A DNA stretch of 64,000 nt. Origin: Gammaproteobacteria bacterium. Lineage in GTDB: Bacteria; Gemmatimonadota; Gemmatimonadetes; Longimicrobiales; Gaopeijiaceae. Under the pieces are notes generated by a model. It saw only the letters and a program-made list of their open reading frames with translations. It was not told the origin of the DNA and made no database searches. Positions 1-64,000 of this stretch are shown one piece after another. The DNA is taken from the NCBI GenBank assembly GCA_028819075.1, contig JAPPMM010000043.1:248001-312000 (forward strand), given 5' to 3'. How positions within the stretch are numbered: the first letter of the stretch is position 1; the number at the start of each line of letters is the position of its first letter. The position numbers and the translations under genes were made by a program.

Positions 1-1088
1 TAGAACTTCGCCACCGGGTAGTCGCTGGTGAAGCCGTACCCACCGTGCAGATCCACGCACTCCGACGCCACCCTCTGGGCCGCCTGCGATGCGAACAGCT
101 TGGCCATCGCCGCCTGGCGGATGTAGGGGAAACCGCCGTCGCGCAGGCGGGCCGCATTGTACACCAGCAGGCGCGCCGCTTCCACGTCGGTGGCCATCTG
201 CGCGAGTTGAAACTGAACCCCCTGAAACTCGGAGACGGAGCGGCCGAACTGCTCCCGCTGCCGGGTGTAGCGGAGCGTGTGGTCGAGGGCGCCCTGCGCC
301 AGACCCACCATCTGGGCTCCGATGCCGATGCGCCCCTCGTTGAGGGTGGCGATCGCGATCCTGTACCCGAGGCCGACCTCGCCCAGCAGATTCCCGCCGG
401 GAACCCGGCAACCGTCCAGCACCACCTCGGTCGTCGACGACGCCCGAATGCCCAGCTTCTGCTCCCTCCTGCCGACGGACAGACCCGGGGTGTTCCTGTC
501 CACCAGAAACGCGGTGATGCCGCGGTAGCCCGAATCCGGATCGACGTTGGCGAAGACGATGTAGAGCCCGGCTTCGGCGCCGTTGGTGATCCAGAGCTTC
601 TGGCCGTTCAGAATCCAGTCGCCGCCCGCGCGCATGGCGGTGCATCGAAGGGCGAAGGCATCGGACCCGCTCCCCGCCTCCGAGAGCGCATAGGCGCCGA
701 CCGTGTCGGAGGCCAGGCGCGGCAGATGGCGGGCCTGCTGCTCCACGGTTCCGTAGCGGAGGAGCGCGTTGATGACGAGGGTGTTCTGCACGTCCACCAG
801 CACGGCCACTGCTGGGTCCACGGCGGAGAGCTCCTCCACGACGAGCACCGCCGCGAAGAACGAGCTGCCCGCTCCCCCGAAGCGTTCGGGAATCTCCACG
901 CCCATGAGGCCAAGCTCGAACAGCTTGCGGATCAGCGTCGGATCCATGGCCTCCTTCGCATCCATGGCGGATACCCTGGGTGCGATCTCGCTCCGCGCGA
1001 AGTCCCGCACAGCCTGCTGAAAGAAACGCTCCTCCTCGCCTAGGGATGTCAGCGGGCTGCGCATTCCGTCCGGGAAGCCTGCCTGCAT
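1..1088 (-). CDS. acyl-CoA dehydrogenase (C-terminus cut off by window edge)
   Basis: This is an FAD-dependent acyl-CoA dehydrogenase of the short/branched-chain type, which oxidises acyl-CoA to enoyl-CoA and passes electrons to ETF. The frame is open from ATG at 1088 to the window edge (about 362 residues of roughly 380). Visible family marks are the FAD/substrate segment AYALSEAGSGSDAFAL, then WITNGAEAGLYIVFANV, the RQREQFGRSVSEFQGVQFQLA region, and near the C-terminus DLHGGYGFTSDYPVAKF. The general-base Glu of short-chain members normally lies in a stretch like the visible Q-x-x-GGYG-F region or just beyond it, so the last part cannot be checked. It is divergent from gcvH. Substrate chain length cannot be read from the sequence. 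Confidence 0.9.
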   Translation of the reverse strand, partial: MQAGFPDGMRSPLTSLGEEERFFQQAVRDFARSEIAPRVSAMDAKEAMDPTLIRKLFELGLMGVEIPERFGGAGSSFFAAVLVVEELSAVDPAVAVLVDVQNTLVINALLRYGTVEQQARHLPRLASDTVGAYALSEAGSGSDAFALRCTAMRAGGDWILNGQKLWITNGAEAGLYIVFANVDPDSGYRGITAFLVDRNTPGLSVGRREQKLGIRASSTTEVVLDGCRVPGGNLLGEVGLGYRIAIATLNEGRIGIGAQMVGLAQGALDHTLRYTRQREQFGRSVSEFQGVQFQLAQMATDVEAARLLVYNAARLRDGGFPYIRQAAMAKLFASQAAQRVASECVDLHGGYGFTSDYPVAKF

Positions 1089-1281
1089 GAGAGACTCCGT
1101 CTCCTGCGCTGGAAGCCGAAGAATGGACCGACCCATGGACCGCGTCCCGATCCCCGGGCGGCGCCGCGAACATCGCGCGCGCGGCGCGCCGTACAACCCC
1201 CCGGAGGCGCCCGGCGTTCCCGCGCGGAACCCTGAGCCCGAGGCTCGATCCGGCTTCTCCGCCGGGACGCGGGTATCGGGG

Positions 1282-1311
1282 TTGACGCGCAAGGAACGCA
1301 CTTTCTATAGT
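1282..1311 (+). promoter_or_regulatory. sigma-70-type promoter for gcvH
   Basis: TTGACG at 1282-1287 and TATAGT at 1306-1311 are separated by 18 bp. They lie 46 bp upstream of the gcvH start codon, giving a leader of about 40 nt. Both hexamers are close to consensus in a very GC-rich background. No riboswitch-like fold was recognised in the leader. Confidence 0.6.
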
Positions 1312-1357
1312 CCCGAACCGAAATCCGCCCTCGATCCCTCCCGTGCCCGGAGCAGCC

Positions 1358-1747
1358 ATGTCCGACATCCCCGAGCATCTCTACTACACCGAGGAGCACG
1401 AGTATGTGGGGGAAACCGACGCGGAGAGCGTGTACGTCGTCGGTATCACCGACTACGCGCAGGGGGAGCTGGGCGACATCGTGTACGTGGAACTGCCCAG
1501 GGTCGGCACGCACTTCGACCGCATGGAGGTGTTCGGCGTCATCGAGGCGGTGAAGGCGGTCAGCGACCTCTACTGCCCGATCGCGGGCGAGGTCGTTGAG
1601 ATCAACGAGGCCATCGACCTCGATCCGGCCCTGGTCAACGGCGATCCCTACGGGGACGGCTGGATGATCAAGCTGCGCGCGGAGGACGACGACGCGCTCG
1701 AGGGCCTGATGAGCCCCGAGGACTACGAGTCCCACATCGACGGGTGA
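1358..1747 (+). CDS. gcvH: glycine cleavage system H protein
   Basis: GcvH is the lipoyl-carrier protein that shuttles the aminomethyl intermediate between the P, T and L proteins. The ATG at 1358 gives 129 residues, the usual size; an in-frame GTG at 1343 would add five non-conserved residues. The lipoylation site is Lys66 in [15 protein letters not shown], and the family pattern [18 protein letters not shown] precedes it. The C-terminal [10 protein letters not shown] stretch is also typical. It is followed after 37 nt by gcvP and probably co-transcribed from the promoter at 1282-1311. No gcvT lies in the window. Confidence 0.97.
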
Positions 1748-1784
1748 GGAGCAACGCATCCGCGCCTGGCGGATCCCCCGAGTA

Positions 1785-4658
<2,874 letters not shown>

Positions 4659-4660
4659 CC

Positions 4661-5347
4661 ATGGCCGCGCTGACGTATCACGGACACGCGACGTTCCTGC
4701 TTCAACTGAGCGACGGCACACGTATCTCCATCGATCCCTGGTACGAGGAGAGCCCCGCCAACGACCTGTCGCTCGCGGATCTGGGGGATGTCGACTACGT
4801 GCTTTGCTCGCACGGGCATTTCGATCACTTCGCGGATGCCATCCCGCTGGCGAACGCCACCGGAGCCACGCTGGTGTCGACCTTCGAGATCGTGGCGTTC
4901 GCCCAGACCCAGGGAGTCGAGAACGCGCATCCCATGCACATCGGCGGCGGATTCAACTTCCCCTTCGGGCGCGTGAAGATGACGCCGGCGCTGCACGGCG
5001 GACAGGTGCACGGCGACAACACGGGGGCGTACACGACGGTCCCGGGCGGGCTGCTCATCGACGCCGACGGCACCCGCGTCTATCACGCGGGCGACACCGC
5101 GCTGCTGACGGACATGAAGCTGCTGCGCGGCCAGGTGGACGTGGCCCTGCTGCCGATCGGCGACAACTTCACCATGGGCCCGGAGGACGCGGCCATCGCG
5201 GTCGACTTCATCCGGCCTTCGGTGGTGGTGCCGATCCACTACAACACCTTTCCGCCCATCGTGCAGGATCCGGAGGCGTTCCGGGCGCTGGTGGGGGATG
5301 CCGCGCAGGTGGAGGTGATGGCCAGCGGGGACGTGCTGGAGCTGTAG
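4661..5347 (+). CDS. UPF0173-type metal-dependent hydrolase
   Basis: This is a 228-residue metallo-beta-lactamase-fold protein of the UPF0173 (YtkL-like) family, predicted to be cytoplasmic. The metal site SHGHFDHFADA (HxHxDH) is intact, the second-shell His is in HAGDTALLTDM, and VVPIHYNTFPP near the end provides another ligand. The substrate is unknown. The start ATG at 4661 has a CGGAGG ribosome site at 4648-4653 within gcvP. Its place between gcvP and the lipoyl-transferase gene suggests a housekeeping or repair role for that block, but this is only positional. Confidence 0.88.
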   Translation: MAALTYHGHATFLLQLSDGTRISIDPWYEESPANDLSLADLGDVDYVLCSHGHFDHFADAIPLANATGATLVSTFEIVAFAQTQGVENAHPMHIGGGFNFPFGRVKMTPALHGGQVHGDNTGAYTTVPGGLLIDADGTRVYHAGDTALLTDMKLLRGQVDVALLPIGDNFTMGPEDAAIAVDFIRPSVVVPIHYNTFPPIVQDPEAFRALVGDAAQVEVMASGDVLEL

Positions 5348-5432
5348 CACGGTCGTGCATCCTGCGGGGGCGCTTTCTCCCGCCGCCCGAGAGGGGACAG
5401 GCGCGGCCGGGTGGCGCGAGACGGTCCGCCGC

Positions 5433-6212
5433 ATGGCTCGCCTCCGGTGGACGGTGGTGTTCGACCCGCCCCGTGACGGCGCGGCCAACATGGCCGTGGA
5501 CCACGCCCTCGCCGAGACCGTCGGGCCGGACGCGGGGTGGCTGCGCCTCTACCGCTGGGTCCGACCCACCCTTTCGCTGGGCCGCAACGAGCCGGCCGCG
5601 AACATCTATGACTTCGCGCGCGTGGAGAGGCTGGGCATCGACGTGGTGCGCCGTCCCACAGGCGGCCGGGGCGTGCTCCACGACGCCGAGCTGACCTACG
5701 CGGTGGTCGCCCCGGTCGCCGCGGCGGGGCGGTTGCGCGCGGCCTATGCGGTAGTGCACGCCGGACTGGCCGCCGGGCTCCGCTCCCTCGGGGCGGACGC
5801 CCGGTTGGCCGCGGGCGCGGCAGCCGGCCCGCCGCGGGCGGGTGCATGCTTCGACGCGACCGCCGGCGGGGAGGTGTTGGCGGGGGGGCGGAAGCTCACC
5901 GGCAGCGCCCAGGCCCGCATCGGCCGCGCCCTCCTGCAGCACGGGTCCGTGCTGATCGACGGCACCCAGGACGTGGTAGGCGAACTGTGCCGGCAGCCGG
6001 CCGTCGCGGGCACGCCGCCCGCGTCCACCACCTTGCGCGAACAGCTGGGCCGCGCGCCCTCGTGGGAGGAGGTCGCGACGGCGGTTGCGGAAGGGCTCGC
6101 AGCCGAACTCGGCACCGGGATGGCGGAGGGAGAGCTGCCGCAACCGGCGATGCGGCGGATGGGCTCGCTTGAGCGGCACTACCGGTCGCGCGAGTGGACG
6201 CTGCGGCGGTAG
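5433..6212 (+). CDS. lipM: octanoyltransferase LipM-type (lipoate protein ligase family)
   Basis: A 259-residue BPL/LPL-fold protein. VVRRPTGGRGVLHDAELTYA matches the acyl-substrate-binding RRxTGG...H...E motif, and GGRKLTGSAQARIGRALLQH matches the lysine motif. Cys139, in GACFDA just before it, is where LipM octanoyltransferases carry their catalytic Cys, whereas true LplA ligases lack it. I therefore favour transfer of octanoate from acyl carrier protein to GcvH rather than ATP-dependent lipoate salvage. The start is chosen at ATG 5433; an in-frame GTG at 5355 would add a low-complexity extension. It closes the gcvH-gcvP block, so the acceptor and its modifying enzyme are encoded together. 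LipL or amidotransferase partners are not in the window. Confidence 0.8.
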   Translation: MARLRWTVVFDPPRDGAANMAVDHALAETVGPDAGWLRLYRWVRPTLSLGRNEPAANIYDFARVERLGIDVVRRPTGGRGVLHDAELTYAVVAPVAAAGRLRAAYAVVHAGLAAGLRSLGADARLAAGAAAGPPRAGACFDATAGGEVLAGGRKLTGSAQARIGRALLQHGSVLIDGTQDVVGELCRQPAVAGTPPASTTLREQLGRAPSWEEVATAVAEGLAAELGTGMAEGELPQPAMRRMGSLERHYRSREWTLRR

Positions 6213-6348
6213 GAGTGGGGCCGGCTCGTAGTGGGGCTGGCCGGCAATCACACTCAGGATCGGTTGACCGCCGCCCCGGAACCATCAGATTTCGCAACCG
6301 GATGGTCTCTCCGGGACAGGTCATACCCCCCCTTTTCGCGCCGGCGCC

Positions 6349-7602
6349 ATGAATCCGAGCAACCTGCACGTCAGCCGGGAAGGGGGTCACGTTCGGGTCT
6401 CCGGAGACCTGCTCCTTGACTCCTTCCGGCGCGTGCTGGCGGCCATCCATCATGCCACCCAAAGGGGCTTTACCGAGGTGACGCTCGACTTCGCCGCGAC
6501 AACCTCGGCCTTTCCGGGCCCAATGCTGGCGGTGCTCGCGGCATGCATCCGGCTCCACGACGAGTCCGACGTGGCCGTGTCCCTGGTTCGCCCTGCTGAC
6601 GCGAGCCTGCGGCGCCTCTTCGCGAACGCGAACTGGGCTCACCTGATGGCACCCCAACGGTTCGCCGAGTCGGCCTGGCACCCCGCCTCGGTTCTGCCCG
6701 CCAGCCGCTTCAGGTCGCCGGACGGGCAGCGCGAAATCGTGGACCGCATTCTCGACGCGGTCCTCTCTTCTCCCGCCAAGCTCGCGCGTTCCAATCTCGC
6801 GGTCTTCGAGTGGGCGGTAAACGAGATAACCGACAACGTGCTGCAACACGCCGATTCGGAGCAGGGCGGGTTGGTGCAACTGAGCCACTATTCCAACAGG
6901 CAACGGTTGGAATTCGCGGTGGCCGACGCCGGCCAGGGAATCCCAACCACCATGAGGACTACGCGACCCGAGCTTTCGGACCCCGTCGCCCTGGAGCTCG
7001 CAGTCCGACGCGGGATCACCCGCGACAAAGAGGTCGGGCAAGGCAATGGCCTCTTCGGAACGCACCGGGCATCCACAGTGGGCTCAGGTGACTTCGTGAT
7101 TCATTCCGGATACGCAAGCGTCCAGCGCGACCTCGAAGCGCGCGAGCAAACCTCCCCCGTCACCGGAACGCTGGTCGTGGTCAGCCTGGACTACTCTGAT
7201 CCTGAAGCGTTGTGGCGTGCGCTCGACATTCAGGATACCGGAGCCGATCCGGCGGGCGACTACGTCGAGAACCGGTACGAAGCCGTGACCGAAGACGTTC
7301 TGCGCTTCGTGGTACGGAAGGAAGCCGGTTCCGTCGGATCCAGATCATCCGGCAAGCTGGCCCGGACCAAGCTCGAGAATCTGATGGCGATGTATCCGAG
7401 CCATCCCGTGAACGTCGATTTCGGCGAGATATCAGTTGTCTCAAGCAGCTTCGCGGACGAGTTTCTCGGCAAGCTGTTCGTTCGGCTCGGGGCACTCCGC
7501 TTCATGAGCGCCATCCGTTTGCGACGGATGTCGCCGGAGGTGCGGGCCGTGCTGGACCGCGCAATCCTGCAACGGGCCGGGCAGGAGGGCGCCGGGCACT
7601 GA
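6349..7602 (+). CDS. STAS-like / HATPase / STAS-like (DUF4325) regulator
   Basis: A 417-residue soluble protein with three parts. Residues about 1-105 resemble a STAS fold (SGDLLLDSFRRVL, then TLDFAATTSAFPGPMLAVLA). Residues about 125-285 form a GHKL ATPase: N box EWAVNEITDNVLQHA, G1 VADAGQGI and G2 VGQGNGLFGTHRAS. Residues about 320-415 match the STAS-like DUF4325 pattern, VNVDFGEISVVSSSFADEFLGKL. Anti-sigma kinases of the SpoIIAB/RsbW type and their STAS antagonists are usually separate proteins, so a single chain with all three is notable. No sigma factor is adjacent. The start ATG at 6349 lacks a strong ribosome site. Confidence 0.75.
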   Translation: MNPSNLHVSREGGHVRVSGDLLLDSFRRVLAAIHHATQRGFTEVTLDFAATTSAFPGPMLAVLAACIRLHDESDVAVSLVRPADASLRRLFANANWAHLMAPQRFAESAWHPASVLPASRFRSPDGQREIVDRILDAVLSSPAKLARSNLAVFEWAVNEITDNVLQHADSEQGGLVQLSHYSNRQRLEFAVADAGQGIPTTMRTTRPELSDPVALELAVRRGITRDKEVGQGNGLFGTHRASTVGSGDFVIHSGYASVQRDLEAREQTSPVTGTLVVVSLDYSDPEALWRALDIQDTGADPAGDYVENRYEAVTEDVLRFVVRKEAGSVGSRSSGKLARTKLENLMAMYPSHPVNVDFGEISVVSSSFADEFLGKLFVRLGALRFMSAIRLRRMSPEVRAVLDRAILQRAGQEGAGH

Positions 7603-7782
7603 TCCCGATCTCGGCGAGCCAGTCTTTCCGGCCTCCCGGAGACAGGATCGCGATGGACGCCATCGCCATCGATGGCACCGGCTCAGCTGCCGCCCCGGAT
7701 GTGTCAGGCGTTTCCAAAGTTACGATCCCGCCTGCTGCTTGAGACGAGCGCCAACCAACCCTTGACACACCCCGGAGGGACG

Positions 7783-7810
7783 TTCACCTTACCTGCTCCG
7801 GTGCTAGGAT
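7783..7810 (+). promoter_or_regulatory. possible promoter for the TolQ-type gene
   Basis: TTCACC at 7783-7788 and TAGGAT at 7805-7810 with a 16-bp spacer lie 66 bp upstream of the ATG at 7877. The match is moderate. A perfect TTGACA at 7762-7767 lies nearby but has no partner at the right distance. The rest of the 7603-7876 gap holds no gene that I can see. Confidence 0.3.
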
Positions 7811-7876
7811 AAGCTTCGGTAGACTCGGTGGGCTGTCCGCTGTGGGCAGTCATTTCGTTTGCCTGAAACCAGCTCA

Positions 7877-8596
7877 ATGGAGGGCACTCCCTTGGTCGCA
7901 CTCAACAACCTCTACGTTGCGCTCCTGCAGATCCCCGGGATGGAAGCTCCCGATCAGACCCTCGGCGAGCAGATCGAATTCGTCTGGATCCAAATGTCGT
8001 TCATGCGGTGGCCACTCGGAATCTGCCTCTTCGTAGGCATCTTGGTGATTATCTGGAAGTTCTTCGACCTGATGGCCAAGAGCCGCCGCACCAAGAAGAT
8101 CCTCTCCGACGTCGACACGCTGCTGGCCGACGCGCAACTGCAGGAGGCGATCGAGGTCACCCGCGAGTCAAACTCGCCCGCAGCCAACATCCTGTACGCC
8201 GGCCTCGAGCGGCACGAGGAAGGCACCGACCGGGTCATGAAGGCCATCGAGAACCAGGGGCTCATCGAGTTGAGCCGCCTGGAGCGTGGCCTTGTCGTGC
8301 TGGCGACCCTCACCAACATCGCTCCGCTGCTGGGCTTCCTGGGCACGGTGATCGGGATGATCATCGCGTTCCAGTCCATCGAGCTGGCCGGTGAGGTCGA
8401 GGCGACGCTGGTTGCGGGCGGGATCAAGGTGGCGCTCCTGACGACCGCCGCGGGCCTCACGATCGCGATCCCCGTGAGCATCGCCCACAACTTCTTCGTG
8501 TCGCGCATCGACTCCCTGGTAATCGACATGGAAGAGTCGGCCCAGAAGATGATCGACGCGCTCCACGCGATGGAAACCGGGAGGGCGTCCATATAG
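7877..8596 (+). CDS. MotA/TolQ/ExbB proton channel family protein
   Basis: A 239-residue inner-membrane protein of the TolQ/ExbB type, which forms the pentameric proton channel that energises a TonB/TolA-like or motility partner. A first membrane segment lies near residues 37-55 (WPLGICLFVGILVIIWKFF). A cytoplasmic helical region follows, then the family signature LLGFLGTVIGMIIAF and AGGIKVALLTTAAGLTIAIP as the second and third membrane segments. ATG 7877 is preferred over a TTG at 7859. No ExbD/TolR gene is next to it: a strong terminator follows instead. The partner must be elsewhere on the chromosome. Confidence 0.9.
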   Translation: MEGTPLVALNNLYVALLQIPGMEAPDQTLGEQIEFVWIQMSFMRWPLGICLFVGILVIIWKFFDLMAKSRRTKKILSDVDTLLADAQLQEAIEVTRESNSPAANILYAGLERHEEGTDRVMKAIENQGLIELSRLERGLVVLATLTNIAPLLGFLGTVIGMIIAFQSIELAGEVEATLVAGGIKVALLTTAAGLTIAIPVSIAHNFFVSRIDSLVIDMEESAQKMIDALHAMETGRASI

Positions 8597-8618
8597 CCGG
8601 AAGCCGCAATTCCGCAGT

Positions 8619-8656
8619 CGAAAGGTCACCCCGTGGGGTGGCCTTTCGTCATTTTT
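8619..8656 (+). terminator. rho-independent terminator
   Basis: A 14-bp stem (8619-8632 with 8635-8648, one T-G wobble) is followed by TCATTTTT. It begins 22 nt after the stop of the TolQ-type gene and is the clearest terminator in the window. It separates that gene from the transglycosylase gene. Confidence 0.9.
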
Positions 8657-8661
8657 GGACC

Positions 8662-10995
8662 ATGGGTCTGACGATGAAGACGCTCTCCGCACAAGCCCCT
8701 GCCCTCCTCACGGCGGTGTCCCTGATCATCGCCGTGCCGTCCCCGGCGTCTTCCCTGTCTCACCCGGGGCCGACTCCCCAGGCCACGGGAACGGAGAGCC
8801 GTGTCCCCGTCGAACGGCCCTGGCACACCGCGATCCGGCTGCGGGAAGCGCTCGCAGCAACCGATTCCCCCGAACCAGCCGCCATCCTGGAGCTGGCCCG
8901 GGCTGAGGCCGGCTGGCGGAACTGGACACAGGTGAGCGAGCTGCTGGCAGACGCCGAGTGGCTGGACGAGGTGAATGCGGGGGAAGGATGGCTCCTCCTC
9001 GGCCTGGCGGCCGAAGCCGAGGAAGACTGGGCAGCCGCAGAGCAGGCCCTGGGAGCCTGGCTCGCCGGCGGAAGCCGCGACGAGGAAGCCGTCTTGCGCC
9101 TGGTCCGGATTCGCGCCCGCCTGAACCGTTCGGGAGACGCGCTCGGGACGCTGAACGCCATCGCTACGGGCCGCACGGACTTCTTCGATAGCCGCATGCG
9201 GTTGGAGGTCGCGGAGATTCTCGCTCCGCTGGGCGACACTGCCGGCGTGCGTCTGGCGAGCGCGGGCATCACCGACGACGAGATCCGGGAACGAACCTGG
9301 CTGCTACGCTCCGACGCCTATCTGACCGTCGCCGACAGCACCGCCGCCGAGACCTTCCTCGACCGCATCGTCGCGTCGATTTCGGACGACGGACGCCGGG
9401 CGCGGGGATGGGCGATACTGGGCGAACTGCGGCTGGCGCGCGGCGACCCGGAAGGCGCGCTCGCCGCCTTCCGGGCCGTGCTCGACGCCGTCGACCGGGG
9501 CAGCGCCGCCACCCTTGCCGCCACCGCCGTGGCCGAGTCGGGCACAGCCTCCACCGACGACCTCCCGGCTCTGGGACGCGTCCTTCAGCGCGGAGGCGAA
9601 ACGGGACTCGCGCTGGATGTCTACGACCGGTACGTGGAGGAAGCGTCCACCTCTCCCCCGCTCACCCTTCGCCTGGCGCGAGCGCGTCTCATGGCGAGCG
9701 CGGGACGGCTCTCGGAAGCCAGGGACGAGTTCAGCAGCCTCGCCGGCAGCGAGGACCCCGAGGTGGGCGCGCCCGCCCTCGACAACCTGGCCCGGGTGCA
9801 GCGGCGGCTCGGTGCGGGGGGCGCGGCGGAGACGGCGCAGGAGCAGTTGGTGGAGCGCTTCCCGGGAAGCCGCCGGGCGGTCGACTTCATCTTCTTCCGC
9901 GCCGACGGCGACCACGACGCGGGCCGGCTCTCCCGGGCGATGGAGGGATACGGCCAAACCGCGTCGATGGCGCCCACCATGGATCGCGCAGGTCTGGCGC
10001 GAATGCGCCTCGGCCAACTCCACATCGGCGCCGGTGACCACCAGCACGCCGCGGCGGTCTTCGAAAACTACCTCGCCGACTTTCCCGAGGGGCGGCGCTG
10101 GCAGGAGGCCGCATACTGGGCGGCCTGGGCCCGCCTCCAGCTGGGCGATCACGAGCGCGCGGCCGCGCATGTGGCGCTCGTTACCCGCGGTGATCCCCTT
10201 TCCTACTACGCCTTCCTGGGAGCGGAACTGCTCGGCCAGGACTACGAGCCCGAACTGGACCCCGATCCCCCCTTCGACGAGTCCGGGGTCTTCTGGATGT
10301 ACGAGCCCCTGCGCGAAGCCGGGCTGCTCAAGCGCGCGGGGATGAACCCGGCCGCCGCGGACGCCGCGGCACGATTGGTCGAACGGGCCGAAGGCTCCCC
10401 GGGAGCGCTGCTGCGGCTGGCCGAGGGGCTGATCGCGGAGGGCATGCACATCGAGGGCATTCGCGTCGCGGGACGGGCCCAGAGCTCCGGATACCCCCGT
10501 TCGCCGCGCCTCGTGCACGCGGCCTATCCGCTGCCCTACCGGGACATCATCTTCGACGAGGCGGCCAAGCGCGAACTGGACCCGTTCCTGATGGCCGCCC
10601 TGATGCGCCAGGAATCCGCCTTCGACGCCGAAATCGTCTCCAGCGCGGGAGCGGTCGGGCTCATGCAGGTAATGCCCGCGACCGGACGCGAACTGGCGCT
10701 CCGGGAGGGACCGCGCCCCTTCTCGGCCGCGGCGCTGAGGGTGGCCGACGTGAACCTCCACCTTGGCTCACGCTATCTCGCACAGATGCTCGCCCGCTAC
10801 GACGGCCAGCTGCCCCTGGTGCTGTCGGCCTATAACGCAGGTCCTTCCCGCGCCAACCGCTGGCGCCGCCTGCCCGAGGCCTCGGACCTCCAGCGCTTCA
10901 CCGAGCGGATTCCCTTCTTTGAGACGCGCAACTACGTGAAGAGCGTCGAGCGCAACCTGAGGGTCTATCGCTGGCTCTACGGCGACGACTCATGA
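8662..10995 (+). CDS. Slt70-type lytic murein transglycosylase with TPR-like solenoid
   Basis: A periplasmic enzyme of about 777 residues that cleaves peptidoglycan between MurNAc and GlcNAc. It has a signal peptide (LLTAVSLIIAVPSPASS), then about 550 residues of alpha-helical TPR-like repeats as in Slt70, and a C-terminal lysozyme-like domain. In that domain the catalytic Glu is in LMRQESAFDAEIVSSAGAVG, followed by LMQVMPATGREL and LSAYNAGPSRANRW. ATG 8662 and ATG 8674 are both possible starts; a GTG at 8638 would lie inside the terminator stem and is rejected. The stop lies 16 nt before polA. Confidence 0.92.
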   Translation: MGLTMKTLSAQAPALLTAVSLIIAVPSPASSLSHPGPTPQATGTESRVPVERPWHTAIRLREALAATDSPEPAAILELARAEAGWRNWTQVSELLADAEWLDEVNAGEGWLLLGLAAEAEEDWAAAEQALGAWLAGGSRDEEAVLRLVRIRARLNRSGDALGTLNAIATGRTDFFDSRMRLEVAEILAPLGDTAGVRLASAGITDDEIRERTWLLRSDAYLTVADSTAAETFLDRIVASISDDGRRARGWAILGELRLARGDPEGALAAFRAVLDAVDRGSAATLAATAVAESGTASTDDLPALGRVLQRGGETGLALDVYDRYVEEASTSPPLTLRLARARLMASAGRLSEARDEFSSLAGSEDPEVGAPALDNLARVQRRLGAGGAAETAQEQLVERFPGSRRAVDFIFFRADGDHDAGRLSRAMEGYGQTASMAPTMDRAGLARMRLGQLHIGAGDHQHAAAVFENYLADFPEGRRWQEAAYWAAWARLQLGDHERAAAHVALVTRGDPLSYYAFLGAELLGQDYEPELDPDPPFDESGVFWMYEPLREAGLLKRAGMNPAAADAAARLVERAEGSPGALLRLAEGLIAEGMHIEGIRVAGRAQSSGYPRSPRLVHAAYPLPYRDIIFDEAAKRELDPFLMAALMRQESAFDAEIVSSAGAVGLMQVMPATGRELALREGPRPFSAAALRVADVNLHLGSRYLAQMLARYDGQLPLVLSAYNAGPSRANRWRRLPEASDLQRFTERIPFFETRNYVKSVERNLRVYRWLYGDDS

Positions 10996-11011
10996 ACCGC
11001 GACATCGGGGC

Positions 11012-13777
11012 ATGAACCCGCCCACCCTCTTCCTGATCGACGCCTACGCGCTCATCTACCAGTCGTTCTTCGCCTTCGCCAACCGGCCCCTCACCAACTC
11101 CAGGGGCGAGAACACGTCCGCGGAGTGGGGCTTCCTCAACTACCTGATCCGGATCCGGGAAGAGTTCGCGCCCGATTATCTCGCTGTGGTCTTCGACGCC
11201 GGTTCGAGTCAGCGCAAGGAACTCTATCCCGAGTACAAGGCAACGCGCGAAAAGATGCCCGAGGACCTGCGCGAGAGCCTGGGCCGCATCCGGTCGCTGC
11301 TGGATGCCCTCCATCATCCCGTGGTCGAAGTCGAGGGATTCGAGGCGGACGACGTGATCGCATCCCTGGCGCAGCGCACCCTCGCGCTCAAGGAGGATAT
11401 CGAGGCCGTCATCGTTTCGGGGGACAAGGACTTCTACCAGCTACTGCGCCCGGGCCTGAGGCTGTTCCGGCCCGCGCGCGGGGGACGCGCCGGCACCTCG
11501 GCGGAGTGGGTCGACGAGTCGAACGCGAGCAAGCGCTTCGGGGTCCCTCCCGATCGCATCATCGACTACCTGGCACTGATCGGAGACACCTCGGACAACG
11601 TGCCCGGAGCGCCGGGCATCGGGCCCAAGACGGCGGTCAAGCTCATCGACCAGTATGGAGACCTGGATCAGATTCTCGCGCACGCGGAGGAAGTGCGGGC
11701 CAAGCGCCCGCGCGAGTCCCTGCTCGACAACGCAGACCAGATCCGGCTGTCCAGGCAGCTTGTGACGATGCTCACCGACGTGGACGTGAACCTCGACCTC
11801 GACGGCCTGGCCGTGCGTGCTCCGGACCGCGAGCGGATGCGCGAGCTGCTGCTGGAACTCGAGTTTCACACCCTCCTGGAGCGCTTTGCCGGCGCGCCGG
11901 CAGATGATGTGTCGTCCAGGGACGAGGACGTCGACTACCGGATGGTGCTCGACGAGGTGGGAGTCGACGAAGTGGTCAGGGAAGCGCGGGCGCAGGGCGA
12001 CGTGGCGGTCGCCGTGCTCACCGCGTCCCCCGATCCGCGGCGCGGATCCATCGCGGGGATCGCCCTCTCGAGCCTGCCGGGGAAGGCTCGCTACCTCCCT
12101 CTGGCCCACGAGCCTGCCCTCGATCTCGAGATGGGGGCGCTGGCGGAGTCCGCGGCGTCGGCGAGCAATCTTCCGGCGCTCGACTCGATTGGCATGGCCC
12201 CGCTCCGCGATCTGCTCGAGGATCCCGGAGTGCGCAAGACCGGTCACGACCTGAAACACGGGATGGTCGCGCTGGCGGAGGCCGGCATCGCACTCGGCGG
12301 GGCTTCGTTCGACACCATGGTGGCGTCCTATCTTCTCGAGCCCGAGCTCCGGGGCCACGAACTGGAAACGCTGGCGGCGAACCGCCTCGGCCTCGAGACC
12401 GCCCGGCTCAAGGAACTGGTCGGCACGGGGAAGAAGGAGGTTCCCCTGACCCGGGTCGCGCCCGAGAAAGTGCTCCGCTACGCCTGCGAGCGCGCCGACT
12501 GCGCAGGACGCCTGCGCGAACATTTCCGGCCCAGACTCGAGGGACACGCCCTGGACGGCCTGTTTCGGAATGTGGAGATGCGCTTGGTGCCGGTGCTGGC
12601 GCGCATGGAGCGAAACGGAGTCCGCATCGATCCGTTCTTCTTCAGCGAGATGAGCCGGCAGCTTGAGCATGAGCTGGGGCTGGTGCAGGAGGAGATCTTC
12701 CGGGAAGCCGGATCCGAATTCAATCTCAATTCGACGCCCCAGCTGCGAACCGTGCTCTTCGAGGATCTGGGGCTCCCGGTCATCCGCAAGACCAAGACGG
12801 GGCCGTCGACAGCCGCCTCGGTGCTGGAGGAGCTCGAGGCGCTCGGCCACCCGGTCCCGCGGCTGCTGATGAAGTATCGCCGCATGGAGAAGCTGCGCAG
12901 CACCTACATCGATGCCCTCCCGGGGCTCGTCCATCCGCGCACCGGGCGCATTCATACGCACTTCAACCAGACGGTGGCGGCGACCGGCCGGCTGTCTTCC
13001 AGCAACCCCAACCTCCAGAACATCCCCATTCGCACCCGGATCGGACGGGAGATCCGCAAGGGCTTCGTGGCCGCCCCGGGACACGTTCTGCTGACCGCGG
13101 ACTACTCCCAGATCGAGTTGCGCATCCTGGCGCACTTCTCGGGCGATCCCGCGTTCGTGACCGCGTTCCGCGAAGCCAGCGACATCCACCGCCAGACCGC
13201 CGCCGTGATCTTCGACGTGCCCGTGGACGAGGTGAGCGCGCGAATGCGCGACCAGGCGAAAACGATCAACTTCGCCACCCTGTACGGACAGGGAGCCTTC
13301 TCCCTGGGACGCCAGCTGGGCATTCCGCAAGGCGAGGCGAAGCGCTTCATCGACCAGTACTTCGAGCGTTTCAGCGGCGTGAGCACCTTCCTTGACGAGC
13401 AGGTCTCGCTGGCGAAGGAACGGGGCTACGTCGAGACGCTCGCGGGGCGGCGCCGCTACGTGCCCGAGCTGGCCTCGCGCAACTGGAACATCCGTGCGCA
13501 CGGGGAGCGGATCGCGCGCAACACACCCATCCAGGGTACGGCCGCGGATGTCATCAAGAAGGCGATGATCGAGGTTCAGCAGGCCCTGGACGAAGCCGGC
13601 TCGGCGGCGATGATGCTCCTTCAGGTGCACGACGAGCTGGTGCTCGAGGCACCCGCCGCGGAGCTGGAGGCGGTGCGCGACATGGTGGTGTCGCACATGG
13701 AAAACGCGAGCGCGCTCGAGGTGCCGCTGGTGGTAGATACCGGCACCGGCGAAAGCTGGTTCCAGTGCAAGGGCTGA
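11012..13777 (+). CDS. polA: DNA polymerase I
   Basis: A 921-residue family A polymerase for Okazaki-fragment and repair synthesis. The N-terminal 5'-3' nuclease has SGDKDFYQLLRPG and DYLALIGDTSDNVPGAPGIG. The middle domain is the 3'-5' exonuclease fold but its acidic residues are missing: the first motif reads VAVLTASPDP where DxE is expected, and GHDLKHG has Gly where the family has Asp. The polymerase domain is intact: motif A DYSQIELRILAHFSGD, motif B RDQAKTINFATLYGQGAF, motif C QVHDELVLEAP. The enzyme should therefore be nick-translating but without proofreading, like Taq-type members. Confidence 0.97.
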   Translation: MNPPTLFLIDAYALIYQSFFAFANRPLTNSRGENTSAEWGFLNYLIRIREEFAPDYLAVVFDAGSSQRKELYPEYKATREKMPEDLRESLGRIRSLLDALHHPVVEVEGFEADDVIASLAQRTLALKEDIEAVIVSGDKDFYQLLRPGLRLFRPARGGRAGTSAEWVDESNASKRFGVPPDRIIDYLALIGDTSDNVPGAPGIGPKTAVKLIDQYGDLDQILAHAEEVRAKRPRESLLDNADQIRLSRQLVTMLTDVDVNLDLDGLAVRAPDRERMRELLLELEFHTLLERFAGAPADDVSSRDEDVDYRMVLDEVGVDEVVREARAQGDVAVAVLTASPDPRRGSIAGIALSSLPGKARYLPLAHEPALDLEMGALAESAASASNLPALDSIGMAPLRDLLEDPGVRKTGHDLKHGMVALAEAGIALGGASFDTMVASYLLEPELRGHELETLAANRLGLETARLKELVGTGKKEVPLTRVAPEKVLRYACERADCAGRLREHFRPRLEGHALDGLFRNVEMRLVPVLARMERNGVRIDPFFFSEMSRQLEHELGLVQEEIFREAGSEFNLNSTPQLRTVLFEDLGLPVIRKTKTGPSTAASVLEELEALGHPVPRLLMKYRRMEKLRSTYIDALPGLVHPRTGRIHTHFNQTVAATGRLSSSNPNLQNIPIRTRIGREIRKGFVAAPGHVLLTADYSQIELRILAHFSGDPAFVTAFREASDIHRQTAAVIFDVPVDEVSARMRDQAKTINFATLYGQGAFSLGRQLGIPQGEAKRFIDQYFERFSGVSTFLDEQVSLAKERGYVETLAGRRRYVPELASRNWNIRAHGERIARNTPIQGTAADVIKKAMIEVQQALDEAGSAAMMLLQVHDELVLEAPAAELEAVRDMVVSHMENASALEVPLVVDTGTGESWFQCKG

Positions 13778-13896
13778 CCCTGCCTGACCGGGGCTTCGAT
13801 CGGCTCATCCTGTCATTCCTTCGCCCGGGTTTCCCCGCGAACGTGAGAGTCGCCGGGAGGAATCCAGTTTCACGCGCAAGAGAAGGAGAGACGCCG

Positions 13897-14238
13897 ATGA
13901 GCCGGTCGGTCAACAAGGTAATCCTGATCGGGAATGTCGGGCGGGATCCGGACGTCCACGAGACCCAGGGACGCAAGAAGGTGGCGCACTTTTCGCTCGC
14001 CACCAACCAGCGGATCCGCCGCGGTCCGAACGACGTGGAGGAGCGGACGGACTGGCACCGGATCACCGTGTGGAACAGAACCGCCCAGTTCGTCGAGGAC
14101 TTCGTGCGGAAGGGAGACCGGGTGTATGTGGAGGGCCGGCTCGAGTACGACTCCTATGAGCGGGACGGCATCACCATTCCCACGGCCGATGTGACCGCGC
14201 GGGAGCTGGTGCTGCTCACGCAGCGGAGCGAGGACTAG
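13897..14238 (+). CDS. ssb: single-stranded DNA-binding protein (short form)
   Basis: A 113-residue OB-fold SSB: MSRSVNKVILIGNVGRDPD at the N-terminus, HFSLATNQ, WHRITVWNRTAQFVEDFVRK and GDRVYVEGRLEYDSYERDG are all family marks. It ends at LTQRSED directly after the OB fold and has neither the Gly/Pro-rich linker nor the acidic DDDIPF-type tip used to recruit repair partners. ATG 13897 is chosen because a good ribosome site (AAGGAGAG, 13883-13890) precedes it; the open frame upstream overlaps polA. It may be an accessory SSB rather than the replicative one. Confidence 0.93.
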   Translation: MSRSVNKVILIGNVGRDPDVHETQGRKKVAHFSLATNQRIRRGPNDVEERTDWHRITVWNRTAQFVEDFVRKGDRVYVEGRLEYDSYERDGITIPTADVTARELVLLTQRSED

Positions 14239-14309
14239 CAGTCCTCAAGGCACGCTGTGAGCCCCGGGCTACCCCGCTCGGGTGCTTGCGCGGATGCGTC
14301 CTCGGAATC

Positions 14310-16337
14310 CTAGAAGAGGTCGCGGAAGCGCCGGTTGAGGTCGAGAACGACCTCCCATGAGCCGCCGTTGAGGCCGCGCACCACGTCGACCAGGACGAGA
14401 TCCCAGCCGAGGGCGACCCCCAGCCCGGCGGAGAAGCGGGTGATCCGGGGGGGGCGGGCGTCCCACGACGCCGGAACCTCCGCGGAGGCGAGCCGGGTGC
14501 GACCGGCCGCGCCCAGGCCGCGGAGCCGCACCCATGGGCCGAAGAGTTGGCGGGAGCCTTCAACCCGGAGCAGCCAGAAGGCATCGCCGGCCAGGGAGCG
14601 GTAGCCGTATCCGGGAAGGGTCTCGCGGCCTCCCAGGAGGTAGAGCGACTGCGGCGGCGCGCCCTCGGAGACGACAGCGGCGTCCAGGGACGAGCGGAGT
14701 TCCACGCCGTGTTCGAGCCACCGGCGGCCGGCCGCGAGACGCAGGGACGCTTCCTGGTAGGGGGCGCCGTCGAAGTTCGCCAAGGTGGCGCCCGCTTCCC
14801 CGAACAGGCGGTCGGGAGAACCGAGCGACGCGGACAGCCGAACGGCGGTCAGGTCGCCTTCGTCGATGGTGCGCACCGGACGCCAGCCGCCCGGCTCTCC
14901 GCCGGCGACGACGCGCGCGCCGTGATGGCGTTCGTAGCGCACCTCGGCGCGCGTCGAAACCGGGCCGAACGAGCGGCCTGCGCGGGCGCGGGCGCCCGTC
15001 GCGAAGTAGGGGTCCGTCCAGTCGGTCTGGTGGAGCAGCGAGGAGAGGGTGTTCATGATCCGGCTCGACCCGGGCACCGGTCCGATGTCGCGCGGCTCGC
15101 GCAGAAAGAGATCCAGGCCGACGGTGCTCGGCCGCTCGCGGTCCGGGGCCTCGAACACGGCGCTCACGCGACCCAGGGGACGGCCCGCGGCGTGGGCGTA
15201 GCCCAGGAGCGTCCCGATATGCAGGCGGTTGGTCGCGCGGAGATTGAAGCCGCCCTGGGTAACCCAGCCTTCGGCGCGGTTGTAGCGTACCGTTTCGGAG
15301 AGGGGCGGCATCGCGAGACGCAGGCGGCGGAGCCCGCTCAGGTATCGGCCGCGCACCAGCCGGGTCGCCTCGGCCTCGATGTCGATCAGTTCGGGGGTGG
15401 GGGCGAGCCCCTCCTCGTCGACCTGGGCGTAGAGATCGCGCTCGAAGGGGAAGGCCAGCATCGGGTCCGGGTTGCGCACGATCTGCGGCCCCAGGAAGAA
15501 CAGGTCGGGGAGATCGTCCTCGAAGTCGTAGCCGTCGATTTCCCAGCGGCCCCGAATGACGCTGCCCACGGGAAGATCGAGGAACGGGAGTTTTCGCCGG
15601 ATCTCGAGGCTCTGCCGGTAGGGGAGCCAGTACCGGCGATCCCAGAGGGAGCTTTCCAGCGATACACGGATGTAGTCGAGCTGCGGGTCGACGTAGGACG
15701 CGGGCGTGAACGTGAAGTTCATGCGCACGACCGCCGCCGTCTCCCGATCGAGAAAGAGGGTGCCCACGAAGCCGGGCTGGTCCGGATCGCGCGGCCGCAC
15801 CTGCACCTCGTACACCCGGACGGGGTCGAGGCCGTCCGCGAAGGCGACCGTGATCGAGTCGGCCAGCAGGTACTCGTAGCGGGCGGCCGCGCCCGGAGCG
15901 AGGGGATGGATAACGGACGACACCTCGTCCCCGTCCCCGATCCGGATCACGTCGCCGAAGTTCTCCTGGATGATGACCAGGTGGTCGAGGTGGTAGCGGA
16001 TGTTGGTGGGCATCCGCCGGTCGTCGCGGCGACCGAGAATGTGCTGCCGGGTCAGGCCGGGCGCCTTCCAGTACACCCGTACCGCGAGCTGGTCGGTCTT
16101 GACCAGGTTGCGTTCCTCGCCGGCCTGACGGTCGAGGAAGAAGTAGACGTAGCCGCGTGCGTCGGCCGTATACGCGCGCAGGCCGTCCATGACGGCGGCC
16201 TGTCGGGTCGCGGTCCCGCGCTCAACGAACTCCAGCACCCGGAGATCGTCCCAGGAGGAAGCCTGTTGTGCCGAGGCGGGAGACGCGCCGGTGGCGAGGG
16301 CGAGGGAAACGCCGGTGGCGAGGGCGACCGCCAGCAA
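14310..16337 (-). CDS. outer-membrane beta-barrel protein, surface-antigen/DUF5686-like
   Basis: A protein of about 675 residues that I place only at fold level. A signal peptide ending ATGASPASAQQ is followed by about 300 residues with a lipoprotein-carrier-like beta pattern (YVYFFLDRQAGEE, VYEVQVRPRDPDQPGFVGTL, then AAVVRMNFTFTPASY). A C-terminal beta-barrel contains YLLGGRETLPGYGYRSLAGD, which resembles the loop-6 region of BamA-type barrels, and it ends in Phe as barrel proteins do. The start is uncertain: TTG 16337 gives a clean signal peptide and lies 29 nt after the sigma factor stop, so the two genes are probably co-transcribed. Confidence 0.6.
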   Translation of the reverse strand: MLAVALATGVSLALATGASPASAQQASSWDDLRVLEFVERGTATRQAAVMDGLRAYTADARGYVYFFLDRQAGEERNLVKTDQLAVRVYWKAPGLTRQHILGRRDDRRMPTNIRYHLDHLVIIQENFGDVIRIGDGDEVSSVIHPLAPGAAARYEYLLADSITVAFADGLDPVRVYEVQVRPRDPDQPGFVGTLFLDRETAAVVRMNFTFTPASYVDPQLDYIRVSLESSLWDRRYWLPYRQSLEIRRKLPFLDLPVGSVIRGRWEIDGYDFEDDLPDLFFLGPQIVRNPDPMLAFPFERDLYAQVDEEGLAPTPELIDIEAEATRLVRGRYLSGLRRLRLAMPPLSETVRYNRAEGWVTQGGFNLRATNRLHIGTLLGYAHAAGRPLGRVSAVFEAPDRERPSTVGLDLFLREPRDIGPVPGSSRIMNTLSSLLHQTDWTDPYFATGARARAGRSFGPVSTRAEVRYERHHGARVVAGGEPGGWRPVRTIDEGDLTAVRLSASLGSPDRLFGEAGATLANFDGAPYQEASLRLAAGRRWLEHGVELRSSLDAAVVSEGAPPQSLYLLGGRETLPGYGYRSLAGDAFWLLRVEGSRQLFGPWVRLRGLGAAGRTRLASAEVPASWDARPPRITRFSAGLGVALGWDLVLVDVVRGLNGGSWEVVLDLNRRFRDLF

Positions 16338-16366
16338 GTGAGGAATGTCCTGAACCGAAAACCGGG

Positions 16367-17227
16367 TCAGTTCGCGCTCCAGAAACCGGACAGCGAATCC
16401 CCGTGCGGGCTGTCGCGCAACTTTTCGAAGGCGCGGTTGCGAATCTGGCGAATCCGTTCGCGCGTGACCCCCAGCAGCACGCCGATCTCCTCGAGCGTGC
16501 GCTCCTCGCCGTCGTCCAGGCCGTAATAGAGGTAGAGGATCTTTCGTTCGCGTTCCGTCAGGTACCTCTCGAACATGTCCTCCATGAAGGCCCGGCGCGC
16601 CAGCGCCTCCACATCCAGTTCGATGTCCGCGGCTTCCACGCCGGCGAAGCGTTCGCCGAAGCTCGAGCTGTCCCGGTCGCGACGGTCGATGGGGGCGTCC
16701 AGGCTGAGTTCGGTCGCGGCCACCCGGCGCAGCGCGCGGATGGTTTCGACGGGCTCCTGCATCTCCTTGGCGATCTCCTGATCGGTGGGAGAGCGGCCCA
16801 GCTCCTGGGTCAGCGCGGTGTCGGTGCGCGCCAGCTTGGCGAGGTTGGAGTTCTGGTTGAGCGGGATGCGCACCGAACGGGTCTGTTCGGCCAGCGCCTG
16901 CAGGACGGTCTGCCGGATCCACCAGACCGCGTAGCTGATGAACTTGACCCCCTTGTCGGGATCGAACTTCTTGACCGCCTTCAGCAGGCCCTCGTTGCCG
17001 ATGCACACCAGTTCGGCGAGGCCGAGGCCACGGCCCTGGTACTTCTTGACGTAGGAAATGACGAAGCGGAGGTTCGCGGTCACCAGCCGCTCGGCCGCCT
17101 CCATGTCCCCGGTCCGGGCGCGCCGCGCCAGCTCGCGCTCTTCTTCGGGATCCCGGATGAGCGGGTACTTCTCTACGTCCTGAAGGTATTGATCGAAGGA
17201 ATCCAGACCACGGGAGGATGAGAACAT
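16367..17227 (-). CDS. RNA polymerase sigma-70 factor, RpoD/RpoS-like
   Basis: A 286-residue sigma-70 without region 1.1. Region 1.2 is DSFDQYLQDVEKYPLI, region 2 includes LVTANLRFVISYVKKYQGRG and the promoter-melting segment FISYAVWWIRQTVLQAL, region 3 begins RSVRIPLNQNSNLAKLAR, and region 4 has the helix-turn-helix TLEEIGVLLGVTRERIRQIR. Size and lack of region 1.1 place it among group 2 or reduced primary factors. A second sigma-70 at 50600-51547 has the same layout, and which of them is the housekeeping factor cannot be decided here. The gene precedes the barrel protein by 29 nt. Confidence 0.95.
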   Translation of the reverse strand: MFSSSRGLDSFDQYLQDVEKYPLIRDPEEERELARRARTGDMEAAERLVTANLRFVISYVKKYQGRGLGLAELVCIGNEGLLKAVKKFDPDKGVKFISYAVWWIRQTVLQALAEQTRSVRIPLNQNSNLAKLARTDTALTQELGRSPTDQEIAKEMQEPVETIRALRRVAATELSLDAPIDRRDRDSSSFGERFAGVEAADIELDVEALARRAFMEDMFERYLTERERKILYLYYGLDDGEERTLEEIGVLLGVTRERIRQIRNRAFEKLRDSPHGDSLSGFWSAN

Positions 17228-17450
17228 CCAGTGCGCGCCTACCGGGGGTGGGTATACAAAACGGCGAAGGCCGGGCCCAGGAACAGCAAGTCGGGAAATC
17301 TAACACTGCCGATGCCGACCGGTCTACCACTGATTCTTCTGACAGGTCAGACCCCGGTTTTGTTGTATCTCCGGGCTGCCCGGAGTCCGGATACGAGATG
17401 ATGGAGCGCCTTCCGGATCCCGGGGCTCGCACGGATTCACCTGCGGGTCG

Positions 17451-20400
17451 TCAGTGGAAGAACCGCCCCCTGCCCACGAACGCACCCCCTGTAATCGCTC
17501 CCGGCGCAACCGGGCCAGCCGACGAGCGTTGCGGCGGCCTTCCGGCCAGGCCGTCCAGCCAGTCGTTGAGGGAATCGATGTGGTCGGCGATCACATGGAT
17601 CACTCCTTGTTCCTTCTGGAGCCGGCCGCGGCAGACCATCAGGCGCGCGGTGAGCAGGGCGCGGCGGCAACGTTCCTGGACCGAGGGAAACACCACCAGG
17701 TTGGAGGATCCGGTCTCGTCCTCCAGGGTCACGAACACGATCCTGCCCGCCGTGCCCGGCCGCTGGCGGACCAGCACGATGCCGGCGACGGTGACGCGCG
17801 TCCCGGCGGGGAGTTCTTCCAGGTGGCTGGCCGGGCGCACCCCCCGGTCGGCCAGGCGCTCCCTCAGCAGGGCGGTGGGGTGCTGTTTGAGGGACAGCCC
17901 GGTGGTGCGGTAGTCGGCCACCACCTGCTCGCCGGCGGTCATGGCGGGCAGGGCCGGTTCCGGGCGGGGCAGCTCCGCCTCGCCGGGCGGATCGAAGAGC
18001 GGCAGCGGCTCCGCCTGGTCCAGGGAGGCGATCGCCCAGGCGGCCTGGCGGCAGTCCAGCCCGGTGGAGGTGAAGGCATCGGCCCTGGCCAGGCGCGTCA
18101 GGACGGCCGGACGGGTCCCTGCCCGCCGCCGCAGGTCGGCCGGGGAACGATACCCCTCCTCCCGGGCCGTCACGATGCGGGTGGCATCCTCTTCCCTCAG
18201 ACCGCGGATCTGGCGCAGTCCCAGCCGCAACGCCATGCGCGGCCGTGGGCGCGATCCATTCCGCCCCGCCGGATGCGAGCCCGGTGGCGAACGCACCGGC
18301 TCCAGAGTGCAGTCCCACTCCGAGTGGTTGACATCCACGGGGCGCACCTCCACCCCGTGCCTGCGCGCATCGCCCACGATCTGTGCGGGCGCGTAGAAGC
18401 CCATGGGCTGGCTGTTGAGGAGGGCGCAGGCGAAGACCTCCGGGTAATGGTGCTTCAGCCACGAGGAGATGTAGACCAGGAGCGCGAAGCTGGCCGCATG
18501 GCTCTCCGGAAAGCCGTAGTCGCCGAACCCCTCGATCTGCCTGAAGCAGCGCTCGGCGAACTCCCGGTCATACCCCCTCTCCACCATCCCATCCACGAAC
18601 TTGTCGCGGAAGCGATGGATGGTGCCGTAGTTGCGAAAGCTGGCCATGGCCCGGCGCAGCTGGTCGGCTTCGGCCGGGCTGAATCCGGCCCCGACGATGG
18701 CGATCTTCATCGCCTGCTCCTGGAAAAGGGGCACGCCCAAAGTCTTCCCCAGCACCTCACGCAACTCCATGGAGGGATACTCCACCGGCTCGACGCCCCT
18801 CCGCCGGCGCAGGTAGGGGTGGACCATGTCCCCCTGGATGGGCCCCGGCCGCACGATCGCCACTTCGATGACCAGGTCGTAGAAGGTGGCCGGCTTCAGC
18901 CGGGGGAGCATCGCCATCTGCGCCCGGCTCTCGATCTGGAACACGCCGATCGTGTCCGCCCGCTGGATCATCCCGTACACCTCCGGATCCTCCGAGGGCA
19001 CGTCCCCCAGGGTGTGGCGGACGCCGTAGTGCGCTTCCAGCAATTCGAAGGAGCGCCGGATGCAGGAGAGCATGCCGAGGCCCAGCACGTCCACCTTGAT
19101 GAGCCCCAGCGCCTCGAGATCGTCCTTGTTCCACTCGATCACCGTGCGGTCGTCCATGGCGGCGTTCTCGATGGGAACGATCTCGCACAGCGGCCCGCGG
19201 GAAATGACGAACCCGCCCGTGTGCTGGGACAGATGGCGGGGGAAGCCGTACAGTTCCCGGGCCAACTGAAGGGTCAGGCGCAGGCGCCGGTCCGTCGGAT
19301 CGAACCCTTCCTCGCGGGCGCGCTCCTCGTCCACCGGCTTCGACCACACCGAAGCCATGGAGAGCAGCCGGTCGACCGTGTCCTTGCTCAGCCCCATGGC
19401 CCTGCCGGTGTCGCGCAACGCGCTGCGCACGCGGTAGGTCACCACCGTCGCGGCCAGCCCGGCCCGCTCCCGGCCGTACTTGCGATAAATGTACTGGATG
19501 ACCTCCTCGCGGCGCTCGTGCTCGAAATCCACGTCGATGTCGGGCACCTCGCCGCGCTCGGCGGAGATGAAGCGCTCGAACAACAGGTCGATGCGGTCCG
19601 GATCGACCGAGGTGATCTCCAGGCAGTAGCACACCGCCGAGTTGGCGGCCGAGCCGCGCCCCTGGCACAGGATGCCCAGGCCGCGGGCGGTCCGGACGAT
19701 GTCGGCGACGGTGAGGAAGTACGGGGCGAACTCCAGTTCGTCGATGAGCGCCAGTTCGTGTTCGAGGGTCGCCCGCACCCTGGAGGGGATGCCCCCGGGA
19801 TAGCGCCGGGCCGCGCCCTCCCAGGTCAGAATCTCCAGTTCCCGCTGGGGCGTGCGGCCTTCGCCGACCACCTCCTCGGGGTATTCGTAGCGCAGCTCTC
19901 CGAGAGAGAAGCGGCAGCGTTCGGCGATCTCCACCGCATTGGCCAGGGCACGGGGATGACCGCGGAAGAGGGCGGCCATCTGCGCGGGGGACTTGAGATG
20001 GCGTTCCGCGTTGGCCGCGAGGCGCCAGCCGGCGCTGTCGATGGTGCAGCGCTCGCGGATGCAGGTGAGCAGGTCGTGGAGCCGGCGCCGCTCGGGGATG
20101 TGCTGGTGCACGTCGCCGGTCGCGACCAAGGGCACGCGCTCCGTCTCTGAGAGGGATGCGAGAGCGGTCAGGCGGCGGATGTCGTTGCCCCGATGGCTGC
20201 AGGTGGCGGCCAGGAAGAGAGGTGCGTCCAGCCGCTCCCGGTACCACGCCAGCCGGTCGGCGAACCCGGGACCGGGAACTTCCGGCGGCAGGGCAACGAA
20301 GATCTGCTCCCCGGCCGCTTCCACGACATCCTCGCGCACGAGCCGACACTCCCCCTTGGGGGCGCGCCTGCGCCCTCGGGTGATCAGGCGGGCCAGACGG

Positions 20401-20648
20401 CCGTAGCCCTTCCTGGAGACGGGCAGGCAGAGCAGGGACGGCCCGTCCTCGAGGTCGAGGCGGGCTCCGGGGATGAAGCGCAGTTCCATCTCGCGGGCGG
20501 CGTGGTGGGCGCGCACGACCCCCGCCAGGGTGTTGCGGTCGGTGAGCGCCAGGGCGCGGTATCCCAGCGCATGCGCCCGCTCCACCAGCTCCTCGGGCTG
20601 GGAGGCGCCGCGCAGGAACGAGAAGTTGCTGGTGACCTGCAGTTCCAC
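17451..20648 (-). CDS. dnaE2: error-prone DNA polymerase DnaE2
   Basis: A C-family polymerase of 1065 residues that performs translesion synthesis with ImuA and ImuB. It begins with the PHP domain (VTSNFSFLRGASQPEELVER, ALTDRNTLAG). The catalytic acids are in EVPDIDVDFEHERREEVIQY, and LSQHTGGFVISRGPL and FGDYGFPESHAASFALLVY are typical of the DnaE palm and fingers. AEPLPLFDPP near residue 885 could be a beta-clamp motif. The C-terminal OB fold is VTVAGIVLVRQRPGTAG. The start is taken as GTG 20648, directly before the PHP domain; the longer frame upstream runs antisense-like through imuB and is not coding. It is 80 nt downstream of imuB. Confidence 0.95.
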   Translation of the reverse strand: MELQVTSNFSFLRGASQPEELVERAHALGYRALALTDRNTLAGVVRAHHAAREMELRFIPGARLDLEDGPSLLCLPVSRKGYGRLARLITRGRRRAPKGECRLVREDVVEAAGEQIFVALPPEVPGPGFADRLAWYRERLDAPLFLAATCSHRGNDIRRLTALASLSETERVPLVATGDVHQHIPERRRLHDLLTCIRERCTIDSAGWRLAANAERHLKSPAQMAALFRGHPRALANAVEIAERCRFSLGELRYEYPEEVVGEGRTPQRELEILTWEGAARRYPGGIPSRVRATLEHELALIDELEFAPYFLTVADIVRTARGLGILCQGRGSAANSAVCYCLEITSVDPDRIDLLFERFISAERGEVPDIDVDFEHERREEVIQYIYRKYGRERAGLAATVVTYRVRSALRDTGRAMGLSKDTVDRLLSMASVWSKPVDEERAREEGFDPTDRRLRLTLQLARELYGFPRHLSQHTGGFVISRGPLCEIVPIENAAMDDRTVIEWNKDDLEALGLIKVDVLGLGMLSCIRRSFELLEAHYGVRHTLGDVPSEDPEVYGMIQRADTIGVFQIESRAQMAMLPRLKPATFYDLVIEVAIVRPGPIQGDMVHPYLRRRRGVEPVEYPSMELREVLGKTLGVPLFQEQAMKIAIVGAGFSPAEADQLRRAMASFRNYGTIHRFRDKFVDGMVERGYDREFAERCFRQIEGFGDYGFPESHAASFALLVYISSWLKHHYPEVFACALLNSQPMGFYAPAQIVGDARRHGVEVRPVDVNHSEWDCTLEPVRSPPGSHPAGRNGSRPRPRMALRLGLRQIRGLREEDATRIVTAREEGYRSPADLRRRAGTRPAVLTRLARADAFTSTGLDCRQAAWAIASLDQAEPLPLFDPPGEAELPRPEPALPAMTAGEQVVADYRTTGLSLKQHPTALLRERLADRGVRPASHLEELPAGTRVTVAGIVLVRQRPGTAGRIVFVTLEDETGSSNLVVFPSVQERCRRALLTARLMVCRGRLQKEQGVIHVIADHIDSLNDWLDGLAGRPPQRSSAGPVAPGAITGGAFVGRGRFFH

Positions 20649-20728
20649 GTAGCCGCCCTTCCAGGTCGTCGAACCTCCCTCCACTCGACCGCCGGGGAGG
20701 CGCGGCGCGGGGTCGCGCCCGCCCGCGC

Positions 20729-22327
20729 TCACGCGAAGAACCCGTGCAGGAACCAGCGGGGCAGGGCGGCGGGGTCGCGGGACCGCTCGCAGAAGAGCCA
20801 GTAGCGCCGCCCTTCCTCGTCTTCGGCCAGGTAGTAGTCGCGGGAAGGGGCGTCCTCCAGCCACCATTCGCACTCCAGCCGCTCGGGCCCCTCGGCCGCG
20901 CACAGCCTGTGCCTCCGTCCGCGCCAGCGGAAGAAGGCCGGCGCACCCACGGGCTCCACTCCGCCGGATTCGCGGGCTACGGCCTCCACCCGTTCCGGGG
21001 GAGACAGCAGCCGGAGCGGCCGGCAGCGCCCCCCCGGCCAGTCCGGGCCTTGCCTCCGGGGTGCGGCCAGGGGTTCGCGGAGTTCGACCGCGCGCTCGGG
21101 CAGCCAGCTCTGGCGCGGGACCGGACAGGCGACGCTTCCGAACCCGAAGCGGTTCCCCAGCCGGTCGAGGAGGGCGGCCAGCTCCTCGCGACCGCCCGCT
21201 CCGTTCTTTCCTCCGGTCCATCCGCCACGTCCCGCCGCTGCCGCTTCGGCCTGCGCGAACCAGTCCTCCTGCTCCTCCTCGACGACCTCGACCACCTCGG
21301 CGGACAACACCATCTCCTCGATGCCGAAACCCGGGTTGATCCGCTCCAGCTTCCCCGCGAACAGGTTCATCAGGAGCCTTGAGCGGCGCAGAGGCCGGCT
21401 GGTACCCGCCACCAGAACGGAACGCGCTCCATCTCCCCGGTGGCAGACGAGCCGCATGCGCCGCACGCCCTCGCCTGCCCGGCTCAGGTTCCGGCACAGC
21501 TCCTCCAGCAGGGCTTCCACCGCCGCGTGGATGGCGTCCACTGTCGAGATCGGCTCCGCAAAGGCACGGCGTGCCTCGCGCGGAGGCGGAGGCGGAAGAG
21601 AGATGACCGGCTCTTCGACGAAGCCGAGGGCCTGTTCCAGGCGGCGGCGCGGGGCGGGGCCGAACCTCTTCGCCAGCGCCCCGGGGTCGAAGGGGTAGAG
21701 GGCTCCGATCCTGTCCAGGCCGAAGGAGGCCAGCGCTTCCACGACATCGGCTTCGAGCCGCAGTGCGGCGACGGGGAGCCCGGCCAGCGCCTCCTTCACC
21801 TCGTCCGGACCCGTGGACCGGGACACGATGGCCCCGGACTCCTCGCCGTGGCGGGCCAGCGCCCAGGCCGCCCCGGGCGTGCCGGCGAGCGCCAGCCGAG
21901 AGGTGAGCCCCAGCCCCCCCAGCCCCGCCCCCAGTGCCGTCATCAGCGCCACTTCGCCGCCATGGAGATGCGTGCACCCCCCGACATCGAGGAAGAGCCC
22001 GTCCGCGCCGGCCGGCATGACCCGGGGGGTGAAGCCGTCCGCCCACCGGGCCAGCCGCTTCAGCGCATGGGCGTCGGCGGCCGGATCGGCCGGGTGGGCG
22101 ATCACATCGGGCACGATGGCCCGCCCGTCGGCCAGGGGCATGCCCGGCGCCAGCCCCGCCTCCGCCGCGCGCGGGTTGACCGCCTCGATCACCAGCCGCC
22201 CCCGCTGCTCGCCGATGGTCGCGAAGGGTCGGGTGCGTGCCTCGGGACAGCGCCAGGCCAGCCTCTCCGCCGGCCACCAGGGGAACCAGGCGGCGACAAT
22301 GCGGCGGGGGGTGGAAAAAACGCCCAT
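20729..22327 (-). CDS. imuB: ImuB, catalytically inactive Y-family polymerase homologue
   Basis: A 532-residue member of the ImuB family, which links the DnaE2 polymerase to the sliding clamp during mutagenic repair. The N-terminus is IVAAWFPWWPAERLAWR, where active Y-family polymerases would have a D-x-D pattern, so it should lack polymerase activity, as is usual for ImuB. The Y-family palm and fingers follow (VNPRAAEAGLAPGMPLADGR, DGLFLDVGGCTHLHGGE). The C-terminal part ends ALPRWFLHGFFA with the ImuB-type DYYLAEDEEGRRYWLFCERS. It starts at ATG 22327, 15 nt after imuA, so translation of the two is probably coupled. Confidence 0.93.
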   Translation of the reverse strand: MGVFSTPRRIVAAWFPWWPAERLAWRCPEARTRPFATIGEQRGRLVIEAVNPRAAEAGLAPGMPLADGRAIVPDVIAHPADPAADAHALKRLARWADGFTPRVMPAGADGLFLDVGGCTHLHGGEVALMTALGAGLGGLGLTSRLALAGTPGAAWALARHGEESGAIVSRSTGPDEVKEALAGLPVAALRLEADVVEALASFGLDRIGALYPFDPGALAKRFGPAPRRRLEQALGFVEEPVISLPPPPPREARRAFAEPISTVDAIHAAVEALLEELCRNLSRAGEGVRRMRLVCHRGDGARSVLVAGTSRPLRRSRLLMNLFAGKLERINPGFGIEEMVLSAEVVEVVEEEQEDWFAQAEAAAAGRGGWTGGKNGAGGREELAALLDRLGNRFGFGSVACPVPRQSWLPERAVELREPLAAPRRQGPDWPGGRCRPLRLLSPPERVEAVARESGGVEPVGAPAFFRWRGRRHRLCAAEGPERLECEWWLEDAPSRDYYLAEDEEGRRYWLFCERSRDPAALPRWFLHGFFA

Positions 22328-22342
22328 TGGCCTGGGGTCGGG

Positions 22343-23068
22343 TCAGCCGGCGCGGCGCGAAAGATCACGGGCGGCCGCGGAAGGCACCGGAGCCGCAAAT
22401 GGCAGGACGCGCCACCCATCGTCGTCCCACCCCACCACCCAGCACCACGGTCTCCCTCCCCGACAGTGCAGCACCTCCACGCGCCACCGGGCCATCCCGG
22501 CACCCGGAACGGTGGTGACCCGCCACCGGCTGTCGGCCGTGGGAACCCTCACCCGTCCCCTCCGCTCCCTTTTCGCCCTGGGCCACAGCACCAGCCCGGG
22601 CACCCCCGAGCCTTCGGCCGCCAGCATCAGGCGCCGGGAGGCTGCCCGGTCGAGAGTGTCCACCTCCGCCACGACCCCTCTCAGGGCCCGGCAGCGCAGC
22701 GCCTCCTCCATGGCCCACAGCATGTCGGCCCGCCGCCGCAGCCCCGAAGCGACCAGCAGCCGTCCCGGCTCGATCCCGTACCGGACCAGCCCCGGCAGAT
22801 AGAGGTCATCCCCGCGCGCCAGCCACATGAGCGGCCCCGGTGCCCTGTCGGCACGGGCCAGGAGGACGGCGCAGAAGCCGGTCGCGGCCTGGTCCCCGCC
22901 GATCTCGTGAACGCACCCCGCGCGCAGTCCGCCTCCGGGCAGGACGCCATCGATTTCCGGGATGCCCAGCGACAGGGCCACCCCCGCTTCGCCCGGAATC
23001 TCGATCCGGCGGATCTCCCGGCGCAGCGCCTCCAGCGCCCGCCGCTTCGTCTTCGGCACATGAGACAT
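22343..23068 (-). CDS. imuA: ImuA, RecA-like mutasome accessory protein
   Basis: A RecA/SulA-like protein of 241 residues in the imuA position. It has SLGIPEIDGVLPGGGLRAGC followed by HEIGGDQAATGFCAVLLARA, the segment where RecA has its Walker A loop. Here the GKT/S signature is not preserved, as in other ImuA proteins. MLWAMEEALRCRALRGVVAEVD resembles the RecA Walker B strand. I chose ATG 23068 because a good promoter places transcription initiation at this codon; an upstream in-frame codon at 23143 would overlap the promoter. It heads the imuA-imuB-dnaE2 operon. I saw no clear LexA box. Confidence 0.88.
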   Translation of the reverse strand: MSHVPKTKRRALEALRREIRRIEIPGEAGVALSLGIPEIDGVLPGGGLRAGCVHEIGGDQAATGFCAVLLARADRAPGPLMWLARGDDLYLPGLVRYGIEPGRLLVASGLRRRADMLWAMEEALRCRALRGVVAEVDTLDRAASRRLMLAAEGSGVPGLVLWPRAKRERRGRVRVPTADSRWRVTTVPGAGMARWRVEVLHCRGGRPWCWVVGWDDDGWRVLPFAAPVPSAAARDLSRRAG

Positions 23069-23076
23069 GGGCCGAC

Positions 23077-23106
23077 AAGATACCGAACAAAACCCGTAAG
23101 TGTCAA
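23077..23106 (-). promoter_or_regulatory. promoter of imuA-imuB-dnaE2, possibly leaderless
   Basis: On the minus strand, TTGACA (23101-23106) and TATCTT (23077-23082) are 18 bp apart. Only 8 nt separate the -10 hexamer from the imuA ATG at 23066-23068, so transcription would begin at or next to the start codon. Confidence 0.65.
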
Positions 23107-23243
23107 ACGGCGATCCCTTCTCCGCGCGTCCGAACCATCCCATCCCGGAAAGGGTAGAATGACGTGCGGCAGGGTTCTCTTCTTCGCGTATCGCACTACC
23201 GCAGGGGGAACGCCGCCAATCCCATTCTCAGGAGCTTCGGACA

Positions 23244-23921
23244 ATGTCCTCAAGGAAAAATCGTCAGCCGATATCCCTCAAACTCCTCCTCGTTCTGCTG
23301 CTCGTCCCGACCACCTTCGCGCTCACAGCCTGCGAAAGCTCTACGGAGCCGGACGGGGACCAGATGACCCAGGACGAAGCCAACGCCCTCGTGCAGGGGC
23401 TGTACGGTGGAAGCCTCCTGGCGTACGGGGGAATACTCCTCCAGGCGGATCCGGCCATGCTCACGGTCGTTCCACCTGGAGCGCCACTTCCCCTGGACGC
23501 CTCCACTCCCTGCGCCGAAGGCGGTGAAGCCGCGTTCTCGGGAAGTGCGACGATCTCCATCGACGAGGCCCGGGGTTCCCTGGAGGTGGAGCTGTCGGGC
23601 ACCCTGACCCCCAGCGGCTGCACGTTCACCGGCGGCGGCACCACCTTCGTCCTGGACAGCAATCCGGGTCTGGCTCAGACGGGCTCGGTCATCCTTGTGC
23701 TGGAAGACTTCAGCTTTTCCATCAGCATCACGTCTTCCGGCTCGTTCAGCTGGACGAGCGGCACCAGGTCGGGCAGCTGCGATCTCGACAACACCATCAC
23801 CTCCGAGATCTCGATGGTCGACAGCGCCCTCAGCGGCGCCATCCCGACCGCGACCATCACTGGCTCCGTATGCGGCCTCAGCGTCAACCGTGACATCGAA
23901 CTGACCGCCGTGACCTCCTGA
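23244..23921 (+). CDS. secreted lipoprotein of unknown function
   Basis: A 225-residue predicted lipoprotein not assigned to a family. The signal peptide has a KLLLVLLLVPTTFALTAC lipobox with the lipid-modified Cys at about residue 30. The mature part is beta-rich and low in charge, with repeated Ser/Thr/Gly stretches (GSATISIDEARGSLEVELSG, SISITSSGSFSWTSG) and three further Cys that may form disulfides. The ATG at 23244 has a CAGGAG ribosome site 12 nt upstream. It is divergent from imuA and stands alone. Confidence 0.8.
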   Translation: MSSRKNRQPISLKLLLVLLLVPTTFALTACESSTEPDGDQMTQDEANALVQGLYGGSLLAYGGILLQADPAMLTVVPPGAPLPLDASTPCAEGGEAAFSGSATISIDEARGSLEVELSGTLTPSGCTFTGGGTTFVLDSNPGLAQTGSVILVLEDFSFSISITSSGSFSWTSGTRSGSCDLDNTITSEISMVDSALSGAIPTATITGSVCGLSVNRDIELTAVTS

Positions 23922-23958
23922 GCCGCGAAAGCCAACCCCGTCAAGGGGAGGCCTCCGC

Positions 23959-23987
23959 TTGCAATATATCGAAGATCGAAATATCGT
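23959..23987 (+). promoter_or_regulatory. promoter of the PadR operon
   Basis: TTGCAA (23959-23964), a 17-bp spacer and TATCGT (23982-23987) stand in a locally AT-rich island 57 bp upstream of the ATG at 24044. The -10 hexamer sits inside the inverted repeats described at 23964-23998. Confidence 0.5.
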
Positions 23988-23998
23988 GATGCGATATT
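23964..23998. promoter_or_regulatory. two overlapping inverted repeats, candidate PadR operator
   Basis: Perfect repeat AATATCG-N5-CGATATT occupies 23980-23998. An overlapping imperfect repeat, ATATATCGA-N3-TCGAAATAT, occupies 23964-23984 with 8 of 9 positions paired. Both cover the -10 region of the promoter that drives a PadR gene, as expected for autoregulation. Binding by this PadR is inference. Confidence 0.5.
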
Positions 23999-24043
23999 AC
24001 AGTCGTCGATAGCTTGCCCTGCCAGGGAGGAGGCCCCGAGATA

Positions 24044-25270
24044 ATGCACAAGCGAACGCGTTCCAAGCAGCCAGGCGACGCCATGCGTCACCATCCGTCT
24101 CGAACCGGCATTCAATGGGTCGTCGCCTTGCTGATGCTGACAACCAGTTCGTGCGACCCGGCACGCCGTGACACCCAAGCCGCGCCTGCGCGCGATTCTG
24201 CAGGCGTGACCATCATCGACAACGACGGCCCCGATGAAATGCTTGGCATCCGAGCCATGCAAACAGTCGATCTCATCCCCCCGGACAGCGCACTCACGGC
24301 GGTTCCGTGGGGTGTGGCCGCGGATCCGATGACAAGCCGGATCTACGTGGCGGACTGGACAGGGCAGAGAGTCGTGGCATTCGACGCTTCGGGAGCCTAC
24401 GCGGACAGCTACGGACGCGAGGGGGACGGACCCGGAGAGTTTCAGAACCCATCTGCGGTCCACATGGACCCGCGCGGAGTTCTGACTGTCTGGGATGCCG
24501 GCCGGCAGATGCTGAGCAGCTGGTCGAACGAGGGAGAACTTCTGAACGAGCAGCGCCCGGAACTGACCTATTGGGGCCCGGGATTCGCGATGGGAAGCGA
24601 TTGGCTCGCCACGGTGACGAGTTCCACTTCCGGGACGGTCACCGAGCAGCGACTCGTTGTTGGGAGAGGACAGACCACGACGACGCTGCACGAAGTCCCG
24701 ATGGAACTGGCGGTCATGGAGTTCGGCGGCGGATCCTTTCCGGGACCCAAAGTGCTGGCTCCATCGGTTATCTGGACGCACAGGGGAGACTCCATCCTCT
24801 TCCTGAACGGGCCAGGCTACCGTATCGACAAGCATGCCGGTGGTTCGGTGGTGGCGAGCATCCGGCGGTCTGTGGATCCGATCGAGGTTACGACGCAGAT
24901 GGCCGTGAGGGGTGCGGAGTTCGGTGCCGGTCCCTACGGAAGTTTCATGCGGCGCTTCGGGCTGGAGGCGGAGGATATCGTGAACGCGGTCGGATACGAG
25001 GAACGAGTTTCGCCCGTTCTGGCAACGGTCGCAGCTCCCGGAGGCCAGCTCTGGGTGACCCGCACCACCGACGGAATGACGCCTCGCTTCATCGACATCT
25101 TCGACTCCTCGGGAGAGTACACGGGCTCTTTCGAGGCACCCGCGGTTCCGGTTGCGTTTCCGTCCGACTCGGTCTTCGCGGGTCTTCGGTTGGAGGACAC
25201 CGGAGAGACGATCATTTCGCTATACCGCTTGGTCGACGTGGATTCCCAAAGGAGGCAAAGCCAGTCATGA
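24044..25270 (+). CDS. 6-bladed beta-propeller lipoprotein
   Basis: A secreted protein of 408 residues starting at ATG 24044 (ribosome site GGAGG 11 nt upstream). The lipobox MLTTSSC places a lipidated Cys near residue 37. The body has NHL/6-bladed propeller strands: GVAADPMTSRIYVADWTGQR with VVAFDASGAYADSYGREGDG, then GEFQNPSAVHMDPRGVLTVW. Such propellers usually bind ligands or partner proteins on the cell surface; no enzymatic residue is evident. Its last codons overlap the PadR start by four bases, so it is the first gene of a five-gene operon. Confidence 0.75.
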   Translation: MHKRTRSKQPGDAMRHHPSRTGIQWVVALLMLTTSSCDPARRDTQAAPARDSAGVTIIDNDGPDEMLGIRAMQTVDLIPPDSALTAVPWGVAADPMTSRIYVADWTGQRVVAFDASGAYADSYGREGDGPGEFQNPSAVHMDPRGVLTVWDAGRQMLSSWSNEGELLNEQRPELTYWGPGFAMGSDWLATVTSSTSGTVTEQRLVVGRGQTTTTLHEVPMELAVMEFGGGSFPGPKVLAPSVIWTHRGDSILFLNGPGYRIDKHAGGSVVASIRRSVDPIEVTTQMAVRGAEFGAGPYGSFMRRFGLEAEDIVNAVGYEERVSPVLATVAAPGGQLWVTRTTDGMTPRFIDIFDSSGEYTGSFEAPAVPVAFPSDSVFAGLRLEDTGETIISLYRLVDVDSQRRQSQS

Positions 25271-25638
25271 ACGAGCAAGCTCCTCCCGGCGACCAGGAAT
25301 TCGACGCGCAGGGCTTTGCCCGGGAAATCCACGAGCTGTTGGTCTTCGCTGCTCTGCGGGAGGGCCCAAGGCACGGCTACCAGATCGCCTTGGATGTGGA
25401 AGCGCACAGCAATGGGATCTTCCGGTTCCGACACGGTACCCTGTACCCGATCCTGCACCGGATGGAGGCGAATGGGCTCATCCTGGGCCGTTGGTCGAGC
25501 GGGACTGGCCGGAGGAGGAAGGTATACTCGCTCACCGACATCGGTCGCAGGCACCTCAGCGGAGAAACGGACCGGGTTCAGGAGATCTTGTCTGGACTCA
25601 CGCGGATGCTTCGCCGTGCGCGGGAGGCCTCGGCGTGA
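25267..25638 (+). CDS. PadR-family transcriptional regulator
   Basis: A 123-residue DNA-binding protein with the PadR winged helix: LLVFAALREGPRHGYQIALD, then IFRFRHGTLYPILHRMEANG with LILGRWSSGTGRRRKVYSLT as the wing. The C-terminal helix (HLSGETDRVQEILSGLTRML) would mediate dimerisation. Its ATG overlaps the preceding stop (ATGA), with GGAGG about 12 nt upstream, and its own stop overlaps the next start (GTGA). It is likely to repress its own operon through the inverted repeats at 23964-23998. Confidence 0.92.
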   Translation: MNEQAPPGDQEFDAQGFAREIHELLVFAALREGPRHGYQIALDVEAHSNGIFRFRHGTLYPILHRMEANGLILGRWSSGTGRRRKVYSLTDIGRRHLSGETDRVQEILSGLTRMLRRAREASA

Positions 25639-26540
25639 GTGCCGAAGCTTCGCCGCGAGAGTTGTCGTCGTCGCCACGGGAATTGGCGTACGCGAAGCCA
25701 GGCGCCGATGAGAGGCCTGTCCGCCTGCGAGCATTCCTGCCAACGCTGCGCAGGCTGGACCGGGATCTGACAGTGCCCATTTCGGATCGCCTGAGGATCC
25801 TGCGCGAACTCGAGTTCGACCTCGAAGCGCTCTCGGGCGAATTCGAAGCCCGGGGCATGCCCTCGGAGAAGGCTCATGCCCGTGCACTGGTCGCGCTCGT
25901 GCCCGACGGGGCGACCCTCCGTGAACTCGACCGGCTGCACGCCTCTCACTACCGCCGGCTCACCCGCTACTTCAGCCCTGGCCGCCTGCGAACCATCGAG
26001 CGCTCGGCGCTGGTCCTGGCCACCGTAGTCGTGCTTCTCGTGGAGACTTTCCTGCTCCTGCGAGCCGACTGGCTCCGTCATGCGTCGCTCTTTCTGTGGC
26101 CGGTTCTCGGGCTGGGCGCACTCCTGTTCGCGGCCATCTTCGCTCAGTTGTTCAGGCTGTGGGTCAAGCACGACCACCAGGATCCGGCAGCGAGCTTCCG
26201 TATCATCCTGTTCCTGTCCGGCCTGACGCTCGCCACCGGCGTTTTCGGCACTCTCGCCGACTTCTTTCGGCTCGCCGGGGTTCTGGAAATCGAGCCCGAG
26301 CTGGCCCGGTTGCTCCTTCTGGATTGGTTGGGCGCGAGCTCGGTCCTGCTCTCGGTTTCGCTGCTGCTAGCCCTCGCGGGAGGGCTGGCTTGGTTTATCC
26401 CGGCACACTGGCTCGCACTCGTCTTCGGTGCACACGCCAAGCTGTTAGGCAACTCTTTACCGGAAACTCGCCTTGGGGCACCGCAGTCGCTCCACGCTAC
26501 GCACCCACACCATTCTCCATCCCCCGGAGAGCCAACATGA
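25635..26540 (+). CDS. HAAS-like domain plus TolQ-like membrane protein
   Basis: A 301-residue protein starting at GTG 25635 (overlap GTGA with padR; GGGAGG ribosome site). Residues about 40-115 form a helical domain (LRILRELEFDLEALSGEFEA, RGMPSEKAHARALVALVPDG) that resembles the HAAS/permease-prefix domains found beside PadR genes. Four hydrophobic segments follow. The last two (RIILFLSGLTLATGVFGTLA and SSVLLSVSLLLALAGGLAWF) align with the protein encoded by the next gene. I infer that it senses an envelope condition and acts with PadR; no ligand can be named. Confidence 0.6.
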   Translation: MSAEASPRELSSSPRELAYAKPGADERPVRLRAFLPTLRRLDRDLTVPISDRLRILRELEFDLEALSGEFEARGMPSEKAHARALVALVPDGATLRELDRLHASHYRRLTRYFSPGRLRTIERSALVLATVVVLLVETFLLLRADWLRHASLFLWPVLGLGALLFAAIFAQLFRLWVKHDHQDPAASFRIILFLSGLTLATGVFGTLADFFRLAGVLEIEPELARLLLLDWLGASSVLLSVSLLLALAGGLAWFIPAHWLALVFGAHAKLLGNSLPETRLGAPQSLHATHPHHSPSPGEPT

Positions 26541-26938
26541 CCGCGATGGAAGCCTTCGAAGCCCTCGGCATCATCCGCTGGCCCATCACCTTCTCGCTGC
26601 TGGCCATCGTCGCACTGGCGCAGTGGTCGCTCCAGCTTGTACGGCCAAGCGCCATGCCGGATCGGCACGCCAAGACCTGGATCGATTCCATCCTGTTCTG
26701 GGGAGGATTTGCCGCCATCAGCGGCGTGCTGGGCACGCTGGTCGGCATTATCACCGCCGCTCAGGCTATCGAGACCATTGAGGGATTCTCAGGCACTTTG
26801 GTCTGGGGCGGCATAAAGGTCGCGCTCCTCAGTTCGGCGTTCGGCACCCTGGTTCTGGCCATTGCTTCCCTTCTTTGGTTCGGGCTGCAGCTGCGCTGGC
26901 GCTTCCTCATCGCGGAACACACCGGCGATCCCGCATGA
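26537..26938 (+). CDS. miniature MotA/TolQ/ExbB-like membrane protein
   Basis: A 133-residue protein with three predicted membrane segments. The stretch SGVLGTLVGIITAAQAIETI followed by GTLVWGGIKVALLSSAFGTL matches the second and third membrane segments of TolQ/ExbB, including the GGIKVALL core shared with the full-length protein at 7877-8596. The long cytoplasmic region of standard TolQ is absent and no ExbD/TolR gene is near. Its start overlaps the previous stop and its stop overlaps the next start, both ATGA. It may be the core of a channel formed together with its upstream neighbour. Confidence 0.7.
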   Translation: MTAMEAFEALGIIRWPITFSLLAIVALAQWSLQLVRPSAMPDRHAKTWIDSILFWGGFAAISGVLGTLVGIITAAQAIETIEGFSGTLVWGGIKVALLSSAFGTLVLAIASLLWFGLQLRWRFLIAEHTGDPA

Positions 26939-27930
26939 CGTCCGTTTTGGGAGTTCACTCAGATCGACGAGTGCTGCTGCACGTAAACTCGCTGATGCTG
27001 CGGATACCGGGGTGGTTGCTGGCGGCGATTGTCGCCGCGTGCGGACCTGAGAGCGCTGACACACCAACGTCGCGGGAAGCCGCTGAGGCGGTCGCGGCCG
27101 GTGACCACCCCGGGCATCCCCCTTCCTCCAGACTCCGGGAGTTCCGCGACTGCCCCGCGTGTCCGCTGATGGTGGAGCTTCCGCCGGGCTCCTTCGTGAT
27201 GGGCCGCAACGAGGACGAAGGGTTCGAATTGGCGCCGACCCAACCTGACTGGATGGCTGCGGCAGAAACACCAGCAACCGGGGTGACGATTTCGCAGGCG
27301 TTTGCAATCGGCAAGTACGAAGTGACGTTCGCGGAGTGGGACCAGTGCGTGGAGGCCGGAGGGTGTGTGTACGAGCCCCCCGACGGCGGCTGGGGCCGGG
27401 GAGACCGTCCTGTGATCCATTTGGGGCGCCCGGACGCCGCAGAATACGTCGAGTGGCTTCGAGTAGTCACCGGGGAAGCGTATCGGCTCCCCAGCGAAGC
27501 GGAATGGGAGTATGCGGCCCGCGGCGGAACACCCACGGCACGGTGGTGGGGAGAGGAGTTGGATTCGGGAAGGGCTGTGTGCATGGGCTGTGGCAGCGAA
27601 TGGGACGAACTTTCCACGGTGCCGGTAGGGACGTTCCCTGCGAATCCGTTCGGATTGCATGACATGCTTGGGAACGTCGCCGAATGGGTGGCAGACTGCT
27701 GGAACGATACGCACGCAGGCAATCCGGGTGATGGATCGGCGCGTGAGGAGGACTCTCCCTGGTGGAGAGGCAACGTGTGCGAACGACCCGTCGTCAGGGG
27801 TGGCTCGTTTGATTACTACCCTTGGACCGTAAGGGCAGCGCACCGTAGCTACTACTGGCCTGGGCCATGGACCAATCGGGATAGCGACAGCAGGGGTTTT
27901 CGCGTGGCTCGATCCATACCGGCGGGCTGA
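26935..27930 (+). CDS. SUMF1/FGE-like lipoprotein
   Basis: A 331-residue formylglycine-generating-enzyme-like (SUMF1) domain protein with an export signal (GWLLAAIVAAC lipobox). A later ATG at 26995 would give a shorter signal and is also possible. Domain marks are PPGSFVMGRNEDEGFE, ITFAEWDQC-like IGKYEVTFAEWDQCVEAGGC, YRLPSEAEWEYAARGGTPTA, GLHDMLGNVAEWVADCW and VVRGGSFDYYPWTVRAAHRS. The active-site Cys pair of true FGE, expected just after RGGSW, is missing (DYYPWTVRAA instead), so sulfatase activation is unlikely. It is more probably a binding or structural module. It is the last gene of the PadR operon. Confidence 0.8.
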   Translation: MTSVLGVHSDRRVLLHVNSLMLRIPGWLLAAIVAACGPESADTPTSREAAEAVAAGDHPGHPPSSRLREFRDCPACPLMVELPPGSFVMGRNEDEGFELAPTQPDWMAAAETPATGVTISQAFAIGKYEVTFAEWDQCVEAGGCVYEPPDGGWGRGDRPVIHLGRPDAAEYVEWLRVVTGEAYRLPSEAEWEYAARGGTPTARWWGEELDSGRAVCMGCGSEWDELSTVPVGTFPANPFGLHDMLGNVAEWVADCWNDTHAGNPGDGSAREEDSPWWRGNVCERPVVRGGSFDYYPWTVRAAHRSYYWPGPWTNRDSDSRGFRVARSIPAG

Positions 27931-27984
27931 ACCAACCCGGACCTCTCCTCCCCGCGGACGACAGGTCGTCGTGAGAAGAACGCC

Positions 27985-30300
27985 CTACCGCGAAAACAGG
28001 TAGGTCACCTTGACGATCAGCTGCCGCTCGCGGAAGGACGCGAACTCGTTGTACCGGCCGAACTCGTCGTAGTCGTTCCGGCGCAGTTCGTCGTAGACGA
28101 TGTAGATGTCGCTCCCCGGCCGGTAGATGTAGTTGAAGCGGGCCGCGGTGCTCCACAGGTCGGTGAGCGAGTTGTACTGCGTCACGGTGCGCAGCGTCAT
28201 CGTCGGCGAGAGCGCGTAGTCGACGCGGAACGAGGCGATGTCGGCGCTGAAATCGCCCCCCGGCAGTCTCACGTCGTTGCGGGTGAACCCCCCCTCGGCG
28301 GCCAGCTGGCTGGTCAGCCTGAAGCCCGCGCTCGCGCTGTAGTCGGTGCGGTCGCCGTCGAAGAAGGTCTGCGGAGAGTAGTAGACGGTCCCGTAGAGCC
28401 GGCGCGACGGGTCGCTGGTGAACGAGAAGCGCCAGTCGCCGAACCGGTGCGTGCCCGGTTCCACGACGACGTCCGGCCGCACCCGGAAGGGCTGGTCGAG
28501 CACCTCCAGGTTGGCGTTGTACCAGATGTTGATGTAGGCCCCGTTCTGGAGCCTCGTTCCCAGCATGTGGTGGATGCGGCGCGTCACCAGCCGATTGTTC
28601 TGGTCGGTGGTGTACGTGATGTTGACCATCGGGTCGAAGACGCGCACCCCGAAGCGGCCCGGCCGGGGATTGCGCTCCAGGTGGATCTTGCTGATGCGGA
28701 TCCCGTTGCGCGGCAGGAAGCCGACCTCCGGGTTGAAGTTGTCCTGGAAATCCGCGTATTCGCCGTAGACGTTCCAGTCCTCGTCCAGCCAGCCGAGGCG
28801 GATGTAGCCGGCGAGCTGGCCGTCGGTGACCCCGGTCGTCGAGGTCTTGGCGATGAAGCTGTTGACCAGGAAGGCCGGGTGCGGGGCCAGCGTCATGTCC
28901 GCGGCGAAGGTGCGGTTGATGTAGTGGCCGTCGCCCACGTGCTTGTTGATGACCAGCGCGCCCACCTTGGAGCGCGCCATGATGTCGCGGCTGTAGCGGG
29001 CCACGAAGAAGTTCTCGCCGTCGCGGCCCCCGATGCCCTGCCCAACGTCGCCGGGCAGGCCGTCGGTCTGGATGTCCATGATGGCGATGTTGTTGCGACC
29101 CACCTTCCCGGTCAGCCGCGCGCCACCCAGGATGGGAATGGGATCGCCCGTCTTGGACAGGCCGATGCGCCGGCTGAAGAACAGGTCGGCCACGCGCTGG
29201 AAGGCGCTGTTCGTGCCGACGTTGAACTGTCCGGCGTTCTCCAGGAAAAACTCGCGTTTCTCGGGATAAAATAGGGCGAAGCGGGTCAGGTTGACCTGCT
29301 CGTCGTCGACCTCCGCCTGGGCGAAATCGGTGTTGTACGTGAGATCCAGGTTCAGTCCGGCCGACACCCCGTACTTGATGTCGAACCCCACGTCGCGCTG
29401 CCCGTCGTTCTCCACGATGCCGGCATCGGATACGCGCGCCGCGCCCCCGGAGACGAACGGCTTGACGCGCAGGTCCATGCCCCGGTTTAGCGACTCCAGG
29501 CCGGTGAGGCTGCCGGCCAGGCTCACGCGCGTGAGTGTGTAGGGCTTCGGGATGCCGGCCCAGAACGCCTGCTCGTTCTTGCGGCGGATGTTGCGCATGA
29601 AGTTGACGCCCCACTCCTGGCGCTCCTAGTCGGGGAAGCGCAGGGTGACCATCGGAATCGCGATCTCCGCGGCCCAGCCGTCGTCGGTTCGGCGCGCGCT
29701 CACGTGCCAGACCCCGTCCCAGTCCTTGTTGATGTTGGTCGCCACCCCGAAGCCGCGCCGGCTTCCTCCCTCTCCCTCCTCGAAGACCTGCTGCTCCAGC
29801 TTCGCCCCCAGCGGCGTGGTGACGAACATGTAGGCGGAGCGGAAGTCCTTGAAGGTGTCGAGGATGATCTGGAAGTTGTCCTCCTCCAGAATTCGGTCGG
29901 AATCGCGGCGCATCTCGGTGGCGATGACGCCGTCCGGCTCCGAGTCGAAGGCCCGCACCCCGATGTAGAGGTTCTCCCCGTCGTAGAGGATCCGCGCCTC
30001 CGTGCGCTCCGACGCCGGCGCCCCCTCGTCGGGTTCCTGCTGCACGAACGCGTCGATGGCTTCGGCCGCCCTCCAGACGGGCTCGTCGAGGACGCCGTCC
30101 AGGACCGGCGCCACGTCCACGCGGGAGGCGGCAACACTGTGCCCGTTCTGGCCGTTCTGCGCGCTGAGGGGCGCGGCCGCCGCGATGGCTACAAGGGCCG
30201 CGGTCGCCACGGCTTGCACGCCGTAGCCCGTTCGCCGAATGCGGGAATGACCCCGGGCCATTCGGCGGATCGCTACCAGAAACACAGTGGTTGCTCGCAC
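27985..30300 (-). pseudogene. DUF5916/CBM9-like outer-membrane protein interrupted by in-frame TAG
   Basis: The frame encodes a secreted protein with an N-terminal CBM9-like domain (VDVAPVLDGVLDEPVWRAAE, YDGENLYIGVRAFDSEPDGV) and a C-terminal DUF5916 barrel. TAG at 29626-29628 interrupts it directly after TLRFPD. The same frame continues with ERQEWGVNFMRNIRRKNEQA, exactly the next family segment. The intact paralogue at 35398-37650 reads TIRFPDVDEPTMGIAFMRSI at the same place. Apart from this stop there is no deletion or frameshift, so the change is a recent nonsense mutation, a sequencing error or suppression. GTG 30300 has an AGGA ribosome site; ATG 30261 is also possible. It ends in FSR. 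Confidence 0.85.
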
Positions 30301-30321
30301 GAGGAATCCTGTCGGGATGAA

Positions 30322-30357
30322 AGGAAAAGCGCCGGGAGAAACGTATCTCCCGGCGCT
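30322..30357 (-). terminator. rho-independent terminator
   Basis: A perfect 12-bp stem (30328-30339 with 30346-30357, 6-nt loop) is followed on the minus strand by TTTTCCTTT. It lies 35 nt beyond the stop of the Tyr/Gly-rich gene and separates it from the interrupted DUF5916 gene. Confidence 0.85.
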
Positions 30358-30392
30358 CTCCCGGCGCCAGCCCGAACCGTTTCCCGGGTACG

Positions 30393-31643
30393 CTAGCTGC
30401 CGCTTCCTCCCCGCGGGCGCGCGGTGCGTCCGGTCGAGCTGCCGGACCCGCCCCGGTAGCCGCCGGAGGAGGCGCCGACCGACGAACCGCCGCTGCGGGA
30501 CCCGCCGGAGGACCAGAAGCCTCCGCCGTCGCTTCCCACCACGGTGGACCTGCCGCGGTCGCCGCCGCGAACGTACCCGAGGCCCCTAACCAGCCTGCCG
30601 CGCTGCTCGGCCGGGCGCTCGCTCACCTGAACCACTACCGGCCGGTAGCCGATCCCGTAGTAGCCGCCGTACCCGTACCCCATCCCGTAGCCACGCCCGT
30701 AGGAGTACGGGTAGTAACCATACCGGTACGGGGAATACCCGTACCCGTAAAGCCCATACCCGTCGTAGTAGCCGAAGCCGAACGGGGAATAGTACCAGGG
30801 ATCCGTGCGCACCCTGCGGCGGTCACGATCCTGCTGGGCGATCGGCCGGCCTCTGTTGTCCTCCTCGCGGAGCCGGAAGCGTTGGGGATTCGCGACCGCG
30901 ACCACCACATCGATCACGTCCGGATCCACGCCTGCATCCGCGATCCGGATGAGGTGTTCCGCGTTCACGTTCAGGTCGGGCTCGCTCTCGACCAGCCAGG
31001 CCTGCACCGTCTCGGCGTGCAGCGTCTGGCCGGCCTCGATGATCGCGGCGATGGTCGGCGACGTGGTGGAGTACATGCGCGCGGCCCTGATCGCCATCTC
31101 CTGGTCGTCCCCGAGGCCGGCGTATCCGGCCTCCTGCGTCGCCATGATGCCCGCCATGCGATAGCGCTGCACCCAGGGCGTCACCTCGCCTTCGACCTCC
31201 ACCGCGCTGACGTCCATCCACTCGGTGGGGTTCAACATGACCATCATGCCCGAGCCCTTCCGGGTCACCGTGCCGTCGCAGACGTGCTCGGAGCGGTGAT
31301 ACACACGGTGGCCGTCCTGCGAGAAGCGCCAGGTGGTGGTTCCCTCGCAGCCCTCCTGCGAGGCATCCACGGGCCGTGCATCGGCGCGCGCCACCTCGCG
31401 CGACACCACCTCGCCGTCGCGCACGGTCACGAACTCGGCCGAGAAGCGGTCTTCCCCGGGCACCACACACAGGGTCGGCCTCTCCTCGGGATCCTGCTCG
31501 AGGGGCGTCCAGCAGCCTGTAAAGGCCAGCCAGCTGCCAACCTCGGTCTGTCCCTCAACGGGGACGGCGGCGACCACAAACAGCAACGCAGCGACCGAAC
31601 ATCGCCGGGCGACAGCCGTCAGAGCTTCCTCATGTGCTTTCAT
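30393..31643 (-). CDS. secreted protein with Tyr/Gly-rich low-complexity region
   Basis: A 416-residue exported protein not assigned to a family. ATG 31643 has a strong GGAAGG ribosome site. The signal peptide ends near VVAAVPVEGQTE. Residues to about 235 form a globular part with four Cys (FTGCWTPLEQDPEERPTLC, EGCEGTTTWRF, HVCDGTVT). A helical stretch follows, and then a striking region of about 60 residues made almost only of Tyr, Gly, Pro and Ser (GYYDGYGLYGYGYSPYRYGY, GYGMGYGYGGYYGIGY). The C-terminus is Ser/Gly/Arg-rich (SSGGSRSGGSSVGASSGG). Such tails are prion-like or cell-surface-adhesive in other proteins; function here is unknown. It is 47 nt downstream of a barrel gene and is closed by a terminator. 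Confidence 0.78.
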   Translation of the reverse strand: MKAHEEALTAVARRCSVAALLFVVAAVPVEGQTEVGSWLAFTGCWTPLEQDPEERPTLCVVPGEDRFSAEFVTVRDGEVVSREVARADARPVDASQEGCEGTTTWRFSQDGHRVYHRSEHVCDGTVTRKGSGMMVMLNPTEWMDVSAVEVEGEVTPWVQRYRMAGIMATQEAGYAGLGDDQEMAIRAARMYSTTSPTIAAIIEAGQTLHAETVQAWLVESEPDLNVNAEHLIRIADAGVDPDVIDVVVAVANPQRFRLREEDNRGRPIAQQDRDRRRVRTDPWYYSPFGFGYYDGYGLYGYGYSPYRYGYYPYSYGRGYGMGYGYGGYYGIGYRPVVVQVSERPAEQRGRLVRGLGYVRGGDRGRSTVVGSDGGGFWSSGGSRSGGSSVGASSGGYRGGSGSSTGRTARPRGGSGS

Positions 31644-31690
31644 CTTCCTTCCCTCCACTGACACCTTGCTTCCACCCGAGGGCACCGCGG

Positions 31691-32446
31691 TCACCCGCTC
31701 ATGCGGAATCCAACTCCCGCGAGAATCTGGAAGCCGGACAGATCGATGTTCTCAAACCCCTCGAACGAACGATCCATGGGGCTGCTGGACCAAGAATAAC
31801 GCCCTTCCGCCGTCAGCACGAATCGCGGGCCCAGCGCGTATTCGATGCCGCTGAAGACATGCACGAAGGGGGCGGTGCCGTCCGACACCAGCAGGTCGTT
31901 GAAGACGTCGAGCGTCTCGATGTCGACGAAGTCGCCGTCCTGCTCGAACTTGTACACGTTGCCGCCCGCCCCCGCTCCCACGTAGGGCACCAACTGCGAC
32001 GGCACCCAGGCGAAGCGGCTCAGGCTGCGGCCGCGATCACGCAGGTAGTAGCGGGCGCTCACGGTGAAGGGGAGCCTGGAGTGGGTGGTGACCTGTTCGA
32101 TCGGCTGGCCCCTGTTGTCTTCCCAGTCGCGGAACTCGGAGGGGGTCACGCTCTTCGCGTATCCCACGCCCCCCACCAGCTCGAGCCTCTCGGTGAGCCG
32201 CACGCCGATGTCCACCGAGATGACCGGAGCCGCAAAGCTGCTCTTCTCCAGCGTGAGCAATTCGCTCGTGTAGCTGAAGATGTCGCTGTTCGCGCGGGGG
32301 ATGTCGTATCCGGTGCGGAAGTTGAAGGTGGCGCCGGGACGGCTGAAGAGGAAACCTCTTCCTTCCTGCGCATGCAGTGTCGCGGGCAGGAACGTTCCGG
32401 CCGCAAGGACTACTGCAAGAAACGGCGACGCGGTCTGTCGATTCAT
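31691..32446 (-). CDS. outer-membrane beta-barrel protein
   Basis: A 251-residue OmpW/OmpA-type small barrel. The ATG at 32446 is followed by a signal peptide (PFLAVVLAAGTFLPATLHAQ). Alternating strands follow, such as ISVDIGVRLTERLELVGGVG, LPFTVSARYYLRDRG, LVPYVGAGAGGNVYKFEQDG, ALGPRFVLTAEGRYSWS and FQILAGVGFRMSG, the usual pattern of an eight-strand barrel. No peptidoglycan-binding domain is attached. It is divergent from the propeller lipoprotein operon (164-bp gap) and precedes the Tyr/Gly-rich gene in the same direction. Confidence 0.8.
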   Translation of the reverse strand: MNRQTASPFLAVVLAAGTFLPATLHAQEGRGFLFSRPGATFNFRTGYDIPRANSDIFSYTSELLTLEKSSFAAPVISVDIGVRLTERLELVGGVGYAKSVTPSEFRDWEDNRGQPIEQVTTHSRLPFTVSARYYLRDRGRSLSRFAWVPSQLVPYVGAGAGGNVYKFEQDGDFVDIETLDVFNDLLVSDGTAPFVHVFSGIEYALGPRFVLTAEGRYSWSSSPMDRSFEGFENIDLSGFQILAGVGFRMSG

Positions 32447-32610
32447 GGAGGTCTCCCGGTAAGTTGGAAGCCGGGCCCGAGCGCTGCCACTTGCGCCTCC
32501 GGAACGTTCTCCTACACGATTCCCGGTCACGCGTTCGCCGCTCAGGCTCATCATGGTCCGCCGCTGGATGGGGGACCACGCTGCAAGCATCGTACCGAAG
32601 GAGTCACGCC

Positions 32611-33804
32611 ATGAACCACCCACACACCCTTTCCTACGCGCTCATCTGCGTCGTCGCCGCTGGCACCGTGGCACTCTCCGCCTGTACCATCGAGTCGGCC
32701 AGCCAGGCACCCGACATGTCGGGCGAGGCGCCCATCTTCGAGGTGGATCCGCTCTGGCCCAAGCCGCTGCCCAACCACTGGATCCTGGGCTCGACCATCG
32801 GCGTGGGGGTCGATTCGCGCGACCACGTCTTCATCATCCACCGCCAGACCACCTTCAGCGAGGTCAACGAGATCGGAGCCACCCTGGACCCGCCCACCAG
32901 TGAATGCTGCGTGCCCGCGCCCAACGTGCTCGAGTTCGATCCCGAAGGAAACCTGGTCAACTCCTGGGGCGGCCCCGGCGAGGGCTACGACTGGCCCACC
33001 TCGAACCACGGCCTCAGCGTGGACCACCACGACAACATCTGGATCGGAGGCAACGGCGAGTTCGACGCCCAGTTGCTCAAGTTCTCCCGCGACGGCGAGT
33101 TCCTGATGCAGGTGGGGGTGGCTGAGGCTCAGCCCAACAGCAACTCCACGGAGCACTTCTCGAAGGTGGCGAAGATTTCCTTCGACGGGATGACCGACGA
33201 GGCCTTCGTCGCCGACGGCTACGGCAACCGCCGGGTGGTGGTCCTCGACTCCAACACCGGCGAGTTCAAGCGCTACTGGGGCGCCTACGGCAACGAGCCC
33301 AGCGACGAGCTGGTACCCTCGCATACGCCCGACGGCCCGCCACAGCAGCAGTTCCGCACGCCGGTGCACTGCGCCGACCCCTCAGCGGACGGGCTGGTCT
33401 ACGTCTGCGACCGCGCCGGCAACCGCATCCAGGTCTTCCAGAGCGACGGCACCTTCGTGCGCGAAGCCTTCATCGCCAACGCAACTCTCGGTGGGGGATC
33501 GGTGTGGGACATCACCTTCTCGCGCGATCCCGGGCAGCGGTTCCTGTACGTGGCCGACGGGATGAACAAGGTGGTCCACGTGCTGGACCGGGAGAGCCTC
33601 GACGTGCTCACCAGCTTCGGCGGCGGCGGCCGCCAGCCCGGACAGTTCTACGGCGTGCACAGCGTCGCCACCGACTCGCAGGGCAACCTCTACACCACCG
33701 AGACCTACGAGGGGAAGCGGCTGCAGAAGTTCGTCTTCATGGGTACCGGGCCGGTGACCGCGGAGCACCAGGGGGCTCTGTGGCCGCGGAGCGGGGGTGA
33801 ATAG
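32611..33804 (+). CDS. NHL/6-bladed beta-propeller lipoprotein
   Basis: A 397-residue secreted propeller protein. ATG 32611 follows a good ribosome site (AAGGAG, 32598-32603). The lipobox VALSAC puts the lipidated Cys at about residue 25. NHL strands recur: NVLEFDPEGNLVNSWGGPGE, HGLSVDHHDNIWIGGNGEFD, LLKFSRDGEFLMQVG, VYVCDRAGNRIQVFQSDGTF and FYGVHSVATDSQGNLYTTET. The fold matches peptidyl-glycine-lyase-like propellers but no catalytic assignment is possible. Its stop lies 8 nt inside the next gene, so it heads a five-gene operon. Confidence 0.82.
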   Translation: MNHPHTLSYALICVVAAGTVALSACTIESASQAPDMSGEAPIFEVDPLWPKPLPNHWILGSTIGVGVDSRDHVFIIHRQTTFSEVNEIGATLDPPTSECCVPAPNVLEFDPEGNLVNSWGGPGEGYDWPTSNHGLSVDHHDNIWIGGNGEFDAQLLKFSRDGEFLMQVGVAEAQPNSNSTEHFSKVAKISFDGMTDEAFVADGYGNRRVVVLDSNTGEFKRYWGAYGNEPSDELVPSHTPDGPPQQQFRTPVHCADPSADGLVYVCDRAGNRIQVFQSDGTFVREAFIANATLGGGSVWDITFSRDPGQRFLYVADGMNKVVHVLDRESLDVLTSFGGGGRQPGQFYGVHSVATDSQGNLYTTETYEGKRLQKFVFMGTGPVTAEHQGALWPRSGGE

Positions 33805-35401
33805 GCACTTCCTCGCGCTGGCCGCGCTTTTCGTCGCGGCGTGCGCTCCGGACGCGGGCGCGAACTTCGACGTCCTCATCACCGGGGGTATCGTCGTCGA
33901 CGGGACCGGGAGCCCGGGGTTTGCGGCCGACGTGGGGGTGCGCGACGGGCTCATCGCCGCGGTCTCGAGCGAGCCCCTCGATCCCGGGGCCGCGGACCTG
34001 GTCATCGACGCCTCGGGCCGGACCGTGACGCCGGGCTTCATCGACAACCACGCGCACATCCAGCAGACCATCGCCGAGTATCCCCTGGTGGAGAACTTCG
34101 TGCGCCAGGGAATCACGACCATCATGGCCTCCCTGCACTCGGGCGATCAGCCGTGGCCGCTGGACGAGTTCGCATCGAACCTGGAGATGGCGCCCAACGT
34201 GGGCTTCTTCGCCGGGCACACCTGGACCCGCAAGCAGGTGCTCGGGCTCGAGAACCGGGCCCCGACCGCGGACGAACTCGAGCAGATGAAGGCGCTCGTC
34301 GACCAGAGCATGCGGCAGGGCGCACTCGGGCTCTCGACCGGGCTTCTCTACGTGCCGGCCAACTTCGCCGAGACCGAGGAGGTGATCGAGCTCGCAAAGG
34401 TGGCCTCCCGGCACGGCGGCATCTACGTGAGCCACATGCGCAACGAGGCCAGCGGGCTGCTGGAATCGGTCGCGGAGGTCATTCGAATCGCCGACGAGGC
34501 GGACATCCCGGCGCAGATCAACCACCACAAGGCGGCCGGTGCGGCGCAGTGGGGGTGGAGCGAGCACAGCCTGGCGATGATCGACTCGGCCAACGCCGCC
34601 GGGCTCACGGTCACCCACGATCTCTATCCGTATGCGGCCTCGAGCACCGGGTCCGTCATCCTCTTCCCGCAGTGGGCGCTCGCGGGAGGGCCCGACGCCT
34701 TCGCCGAGCGCGTGGCCGATTCCGGGACTCGCGCGCGCATGGAAGAGGAGATGCGCGCCATCTTCACAACCGACCGCGTGGGGAACGATATCTCCCGCAT
34801 CCAGTTCCGGGTACTGCCCGCGGACGAGAGCTACAACGGACGGACGCTGGCCGACTACGCGGCGGACCGGGGCCTCCCCAACGACCTCGAGACCGGCATC
34901 GACCTGGCCATCGACCTGCAGCTTGGGGGCGGGTTCAGCGCCATCTATCACGCGATGGACGAAGGCGACGTCATCCGCATCCTGCAGCATCCCCTGGCGA
35001 TGATCGAGACGGATGGAGACGCCGTGGAGTTCGGGGTCGGCTATCCGCATCCACGCAGCTACGGGGCCTTTCCGCGGGTGCTGGCGCGCTACGTGCGCGA
35101 GCTGGCCGTGATTTCGCTCGAGGAAGCGGTGAAGAAGATGACGTCGATGCCGGCGCAGTGGCTGAACCGGAACGACATGGGCGTGATCGCCGAGGGAATG
35201 CGCGCGGACATCGCCGTGTTCGACCCGGCAACGGTGACAGACCGGGCCACCTACACCGACCCCCACCAGTACAGCGAGGGCATCGACGATCTGCTCGTGA
35301 ACGGCGTGCCGGTCGTCCTGGACGGAGAGATCACGGGCGCGAAGCCGGGACACTGGATCCGCGGGCCGGTGCATGAGCCGCGCGAGGGTTCCGCACGATG
35401 A
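33797..35401 (+). CDS. N-acyl-D-amino-acid deacylase family amidohydrolase (lipoprotein)
   Basis: A 534-residue metal-dependent amidohydrolase of the D-aminoacylase type, which removes acyl groups from N-acyl-D-amino acids or related amides. Family marks are FDVLITGGIVVDGTGSPGFA, the metal-binding PGFIDNHAHIQQ, SHMRNEASGLLESVAEVIRI, the His in INHHKAAG, ETDGDAVEFGVGYPHPRSYG and the C-terminal MRADIAVFDPATVTDRATYT. An unusual feature is the lipobox LAALFVAAC at the N-terminus, placing the enzyme in the periplasm or on the membrane. GTG 33797 overlaps the previous gene by 8 nt and the stop overlaps the next ATG (ATGA). Confidence 0.88.
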   Translation: MNRHFLALAALFVAACAPDAGANFDVLITGGIVVDGTGSPGFAADVGVRDGLIAAVSSEPLDPGAADLVIDASGRTVTPGFIDNHAHIQQTIAEYPLVENFVRQGITTIMASLHSGDQPWPLDEFASNLEMAPNVGFFAGHTWTRKQVLGLENRAPTADELEQMKALVDQSMRQGALGLSTGLLYVPANFAETEEVIELAKVASRHGGIYVSHMRNEASGLLESVAEVIRIADEADIPAQINHHKAAGAAQWGWSEHSLAMIDSANAAGLTVTHDLYPYAASSTGSVILFPQWALAGGPDAFAERVADSGTRARMEEEMRAIFTTDRVGNDISRIQFRVLPADESYNGRTLADYAADRGLPNDLETGIDLAIDLQLGGGFSAIYHAMDEGDVIRILQHPLAMIETDGDAVEFGVGYPHPRSYGAFPRVLARYVRELAVISLEEAVKKMTSMPAQWLNRNDMGVIAEGMRADIAVFDPATVTDRATYTDPHQYSEGIDDLLVNGVPVVLDGEITGAKPGHWIRGPVHEPREGSAR

Positions 35402-37650
35402 ATTGGCGCAGGCTCGGGGGCCTCTCCCGGGCCGTTTGCCTCCCGGTGCTGGCCGCCCTGCCGGCCTCCGTACCCGCCGCCGGCCAGACCCCGGTGCCGG
35501 AGATGCGCGCGACCGCGACCCCCGTGCCCCGTCCACCCACCATCGACGGGGTGCTCGACGAACCGTTCTGGGCCACCATCGAGCCGGTTACCGACTTCCG
35601 CCAGCGTGACCCGGTCGACGGCGCACCCGGCAGCGAGCCCACCGAGGTGCGCATCGGCTACGACGCCAACGCCCTCTACTTCGGCTTCGTCTTCCACGAC
35701 TCCGAGCCCTCGCTCATCCGGCGCAGCATCCTCCACCGGGGCGGCCGCATCGACAAGGACGACCGCGTCATCGTCGCGCTGGACACGTATCACGACCGCC
35801 GCAACGCCTACATCTTCGAGGTCGGCGCGCTGGGGACGCAGGACGACGCCCTCATCTCCGACGAGAGCATGACCCTGGACGACTGGAACTGGGACGGGGT
35901 CTTCACCAGCGAGACGCGCGTGACCGAGGACGGCTGGGTGCTCGAACTCGAGATCCCCTTCACCACCATCCGTTTCCCGGACGTGGACGAGCCCACCATG
36001 GGCATCGCCTTCATGCGCTCCATCCGTCGCAAGAACGAGAGCGTGTTCTGGCCGCACATCGGCCAGGAGTACCGCTCGGGCATCTCGCAGGTGTCGCGCT
36101 ACGCCACCCTCGACGGGCTCAGCGGCCTCAGGCGCGGGCGCTACGCCGAGGTGAAGCCGTTCGCGACCGCCGGGACGCAGCGCATGGCGGGGGATGCGAG
36201 CTTCGAGGGGCAGACCGACGTGGGCGTCGACGTCAAGTACGCGCTGACCTCGAACCTCACCTTCGACCTCACCTGGAACACCGATTTCGCGCAGGTGGAG
36301 TCGGACAACGTCCAGATCAACCTCACCCGCTTCGACCTTTTCTATCCCGAGAAGCGCGAGTTCTTCCTGGAGCGGGCCGGACTCTTCCAGTTCGGGACGC
36401 CGCGGCAGACCGAGGTCTTCTTCAGCCGGCGGGTCGGGCTCCGGGGCGACATCGCGGGAGGGGGGAGGCTTACGGGCCAGGCGGGACCGTTGTCCATCGG
36501 CGCGCTGGCGCTGCGCACGCGCGGATACTCGGATGATGCGCTCAATCTGCCGGCTGCGTGGAACTCGGTGGTGCGGCTGCGGACGGATCTGCGGCCGCGC
36601 ACGACGCTGGGCGGGATCATCAGCAGCCTGGACCACGAGAACGGCTGGGACCGGTCGGCCGGGCTCGACTTCTCCAGTCGCTTCTGGAGCAGCAGCGCCT
36701 TCAACGTGTGGGCGGCGCGGGTCTGGAATCCGGACTTTGCTCCATCCGTGACGAGAGCCTCCGGATCAACCGGAGGCGCGGTGTCGGCAGGATCACCGGA
36801 TCCCCGGGAGGCGGGCAGCGCAACCGCCGCCTCCGCCGAACTGGTCCTCCAGAACGACCTGTACGTGGCGGGTGTTTCCCGGCTGATCATCGACGATGGC
36901 TTCCAGCCGGCGCTGGGCTTCGTGCCCCGCACCGACCAGGACCGGTGGCAGGGCCGCGCCGGGGTCACCCCCCGCTTCGAGTCCAGTGCCTGGGCGCGCC
37001 AGCTGACGCTGGAGGTGAGCGGGCACCGCATCCAGGGCCGCGACGGCGCCAAGCAGACGCATCAACTCCGCGCCAGCGCGGGGCTCAACTTCCAGACCGG
37101 CGAAGTCGCCAACATCTCCTTCAGCGAGCGCTTCGAGAGGCTGGAGTTGCCGGCGCGCATCAGCCGACGGGTTCTGGCTGCGGGCGACTACAGTTTCCGC
37201 CGTCTGACCATGCACATGCGCACCAACGACAGCCGCACCTTCTCCGGGGCGCTGGCGGGATCGATCGGCGACTTCTGGTCCGGCACGCGCACCGAGATCG
37301 GGGGCGGCGCCACGTGGATCACCGGCCCGCACCTGACCATCGGCGGGAGGTATGCGTGGAACGGCGTCTCGCTACCGGTCGACGACGGGGATTTCTCGAC
37401 CCACCTGGTGAGCGCAAACATCCAGGGCGCGGTGAGCCGCAAGCTCTTCGCCAACGCGCTGGTGCAGTGGGACAATCACTCCCGCGAACTGCAGGCCAAC
37501 ATCCGCATCGACTGGATCCACACCCCCGGCAGCGACCTCTTCGTGGTCATCGACACCGGCTACCTGACGGGCGACCTGCTCGACCCACGCGCGCCCCGCT
37601 GGCAGCGTCGCACGGGCGTGGTGAAGCTGACGTATCTGATGGCCTTCTGA
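35398..37650 (+). CDS. DUF5916/CBM9-like outer-membrane protein
   Basis: An intact 750-residue paralogue of the broken gene at 27985-30300. After a signal peptide (CLPVLAALPASVPAAGQ) comes a CBM9-like domain (PPTIDGVLDEPFWATIEPVT, IGYDANALYFGFVFHDSEPS) and then the DUF5916 barrel (TFDLTWNTDFAQVESDNVQI, NLTRFDLFYPEKREFFLERA, FQFGTPRQTEVFFSRRVG). It ends WQRRTGVVKLTYLMAF with a C-terminal Phe, typical of outer-membrane barrels. It may import or bind products of the neighbouring hydrolases; this rests on position only. Start ATG 35398 overlaps the deacylase stop. Confidence 0.85.
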   Translation: MNWRRLGGLSRAVCLPVLAALPASVPAAGQTPVPEMRATATPVPRPPTIDGVLDEPFWATIEPVTDFRQRDPVDGAPGSEPTEVRIGYDANALYFGFVFHDSEPSLIRRSILHRGGRIDKDDRVIVALDTYHDRRNAYIFEVGALGTQDDALISDESMTLDDWNWDGVFTSETRVTEDGWVLELEIPFTTIRFPDVDEPTMGIAFMRSIRRKNESVFWPHIGQEYRSGISQVSRYATLDGLSGLRRGRYAEVKPFATAGTQRMAGDASFEGQTDVGVDVKYALTSNLTFDLTWNTDFAQVESDNVQINLTRFDLFYPEKREFFLERAGLFQFGTPRQTEVFFSRRVGLRGDIAGGGRLTGQAGPLSIGALALRTRGYSDDALNLPAAWNSVVRLRTDLRPRTTLGGIISSLDHENGWDRSAGLDFSSRFWSSSAFNVWAARVWNPDFAPSVTRASGSTGGAVSAGSPDPREAGSATAASAELVLQNDLYVAGVSRLIIDDGFQPALGFVPRTDQDRWQGRAGVTPRFESSAWARQLTLEVSGHRIQGRDGAKQTHQLRASAGLNFQTGEVANISFSERFERLELPARISRRVLAAGDYSFRRLTMHMRTNDSRTFSGALAGSIGDFWSGTRTEIGGGATWITGPHLTIGGRYAWNGVSLPVDDGDFSTHLVSANIQGAVSRKLFANALVQWDNHSRELQANIRIDWIHTPGSDLFVVIDTGYLTGDLLDPRAPRWQRRTGVVKLTYLMAF

Positions 37651-37671
37651 AGCCGTCACCAGGGAGGACCC

Positions 37672-37878
37672 ATGCAGACTCCGTACACGAACGAAACCGC
37701 GCTCGAACACGCACGCCGACTCGCCGAAGTCGTCGGGCTCGCCGAGAACCAACTGCCCACCACCGTCTTTGCCGACGTGCTGAACGGGCTCGCCGAGTGC
37801 GAGGCGATCCTAGCTGGGATGCCGCAGCAGGAGACGCCTCCTCCGGTCACGAAGCACGTGCCGGAGTGGCTGCCATGA
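37672..37878 (+). CDS. small GatC/AtzG-like protein, probable amidase partner
   Basis: A 68-residue protein with a strong GGAGG ribosome site (37663-37667) and an ATGA overlap with the amidase gene. Its make-up is two amphipathic helices (ALEHARRLAEVVGLAENQLP, TVFADVLNGLAECEAILAGM) and a Pro-rich tail ending PPPVTKHVPEWLP. Small proteins of this size and shape, such as GatC and the AtzG/DUF4089 family, are obligate partners of amidase-signature enzymes and are often encoded directly before them. The resemblance is structural and positional; I did not recognise a strong sequence signature. Confidence 0.6.
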   Translation: MQTPYTNETALEHARRLAEVVGLAENQLPTTVFADVLNGLAECEAILAGMPQQETPPPVTKHVPEWLP

Positions 37879-39410
37879 GCGCTGGCGGTGGGACGGCACT
37901 CACGCGCCGAAGCTTCGTGAAGGGCGCGGCCGCGGCCGCCGCCGCGCCGTGGGTGCCCATGTCGCGGCAGCCGCGCTGGACCATCCCGCCGGTCGAACCG
38001 CAGGACGTCCCGCTCTACGACCTGGAGGTGTGGCAGGCGGCCGATCTGATCCGCCGGCGAATCGTATCTCCCGTCGAGTTGGCCGAGGTGACCCTCGAAC
38101 GCATCGCGGCAACCGAGCCGCGGATCGAGACCTTCGTGAACCAGTACGCGGCCGACGAGATCATGGCACAGGCGGCAGCCGCCGAGGACGAGATCGCCGC
38201 GGGGCGCTACCTCGGACCTCTGCACGGAATCACCGTGGGGCTGAAGGACATCTACCTGACGGAGGGCAAGGTCACCGAAGGGAACTCCGGTCTCTACAGG
38301 GGCTTCACCCCCTCCTTCGACGCGACCTCCGTGGCAAGGCTCAAGGCGGCGGGAGCCGTCATCGTGGGCAAGGTGGGCACCGCCGAACTGGCCACTGCGA
38401 ACCAATGGCCCGCGAAAAACCCCTGGGACTTCGATCGAGTTGCCGGCGGATCCAGCACGGGCTCCGCGACGGGTGTCGCGGCGTCCCAGTTCATGGTGGG
38501 AATGGGCACCTGCACCGGCGGTTCAATCCGCGGTCCGGCCGCCAACTGCGGCATCACAGGGCTCAAGCCCACCTATGGAGCCATCAGCCTGCACGGGGTC
38601 CTCCCTCTCGCGTGGTCCATGGACCACCCCGGCCCGATGGTGCACAGCGCCCGGGACGCGGCGCTGGTGCTGGACGCGGTGGGTGGCGAAGACCCGCTGG
38701 ACCCGCACACCCGCAAGGTGGCCCGCTACCGGACCGCCGAGGCGCTCTATTGGGAGCCCCGGCCCAACCCTCTCGAGCGGGTGGTGGTGGGCGTCCCCGC
38801 CGAAGACGACTTCCTCATGGGCGTGCCCAACGACGAGCAACTGGGTGCCTTCGGGGAGGCGGTTGAGGTCATGAGATCATTGGGGGCCACGGTCCGAACC
38901 GTGCGCACCAACGTGCTCTTCCCCGGACTCACCAGCCTGAGTTCGTTCTACCTGATCATCCGAAGCGCGGAGGTGGGAGCGTATCAGCGGCACAACCTGC
39001 TGACCCAGCCCGACAACATGTCCGAGGCCTACCGTTCGCGGGTCGCTTCGGGCGTGCTGATGCCGGGGCACGCCTACGTACAGGCTCAGCGGGTGCGCCG
39101 GCACTGGCGCGACCGGTTCCTCACCGTCTTCGATGAATGCGACGTGCTCATTCACCCGGCGGACGACATCGCCGGACTGGTCGAGGGTGAGGATCCCCCG
39201 CGTCCCCGGGAGTCGACCGGGAGCAAGACCAATATGTGGAACCTGTCGGGGGCCCCGGCCGTCGCCATCCCCACCGGCTTCTCCGAGGTGGAGGGAATGC
39301 CGCTGTCGATGCAGGTGGCGGCCGCTCCCGGGCGAGATGAGATTGCCCTCATCGTCGCGGACGCGTTTCAGCAGGCGACCGGGCACCACAGGGCGCGGCC
39401 GGCGTTGTAG
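37875..39410 (+). CDS. amidase-signature enzyme with Tat signal
   Basis: A 511-residue amidase that should be exported folded: TRRSFVKGAAAAAAAPW is a twin-arginine signal. The Ser-cisSer-Lys triad is present: Lys in ITVGLKDIYLTEGKV, the glycine/serine loop VAGGSSTGSATGVAASQF and the nucleophile segment TCTGGSIRGPAANCGITGLK. The C-terminal NMWNLSGAPAVAIPTGF is also characteristic. Substrate is unknown, but with a D-aminoacylase and a DUF5916 barrel in the same operon a role in uptake of amidated or acylated amino acids is plausible. The start overlaps the small gene by four bases (ATGA). Confidence 0.9.
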   Translation: MSAGGGTALTRRSFVKGAAAAAAAPWVPMSRQPRWTIPPVEPQDVPLYDLEVWQAADLIRRRIVSPVELAEVTLERIAATEPRIETFVNQYAADEIMAQAAAAEDEIAAGRYLGPLHGITVGLKDIYLTEGKVTEGNSGLYRGFTPSFDATSVARLKAAGAVIVGKVGTAELATANQWPAKNPWDFDRVAGGSSTGSATGVAASQFMVGMGTCTGGSIRGPAANCGITGLKPTYGAISLHGVLPLAWSMDHPGPMVHSARDAALVLDAVGGEDPLDPHTRKVARYRTAEALYWEPRPNPLERVVVGVPAEDDFLMGVPNDEQLGAFGEAVEVMRSLGATVRTVRTNVLFPGLTSLSSFYLIIRSAEVGAYQRHNLLTQPDNMSEAYRSRVASGVLMPGHAYVQAQRVRRHWRDRFLTVFDECDVLIHPADDIAGLVEGEDPPRPRESTGSKTNMWNLSGAPAVAIPTGFSEVEGMPLSMQVAAAPGRDEIALIVADAFQQATGHHRARPAL

Positions 39411-39562
39411 GAAGGTCCGTGCGGGCAGGCAGGCGGCGCCGGATCTCCCGCGGCGGCCTCGCGCCCCTTCAGGGCCATCGGTCTGCCATTATGTCAGGTT
39501 GGTTCCCTGCGGGTCAGTTGCCAGCCTGTCGCACTAGGCCGAAATGGGGCCGTGCCACACCT

Positions 39563-42500
39563 TCAATCTGGCATCCTCCCTGGCAAGCCATAGCTTACCA
39601 GCGTCCGGGTGCCGCGTTCGACGCGGCGCGGACCCACGGCCTGAATGGATGCGGAAGCTGCGGCGGCACTTGCGTCTTCTCCCCGAAGCACCGAACGCAG
39701 CTGACCGGTTTCTCGGTCCAGCACGAGTGCCATGGCGCGGTTGCCGGCTGCCGTCAATTCCGTCCTCCCCTCCGGCCCGGACAGCACGATGCGTTCGAGC
39801 GACGCCAGCCATTCATCTTCGAACGGAATTGTGAAGACGAACCCCCCTCCGCCCTCGCCCGTTTTATCGAGTGCAAAGTCCAGTGCGAATTCGGGGGCAC
39901 CATTGGCGGCGATACCCTCAAGTCGATAGGGGCCGCGGCTGGTTGGCAGTCTCGCCGCCGCGTCAAGCACAAACGCCGGATCGAGACGCAGTTCGCCCTC
40001 CGAACTTACACTGCCCCAAAGCAGGAGAACCGTGCTGCCGTCGTTCGCTGCACTTGATGTGGTCTCCTCTTCCGCCGACAGTCGGTGGTCAAGCGCCTTC
40101 GCAAAATGATAGTCACTGATCCAGGCCGGGTCGCAGTAGCCCATCAGGTCGGCAGTGTTGGGAGGCACCAAGCGGTTCGACCGGAAATCGTATCCCCACA
40201 CACCGATCTCGCCACTGGGATACGGATAGTTGGGGTCGGGGTCGAACAACAGACCGCACGGAGCGTGACGCAGGCTCATGCTGTGACCCAATTCGTGCAC
40301 CATGGGATCGGCCTCCGGCACACCGACGGCGGCAGGGCTCGAAACGTAGGCGAGCCCGGTGATGCCAGCGCCCCCGGGACGAGTTACAGCCCCGTAGTAG
40401 TACCCGTCCGCCTCGTCCGTGAGCCTCAACAGCGTGATGTCCTGCAACAAATCGGTCCAGGCTCTGAGCGAGGTCGGGTCGACATCCGTGACATAGGTCT
40501 CGCGTACCGCGACATCCACTTCGGTGACCGGAAGAACATTGGTCAGGAGCCGAATCGCGTCGTGGTTGCGTCCCAACGACGAAGCCCAGGCTCTAGCGGT
40601 GTTGTCTGGCTTATCTCTCACGACGATGGGCACCACCGTCAGCTTCATACGAGGCACCCGCCTCACGTCGAGTCCCATTCGTCCCTGTTCCGGTAGGCGC
40701 ATCCGGCTCCCGGCTGCCCGTGACAGGCTGCTGTCCGGATCGATTTCAACCACCATCTCCACTTCCGGTGCCAGCACGGCTGCGGGTACAGTCGCGTGGT
40801 AGGATCGATCCAGATTGCCGGGGTCCGCAGCTTCGGGAATCCCCAGCCCCGATACCATGCTCATCTCAACCCGATGCACTTCTTGTCCGTTGGCGAAGAA
40901 AGTCGCACGGGCATCAGGCCGGAGCCCGCTCTCGCGGTGCGCAGTGACGAAGACCCGGAGCAAGGCGGGACGGCCAGCGATCAGGGGCACATCGCCGTCG
41001 AGATTCTGAGCGGCTTGGGTCAGATGTGTGGCGGCCAACGTAACCAGCAGGGGCGACGAGCAATTCTCTCCTCCCACATGGTGTGTGATCGACCGTAGCC
41101 ATGCCTGGAATCTCTCTCCTTCCGGCGCACACAGACCACTGTCATCCCACTGGAAGTCGGCGAGCCCATTCAGAGCCACGAGCGACATCGGGAGCGAGCC
41201 CGTCTTCTGGTTATTGCCGAGAGAGAGCTCTTGCAGATGGATCAACCGGCCTAACTCGTCCGGCACCCTGCCGACGAACTGATTCTGGCGAAGGTCGAGC
41301 CGCCGCAACTCGGTGAGGTCACCGATTCCCGCTGGTATCGAATTCCGGAACCTGTTGCGGGAAACATCGAGCGACCGCAGCGAGGCCAAGTGACCGAGGT
41401 CGGCGGGAATGCTCCCGGTCAACTGGTTGGCCTGAAGTTCAAGCCGTTGCAGATCTACCAACTCCGCCACCTCGGCGGGCAGGGACCCTGATAGTCCATT
41501 ATTGCCAAGCTCGAGCGCGGTGAGGCGGCCTTCGCCGTCCACGGTCGTCCCGTACCAGTTGGATACGGGCAGGTCTGTTGCCCAGTTGGTGTTGTTGGTC
41601 CAGTCCTCGCCACCGGTCGCGTTGTAGAGCGCGATCAGCGCGTCACGTGGATCCGTGAAGCAGTCCGGCCCATGATGATAGTAGGGGATATTGCCGAGCC
41701 AGGTCTGGAAAGCCGGATAGGTCGGAGCGCAAAGCGCCGTGTCATACCATCGAAAGGTCCTGAGCTGTGAGAGATTGGCAAGTTCGCGGGGCAGCGGTCC
41801 CACGAGTTCGTTCGCTTGCAGATACAAGGACGTGAGGTTTCGCAGGTTGCCGAGCTCGGCAGGGACCGATCCCGACAGGCTGTTGTGACCCAGGCTCAGT
41901 GTTGATAGCCGGACGAGATTTCCCAGTTTCGGCGGGATGGAACCGGTCAGCTGGTTGCCGTTGAGGAACAGCCGATCGAGGTTGGCCATGTTTCCGAGTT
42001 CAGGGGGAATTGGACCCGTCAGTTCGTTTCTTCCCAGGAGCAGCCGTCTCAGACGGCCCAGGCGTGCAAGCTCCGAGGGAATGGGGCCGGTGAGGCTGTT
42101 AAGGTTGAGCACCAGCTTTTCGAGGGTTGCCAGCTTGCCGAGTTCGGCAGGGATGGAACCGGTCAGTTGGTTCCCGAAGAAGTTGAGTTCCAAGAGACTC
42201 TCGAGGTCGCCAAGTTCGGCAGGGATTGAGCCGGTCAGTTCGTTGTTGAACAGGATCAGTCGAGTGAGACCGGTGAGCTTGCCAAGTTCAGGTGGAATTG
42301 GACCCGTCAATTGATTCTCGCTGAGAAGAAGCAACTTCAGATCATCGAGACCGCCAAGTTCGGGAGGTATCTCACCGGTAAGCTGGTTCTCACTGAGGTA
42401 CAGTGTATCCAGTTGGGAGAGGCGCCCCAGTTCGGAGGGGATGTGACCGGTCAGCTTGTTCCCGCCAAGCCAAAGATTCGAGAGGTTAACCAGGGCTCCG

Positions 42501-43900
42501 AGTTCGCCCGGAATCGAGCCGGTCAGGTTGCCGTTGCGGTGAAGGAACAGACCCGTGAGGTTCGTCAGGTTTCCCAATTCCGGCGGAATCGAGCCCTCCA
42601 GGTAGTTCGAGGACAACCGCAGGTAGGTCAGGCTTGTAAGGTTGGCAAGCTCAGTTGGAATGGAACCCTCGAGACGGTTCGTGTTCACGTCCACATGCGT
42701 GAGGTTCGTGAGCCGACCGAGTTCGGGGGGAATGGATCCCGCCAGTTCGTTCCACTGGAGTTCCAGTATTGTCAGCTTGGGGAGATATCCCAATTCGACC
42801 GGGATCGAGCCTCTCAGATTGTTGTACTGCAGGCGCAATCGCGTGACTTGTCCCTGCGCGTTGGTGGTAACACCATGCCAGGATCCCAGCGGCGCATCGG
42901 TGAGCCAGTTCCGGCTTGTGTTCCAGTTCGGCCCGCCGGCCGCATGGTAGAGCGCAGCCAGAACGGCTCGGTCGTCTACAGCGATGACCACCATCCTGGC
43001 GGCCCCCGCAAGGGTGCCACCTGCGAGTTCCGCCCTTACCTCCACCGATCCCGAGGAGATCGCCGTAACGAGCCCGGTCTCGTCCACCGTCGCTACGTTC
43101 GGGTCGTCGGAGGACCACGTTAAGTCTCCCATGGAGTCCACGACGGGATGGCCGTTCGCGTCCACCAGTTCCGCCGACAGTTGAAGTGTATCCCCGAGCG
43201 CCCGCAGCGTATCGGCAGCCGGCGTGACCTGCACAGCCACGACTTCCTGCTCCACGGCAAACCCAGCGCTGGCGTGGCCCGCACCGGACGTCGCCCGCAC
43301 GCTGGCACGTCCATTCCCGGCGGCTGTCACCAGTCCACTGCCATCCACGGTCACCACGGAGGTGTCGGACGAAGACCAGATAGGGTGGACGGCGGGGATC
43401 GGGTTCCCGTTGGAATCCCTGGCAGTGGCAGACAACCGCAGGGTGTCCCCCAGCGCCCGGAACGCCCCTTCGATGCGGGACAACTGGATGTCCTGCGCCT
43501 GCTGGGCGACGGTGACCGCTGCGTTTCCCGAGGGACCACCATCCTGGACGGTCGCCTTGACCGTCGCGTATCCGTTGCTGATCGCCGTCACCAGGCCGGC
43601 AGCACTCACCGTCACCACCGACTCGGCGACAGTCGACCACACAAGGGCAAGGCCATGCATGGGCTGCTCGCTCTGGTCGAGCACGGTAGCCGTCAGCTGA
43701 ACTGTCTCGCCCAGCGCAGCCAGGGTCACCGGCGAGGGTGTGATCTCGACTGAGGCCGGAACGGGCGTTGCCGTCGGTCCGTCGTCCCCGCAGGCGAGCA
43801 GCAACGCCGCCAGGGAAGAGAGGAGGCTGCGTGACGTGAGGGCGGAGTCCGGCTTGCTCTGACCCCGGCGCTTGGCAAGGTGGCAAGCGGTCTCTGACAT
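39563..43900 (-). CDS. giant lipoprotein: BIG2-like repeats, two LRR blocks, metzincin protease
   Basis: A surface protein of 1445 residues. The lipobox is LAALLLAC (Cys at residue 37). About three BIG2-like Ig domains follow (residues 50-310; e.g. ALGETVQLTATVLDQSEQP, VVTVDGSGLVTAAGNGRASV). Next are two plant-type leucine-rich repeat blocks, each opened by an ALYxAxGGxxW cap. The last third contains the zinc motif HELGHSMSLRH (40265-40297) and a Met-turn-like ADLMGYC, i.e. a metzincin-type protease (M66-like at motif level). A final beta-rich domain ends at GLPGRMPD. An alternative start at TTG 43906 adds two residues. The host or target of the protease is unknown. It is convergent with the amidase gene. 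Confidence 0.88.
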   Translation of the reverse strand: MSETACHLAKRRGQSKPDSALTSRSLLSSLAALLLACGDDGPTATPVPASVEITPSPVTLAALGETVQLTATVLDQSEQPMHGLALVWSTVAESVVTVSAAGLVTAISNGYATVKATVQDGGPSGNAAVTVAQQAQDIQLSRIEGAFRALGDTLRLSATARDSNGNPIPAVHPIWSSSDTSVVTVDGSGLVTAAGNGRASVRATSGAGHASAGFAVEQEVVAVQVTPAADTLRALGDTLQLSAELVDANGHPVVDSMGDLTWSSDDPNVATVDETGLVTAISSGSVEVRAELAGGTLAGAARMVVIAVDDRAVLAALYHAAGGPNWNTSRNWLTDAPLGSWHGVTTNAQGQVTRLRLQYNNLRGSIPVELGYLPKLTILELQWNELAGSIPPELGRLTNLTHVDVNTNRLEGSIPTELANLTSLTYLRLSSNYLEGSIPPELGNLTNLTGLFLHRNGNLTGSIPGELGALVNLSNLWLGGNKLTGHIPSELGRLSQLDTLYLSENQLTGEIPPELGGLDDLKLLLLSENQLTGPIPPELGKLTGLTRLILFNNELTGSIPAELGDLESLLELNFFGNQLTGSIPAELGKLATLEKLVLNLNSLTGPIPSELARLGRLRRLLLGRNELTGPIPPELGNMANLDRLFLNGNQLTGSIPPKLGNLVRLSTLSLGHNSLSGSVPAELGNLRNLTSLYLQANELVGPLPRELANLSQLRTFRWYDTALCAPTYPAFQTWLGNIPYYHHGPDCFTDPRDALIALYNATGGEDWTNNTNWATDLPVSNWYGTTVDGEGRLTALELGNNGLSGSLPAEVAELVDLQRLELQANQLTGSIPADLGHLASLRSLDVSRNRFRNSIPAGIGDLTELRRLDLRQNQFVGRVPDELGRLIHLQELSLGNNQKTGSLPMSLVALNGLADFQWDDSGLCAPEGERFQAWLRSITHHVGGENCSSPLLVTLAATHLTQAAQNLDGDVPLIAGRPALLRVFVTAHRESGLRPDARATFFANGQEVHRVEMSMVSGLGIPEAADPGNLDRSYHATVPAAVLAPEVEMVVEIDPDSSLSRAAGSRMRLPEQGRMGLDVRRVPRMKLTVVPIVVRDKPDNTARAWASSLGRNHDAIRLLTNVLPVTEVDVAVRETYVTDVDPTSLRAWTDLLQDITLLRLTDEADGYYYGAVTRPGGAGITGLAYVSSPAAVGVPEADPMVHELGHSMSLRHAPCGLLFDPDPNYPYPSGEIGVWGYDFRSNRLVPPNTADLMGYCDPAWISDYHFAKALDHRLSAEEETTSSAANDGSTVLLLWGSVSSEGELRLDPAFVLDAAARLPTSRGPYRLEGIAANGAPEFALDFALDKTGEGGGGFVFTIPFEDEWLASLERIVLSGPEGRTELTAAGNRAMALVLDRETGQLRSVLRGEDASAAAASASIQAVGPRRVERGTRTLVSYGLPGRMPD
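41168..41530 (-). repeat. LRR block 2: 5 repeats of about 24 residues
   Basis: Five further repeats of the same type (LTGSIPADLGHLASLRSLDV and relatives) with their own N-terminal cap and a closing LCAP segment like block 1. The cap-LRR-cap unit is therefore duplicated inside the protein. Confidence 0.93.
41768..42856 (-). repeat. LRR block 1: 15 repeats of 24 residues (72 bp)
   Basis: Fifteen consecutive repeats follow the plant-type consensus GSIPxELGxLxxLxxLxLxxN. Typical units read LTGSIPAELGDLESLLELNF and LTGPIPPELGKLTGLTRLIL. The first unit is 26 and the fifth 25 residues long, all others 24. The block is closed by a capping segment with LCAP. Confidence 0.95.
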
Positions 43901-44120
43901 GGACAAGGCAAGCGTCCCTGGTTTCGTATTCCAGCTTGTCTGCGGTGTGCGTCTTCAGGATGCGGCAGTCGAGCCAGGGAAGCCAGATGAAAATACAGGT
44001 GTCAATGGACATCGAAAATGTCACACTGTGAGGACCGCCCCGCGGAGAGAGCGGAGCGACCAGAGCGAGCGAGCACGAGGGTTTAGCCGGCCGCCTCCGC
44101 GACGGCTCGGTGCCGCTGCT

Positions 44121-44705
44121 TCAGCTGCGTCGCCCCCACGGCCGCACGAACGTCTCCGGCTCCACCCCCAGCCCGTCCGCCACCCGGGTGATGTAGTTGA
44201 AGTACCCGATCACCTGGGTGGCATCGTGGATCGCCCGGTCGTCGAAGCCATGGCCGCGCAACACCTCCAGATCGCCCGCTCCCACTTCCGCCTGCCGCAA
44301 CGTCAGCTTCTCGGCATAGTCGCACAGCGCCTCGTCCGCCTCGGACAACCCCGCCTCGCGCCAGTCGCGCACGATCGCGTGCACGAAGGCGTCCCGCTCT
44401 TCATCGCTCTCGAACAACTCCTCGATCTCTTCCCGGAGATCATGCGCGTGCGCCTGCTCTCAGTAGAAGCAGCCGTTCACCTTCGAGGTGATCACCGCGA
44501 GCATCTCGCGGCGCCATCGGTTCAGGGGCGAAGACCCGAACATGAGCGTGCGGTAGAACTGCATGGTGGTCTGCATGACCCTGGGGTTCAGGCTCATCAC
44601 CCGCACGATGTTCCAGATCCGGCCCGCCCGGTCCCGCGCTTCGCCGTAGAGCTTGCGCAGGAGGCCGGTAGCCTCGGATTCGGATATCTCTCTGATGTTG
44701 GACAT
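44121..44705 (-). CDS. AhpD-like peroxidase-related selenoprotein candidate (in-frame TGA = Sec82)
   Basis: One frame of 194 codons, ATG 44705 to TGA 44121-44123, is interrupted by TGA at 44460-44462. The first part (WNIVRVMSLNPRVMQTTMQF, MFGSSPLNRWRREMLAVITS, VNGCFY) and the second part (EQAHAHDLREE, ALCDYAEKLTLRQAEVG, ATQVIGYFNYITRVADGLGV) together make a complete peroxidase-related carboxymuconolactone-decarboxylase-fold protein. The TGA stands at the second Cys of CxxC: Glu67, Cys79, residue 82 and His86 have the spacing of Glu118, Cys130, Cys133 and His137 of mycobacterial AhpD. A SECIS-like hairpin follows. The likely role is peroxide reduction with a selenol. The alternative is a nonsense mutation of a Cys codon. 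It is 8 nt downstream of an Omp85 gene. Confidence 0.75.
44424..44441 (-). promoter_or_regulatory. candidate bacterial SECIS element
   Basis: In the mRNA sense, GAUCUC-CGGGAA-GAGAUC forms a perfect 6-bp stem, extendable by one U-G pair, with a 6-nt loop whose second base is G. The loop begins 24 nt after the in-frame UGA. This agrees with the general description of bacterial SECIS elements: a short stem, a small apical loop with an early G, located a few tens of bases after the UGA. Confidence 0.6.
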
Positions 44706-44713
44706 GGACAGGA

Positions 44714-46642
44714 CTACCTCGAAACCCCTTCGAAGTTGGGATTCACGCCCGAGCGCCGGCTTCGCACCATCTGCGTATCGGCGAATCCGCGCACCAGGCC
44801 GATGAAGTCGCCGGTGCTCGCGCGGAACATGGGCCCGCGCCCCGAGTCCGCGCCAACCGGCCAGGCCAGATCGATGCGCGTCGCCCGGACGCTCCCCGCT
44901 GGAAATCCCAGGCGCAGCCCGGCGCCGACCGAGGACTTCCAGCCGGTGTCCATGCCGAACGGCACATCGCCCGCCCAGGCCCGGCCGGTATCCGCGAAGA
45001 AGGTGAGCCCCAGGTCCATGGACGAGGGGGCGGGCCAACCCAGATCGACGCGGTTCTCCAGCGAAGCCACCACCCGCCGGCCCGCGGGAAAGTCCTCTTC
45101 CTTGTATCCCCGCACCACCTCCCGGCCTCCGAGGGTGAGCTGGAACGGGGAGATGGTGTTCCAGCCGCCGGCGGCGGAGACCCGCGCGACCAGCGTCCGG
45201 GCGAAGCCCACGCCGGGCTGCCAGTAGGCAAGCAGGTCGGCCTCCGAGAGGATGTCCCTCCAGCGTCCCTCCGCCTCGTCCTCGAACCTCACGCGGCGGG
45301 CTTCCGTCTCGGCATTCACCAGCAGCAGCGCCGATGCCGATCCTACACCCCCGAAGAAAGAGACGCGGCCCATGAAGTCGCTCGCGAGATCGGCCTGCGA
45401 CGCGGGCGACGACGCCTCCTCCGTCGACAGCCCCCGTCCCAGCGGCAGTCGCGGCCCCAGCGTCAGGGACAGGTCGAAGCCCTGCGGAACGCTCTGCTCC
45501 CCGCTCACCGCGTCCAGTCCGGTCCGGGTCTCGAAACGCACCTTTCGCCTGGCGAGTAGCAGGTTGAAGCGGGTGAGATCGTGCCCTCGGGTCTGGCCCG
45601 CCAGACGCGAGCCGATGCCCGGTTCGTCGTCGAGCAGGTTGCCGAAGTCCAGGCCCCGGACGAGCGACACGGAGTCGGGATACTCGTCGAAGCGCAAGGT
45701 CTCGTGCGTGACGCCGAAACCGAGCAGCGTCAGATCGCCCGGCTCTCCGAACCGATACGCCTGGGTGGCTTCGATGCGCTCCCCGAACACCGGCAGGAGG
45801 GCATAGCTGTAGTCCAGCGAGGGGTCGAGCACGTACGGAAAGAGCGACTCACGACGATGGAAGCGCAGACGTCCCGCGAATCGCCCCACTTCTCCAACGA
45901 AGGGGTACACCAGCATCGCGTCCGTGAAGCCGCCCGAGCGCGTGCGGCCCACGTTGAGGCGCCCGTCCAGCCGCGTGCCGGCGAGGCGCGTGGAGTGCAG
46001 GGTAAGCCCTAAGTCGCGCCGCTCCTTGCGCTCCTGATAGAAGGCGCCGATCAGGTTGCCCGAGCCCAGGAAGTTCTCCTCCACCACGCTCGCGCCCTCG
46101 AACTGCAACCCGTCGTCGACGGTCACGTCGATCTGGATCTTGGTGGTCCACTCGTCGCGCGTCGTCACCCGCACGTGGCGGGTGCCGTCGGGCTGGGGCT
46201 CGGCGACGATGTCCGCGGTAGCGATGAAGCCGAGTTCGCGCAGGATCCTCTCGGACTCCTCGAAGAGAAACGGGTCCGGGCAGTCCCCTTCGCCGAACAG
46301 CAGCTCGCCGGCGATGAACCCTTCCCGCGTGTCGACGTGCATGAAGTTCGCGAGCCCGCGCGTCCAGCGCAGGATGCGCGGCTGCGACGGAGGCCCAGGG
46401 TCGAAGATGGGCCGGCTTTCGATGATGATGCGCGAGACCGGTCCCGCCTCGCAGGCGACATCTTCACCGGGCAGCTGGGCGCGCGCCGGACTTGCCGCCC
46501 CGAGAACTCCCGTTAGAAGGACACCCGCGGACGCCAGGCAGCGGAGGCTGGCAACAGAGAGATCAGGCAAGGGACCGTGCAGAGAATGCGCTCGGAGGGA
46601 AGTTTGATCCGGGACCAGTCGGAGACGGACCCGAAAGCTCAT
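44714..46642 (-). CDS. Omp85/BamA-family surface antigen
   Basis: A protein of about 642 residues with a signal peptide (CLASAGVLLTGVLGAASPARA). The part up to residue about 200 has one or two POTRA-like modules (LFEESERILRELGFIATADI, VRVTTRDEWTTKIQIDVTVD). A 16-strand-type barrel follows with SVVEENFLGSGNLIGAFYQE and the conserved loop-6 segment LTLGGREVVRGYKEEDFPAG, including the VRGY motif. The reduced POTRA number makes it more like TamA or accessory Omp85 proteins than BamA. The ATG at 46642 is chosen over a TTG at 46663. The AhpD-like selenoprotein candidate follows after 8 nt. Confidence 0.85.
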   Translation of the reverse strand: MSFRVRLRLVPDQTSLRAHSLHGPLPDLSVASLRCLASAGVLLTGVLGAASPARAQLPGEDVACEAGPVSRIIIESRPIFDPGPPSQPRILRWTRGLANFMHVDTREGFIAGELLFGEGDCPDPFLFEESERILRELGFIATADIVAEPQPDGTRHVRVTTRDEWTTKIQIDVTVDDGLQFEGASVVEENFLGSGNLIGAFYQERKERRDLGLTLHSTRLAGTRLDGRLNVGRTRSGGFTDAMLVYPFVGEVGRFAGRLRFHRRESLFPYVLDPSLDYSYALLPVFGERIEATQAYRFGEPGDLTLLGFGVTHETLRFDEYPDSVSLVRGLDFGNLLDDEPGIGSRLAGQTRGHDLTRFNLLLARRKVRFETRTGLDAVSGEQSVPQGFDLSLTLGPRLPLGRGLSTEEASSPASQADLASDFMGRVSFFGGVGSASALLLVNAETEARRVRFEDEAEGRWRDILSEADLLAYWQPGVGFARTLVARVSAAGGWNTISPFQLTLGGREVVRGYKEEDFPAGRRVVASLENRVDLGWPAPSSMDLGLTFFADTGRAWAGDVPFGMDTGWKSSVGAGLRLGFPAGSVRATRIDLAWPVGADSGRGPMFRASTGDFIGLVRGFADTQMVRSRRSGVNPNFEGVSR

Positions 46643-46846
46643 CCGTCCGAACACCAGCCTCAAGTGCTAACGCCCGCGCGAGCGCGATGTTCCCGGCCGG
46701 CGGCACCCCCGTTGACCCTCGCCCGTTCTCGCGAATAAGATTGGAACCGTTGACTCCTCCGCGCGCCGTCGTGATTCGAGAGGCCCGCGGAGGCTCGTGT
46801 TTTGGGCCGCTGACTCTTTCATCCAGCCCGGAGTTCCCCGGATCTC

Positions 46847-48463
46847 ATGACCCTGCCAGCCCTCGACATGTCTCCAGCCCCCTCGCGCACCGCCGTCGAA
46901 CTCGACGCCCACGGTCTCACCCCCGCGGGGAACATCCACTGGAACCTCTCGCCCGCGCAGCTCTACGAGGCCGCCCTCGCCAGGGGCGAAGGGCATCTCG
47001 TGAACATGGGTCCCTTCGCCGCGGTCACCGTCCCGCACACGGGCCGCTCCCCCGACGACCGCTTCACCGTCGAGGAGCCCTCCACGGCCGACCAGATCGA
47101 CTGGGGATCGATCAACCGCCCCATGAGCGAAGCGCACTACCGGGCGCTCAGGGCCGACATCATCGAATACCTGGACCCGCGCGAACTCTTCGTGCGCGAT
47201 GCCCACTGCGGAGCCGATCCGGCGCATCGCATCTCGGTTCGCGTGGTCAGCCCGAGCGCCTGGCACACGCTCTTCGTGTACAACATGTTCCTGCGGCCGT
47301 CCGCCGCCGAACTGGCCGCCATCCGTCCCGACTTCGTCGTGCTGCACGCGCCCCTGCTCCAGGCCGATCCGGCGCGCCACGGCACCCGCAGCGGCACCGC
47401 GGTGGTCGTGAATCTGGCCGAGCGGACCGTGCTCGTGGCCGGCACGCGCTACGCGGGCGAGATCAAGAAGTCCATTTTCTCGTCGATGAACTTCTTCCTG
47501 CCCGGGAAGGGCGCGCTTCCCATGCACTGCTCGGCCAACATCGGCGAGGACGGCGACACCGCGCTCTTCTTCGGGCTCTCCGGAACCGGCAAGACCACGC
47601 TTTCCGCGGACCATGCGCGCCGCCTGATCGGCGACGACGAGCACGGCTGGAGCGACGACGGCATCTTCAACTTCGAGGGCGGATGCTACGCGAAGGTGAT
47701 CCGGCTCTCCCCGGAGAACGAGCCCGAGATCTACCGCACCACGCGCATGTTCGGGACCATCCTCGAGAACGTGATCTTCGACCAGGACACGCGCGAGCTG
47801 GACCTCGACGACGACACCCTCACCGAGAACACGCGCGCCTCCTATCCCATCCACTACATCCCCGGGGCGGTGCCGGATGGCCGGGGCGGCCACCCGAACA
47901 ACATCTTCTTCCTCACGGCCGACGCTTTCGGCGTGCTTCCGCCGATCGCGCGCCTGACTCCCGAGCAGGCGATGTACCACTTCCTGTCGGGGTACACGGC
48001 GAAGGTGGCGGGGACGGAGCGGGGCGTGACCGACCCGCGCGCGACCTTCAGCGCCTGCTTCGGCGCGCCCTTCCTGCCGATGCACCCGAGCGTCTACGCC
48101 CGCATCCTGGGCGAGAAGCTGCGCCGCCACGGCTCGCGGGTGTGGCTAGTGAACACCGGCTGGACGGGCGGCGGGTTCGGCACCGGCAGGCGCATGGATC
48201 TTCCGCACACGCGCGCGATGATCCGCGCGGCGCTCGACGGGTCGCTGGACGGGGTGCCGACGCGCACCGATCCGGTCTTCGGACTCGCGGTGCCGCGAGA
48301 GGTCGAGGGCGTGCCCGCGCGGGTTCTGACCCCGCGCTCCACCTGGGCCGACCCGGAGGCCTACGACCGCGCCGCCGGCCGTCTGGCGTCCATGTTCCGG
48401 GAGAACTTCTCGCGCTTCGCCGACGCCGCTCCGGAAGAGGTGCGGGTGGCGGGACCGAAGTAA
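46847..48463 (+). CDS. pckA: phosphoenolpyruvate carboxykinase (ATP)
   Basis: PckA converts oxaloacetate and ATP to phosphoenolpyruvate, the entry step of gluconeogenesis. At 538 residues it has the usual length. Motifs are HTGRSPDDRFTVEEP, YAGEIKKSIFSSMNFFLPGK, the kinase P-loop FFGLSGTGKTTLSAD, the metal site DDEHGWSDDGIFNFEGGCYA and HYIPGAVPDGRGGHPNNIFF. The WLVNTGWTGGGFGTGRRMDL segment is also conserved. ATG 46847 and ATG 46868 are both possible. The 383-bp span since the Omp85 start is partly promoter; I see a TTGACT at 46750-46755 but no convincing -10. Confidence 0.97.
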   Translation: MTLPALDMSPAPSRTAVELDAHGLTPAGNIHWNLSPAQLYEAALARGEGHLVNMGPFAAVTVPHTGRSPDDRFTVEEPSTADQIDWGSINRPMSEAHYRALRADIIEYLDPRELFVRDAHCGADPAHRISVRVVSPSAWHTLFVYNMFLRPSAAELAAIRPDFVVLHAPLLQADPARHGTRSGTAVVVNLAERTVLVAGTRYAGEIKKSIFSSMNFFLPGKGALPMHCSANIGEDGDTALFFGLSGTGKTTLSADHARRLIGDDEHGWSDDGIFNFEGGCYAKVIRLSPENEPEIYRTTRMFGTILENVIFDQDTRELDLDDDTLTENTRASYPIHYIPGAVPDGRGGHPNNIFFLTADAFGVLPPIARLTPEQAMYHFLSGYTAKVAGTERGVTDPRATFSACFGAPFLPMHPSVYARILGEKLRRHGSRVWLVNTGWTGGGFGTGRRMDLPHTRAMIRAALDGSLDGVPTRTDPVFGLAVPREVEGVPARVLTPRSTWADPEAYDRAAGRLASMFRENFSRFADAAPEEVRVAGPK

Positions 48464-48539
48464 CGTCGAGCACCGCGGGCCGAGTTCGCGCCCGAATCCG
48501 AGAAACCGGCCCGGCCCTCCGTCGGGACAGGGAGCCGAA

Positions 48540-49004
48540 ATGGCGAAGAAACACTGGCTGATGAAGACCGAACCGGGCGTCTACTCCATCGACGACCTGG
48601 AGCGGGACGGCTACACCTGGTGGGAAGGCGTCCGCAACTACGGGGCCCGCAACAACATGCAGGCGATGAGCGTGGGCGACGAGGTGCTCTTCTACCACAG
48701 CATGGCCAAGCCGCCGGGCGTCGCGGGGCTGGCGCGCGTGTGCAAGGAAGCCTATCCGGATCACTTCGCCTTCGACCCCAATGAGCATTACTACGACCCC
48801 AAGTCTGACCCGGCCAAACCCCGCTGGTACATGGTCGACGTGGAGTTCGTGGAGAAGTTCCCCGAGGTCGTGTCGCTGAAGGACATCCGCCAGGTGTCGG
48901 CCCTGAGCGAGATGGTGCTGGTGAAGAACTCGCGCCTTTCGGTCCAGCCGGTGCGCGAGGAGGAGTTCGAGATCATCCGGGCGATGGGCCGCGGCGGAGG
49001 CTGA
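48540..49004 (+). CDS. EVE domain protein
   Basis: A 154-residue single-domain EVE protein. EVE is a PUA-like fold that reads modified bases; bacterial members are thought to bind modified nucleic acids. Key segments are KKHWLMKTEPGVYSIDDLER, YTWWEGVRNYGARNNMQAMS, VGDEVLFYHSMAKPPGVAGL, ARVCKEAYPD and PRWYMVDVEFVEKFPEVVSL. It starts at ATG 48540 after an AGGGAG ribosome site. It follows pckA by 76 bp and precedes an HD phosphohydrolase, without evidence for a shared pathway. Confidence 0.93.
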   Translation: MAKKHWLMKTEPGVYSIDDLERDGYTWWEGVRNYGARNNMQAMSVGDEVLFYHSMAKPPGVAGLARVCKEAYPDHFAFDPNEHYYDPKSDPAKPRWYMVDVEFVEKFPEVVSLKDIRQVSALSEMVLVKNSRLSVQPVREEEFEIIRAMGRGGG

Positions 49005-49075
49005 CCGCCATCCGCCGGCCCCGGCGTCCCATTGCGCCATTGCTCCGCCCGCGCGCGCGACGGTAAACTCCCCGC

Positions 49076-50362
49076 ATGTCTCCCCGGAACGCGCCCACCC
49101 TGATTCGCGACCCGATCTGGGGTTCCATCCGGCTGGACGCGACCGCCACCCGCATCACGGACGCCCCCGCCTTCCAGCGGCTGCGCTATATTCGCCAGCT
49201 CGGTCTCGCCCACTTGGTCTACCCGGGCGCCACGCACACCCGCTTCGCCCACGCGCTCGGCGTGTACCACCTGGTGAGCACCGCCCTGCGGAGCCTGAGG
49301 AAGCGGGAATCCCTCCCCGACCGCGTGTGGAGAGGCGCCGGGCTGGTGCCGTACGCGGGACTCCTGCACGACATCGGTCACTACCCCTTCTCGCACGCGC
49401 TCGACGACCTGCGCGGTGACGATCATCCGGGCGACCACGAGGCGGTAGCGGGGCAGTTTCTGGAGTCGCCCGATGTGCGGGAGGCGCTGGCCGGCCTGGG
49501 ACCCGGGGCCGGCGCCGAGATCGGCGCACTCATCCGCGGAGAGAGCACCGCTCCGCTGAGAGGCCTGGTGCACGGCAGCCTCGACATGGACAAGCTGGAC
49601 TACCTCAAGCGCGACGCACGCTCCTGCGGGGTTCCCTACGGCGAGGTCGACGTCGAGCGCCTCCTGCAGGGACTGGTCATTCTCCAGGATCCGGAGAGCG
49701 GCGCGTACGAGGTGGGGGTGGGCGAGAAGGCGGTCAGCGCGCTGGAATCCCTGCTGTTCGCCAAGTACCAGATGTTCCGCAACGTGTACTGGCACCACGC
49801 GGTGCGCGCGGGCACGGTGCTCTGCGCGCGCATCGTCAACGACGCGGTGGCCGCGGGGCTGGTCGAGGGGCGCGAGCTGGCCGGCCCGACGGACGACGAA
49901 CTCCTGCACCTGATCGGCCGCCGCGCAGAGACCCGCGGCGGACCCGTCGCCGACCGCATCCGCCGCCGCTGGCTCCCGGCCCTGAGGGGGCGGCGTCTCC
50001 CCAAGCGCGCCGCCGAGCTCACCGCGGCCGACCTGGGCGACCGGAGCCTGCCGCCCTGGATCGAGGCCCCGGGCCCCGAACGCCGCCGACTCGAGGACCA
50101 GCTCGCGGAGGGGCTCTCCCTGGAGCCCGGCGAGGTCGTGATCGACTTCCCCTGCAAGCCCGCCATGTTCCAGCTCGACCTCTTGGTGCGCCGGCGCAGC
50201 GGGCGCGCCGAGCGGCTCGGCAAGGCCGGCATCCCCGGCGTCATCGACCTTCCCAGGGTGGCCCGCGAGCTCTACCGCACCTCCCGGGTGCTGCGCGTCT
50301 TCACCTTCGAGAAGAGGTCTCTCGCGCCCGACGAGGTCATCGGTCTGATAACCGAAGCGTGA
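49076..50362 (+). CDS. HD-domain phosphohydrolase (SamHD1/dGTPase-like)
   Basis: A 428-residue HD-superfamily phosphohydrolase. The metal-binding residues are in HTRFAHALGVYHL (H...) and LLHDIGHYPFSHALDDL (HD) with the final Asp in GSLDMDKLDYLKRDARSCGV. The N-terminal DPIWGSIRLDATATRITDAP and FQRLRYIRQLGLAHLVYPGA are typical of the COG1078 branch. These enzymes usually hydrolyse (d)NTPs or related phosphoesters. The C-terminal 150 residues have no motif I recognise. Start is ATG 49076. Confidence 0.9.
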   Translation: MSPRNAPTLIRDPIWGSIRLDATATRITDAPAFQRLRYIRQLGLAHLVYPGATHTRFAHALGVYHLVSTALRSLRKRESLPDRVWRGAGLVPYAGLLHDIGHYPFSHALDDLRGDDHPGDHEAVAGQFLESPDVREALAGLGPGAGAEIGALIRGESTAPLRGLVHGSLDMDKLDYLKRDARSCGVPYGEVDVERLLQGLVILQDPESGAYEVGVGEKAVSALESLLFAKYQMFRNVYWHHAVRAGTVLCARIVNDAVAAGLVEGRELAGPTDDELLHLIGRRAETRGGPVADRIRRRWLPALRGRRLPKRAAELTAADLGDRSLPPWIEAPGPERRRLEDQLAEGLSLEPGEVVIDFPCKPAMFQLDLLVRRRSGRAERLGKAGIPGVIDLPRVARELYRTSRVLRVFTFEKRSLAPDEVIGLITEA

Positions 50363-50462
50363 GCAGACCAACCGGTGGGGCTCATGTAACCGCCCCGGCC
50401 TTCCAGGCGTAAGGAACCCGGTTGACGGTGGGGTTTAGGATGCGTGGCACGTCAATTCGGAG

Positions 50463-50490
50463 TTCTGGACAATTCCGGGAATCTTATTAT
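50463..50490 (+). promoter_or_regulatory. possible promoter of the second sigma-70 gene
   Basis: TTCTGG (50463-50468), a 16-bp spacer and TATTAT (50485-50490) lie about 110 bp upstream of the start. The spacer contains the short palindrome ATTCCGGGAAT (50472-50482). The rest of the 50363-50599 gap holds no gene that I can see. Confidence 0.35.
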
Positions 50491-50599
50491 CATTCAGGGC
50501 TGCGGATCCTACGCCTCGCGCGCGGGTATGCGGGGCCGATACAAAACGCGATTCCAGCGCGCCAACGGCCGCCGGAGCCGATAAGGAGATCTTTTCAGA

Positions 50600-51547
50600 A
50601 TGCCCGCCACGCTGCGAAAGAAGGTGGTTCGTCGAAAGAAAGTGGTTCGTCGAAAGAAGGCGGTTCGTCGGCCCAAGAAGCGCTCGACCAGCCTGCTCGT
50701 CGGTTTCGACACCGGAGTAGAGGAGCAGAGTGCGCTCGACCAGTACCTGCGCGACGTCAGCCGGCACGAGCTGATCACCCCGGACCAGGAGAAGGAACTG
50801 GGAGCCCGGGCTCAGCTCGGCGACGAGGAGGCGGTGCAGGAACTGGCGCGCGCCAACCTGCGGTTCGTCATCAGCGTGGCCAAGAAGTACCAGAATCGGG
50901 GGGTATCGCTTACGGACCTGATCCAGGAGGGCAACGTCGGCCTGGTGACGGCGGCCCGGAAGTTCGATCCCGAGCAGGGCGTCAAGTTCATCAGCTACGC
51001 GGTGTGGTGGATTCGTCAGGCCATCCTGGCCTCCCTGGCCAACCAGGGCCGCTCGGTGCGCGTTCCCCTGAATCGCGCCTCCGACCTCGCGCGCATCTTC
51101 CGCGAGAAGGAGCGTCTGCGGCAGGAGCGCGGCCGCGAGCCCTCCCCCGAGGAGCTTTCCAAGGCCACCCGGCTCACGCCCGAACTCATCGAGTCGCTCC
51201 AGACTCTGAACGCGGCCGAAATCCGTCTCGATGCGCCCATCGGCGACAGCGAGGATTCGCAGCTCGTGGAGCGGTTTCTGACGGAAGAGGCCACCGAGCC
51301 CGAACTGGGGGTGGAAGCCCGGTTGCTGGCCGAGTCGGTCAACGTGGCGCTCACCACGCTCGAGGCCCGCGACGCCAAGGTGCTGCGCCTCTATTTCGGG
51401 CTGCAGGGCGAGCGGGAGCACACGCTGGAGGAGATCGGCAACATGCTGGGGGTCACGCGCGAGCGCATCCGCCAGTTGCGCGATCGGGCGCTGCGCCGCC
51501 TGCGGGACGGCGAGAAGGGATCCGCGCTGGAATCCTTCGCCGCGTGA
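50600..51547 (+). CDS. RNA polymerase sigma-70 factor with basic N-terminal tail
   Basis: A 315-residue sigma-70. After ATG 50600 (AAGGAG ribosome site) comes a lysine/arginine tail of about 27 residues in place of region 1.1. Region 1.2 is ALDQYLRDVSRHELITPDQE, region 2 has ANLRFVISVAKKYQNRGVSL and FISYAVWWIRQAILASLANQ, region 3 begins RSVRVPLNRASDLARIFR, and region 4 contains TLEEIGNMLGVTRERIRQLR. It is similar in layout to the factor at 16367-17227 but not a recent copy. It may be a primary factor of the RpoD type found without region 1.1 in some phyla. Confidence 0.95.
   Translation: MPATLRKKVVRRKKVVRRKKAVRRPKKRSTSLLVGFDTGVEEQSALDQYLRDVSRHELITPDQEKELGARAQLGDEEAVQELARANLRFVISVAKKYQNRGVSLTDLIQEGNVGLVTAARKFDPEQGVKFISYAVWWIRQAILASLANQGRSVRVPLNRASDLARIFREKERLRQERGREPSPEELSKATRLTPELIESLQTLNAAEIRLDAPIGDSEDSQLVERFLTEEATEPELGVEARLLAESVNVALTTLEARDAKVLRLYFGLQGEREHTLEEIGNMLGVTRERIRQLRDRALRRLRDGEKGSALESFAA
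50615..50668 (+). repeat. three tandem 18-bp repeats encoding RKKVVR
   Basis: Units at 50615-50632, 50633-50650 and 50651-50668 differ by one base each (CGAAAGAAGGTGGTTCGT and variants). Being a multiple of three, they can change in number without breaking the sigma-factor frame. Confidence 0.95.
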
Positions 51548-51644
51548 CGTCCGGGGTGAGGCGCTGCCTCGCACCCATCCCCCCCCACCGCCGGGGGTCC
51601 CGGTCCTCCGCCCCACCCGTCCGGGTTCAGCGCATGGCGCGCCG

Positions 51645-52544
51645 GTGACCCCCATCGGACAGGTTCACGAGGCGGTGGGCGGCGTCTATCGCGTCGAGCT
51701 CGACGACGGCACCTCGGTCGACTCCCATCTCCGCGGACGCCTCAAGGCCAAGCCCTGGAAGGGGGGCCGCGTGGTCATCGGCGATCGCGTCAGGGTGGCC
51801 CTGGACGGCGGCGACGCCACCGTCGAGGAGGTGCTCCCGCGCACGACCGCCTTCCTGCGCCGGGGGTCGTACGGGCGGACCGCGAAGGTGATGGCCGCCA
51901 ACCTCGAGCGGGTCGTCGTGGTGATGTCCGCCCGCGACCCGGATATCAGCCTGGGCTACCTGGACCGCATCCTCGCCGTATGCGAGGCCAACGCGCTTTC
52001 CTGCACGCTGGTGATCAACAAGCAGGATCTGCCGGGAGCTCGCGCCGCCTCGGAGCCGGTGCGCGACCTCTATCGCCGGATCGGCTACGAAGTCGTCCTC
52101 ACCAGCGCCGAATCGGACCTCGGTCTCGATCGGCTGCGCTCGGTTGCCGTGCGCGGCATCTGCGCTCTGGTGGGTCCCTCGGGGACGGGCAAGTCCAGCC
52201 TCCTGAACCGGCTCGACCCCACGCTGGGCCTGCGCATCGGCGAACTCAGCCGCAAGACCGGTACCGGCCGGCACACCACGGTGACCAGCCGCCTGCTGCG
52301 GCTCTCGGACGGCACCCTGGTCGCGGACACCCCGGGGTTCGGGGACGTCGGCCTGTGGGGTGTTCCGGCGACACGACTTGACCGATGTTTCCCGGAGATC
52401 GGGGCGCTCGGGGACGGCTGCCGATTCCGCGGATGCAGCCATGTGCACGAGCCCGACTGCGCCGTTCACGAGAGCGTCCGTTCGGGCGAGATCGCACAGA
52501 GCCGCTACGCGCACTACCAGGCACTCCTTGAGGAGGCCGATTGA
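51645..52544 (+). CDS. rsgA: ribosome biogenesis GTPase RsgA
   Basis: RsgA is a circularly permuted GTPase that checks maturation of the 30S subunit. The 299 residues contain an N-terminal OB fold, G4 INKQDLPGARA, G1 ALVGPSGTGKSSLLNRL, G2-region TGTGRHTTVTSRLLRL and G3 DTPGFGDVGL, in the permuted order. The C-terminal zinc site is GDGCRFRGCSHVHEPDCAVH. Start GTG 51645 is 97 nt after the sigma factor. The stop overlaps a TTG of a longer reading of the next gene. Confidence 0.96.
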   Translation: MTPIGQVHEAVGGVYRVELDDGTSVDSHLRGRLKAKPWKGGRVVIGDRVRVALDGGDATVEEVLPRTTAFLRRGSYGRTAKVMAANLERVVVVMSARDPDISLGYLDRILAVCEANALSCTLVINKQDLPGARAASEPVRDLYRRIGYEVVLTSAESDLGLDRLRSVAVRGICALVGPSGTGKSSLLNRLDPTLGLRIGELSRKTGTGRHTTVTSRLLRLSDGTLVADTPGFGDVGLWGVPATRLDRCFPEIGALGDGCRFRGCSHVHEPDCAVHESVRSGEIAQSRYAHYQALLEEAD

Positions 52545-52627
52545 ATGCGCCGGAGCGGGGAGCGTTGGCATGGGCAGCCGGACGAGTGGCGCCGCGGACG
52601 GCGGCGACCGCCTGCGGGGTGGACGCG

Positions 52628-53092
52628 ATGGTAGACGAGAACCGGTTTCGGGACGTGATGAGCCGCCTGGTGACCGGCGTGGCGCTGGTCACCTGCCGGC
52701 TCGACGGTTCCGTGCACGGGCTGACGGTCAACGCAGTCAGTTCGGTTTCACTGAACCCGCCCCTGGTCCTCGTGTGTCTCGACCGGCGCGGCAACTCGCA
52801 CGACCCCGTCATCGCCTCGGGAGCGTTCGCGGTCAGCGTGCTGGCGAGCCACCAAGAGGAGATGGCGCATCGCTTCGCGCGCGGAACGCACCGCGAGCGG
52901 TTCGCCGGAGTCGAGTTTCGCGACAGCTCGTCGGGGAGCCCGGTGCTGCCGGACGCGCTCGCTTGGCTGGACTGCCGGGTCCGGGCCGTGCATCCCGCGG
53001 GCGACCACTCCATCGTGGTGGGTGAAGTGCTGGGGTGCGGGGCCGGAGAAGGCGATCCGCTGGTGTTCTTCCGAAGCGAGTACGGGCGATGA
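52628..53092 (+). CDS. flavin reductase domain protein
   Basis: A 154-residue FMN-binding split-barrel protein of the flavin reductase family, which supplies reduced flavin to monooxygenases or acts as a small reductase. Marks are FRDVMSRLVTGVALVTCRLD, GLTVNAVSSVSLNPPLVLVC, FAVSVLASHQEEMAHRFARG and the C-terminal IVVGEVLGCGAGEGDPLVFF. ATG 52628 fits the family N-terminus; the frame is open back to a TTG at 52541 that would add 29 residues without homology. The stop overlaps the next ATG (ATGA). Confidence 0.88.
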   Translation: MVDENRFRDVMSRLVTGVALVTCRLDGSVHGLTVNAVSSVSLNPPLVLVCLDRRGNSHDPVIASGAFAVSVLASHQEEMAHRFARGTHRERFAGVEFRDSSSGSPVLPDALAWLDCRVRAVHPAGDHSIVVGEVLGCGAGEGDPLVFFRSEYGR

Positions 53093-53805
53093 TGGGCATG
53101 GGCACGACGGTCCGCCGGACGCATCTGGCGGCGTTTCTGATCGGCGGCGTGATGGGCGTCATGGCCGAGATGGCCGCCGGGCTGATCCTCTACGAGGGAG
53201 CCGGACTGCTGCGGGCGACCACCGTCGTCCTCACCACCGAGGCCGCCGCGGCCGGGGCGGGGCTGCTCTTCGCCACCCGCGTGCCTGCCGATGAGATCTC
53301 CCGGCACCTGCGACGACACCTGCACCTCACGCTGGTGTCGCTGGGGCTCGCCGGCATCCTCACCTCGCTGTGGGGCTACCTCGGCGGCCTGTCGGACGTG
53401 CCGGGCGGACAGGCGGCCGCGCTCGCCCTGCTGGCGGCGCTTCCGCTGTACATGGCGGGATCGGTGCTCGGGCTGGTGTGCCGGGCGGGCAGCCGCGATG
53501 CGGAGGGGGGAACCGTGGCCGGGGGAGGGCCCGCGCTGCTGGGCGCCGCGACCGGATTCCTGATCTACGGACTCCTTCTCGTTCCCCGCCTTGCGCCCCC
53601 GGTACTGGTGCTGCTTTGCATGGCCGCGGTGTCGGGCGCGGCCCTGCTGGTCGGTTCCGCCGTGACGCGCGCGGCGGACCGGGCCTACCGGGAGAGAGAC
53701 GGAGTGGATCCTGACGCGGCGGCCGGGGAAGAAGATGCGGCGGGCGCGGCCCTATTCGAGGACCGACCTTCACCACTCGAACCAGCGGGAAACGCGGAGT
53801 CATGA
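53089..53805 (+). CDS. polytopic membrane protein of unknown function
   Basis: A 238-residue protein not assigned to a family. It has about six hydrophobic segments (AAFLIGGVMGVMAEMAAGLI, TTEAAAAGAGLLFAT, LTLVSLGLAGILTSLWGYLG, AAALALLAALPLYMAGSVLG, ALLGAATGFLIYGLLLVPRL, VLVLLCMAAVSGAALLVGSA) and a cytoplasmic tail rich in Asp, Glu and Ala. It is translationally linked on both sides by ATGA overlaps, with the flavin reductase before it and a lipoprotein after it. Confidence 0.8.
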   Translation: MMGMGTTVRRTHLAAFLIGGVMGVMAEMAAGLILYEGAGLLRATTVVLTTEAAAAGAGLLFATRVPADEISRHLRRHLHLTLVSLGLAGILTSLWGYLGGLSDVPGGQAAALALLAALPLYMAGSVLGLVCRAGSRDAEGGTVAGGGPALLGAATGFLIYGLLLVPRLAPPVLVLLCMAAVSGAALLVGSAVTRAADRAYRERDGVDPDAAAGEEDAAGAALFEDRPSPLEPAGNAES

Positions 53806-54545
53806 CAGAGACCAGGGACAACAGACACGGAAGATGGACCGGCAACACGCGCCCGGCGGCCTATGCCCTTCTTGCGACGGTCGCCATGGCGGCATGCGCT
53901 CCCCAGGGCGGCGGCGGACGCCTGAACGTGCGCACGCTGGAGGTGCGGGCAATCAGCGCGGACAGCATGGTGTTCGAGGGCGCCGCCATCGATTCCACGT
54001 GGACCATCCCCGGGGACGATGTCCGGGAACTGACCCGTTCGCTGGTGCTGGAGCCGGGCGACGGGTCGGATACCCCGAACCCCCTGGTGGATGTCGCCCT
54101 GCGCGCGCTGGTCACGGGCTACCAGTTTCTCCCGCCGGGCGAGCTCCCGGGCGACATGCAGAGCACGCAGGAAACCGCCAACGGACTCCTGGAGATCGCC
54201 CTGCAGCAGGGAATCAACTTCAGGGCGATCGTGGTCACCAACTACAGCCGGGGCGAGGACATGGCGTGGCGCGGCACGGCGAACTTCACGGACCGCATGG
54301 TGTGGATCGACAGCCGGGTCCTGCCTGCGGACACCCTCCGGCTCGCTCTGGAAGGAGACTACGAGGATGTGCGCGATGCCGCGGGCGGACAGCAGGCCGT
54401 CCTGCGCGCCGAGGGCACTCTCTCCGTGGCCACCGCCGGCGAATACACGGTCGAGCTGACCGAGCGCGTCGAGATCACGGAAGTGTCGGCCGAGGGCGTG
54501 GCACGGATGATGGGCGGGGTGAGCGCGACGTTGGAGCCGCAATGA
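53802..54545 (+). CDS. lipoprotein of unknown function
   Basis: A 247-residue exported protein with lipobox VAMAAC (Cys near residue 32). The mature part shows repeated beta-strand patterns (LEVRAISADSMVFEGAAIDS, VTGYQFLPPGELPGDMQSTQ, TLSVATAGEYTVELTERVEI) without a family I recognise. The ATG overlaps the membrane protein stop, so both are probably co-expressed. Its stop codon is inside the first unit of a tandem repeat. Confidence 0.8.
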   Translation: MTETRDNRHGRWTGNTRPAAYALLATVAMAACAPQGGGGRLNVRTLEVRAISADSMVFEGAAIDSTWTIPGDDVRELTRSLVLEPGDGSDTPNPLVDVALRALVTGYQFLPPGELPGDMQSTQETANGLLEIALQQGINFRAIVVTNYSRGEDMAWRGTANFTDRMVWIDSRVLPADTLRLALEGDYEDVRDAAGGQQAVLRAEGTLSVATAGEYTVELTERVEITEVSAEGVARMMGGVSATLEPQ

Positions 54546-54627
54546 GTTCCGGGGGTCAGTGAGCTCCAGGAGTCGGTGGGTTCCGGAGGCCAGTGAGTTC
54601 CGGGGAGTCGGTGAGTTTCGGAGTCCG
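54544..54627 (+). repeat. tandem 17-18-bp minisatellite (about 4.8 copies)
   Basis: Units start at 54544, 54561, 54578, 54595 and 54613 (GAGTTCCGGGGGTCAGT and variants). The array fills most of the gap between the convergent lipoprotein and hydantoinase genes. It includes the last two bases of the lipoprotein stop codon. Confidence 0.85.
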
Positions 54628-54648
54628 GACTAAGTCCGATTAGTTGGA

Positions 54649-56691
54649 CTAATCCATTCGTCGCAGCAGCAGACTCCCCGTTTCGTCGACCTCCGCGCGC
54701 CACCCGGACGGAATCCAGGTGGTCGAGCTGTACTCGAGGACGAGGCCCGGACCCGCTAGCGCGTGTCCGGCGCGCAGGTCGCGCCGCCACCAGCAGGCAG
54801 CGTCCCGGACGCGGCCGCCGGCGTGCACCCGGGCGGTGCGGGCGGGCGGGCTCGCCTCGGCGGCGGATTCGAGCGCGGGCGGGTCCAGGGACAGGCCGGG
54901 GGCCCGCGCCACGACCCGCAGCGTCACCGCCTCCACCCGGGCGTCGTCCTGGCGGTAGCCGTACCGCTGCGCGTGGGCCTGGTGGAATCGCTCCACCCAG
55001 CCATCCGCGACTACCGGGAGCTCGTAGCTCTGGCCCAGGTAGCGGGCGTCCACCCAGCGCTCCACGGCCAGCGACGCGCGGCCATGGCCTTCTTCGGCCA
55101 TGCGGGTGGTCGCGGTCTCCTCCAGCTCGGCGAACACCTCGCCGAGCTGGGCGTCGCAGGCGGCGTCATCGTGGGCGACGAGCACCGTGCGCGAGACCTC
55201 CTTGGTGACCGGCGCGGCCAGCATGCCGTAGGCGGACAGAAGTCCCGGGTCGGGCGGGATCATCGCGCCGGCGGCGCCCAGGCGCTCGCTCAGCTCCGCC
55301 ACGTGGAGGCCCCCCGCCCCCCCGAACGCGACCACCACGAAGGCGGCCGGGTCGTGGCCGCGCTCCACCGAGATGACGCGCAGCGCCCGCTCCATCGAGC
55401 TGTTGACCACGGCCAGGATGCCGGCCGCCGCGTCCTCCATGGTGGATCCCAGACGGCCGGCCAGCTCCGCCAGGGGCTTCTCGACGGCGCCCCGGTCGAG
55501 GGTCGCGCTCCCGCCGAGGAAGCCGTCGGCGGGCAGGCGGCCCAGCCACACGTGGGCGTCGGTGACGGTCAGCCCCTCGCCCCCGCGGCCGTAGCAGATC
55601 GGCCCCGGCGCCGCGCCCGCGCTCTGGGGACCCACCCGAAGGGCGCCGCCGGGGTCCACCCGGGCGAGGGAGCCGCCGCCGGCCCCCACCGTGTGGATGT
55701 CGATCACGGGGATGGCGGCCGGCTGCCCCCCGATCGTGAATTCCCGGGTCCGCAGCGGCCGCCCCGGACAGAGCGACACGTCGGTGGAGGTGCCCCCCAT
55801 GTCGAAGGTGACGATGTCTCGGAAACCCGCTCGCCGCGCCCAGGCGAGCGCCCCCACCACCCCGCCCGCCGGCCCCGACAGGACGGTGTGGACCGGCTCC
55901 TCGCGCGCCCGCGCGACCGGCAGCGCCCCCCCGTTCGACCCCATGATGCGGATCGCGCGCGCGCCCGCCTCCTCCTCCAGCCGCCCGAGGTAGCCCGACA
56001 CGACCGGCGCGATGTAGGCGTTCACGACCGTGGTCGAGGTGCGTTCGTACTCGCGGTACTCGGGCAGGATCTCCGAGGACACCGACACCAGGTGGCCCGC
56101 CGCCCGCAGTCGATCCGCCACCGCGGCCTCGTGCGCGGGATCGGCGTAGGCGTGCAGCAGCGCCACCGCCCACGCCTTCGCATCACGCGCCGTGAGCGCC
56201 TCCACCTCCCCCGGATCGAGCGCCTCGATCTCCTCCCCTTGGGGCCCCAGCCGCCCGCGGATGCCCACCCGGTCGGCGCGCGCCACCAGCGGCGGCGGCC
56301 GGTGTCCGGCCAGGGCGTAGAGCTGCGGGCGGTTCTGGCGCCCGATCTCGATCACGTCCTCGAAGCCCCGGTTGGTCACCAACACGACGCGCGCGCCCTT
56401 TCGCTCGAGCAGGGCGTTGGTCCCGACGGTCGAGCCGTGCACCATCAGGAAGGGTCCGTCCTCGTCCATCAGCCGCCGCACCCCCTCCAGCACCGCCTCC
56501 GAGGGGTCCGCCGGGGTGGAGGGCACCTTCAGGGTGGAAACCTGCCCGCCGCGGTAGAGCACGAAGTCGGTGAAGGTCCCGCCCGTGTCCACCGCCAGCA
56601 CCGGGAGGCCGGACAGCCCGTCCGGCGCCCCCTCGTGGCCGGAGATCTCGCCAACCGACACCGATGGTCCCTCCAGGGTGTTGCTAGGCAT
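54649..56691 (-). CDS. hydantoinase/oxoprolinase subunit A
   Basis: An ATP-dependent hydantoinase/5-oxoprolinase A chain of 680 residues from ATG 56691 (ATG 56703 and 56718 are alternatives). Motifs are VLAVDTGGTFTDFVLYRGGQ, VHGSTVGTNALLERKGARVV, EYREYERTSTTVVNAYIAPV, TFDMGGTSTDVSLCPGRPL and HTVGAGGGSLARVDPGGALR. The usual B subunit is not in the window, so the partner is elsewhere or the protein works alone. Its start is only 25 bp from the divergent trpE start. Confidence 0.93.
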   Translation of the reverse strand: MPSNTLEGPSVSVGEISGHEGAPDGLSGLPVLAVDTGGTFTDFVLYRGGQVSTLKVPSTPADPSEAVLEGVRRLMDEDGPFLMVHGSTVGTNALLERKGARVVLVTNRGFEDVIEIGRQNRPQLYALAGHRPPPLVARADRVGIRGRLGPQGEEIEALDPGEVEALTARDAKAWAVALLHAYADPAHEAAVADRLRAAGHLVSVSSEILPEYREYERTSTTVVNAYIAPVVSGYLGRLEEEAGARAIRIMGSNGGALPVARAREEPVHTVLSGPAGGVVGALAWARRAGFRDIVTFDMGGTSTDVSLCPGRPLRTREFTIGGQPAAIPVIDIHTVGAGGGSLARVDPGGALRVGPQSAGAAPGPICYGRGGEGLTVTDAHVWLGRLPADGFLGGSATLDRGAVEKPLAELAGRLGSTMEDAAAGILAVVNSSMERALRVISVERGHDPAAFVVVAFGGAGGLHVAELSERLGAAGAMIPPDPGLLSAYGMLAAPVTKEVSRTVLVAHDDAACDAQLGEVFAELEETATTRMAEEGHGRASLAVERWVDARYLGQSYELPVVADGWVERFHQAHAQRYGYRQDDARVEAVTLRVVARAPGLSLDPPALESAAEASPPARTARVHAGGRVRDAACWWRRDLRAGHALAGPGLVLEYSSTTWIPSGWRAEVDETGSLLLRRMD

Positions 56692-56716
56692 GGGCGGGCG
56701 CATCAGCTTCGGTCGC

Positions 56717-58225
56717 ATGAATCCTGGCCTCTCCTTCGAGCGCTTCCGCGACCTCGCCCGGTCCAGCCGTCTGGTGCCGGTGTGGGCGGAGCTGCTCTTC
56801 GATGTGGATACGGCGGTCACCGCCTACGCGCGGCTGGCGCGGCCGCCCTGGGGTTTTCTGCTGGAGTCGGTGGTGGGAGGCGAGCGCTGGGCGCGCTACA
56901 GCTTCCTGGGGACGGATCCGGCGGCGGCCTGGCGCCTCCACGGCGGCAGGGCTACCTGGTGGACGCGCAGCGGCGGATGGCAGCCGATTGATACCGACGA
57001 CCCCCTCGCGGACCTTTCCCGGAGGCTTGCGGCGTACCAGCCCGCCGACGTCCCGGAACTCCCCCGCTTCTGGGGAGGCGCCGTCGGCTATCTGGGATAC
57101 GACGTGGTGCGCCAGCTGGAGCGGCTGCCGAACGCGCCTCCGGACGGCCTCGACATCCCGGACGCGGTGTTCATGTTCACCGACGTCGTGCTCGCCATCG
57201 ACAACCTGCTGGGGCGGGCGAACGTCATCGCCGCGGTGCCGGTCGCGCCCGGGATCGGGGAGGAGGAGCTGCGCGCCCGCTACGAGCGCGGGCTCCGGAA
57301 GGTCGCCGCCATCATCCACTCCCTGCGCACGGCCCCCGCGCCTCCTCCCATGGAACTGCTCCCCGAACCCGCCTCCGACCCCCGGTTCGAGAGCAGCATG
57401 AGCCGGGAGGAGTTCGAGGGCGCCGTTCAGACGATCCGCGACTACATCTTCGCCGGCGACGCCTTCCAGGTGGTGCTCAGCCAGCGGCTCGAGATGTCGC
57501 TCGCGGGGTCGCCCTTCGAGCTCTACCGGGTGCTCCGCACCCTCAACCCCTCGCCCTACCTGTATTTCGTCGAGCTGGACGGCGTGACCCTGGTGGGCAG
57601 CTCCCCGGAGCTGCTGGTGCGGGTGGAGGACGGCGTCGTGACCGTGCGCCCCATCGCCGGGACGCGCCCGCGCGGCGCCACCCCCGAGGAGGACGCCCGC
57701 CTGGCCGCCGAACTGGCGGCGGACGAGAAGGAGCTGGCTGAGCACCGCATGCTCGTCGACCTGGGACGCAACGACGTGGGCCGGGTGGCGCGCTCCGGCA
57801 CCGTGCGGGTCTCGGAGCTGATGGCGGTCGAGCGCTACTCGCACGTGATGCACATCGTCAGCAGGGTGGAGGGAGACCTCCGGGAAGGGCTCACGGCGCT
57901 GGATGCGCTCCTGGCCGGCTTTCCCGCGGGAACGCTCTCGGGAGCGCCCAAGGTACGCGCCATGGAGATCATCGACGAGCTGGAGCCCGTGCGCCGGGGT
58001 CCCTACGGCGGCGCCGTCGGCTATCTCGCCTACGGGGGCAGGACGATGGACACCGCCATCGCCATCCGCACGCTGCTGGCGGCGCGGGGGAAGGCCTACG
58101 TACAGGCGGGGGCCGGGGTGGTGGCGGACTCCGATCCCGCCGCCGAGTACGAGGAGACCCTCAACAAGGCGCGGGCGCTGCTCAGGGCGGGAACGATGAT
58201 ATCGGGGGCGGATTCGGACGACTGA
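56717..58225 (+). CDS. trpE: anthranilate synthase component I
   Basis: TrpE makes anthranilate from chorismate and ammonia, the first step of tryptophan synthesis. At 502 residues it is full length. The N-terminal tryptophan-binding segment is FLLESVVGGERWARYSFLG, with the LLES feedback motif. The catalytic domain has GDAFQVVLSQRLEMSLAGSP, PSPYLYFVELDGVTLVGSSP, VRPIAGTRPRGATPEEDARL, EHRMLVDLGRNDVGRVARSG and the C-terminal AFPAGTLSGAPK-like FPAGTLSGAPKVRAMEIIDE. No trpG or other trp gene follows, so the pathway is dispersed. Its promoter must lie inside the 5' part of the divergent hydantoinase gene. Confidence 0.95.
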   Translation: MNPGLSFERFRDLARSSRLVPVWAELLFDVDTAVTAYARLARPPWGFLLESVVGGERWARYSFLGTDPAAAWRLHGGRATWWTRSGGWQPIDTDDPLADLSRRLAAYQPADVPELPRFWGGAVGYLGYDVVRQLERLPNAPPDGLDIPDAVFMFTDVVLAIDNLLGRANVIAAVPVAPGIGEEELRARYERGLRKVAAIIHSLRTAPAPPPMELLPEPASDPRFESSMSREEFEGAVQTIRDYIFAGDAFQVVLSQRLEMSLAGSPFELYRVLRTLNPSPYLYFVELDGVTLVGSSPELLVRVEDGVVTVRPIAGTRPRGATPEEDARLAAELAADEKELAEHRMLVDLGRNDVGRVARSGTVRVSELMAVERYSHVMHIVSRVEGDLREGLTALDALLAGFPAGTLSGAPKVRAMEIIDELEPVRRGPYGGAVGYLAYGGRTMDTAIAIRTLLAARGKAYVQAGAGVVADSDPAAEYEETLNKARALLRAGTMISGADSDD

Positions 58226-58300
58226 GCCGCTTCCCGCACCTGTCCGGCACGCCCCCATCGCGTAGGAGCCCGGCCGCATCAGGGCGCGCACCTGGCGCGC

Positions 58301-59680
58301 TCAGGCTGCGAAGGCGCCGCTCCCCAGCTCCTCCAGCAGCGCGGCGAGGGCGACGATGCCCTTGTCGAAGTTCTCCAGCGGGAACCACTCGTCCGGGGCG
58401 TGCATGTTGGCCCCCGGGAGCGCGAACCCGAGAAGGAGCACCGGCGCCTCCAGGATGCGCTCGAACTCGCCCACGATGGGGATCGAGCCCCCCTCCCCGG
58501 TGAGCACCGGCCGCCGGCCGAACGAGCGCGCCAGCGCCCGGCTGGCGGCGTCGATCAATCCACCGGACACCTGTCCGCGCCAGGGCATCCCGCCGTGCAG
58601 CTCCTCGATCTCGACCCGGACTTCCGGGGGCACCACGCGCGCGATGTGGGCCCGCAGGAGCTCCGCCACCCGCGCCGGATCCTGATCGGGAACCAGCCGG
58701 AAGCTGACCTTGGCCATCGAATGCGCCGGCAGCACCGTCTTGGCGCCCTCGCCGGTGTAGCCGGAGAGGAGGCCGTTCACCTCGCAGGTGGGCCGGATCC
58801 AGAGGCGCTCCAGGGTCGAGTACCCCGCCTCGCCCGACAGCGCGGCAACGCCCACGCCCTCGCGAAACTCCTCGTCGTCGAACGGCAGCGCGCGAATCTC
58901 GGCGCGGGTCTCGTCGCCCCAGTCCACGACGTCGTCGTAGAACCCGGGGATCGCGATGCGCCCGCTGTCGTCGTGTAGCGTTCCCAGGATGCGGGCGAGC
59001 GCCATCGCCGGGTTGACCACCCCGCCCCCGTAGCTGCCCGAGTGCAGATCGCTGGTGGGTCCGTGCACGGTGATCTCGAAGTAGGCCAGGCCGCGAAGCG
59101 AGAAGAGCACCGAGGGCAGGCCGGGCGCGAACATCGCGGAATCGGAGATCACCACCACGTCGCACGCCAGCCGCTCGGCGTGCGCCTCCACGAACGGGAT
59201 GAGGTTGGGCGAGCCGATCTCCTCCTCCCCCTCGGCCAGCACGATCAGGTTGACCGGCAGCCGGCCGTCCGCGGCCAGCAGCGACTCCGCGGCTTTCACG
59301 TGCAGGAAGAGCTGCCCCTTGTCGTCGGCGGAGCCGCGCGCGTAGATGCGCCCGTCGCGCACGTCGGGCTCGAAGGCCGGAGCCGTCCACAGTTCAAGGG
59401 GCTCCGCCGGCTGGACATCGTAGTGGCCGTACACCAGCACGGTGGGCGCGTCCTCCCCCGCCCCGCGCCACTCGCCGAGCACCACCGGGTGGCGCGGCGT
59501 CTCCAGAATCTCGGCCTCAAGGCCGATGTCCCGCATGCGGTCGCGCAGCCAGCCGGCAGCGTGCCGCGTGTCTCCGTTGTGTTCCGACTTGGCGCTGATG
59601 GAGGGGATGCGCAGGAAGTCGAAGAGCTCCGCCAGAAACCGGTCCAGGTTGGCGGCGGTGAACTGCTCCGCAGGCGTCAC
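58301..59680 (-). CDS. M20-family dipeptidase
   Basis: A 459-residue metallopeptidase of the M20 (CNDP/dipeptidase) branch. Metal and catalytic residues are seen in VLVYGHYDVQPAEPLELWTA, ARGSADDKGQLFLHVKAAES and LAEGEEEIGSPNLIPFVEAH. The dimerisation-domain His is in GPTSDLHSGSYGGGVVNPAM and the last metal His in LPGANMHAPDEWFPLENFDK. The GTG at 59680 overlaps the stop of the upstream small membrane gene (GTGA) and has a GGGGGTGG ribosome site. GTG 59686 is an alternative. It should hydrolyse di- or tripeptides in the cytoplasm. Confidence 0.92.
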   Translation of the reverse strand: MTPAEQFTAANLDRFLAELFDFLRIPSISAKSEHNGDTRHAAGWLRDRMRDIGLEAEILETPRHPVVLGEWRGAGEDAPTVLVYGHYDVQPAEPLELWTAPAFEPDVRDGRIYARGSADDKGQLFLHVKAAESLLAADGRLPVNLIVLAEGEEEIGSPNLIPFVEAHAERLACDVVVISDSAMFAPGLPSVLFSLRGLAYFEITVHGPTSDLHSGSYGGGVVNPAMALARILGTLHDDSGRIAIPGFYDDVVDWGDETRAEIRALPFDDEEFREGVGVAALSGEAGYSTLERLWIRPTCEVNGLLSGYTGEGAKTVLPAHSMAKVSFRLVPDQDPARVAELLRAHIARVVPPEVRVEIEELHGGMPWRGQVSGGLIDAASRALARSFGRRPVLTGEGGSIPIVGEFERILEAPVLLLGFALPGANMHAPDEWFPLENFDKGIVALAALLEELGSGAFAA

Positions 59681-59955
59681 ATCCACCCCCGGATGCCCCA
59701 GCGGTAGGTCCAGGACATGACCGCGGCGAGCACGACCGCGCCGATCATCCCTCCCGCGCTGAGCGCCACGGGATCGTCGAATTCGAGGATGCCCACGCCC
59801 AGCATGCCGCCGATGACCGCGCCGAAGGCTCCGAAGACCGCCAGCAGCCAGGTGTGGCCCGCGCTTTCCTCGGGCCGCTTCACCACCACCTTCATCATCA
59901 GCCCGATGAAGGCGCCGATGACGATCCACACGCCGACGCCGATCCAGTTTTCCAT
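59677..59955 (-). CDS. small membrane protein, GlsB/YeaQ/YmgE-like
   Basis: A 92-residue protein with three hydrophobic segments (GVGVWIVIGAFIGLMMKVVV, LLAVFGAFGAVIGGMLGVGI, AGGMIGAVVLAAVMSWTYRW). The glycine-rich GAFGAVIGGMLGVGI resembles the GlsB/YeaQ/YmgE stress-response family. The charged loop KRPEESAGHTW is conserved in position. It overlaps the downstream dipeptidase by GTGA, which suggests linked translation. Confidence 0.8.
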   Translation of the reverse strand: MENWIGVGVWIVIGAFIGLMMKVVVKRPEESAGHTWLLAVFGAFGAVIGGMLGVGILEFDDPVALSAGGMIGAVVLAAVMSWTYRWGIRGWM

Positions 59956-60037
59956 GGCGTTATCCCGAACCTCGTTGAGGGAGTTCGTCGAGCGGCGAAA
60001 ATCTACCCGCGCGCGGAGCGGGAAGCCACCCCGGGAC

Positions 60038-60670
60038 CTACCTGTTGCCCATCCGGCGCTTCAGCTCCGCGAGGCGATCCTCCAGGTTCTCCTCCCTCGT
60101 GGGCCCGGATTCGAATTCCCGGTCGAAGGCGGCGGCGGCTTCGGCCTCGGACTCGGTGCCCGAGACCTTGTCTCCCATGCGGTCGAAGTCGCGGAAGAGG
60201 TCGTCGGCCCTGCCCAGGGTCTCGCGCGCCTCCGTCCGCCCCGCGGTGGCGCCGAGGGCTTCGCTCTTCTGACGCGCGACCTTGATCTGCTCCAGCATCT
60301 CGTCCACGTCGCTGCGGCAGACGGTGAGTTCGCGCAGAATCGCCTCCGCCTTGTCCTCGAGCACCTGCGCTCGCTCCTCGTGCTTCCGGGCGAATTCCTC
60401 CGCCACGCGCACCGTTTCCTCATCGCCGATGCGCTCGGCCTGCTGCTGGCGGCGGCGGCAGACGTCGGCCTGCTCCGACTCGCGCTGCGCGCGGACCCGG
60501 GCCGCGGCGAGGTCCTTCTCCAGCTTGGAGACGTACGCCTTGGCGTCGGTGGCTTCGCGGTACATGCCCGCGAGCAGGCCATCCACCGCCTCGGGGATCT
60601 GGTCGCGATTGAGTTCGGTCTTGAAGTTTTCGACGGCTTCCCGGAACGCAGCTCGGAGCTTCGCGAACAT
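60038..60670 (-). CDS. coiled-coil PspA/IM30-like protein
   Basis: A 210-residue, almost entirely helical protein from ATG 60670. It opens FAKLRAAFREAVENFKTELN, and continues with DAKAYVSKLEKDLAAARVRA, AEEFARKHEERAQVLEDKAE and MLEQIKVARQKSEALGATAG. Heptad patterns through residues 40-150 resemble PspA/IM30 membrane-stabilising proteins. The tail is acidic with AEAAAAFDREFESGPTREEN. The gene lies 50 nt downstream of an ECF sigma factor in the same direction, so it is a likely member of that factor's regulon. Confidence 0.7.
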   Translation of the reverse strand: MFAKLRAAFREAVENFKTELNRDQIPEAVDGLLAGMYREATDAKAYVSKLEKDLAAARVRAQRESEQADVCRRRQQQAERIGDEETVRVAEEFARKHEERAQVLEDKAEAILRELTVCRSDVDEMLEQIKVARQKSEALGATAGRTEARETLGRADDLFRDFDRMGDKVSGTESEAEAAAAFDREFESGPTREENLEDRLAELKRRMGNR

Positions 60671-60720
60671 GTGACGTGGATGTCCTTCCCGGGATGGCCC
60701 TCGGGCCCGGCTGGCGCCGC

Positions 60721-61347
60721 TCAGTTCAGGTAGGGTTCGATGCGCTGGGCGAAGGAGTTGCGGGCCCGGTGCAGGCGGCTCTTCACGGTGCCCAGGTTCA
60801 CGCCGGTGATCTCCGCGATCTCGTCGTAGCTCTTGCCGTCGAGCTCGCGCAGGCGGAACACCATCCGGTGATGCTCGGGCAACTGGGCCACCGTGTCCTC
60901 GACAAGCCTCTTCAGGAAGCGCTTGCGGTAGAGCCCGTCCGGGGACATGGAGGAATCCTCGAACTGGAGGGGCCGGGGATCGTCTTCCCAGCGGCTGCGC
61001 AGCACCTGAAAGAGCACCACGGGGCTGCGGGACCGGTTGCGCAGCTCGTTCTTGGAGAGATTGCTCGCGATGGTGTAGATCCAGGTGGAGAACTTCTTGC
61101 TGGTATCGAAGCGCTCGAGGTGCCGGGCCACCCGGATGAAGGCCTCCTGGGTGAGGTCCTGCGCGCGGTCGGCGTCGCCCGTCTTGCGGACGATGAAATG
61201 GACGAGGCGCTCGCGGTACCGGTTGAAGAGCCTGGTGAAGGCCCCGCGGCGGTCGTTCAGGTGCGACACCACCAGCTCCTCGTCGCTCATGCAGTCGAGC
61301 GGGAGTCTGGAGAGCAGGTCCGGTTCGCGCAGTTTCGACTCCGCCAT
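60721..61347 (-). CDS. ECF-type RNA polymerase sigma factor
   Basis: A 208-residue extracytoplasmic-function sigma factor. Region 2 is AFTRLFNRYRERLVHFIVRK with QDLTQEAFIRVARHLERFDT and KKFSTWIYTIASNLSKNELR. Region 4 is LPEHHRMVFRLRELDGKSYD with EIAEITGVNLGTVKSRLHRA. ATG 61347 has a good AAGGAG ribosome site; the upstream frame to 61422 is not conserved. No anti-sigma gene is adjacent; a PspA-like gene follows, pointing to envelope stress. Confidence 0.95.
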   Translation of the reverse strand: MAESKLREPDLLSRLPLDCMSDEELVVSHLNDRRGAFTRLFNRYRERLVHFIVRKTGDADRAQDLTQEAFIRVARHLERFDTSKKFSTWIYTIASNLSKNELRNRSRSPVVLFQVLRSRWEDDPRPLQFEDSSMSPDGLYRKRFLKRLVEDTVAQLPEHHRMVFRLRELDGKSYDEIAEITGVNLGTVKSRLHRARNSFAQRIEPYLN

Positions 61348-61469
61348 CGGCTTCTCCTTCACACCTCCACCATACACCCCGTACCCCCCGCCATCCCCGT
61401 GAGCCGTGCGGAAGCAATGCACGTCAGACCGATGCGCCGGCCTGCGGGAGCGCGGGTTCCCTGCCTCGG

Positions 61470-61498
61470 AATATGCCCGCTCAGCACGCGTTGCTCAA
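61470..61498 (-). promoter_or_regulatory. possible promoter of the ECF sigma gene
   Basis: On the minus strand TTGAGC (61493-61498), a 17-bp spacer and CATATT (61470-61475) stand about 120 bp upstream of the start. The match is partial (4 of 6 for each box). The remainder of the 61348-61582 gap shows no gene. Confidence 0.35.
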
Positions 61499-61582
61499 GT
61501 ATGACACGGCACCTGAAGCAATCGCTCAACGGGACGAGAATCGTGCCCGCGGGCCACGGTCCTTCGCGGTCCCCGTGGACAG

Positions 61583-62698
61583 TCAGACGGGACGCCGCTC
61601 CAGCGACAGCAGCGTGCCGCCCTCGGAGATGCCTTCGTAGAGAGCCTTTTCGGGCGCGGGCTGCCGGTCGCGGGAGGCGAGCGCCTCCTCCGCGCCCGCC
61701 GCGACCTCGTCGGCGACCAGTTCCTCGATCGCCCGCAGCTCGTCGGGATCGACGCCCCGGGCCTCGAGATACGCTTCGAAGAGGCCCACCGGATCCCTGC
61801 GTCCCCACCGCTCGAACAGTTCCGGAGGGAAGGTCTCGCGGGCCTCGCGCTCGTCGTGGGTGGCGTGTCCGCCCATGCGGAAGGTGGAAGCGACGATGAT
61901 GGCGGGACCATCGCCGGCCCGGCAGGCGTCCGCGGCCATGCGCGTCACCGCATAGACGTCCAGGATGTTGTTGCCGTCGCAGTTCCAGCCCCGAACCCCG
62001 TACATCGCGGGCCAGGCCTCCAGGTCTCCGGCGCCGTGCTGCTCGAGCGGAGTGCCGAGCGCCACCTGGTTGTTCTGGATGATGAAGATGGCCGGAAGAC
62101 GCTGGACGGCGGCGAGGTTCAGCCCTTCGTGGCACTCGCCGGTCTTGGTGGCGCCGTCGCCGATCCAGGTGAGCGCGACGCGCTTCTGACCCAGGTTGCG
62201 GAAGGCCAGCGCCACGCCCGCCATCACGGGCACGTTGGTGCCCATGTGGCTGATGGGCTGGATGACGCCCTTGGCCAGCGCGCCGATGTGGAGATCGCGC
62301 CCCCCGTTGGGCCCGTCCTCGGTCGCGAGGTAGCCGCGGAAGATGTCGGCCACCGGCATCCCCATCATGTGGCAGGCCCCGGCGTTGCGGATCATCGGGC
62401 TGACGATGTCGCGGGTGGGGTCGAGCGCGCGCACGCTGCCGACCGTGACCGCCTCCTCGCCGGTGGCGAGCCACGCCTTGGAGATGACGCCCTGGCGCAC
62501 CCACCGCTTGAGTCCGATGTCGTGAAGGCGCGTCGTCAACAGGTCGCGGTAGAAGGCGAGCAGGTCGTCCTCGGAGAGCTCGGCGACGAGCGCGGCGCGC
62601 GAGGGTTCGGCCAGCGTCTGCTCGAACGCGCGCACCAGCTCCGCGTCGGCTTTCCAGTCCTGGTACTCGGGCGGGTCGAAGGCGGGGTAGCGCTTCAT
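61583..62698 (-). CDS. 2-oxo acid dehydrogenase E1 component, alpha subunit
   Basis: A 371-residue TPP-dependent E1-alpha chain, of the pyruvate or branched-chain type. The start is ATG 62698 (MKRYPAFDPPEYQDWK). Motifs are GLKRWVRQGVISKAWLATGE, ISHMGTNVPVMAGVALAFRN, the TPP/Mg motif WIGDGATKTGECHEGLNLAA up to FIIQNNQVALGTPLEQHG, and the loop TFRMGGHATHDEREARE, where E1-alpha chains carry their phosphorylation loop. No beta subunit or E2 gene is in the window downstream; the ECF sigma gene is next. The exact substrate cannot be told. Confidence 0.9.
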   Translation of the reverse strand: MKRYPAFDPPEYQDWKADAELVRAFEQTLAEPSRAALVAELSEDDLLAFYRDLLTTRLHDIGLKRWVRQGVISKAWLATGEEAVTVGSVRALDPTRDIVSPMIRNAGACHMMGMPVADIFRGYLATEDGPNGGRDLHIGALAKGVIQPISHMGTNVPVMAGVALAFRNLGQKRVALTWIGDGATKTGECHEGLNLAAVQRLPAIFIIQNNQVALGTPLEQHGAGDLEAWPAMYGVRGWNCDGNNILDVYAVTRMAADACRAGDGPAIIVASTFRMGGHATHDEREARETFPPELFERWGRRDPVGLFEAYLEARGVDPDELRAIEELVADEVAAGAEEALASRDRQPAPEKALYEGISEGGTLLSLERRPV

Positions 62699-62765
62699 GG
62701 GACGCCGGCCCCGACCGGAGCGGCGGCCCGGCTCGGGCGCACTGATGCGACTGCGGGACGTCCGA

Positions 62766-63233
62766 TCATCGATCTGCCGTGGCTGCGCGATGAACCCGAT
62801 ACGTGCACATGTCCTGCACGACCCGGATCCCCCGGGCGCGCGCTTCGGCCGCTGCCTCGTCGGCACGGATGTTCTGTTGCAGCCAGACGACCGGGCGCTC
62901 CGGGCGGGCGGCAGCCTCCGCCAGGTGGGTTCCCGCCTCCTCGGAGGGCCGGAAGACCACGACCATGTCCAGGGGCTCCGCGACCTCCGCGAGCGACTTC
63001 CGTGCGGGCCTTCCCAGGATGCGCGCCGCGAACGGGTTGACGGGCAGGATGTCGTACCCCTTGGTCGCCAGGTACGACGGCACCCGCCGCGCCGCCTTGG
63101 CGGGATCCCGGGAAATGCCCACGACCGCGATCGTCCTCACGGAGCGCATGATGTCCAGCAGCTCCGCGGCATCCGGATTGTCCGGATCCGAGGACTCCTG
63201 GAGCAGGACATCGAGCGCGGTCAGGTTGGTCAT
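62766..63233 (-). CDS. CoA-binding domain protein (YccU-like)
   Basis: A 155-residue Rossmann-fold protein. TIAVVGISRDPAKAARRVPS, YLATKGYDILPVNPFAARIL, VAEPLDMVVVFRPSEEAG and ERPVVWLQQNIRADEAAAEA are the characteristic segments of the CoA_binding/YccU family, ending with GIRVVQDMCTYRVH. The start is ATG 63233. Function is unknown in general; binding of CoA or a related nucleotide is known for the fold. It is 67 nt upstream of the E1-alpha gene in the same direction. Confidence 0.9.
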   Translation of the reverse strand: MTNLTALDVLLQESSDPDNPDAAELLDIMRSVRTIAVVGISRDPAKAARRVPSYLATKGYDILPVNPFAARILGRPARKSLAEVAEPLDMVVVFRPSEEAGTHLAEAAARPERPVVWLQQNIRADEAAAEARARGIRVVQDMCTYRVHRAATADR

Positions 63234-63452
63234 GGATGGGGCATGGGGGTGGATCGCGCGCCCGTTCGGCATCGGCCGGCGGGCGCGCACCGGCGGCGGG
63301 CAGGGCGTCAGGATACTGGATGGGGACCGGGGGAGCAATGGCGCGCCGGGCCGGGCAACGGTTGCTCGCAGTTCGCCGCATCGCCATCATCCCGGGCGTC
63401 TGCATTCCGATCATCTTCGGCGTGCGTGGTTTCGGAAGGAGGCCATCTGGGT

Positions 63453-64000
63453 ATGCCTGGTGCGCTTGGATACATCCTGTTTTTCGTCGCGGTCGCGGCC
63501 CTGCCCGTGGTCTGGCGCGTGTCGGGCCAGCGGACAGCCGCGCGGTACCGGCGCGCGCTCGAGCGCCTCGGCGCGGAGGCGCGCTCCGGGAAGATCGAGG
63601 GAGACGACTCGTCGCTGCCTGCCGGGGTCAGAGCGGTCCGCCAGCGCCTCTCGAGCGGGTGGATGCCGGTTCGGGGCGCATCGCCGGAGGTGCTCGCGCG
63701 CCTCGCGCAGTTCCTCCAGACAGCCGTCGTCAAGCCGCTCGTACAGGCCCTGCACGCCCGCGGCCGCGGCGTTCGTCCCCGCATTCAACAGGCCCTCGAC
63801 GCCATCGAGGACATCGAGTTCTACGCGGAAACGCCGGAGCTGGCACGCGCTTCCATCGACCTGGCCGAGGCGGTGCAAGGTGTCGCCCGTGAGTTCCAGA
63901 AGGCCTTCAAGGTGGAGGTGAAGCTGGATCTGCCCGGGGAGCCGGTGCCGTGCCGCGCGGACCTCGCTGCGCTGCAGGATGCCGTCTACATGATTCTGGC
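63453..64000 (+). CDS. membrane-anchored sensor-kinase-like protein (3' end cut off)
   Basis: The frame is open from ATG 63453 to the window edge (182 residues). A strong ribosome site AAGGAGG (63436-63442) precedes it. One membrane segment (GYILFFVAVAALPVVWRV) is followed by a long helical region (QFLQTAVVKPLVQALHARGR, QQALDAIEDIEFYAETPELA). The last part, FKVEVKLDLPGEPVPCRADL followed by AALQDAVYMIL, looks like the beginning of a histidine-kinase HATPase domain up to the N box. I see no standard phosphoacceptor His motif, so kinase activity is not secured. Confidence 0.6.
   Translation, partial: MPGALGYILFFVAVAALPVVWRVSGQRTAARYRRALERLGAEARSGKIEGDDSSLPAGVRAVRQRLSSGWMPVRGASPEVLARLAQFLQTAVVKPLVQALHARGRGVRPRIQQALDAIEDIEFYAETPELARASIDLAEAVQGVAREFQKAFKVEVKLDLPGEPVPCRADLAALQDAVYMIL

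Follow-up and report, generated by a model that had tools for sequence, protein, structure and literature searches.

An AhpD-like gene with an internal stop codon almost certainly read as selenocysteine at the active site in a Gemmatimonadota-type genome

The minus strand of the window (the whole 64,000-nucleotide stretch of DNA that was analysed) carries a complete AhpD-like (peroxidase-related, TIGR01926) coding sequence at 44121 to 44705, predicted to specify a selenoprotein of 194 residues. It opens with an ATG at 44705-44703 and terminates with a TGA at 44123-44121 (codon 195), and its sole in-frame interruption is another TGA at 44462-44460, codon 82, which occupies the position of the second catalytic cysteine of AhpD and turns CxxC into CxxU (here CFYU). 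The codons of the partner Cys79 (TGC, 44469 to 44471) and of the predicted proton-relay residues Glu67 (GAG, 44505 to 44507) and His86 (CAC, 44448 to 44450) complete the layout E-x11-C-x2-U-x3-H, and the product with the TGA read through runs MSNIRE...VNGCFY-U-EQAHAHD...PWGRRS. The first-pass annotation had described two same-frame halves parted by this TGA, with Glu67, Cys79, Sec82, and His86 in AhpD catalytic spacing, and both points are confirmed in the sequence. It also foresaw that automatic pipelines would split the gene into 44460 to 44705 and 44121 to 44417, much as happens: the ORF caller gives 44460 to 45038, from an upstream TTG start, and 44121 to 44417.

An Omp85-family gene precedes the AhpD-like gene with an 8-nt gap, and downstream (39563 to 43906, minus strand) is the gene for a 1,447-residue LRR/Big_2 protein, which combines Ig-like domains of the Big_2 type with numerous leucine-rich repeats and a stretch resembling Peptidase M66 and is probably secreted or surface located. 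The adjoining genes offer no hint of function for the AhpD-like gene, and none of them codes for a peroxiredoxin. An Rfam scan of the window and PADLOC both returned no match. When the window was screened for further TGA codons that lie within redox motifs and are flanked by long open stretches, the AhpD-like gene remained the only convincing case.

With the TGA translated, the protein scores 129.9 bits against TIGR01926 (peroxidase-related enzyme; cut-off, 81.8) over residues 5 to 183 and 30.7 bits against the Pfam CMD model. Alignments with the PDB entries 6k40 (E 3e-28) and 2oyo (E 2e-27) span the TGA; these Cys-type peroxidase-related proteins share the family and the E-x11-C-x2-C-x3-H layout but have Cys at position 82, where the window's protein would have Sec, and a few residues fewer right after the motif. 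Mycobacterium tuberculosis AhpD (1GU9) is remote in sequence and has Cys instead of Sec, but its relay (Glu118, Cys130, His132, Cys133, and His137) has identical spacing (PMC3141380), with Cys133 corresponding to Sec82, Cys130 to Cys79, and His132 to Tyr81, a residue that is likewise Tyr in PA0269. The alkylhydroperoxidase-related (seleno)protein family NF041238 (AhpD_rel_CFYUT) has a homologous domain and a CFYU motif, but its model is longer (357 positions) and reads CFYUT where the window's protein reads CFYUE; it was rejected as the home family, the match of 60 bits being far below the cut-off of 175.

Homologues were aligned from 121 genomes of the same taxonomic family and from the GTDB collection, some genomes being present in both. 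The gene has a homologue in 92 of the 121 family genomes, and all 110 aligned homologous loci have TGA at codon 82, a single stop each, and Glu67, Cys79, and His86 intact. These loci come from Gemmatimonadota, Chloroflexota, Planctomycetota, Verrucomicrobiota, Actinomycetota, Myxococcota, and Fidelibacterota (seven named phyla), and close relatives show none of the random stops elsewhere that the first-pass annotation had named as evidence against its reading. Together with the TIGR01926 match, the invariant TGA places the frame far beyond chance. Comparison with near relatives gives dN/dS values of 0.05 to 0.10 downstream of the UGA and 0.02 to 0.19 upstream; purifying selection is thus equally strong after and before the TGA, and the downstream part is therefore translated and selected.

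Cysteine at position 82 (TGC or TGT) is found in 12 more distant homologous loci, which have the motif CxYC and form a separate clade. The expectation that most homologues would have Cys at this residue was not borne out, as the close ones are of the Sec form, and the Cys forms belong to a distant clade whose genomes mostly lack selB. A selB gene over the cut-off is absent from 10 of 11 genomes with Cys forms (the exception being G076) and present in 68 of 74 with Sec forms (Fisher p 2.6e-8, a value that ignores the relatedness of the genomes); the 6 Sec-bearing genomes in which none was found over the cut-off are assemblies of 63 to 93% completeness. The protein family also includes another Sec clade, paralogous to the first and marked by the motif CFYU-INHHGAGLR (L145 to L152), which accompanies the first Sec clade in many genomes of the taxonomic family and was not found in the window's genome.

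The genome holding the window (a 4.40-Mb assembly, 97.6% complete) was searched family by family, and the selenocysteine genes that the first-pass annotation proposed looking for are all present. The tRNA-Sec has the anticodon UCA and scores 74.8 bits, above the cut-off (ARAGORN likewise calls SeC(tca)), and selA (516.2 bits), selB (309.6 bits), and selD (301.5 bits) exceed their curated cut-offs, the four being spread over different contigs. Use of the Sec system is supported by three further genes in which a redox motif contains a TGA: a SelW-like (Rdx, PF10262) gene with the motif CTAU (L157, C40:4590-4802, plus strand) and two AhpC/TSA peroxiredoxin genes with an in-frame TGA at the active site (L160, C47:715-1110, and L163, C45:100033-100428, both plus strand), whose motifs are UPWC and TRGU. 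This uncultured Gemmatimonadota-type lineage appears to have at least four candidate selenoproteins and a working Sec system.

A candidate bSECIS hairpin lies just downstream of the UGA at 44424 to 44441 (minus strand), with the 5' arm GAUCUC (44441-44436), the apical loop CGGGAA (44435-44430), and the 3' arm GAGAUC (44429-44424). The published bSECIS model has an upper stem of 4 to 16 bp, a loop 16 to 37 nt after the UGA, and an apical loop of 3 to 9 nt with a G within the first two positions (PMC13188914), and the candidate agrees with it, having a 6-bp stem and a loop with G at position 2 that begins 24 nt after the UGA, the hairpin itself starting at 18 nt. All six pairs are retained in 48 of 48 distinct sequences (288 of 288 cells), and sliding the partner to other registers lowers pairing to 27 to 50% of cells. 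Double changes occur at only one of the six stem pairs, pair 24-37, which is C-G in 39 sequences, U-A in 9, and broken in none, and which links the third (wobble) position of an Asp codon with the first position of an Ile or Val codon. Free folding of three stretches of 47 to 66 nt around the UGA gave stabilities no greater than those of shuffles, and the longest adopts another fold, so the case for a SECIS rests on conservation and covariation and not on energy. In many members from Planctomycetota and Verrucomicrobiota the stem is related but its loop is shorter, and in the CFYU-INHHGAGLR clade a separate hairpin places its loop 16 nt downstream of the UGA.

The internal stop codon is thus almost certainly read as selenocysteine at the active site, as judged from sequence comparison, and the proposal that the gene is expressed as a selenoprotein gains support from the Sec machinery, the conserved UGA, the selection downstream, and the hairpin. 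Should the TGA instead be a nonsense mutation or a misread TGC or TGT, the gene would be dead or of the ordinary Cys type; the codon is one base away from either Cys codon, and distant homologues do have Cys at position 82, but all 110 loci, drawn from many assemblies, share this TGA, the frame has no further stops, and selection downstream is strong. We consider such an error or pseudogene extremely improbable, and the conservation of the TGA at the same codon across phyla refutes it. No more credible is a genome-wide reassignment of TGA (to Trp, for example) or its decoding by a near-cognate tRNA with no SelB recoding, for which nothing speaks except the in-frame TGA itself. The TGA is exactly at the position of a catalytic Cys and not of a Trp, the genome has tRNA-Sec and the full Sec machinery, and genome-wide reassignment is rejected since the AhpD-like gene itself ends at an ordinary TGA stop.

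Selenocysteine translation and the AhpD-like family assignment are well supported at the level of sequence, and it is very probable that UGA 82 is read through by means of SelB and the hairpin to give a 194-residue Sec redox enzyme of the AhpD/CMD fold, the fold being that expected of the family. Sec-tRNA would be made by SelA and SelD with tRNA-Sec, and SelB would recognise the hairpin just downstream of UGA 82 and bring the Sec-tRNA to the ribosome at that codon. In the product, Sec82 would stand in for Cys133 of AhpD (the second Cys of CxxC) with Cys79 as its partner and Glu67 and His86 as a proton relay, an arrangement that makes reduction of peroxides or protein disulfides the most likely reaction. 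Sec82 presumably attacks the peroxide or disulfide to form a selenenylsulfide with Cys79, which a cellular thiol donor may then reduce again. The best reading of the product, by analogy with its family, is a selenocysteine peroxidase or disulfide reductase. We give somewhat less than even weight to a selenoprotein that is chiefly a disulfide reductase or adaptor recycling a peroxiredoxin, as AhpD does for AhpC, or some other CMD-family enzyme. AhpD is mainly an adaptor to AhpC (PMC3141380) and several peroxiredoxins are encoded in the genome, including two with an active-site TGA, but the complete Glu, Cys, Sec, and His set tied to AhpD peroxidase activity (PMC3141380) is retained, and no peroxiredoxin gene adjoins the AhpD-like gene. 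That the protein and the Sec peroxiredoxins of this genome form a selenium-based AhpC/AhpD-type pair, with one selenoprotein recycling another, seems unlikely.

AhpD-like selenoproteins had been described before, as the first-pass annotation rightly stated: a 2008 ocean survey counted 299 "AhpD-like 1" (COG2128, CxxU) selenoproteins (PMC2398784), and a 2026 review lists an "AhpD-like protein, TIGR01926, CxxU," crediting the 2005 Sargasso Sea selenoproteome (PMC13188914). Ocean metagenomes have thus made the family known since 2005, and the window's gene is therefore a further example. It shares with the published protein the NCBIfam family, the motif, and a downstream bacterial SECIS-type hairpin, and no substantive difference was found, the window's gene being in a Gemmatimonadota-type (BD2-11-like) lineage; likeness to the published representative MCB9421940.1 was judged by family, motif, and hairpin. 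The gene leaves the understanding of Sec or of AhpD-like proteins unchanged, and it recovers whole a gene that automatic annotation would split.

Two observations concern the homologues. Beside its own 57% copy, a genome of another genus (G021) carries a second one (L028, C77:9714-10289) that shares 95% identity with the window's gene, which reflects either lateral transfer or bin contamination. Four near-identical records (L053, L054, L055, and L059) are titled "Gammaproteobacteria bacterium" and look mislabelled, with equally close records titled Gemmatimonadetes or BD2-11 clade.
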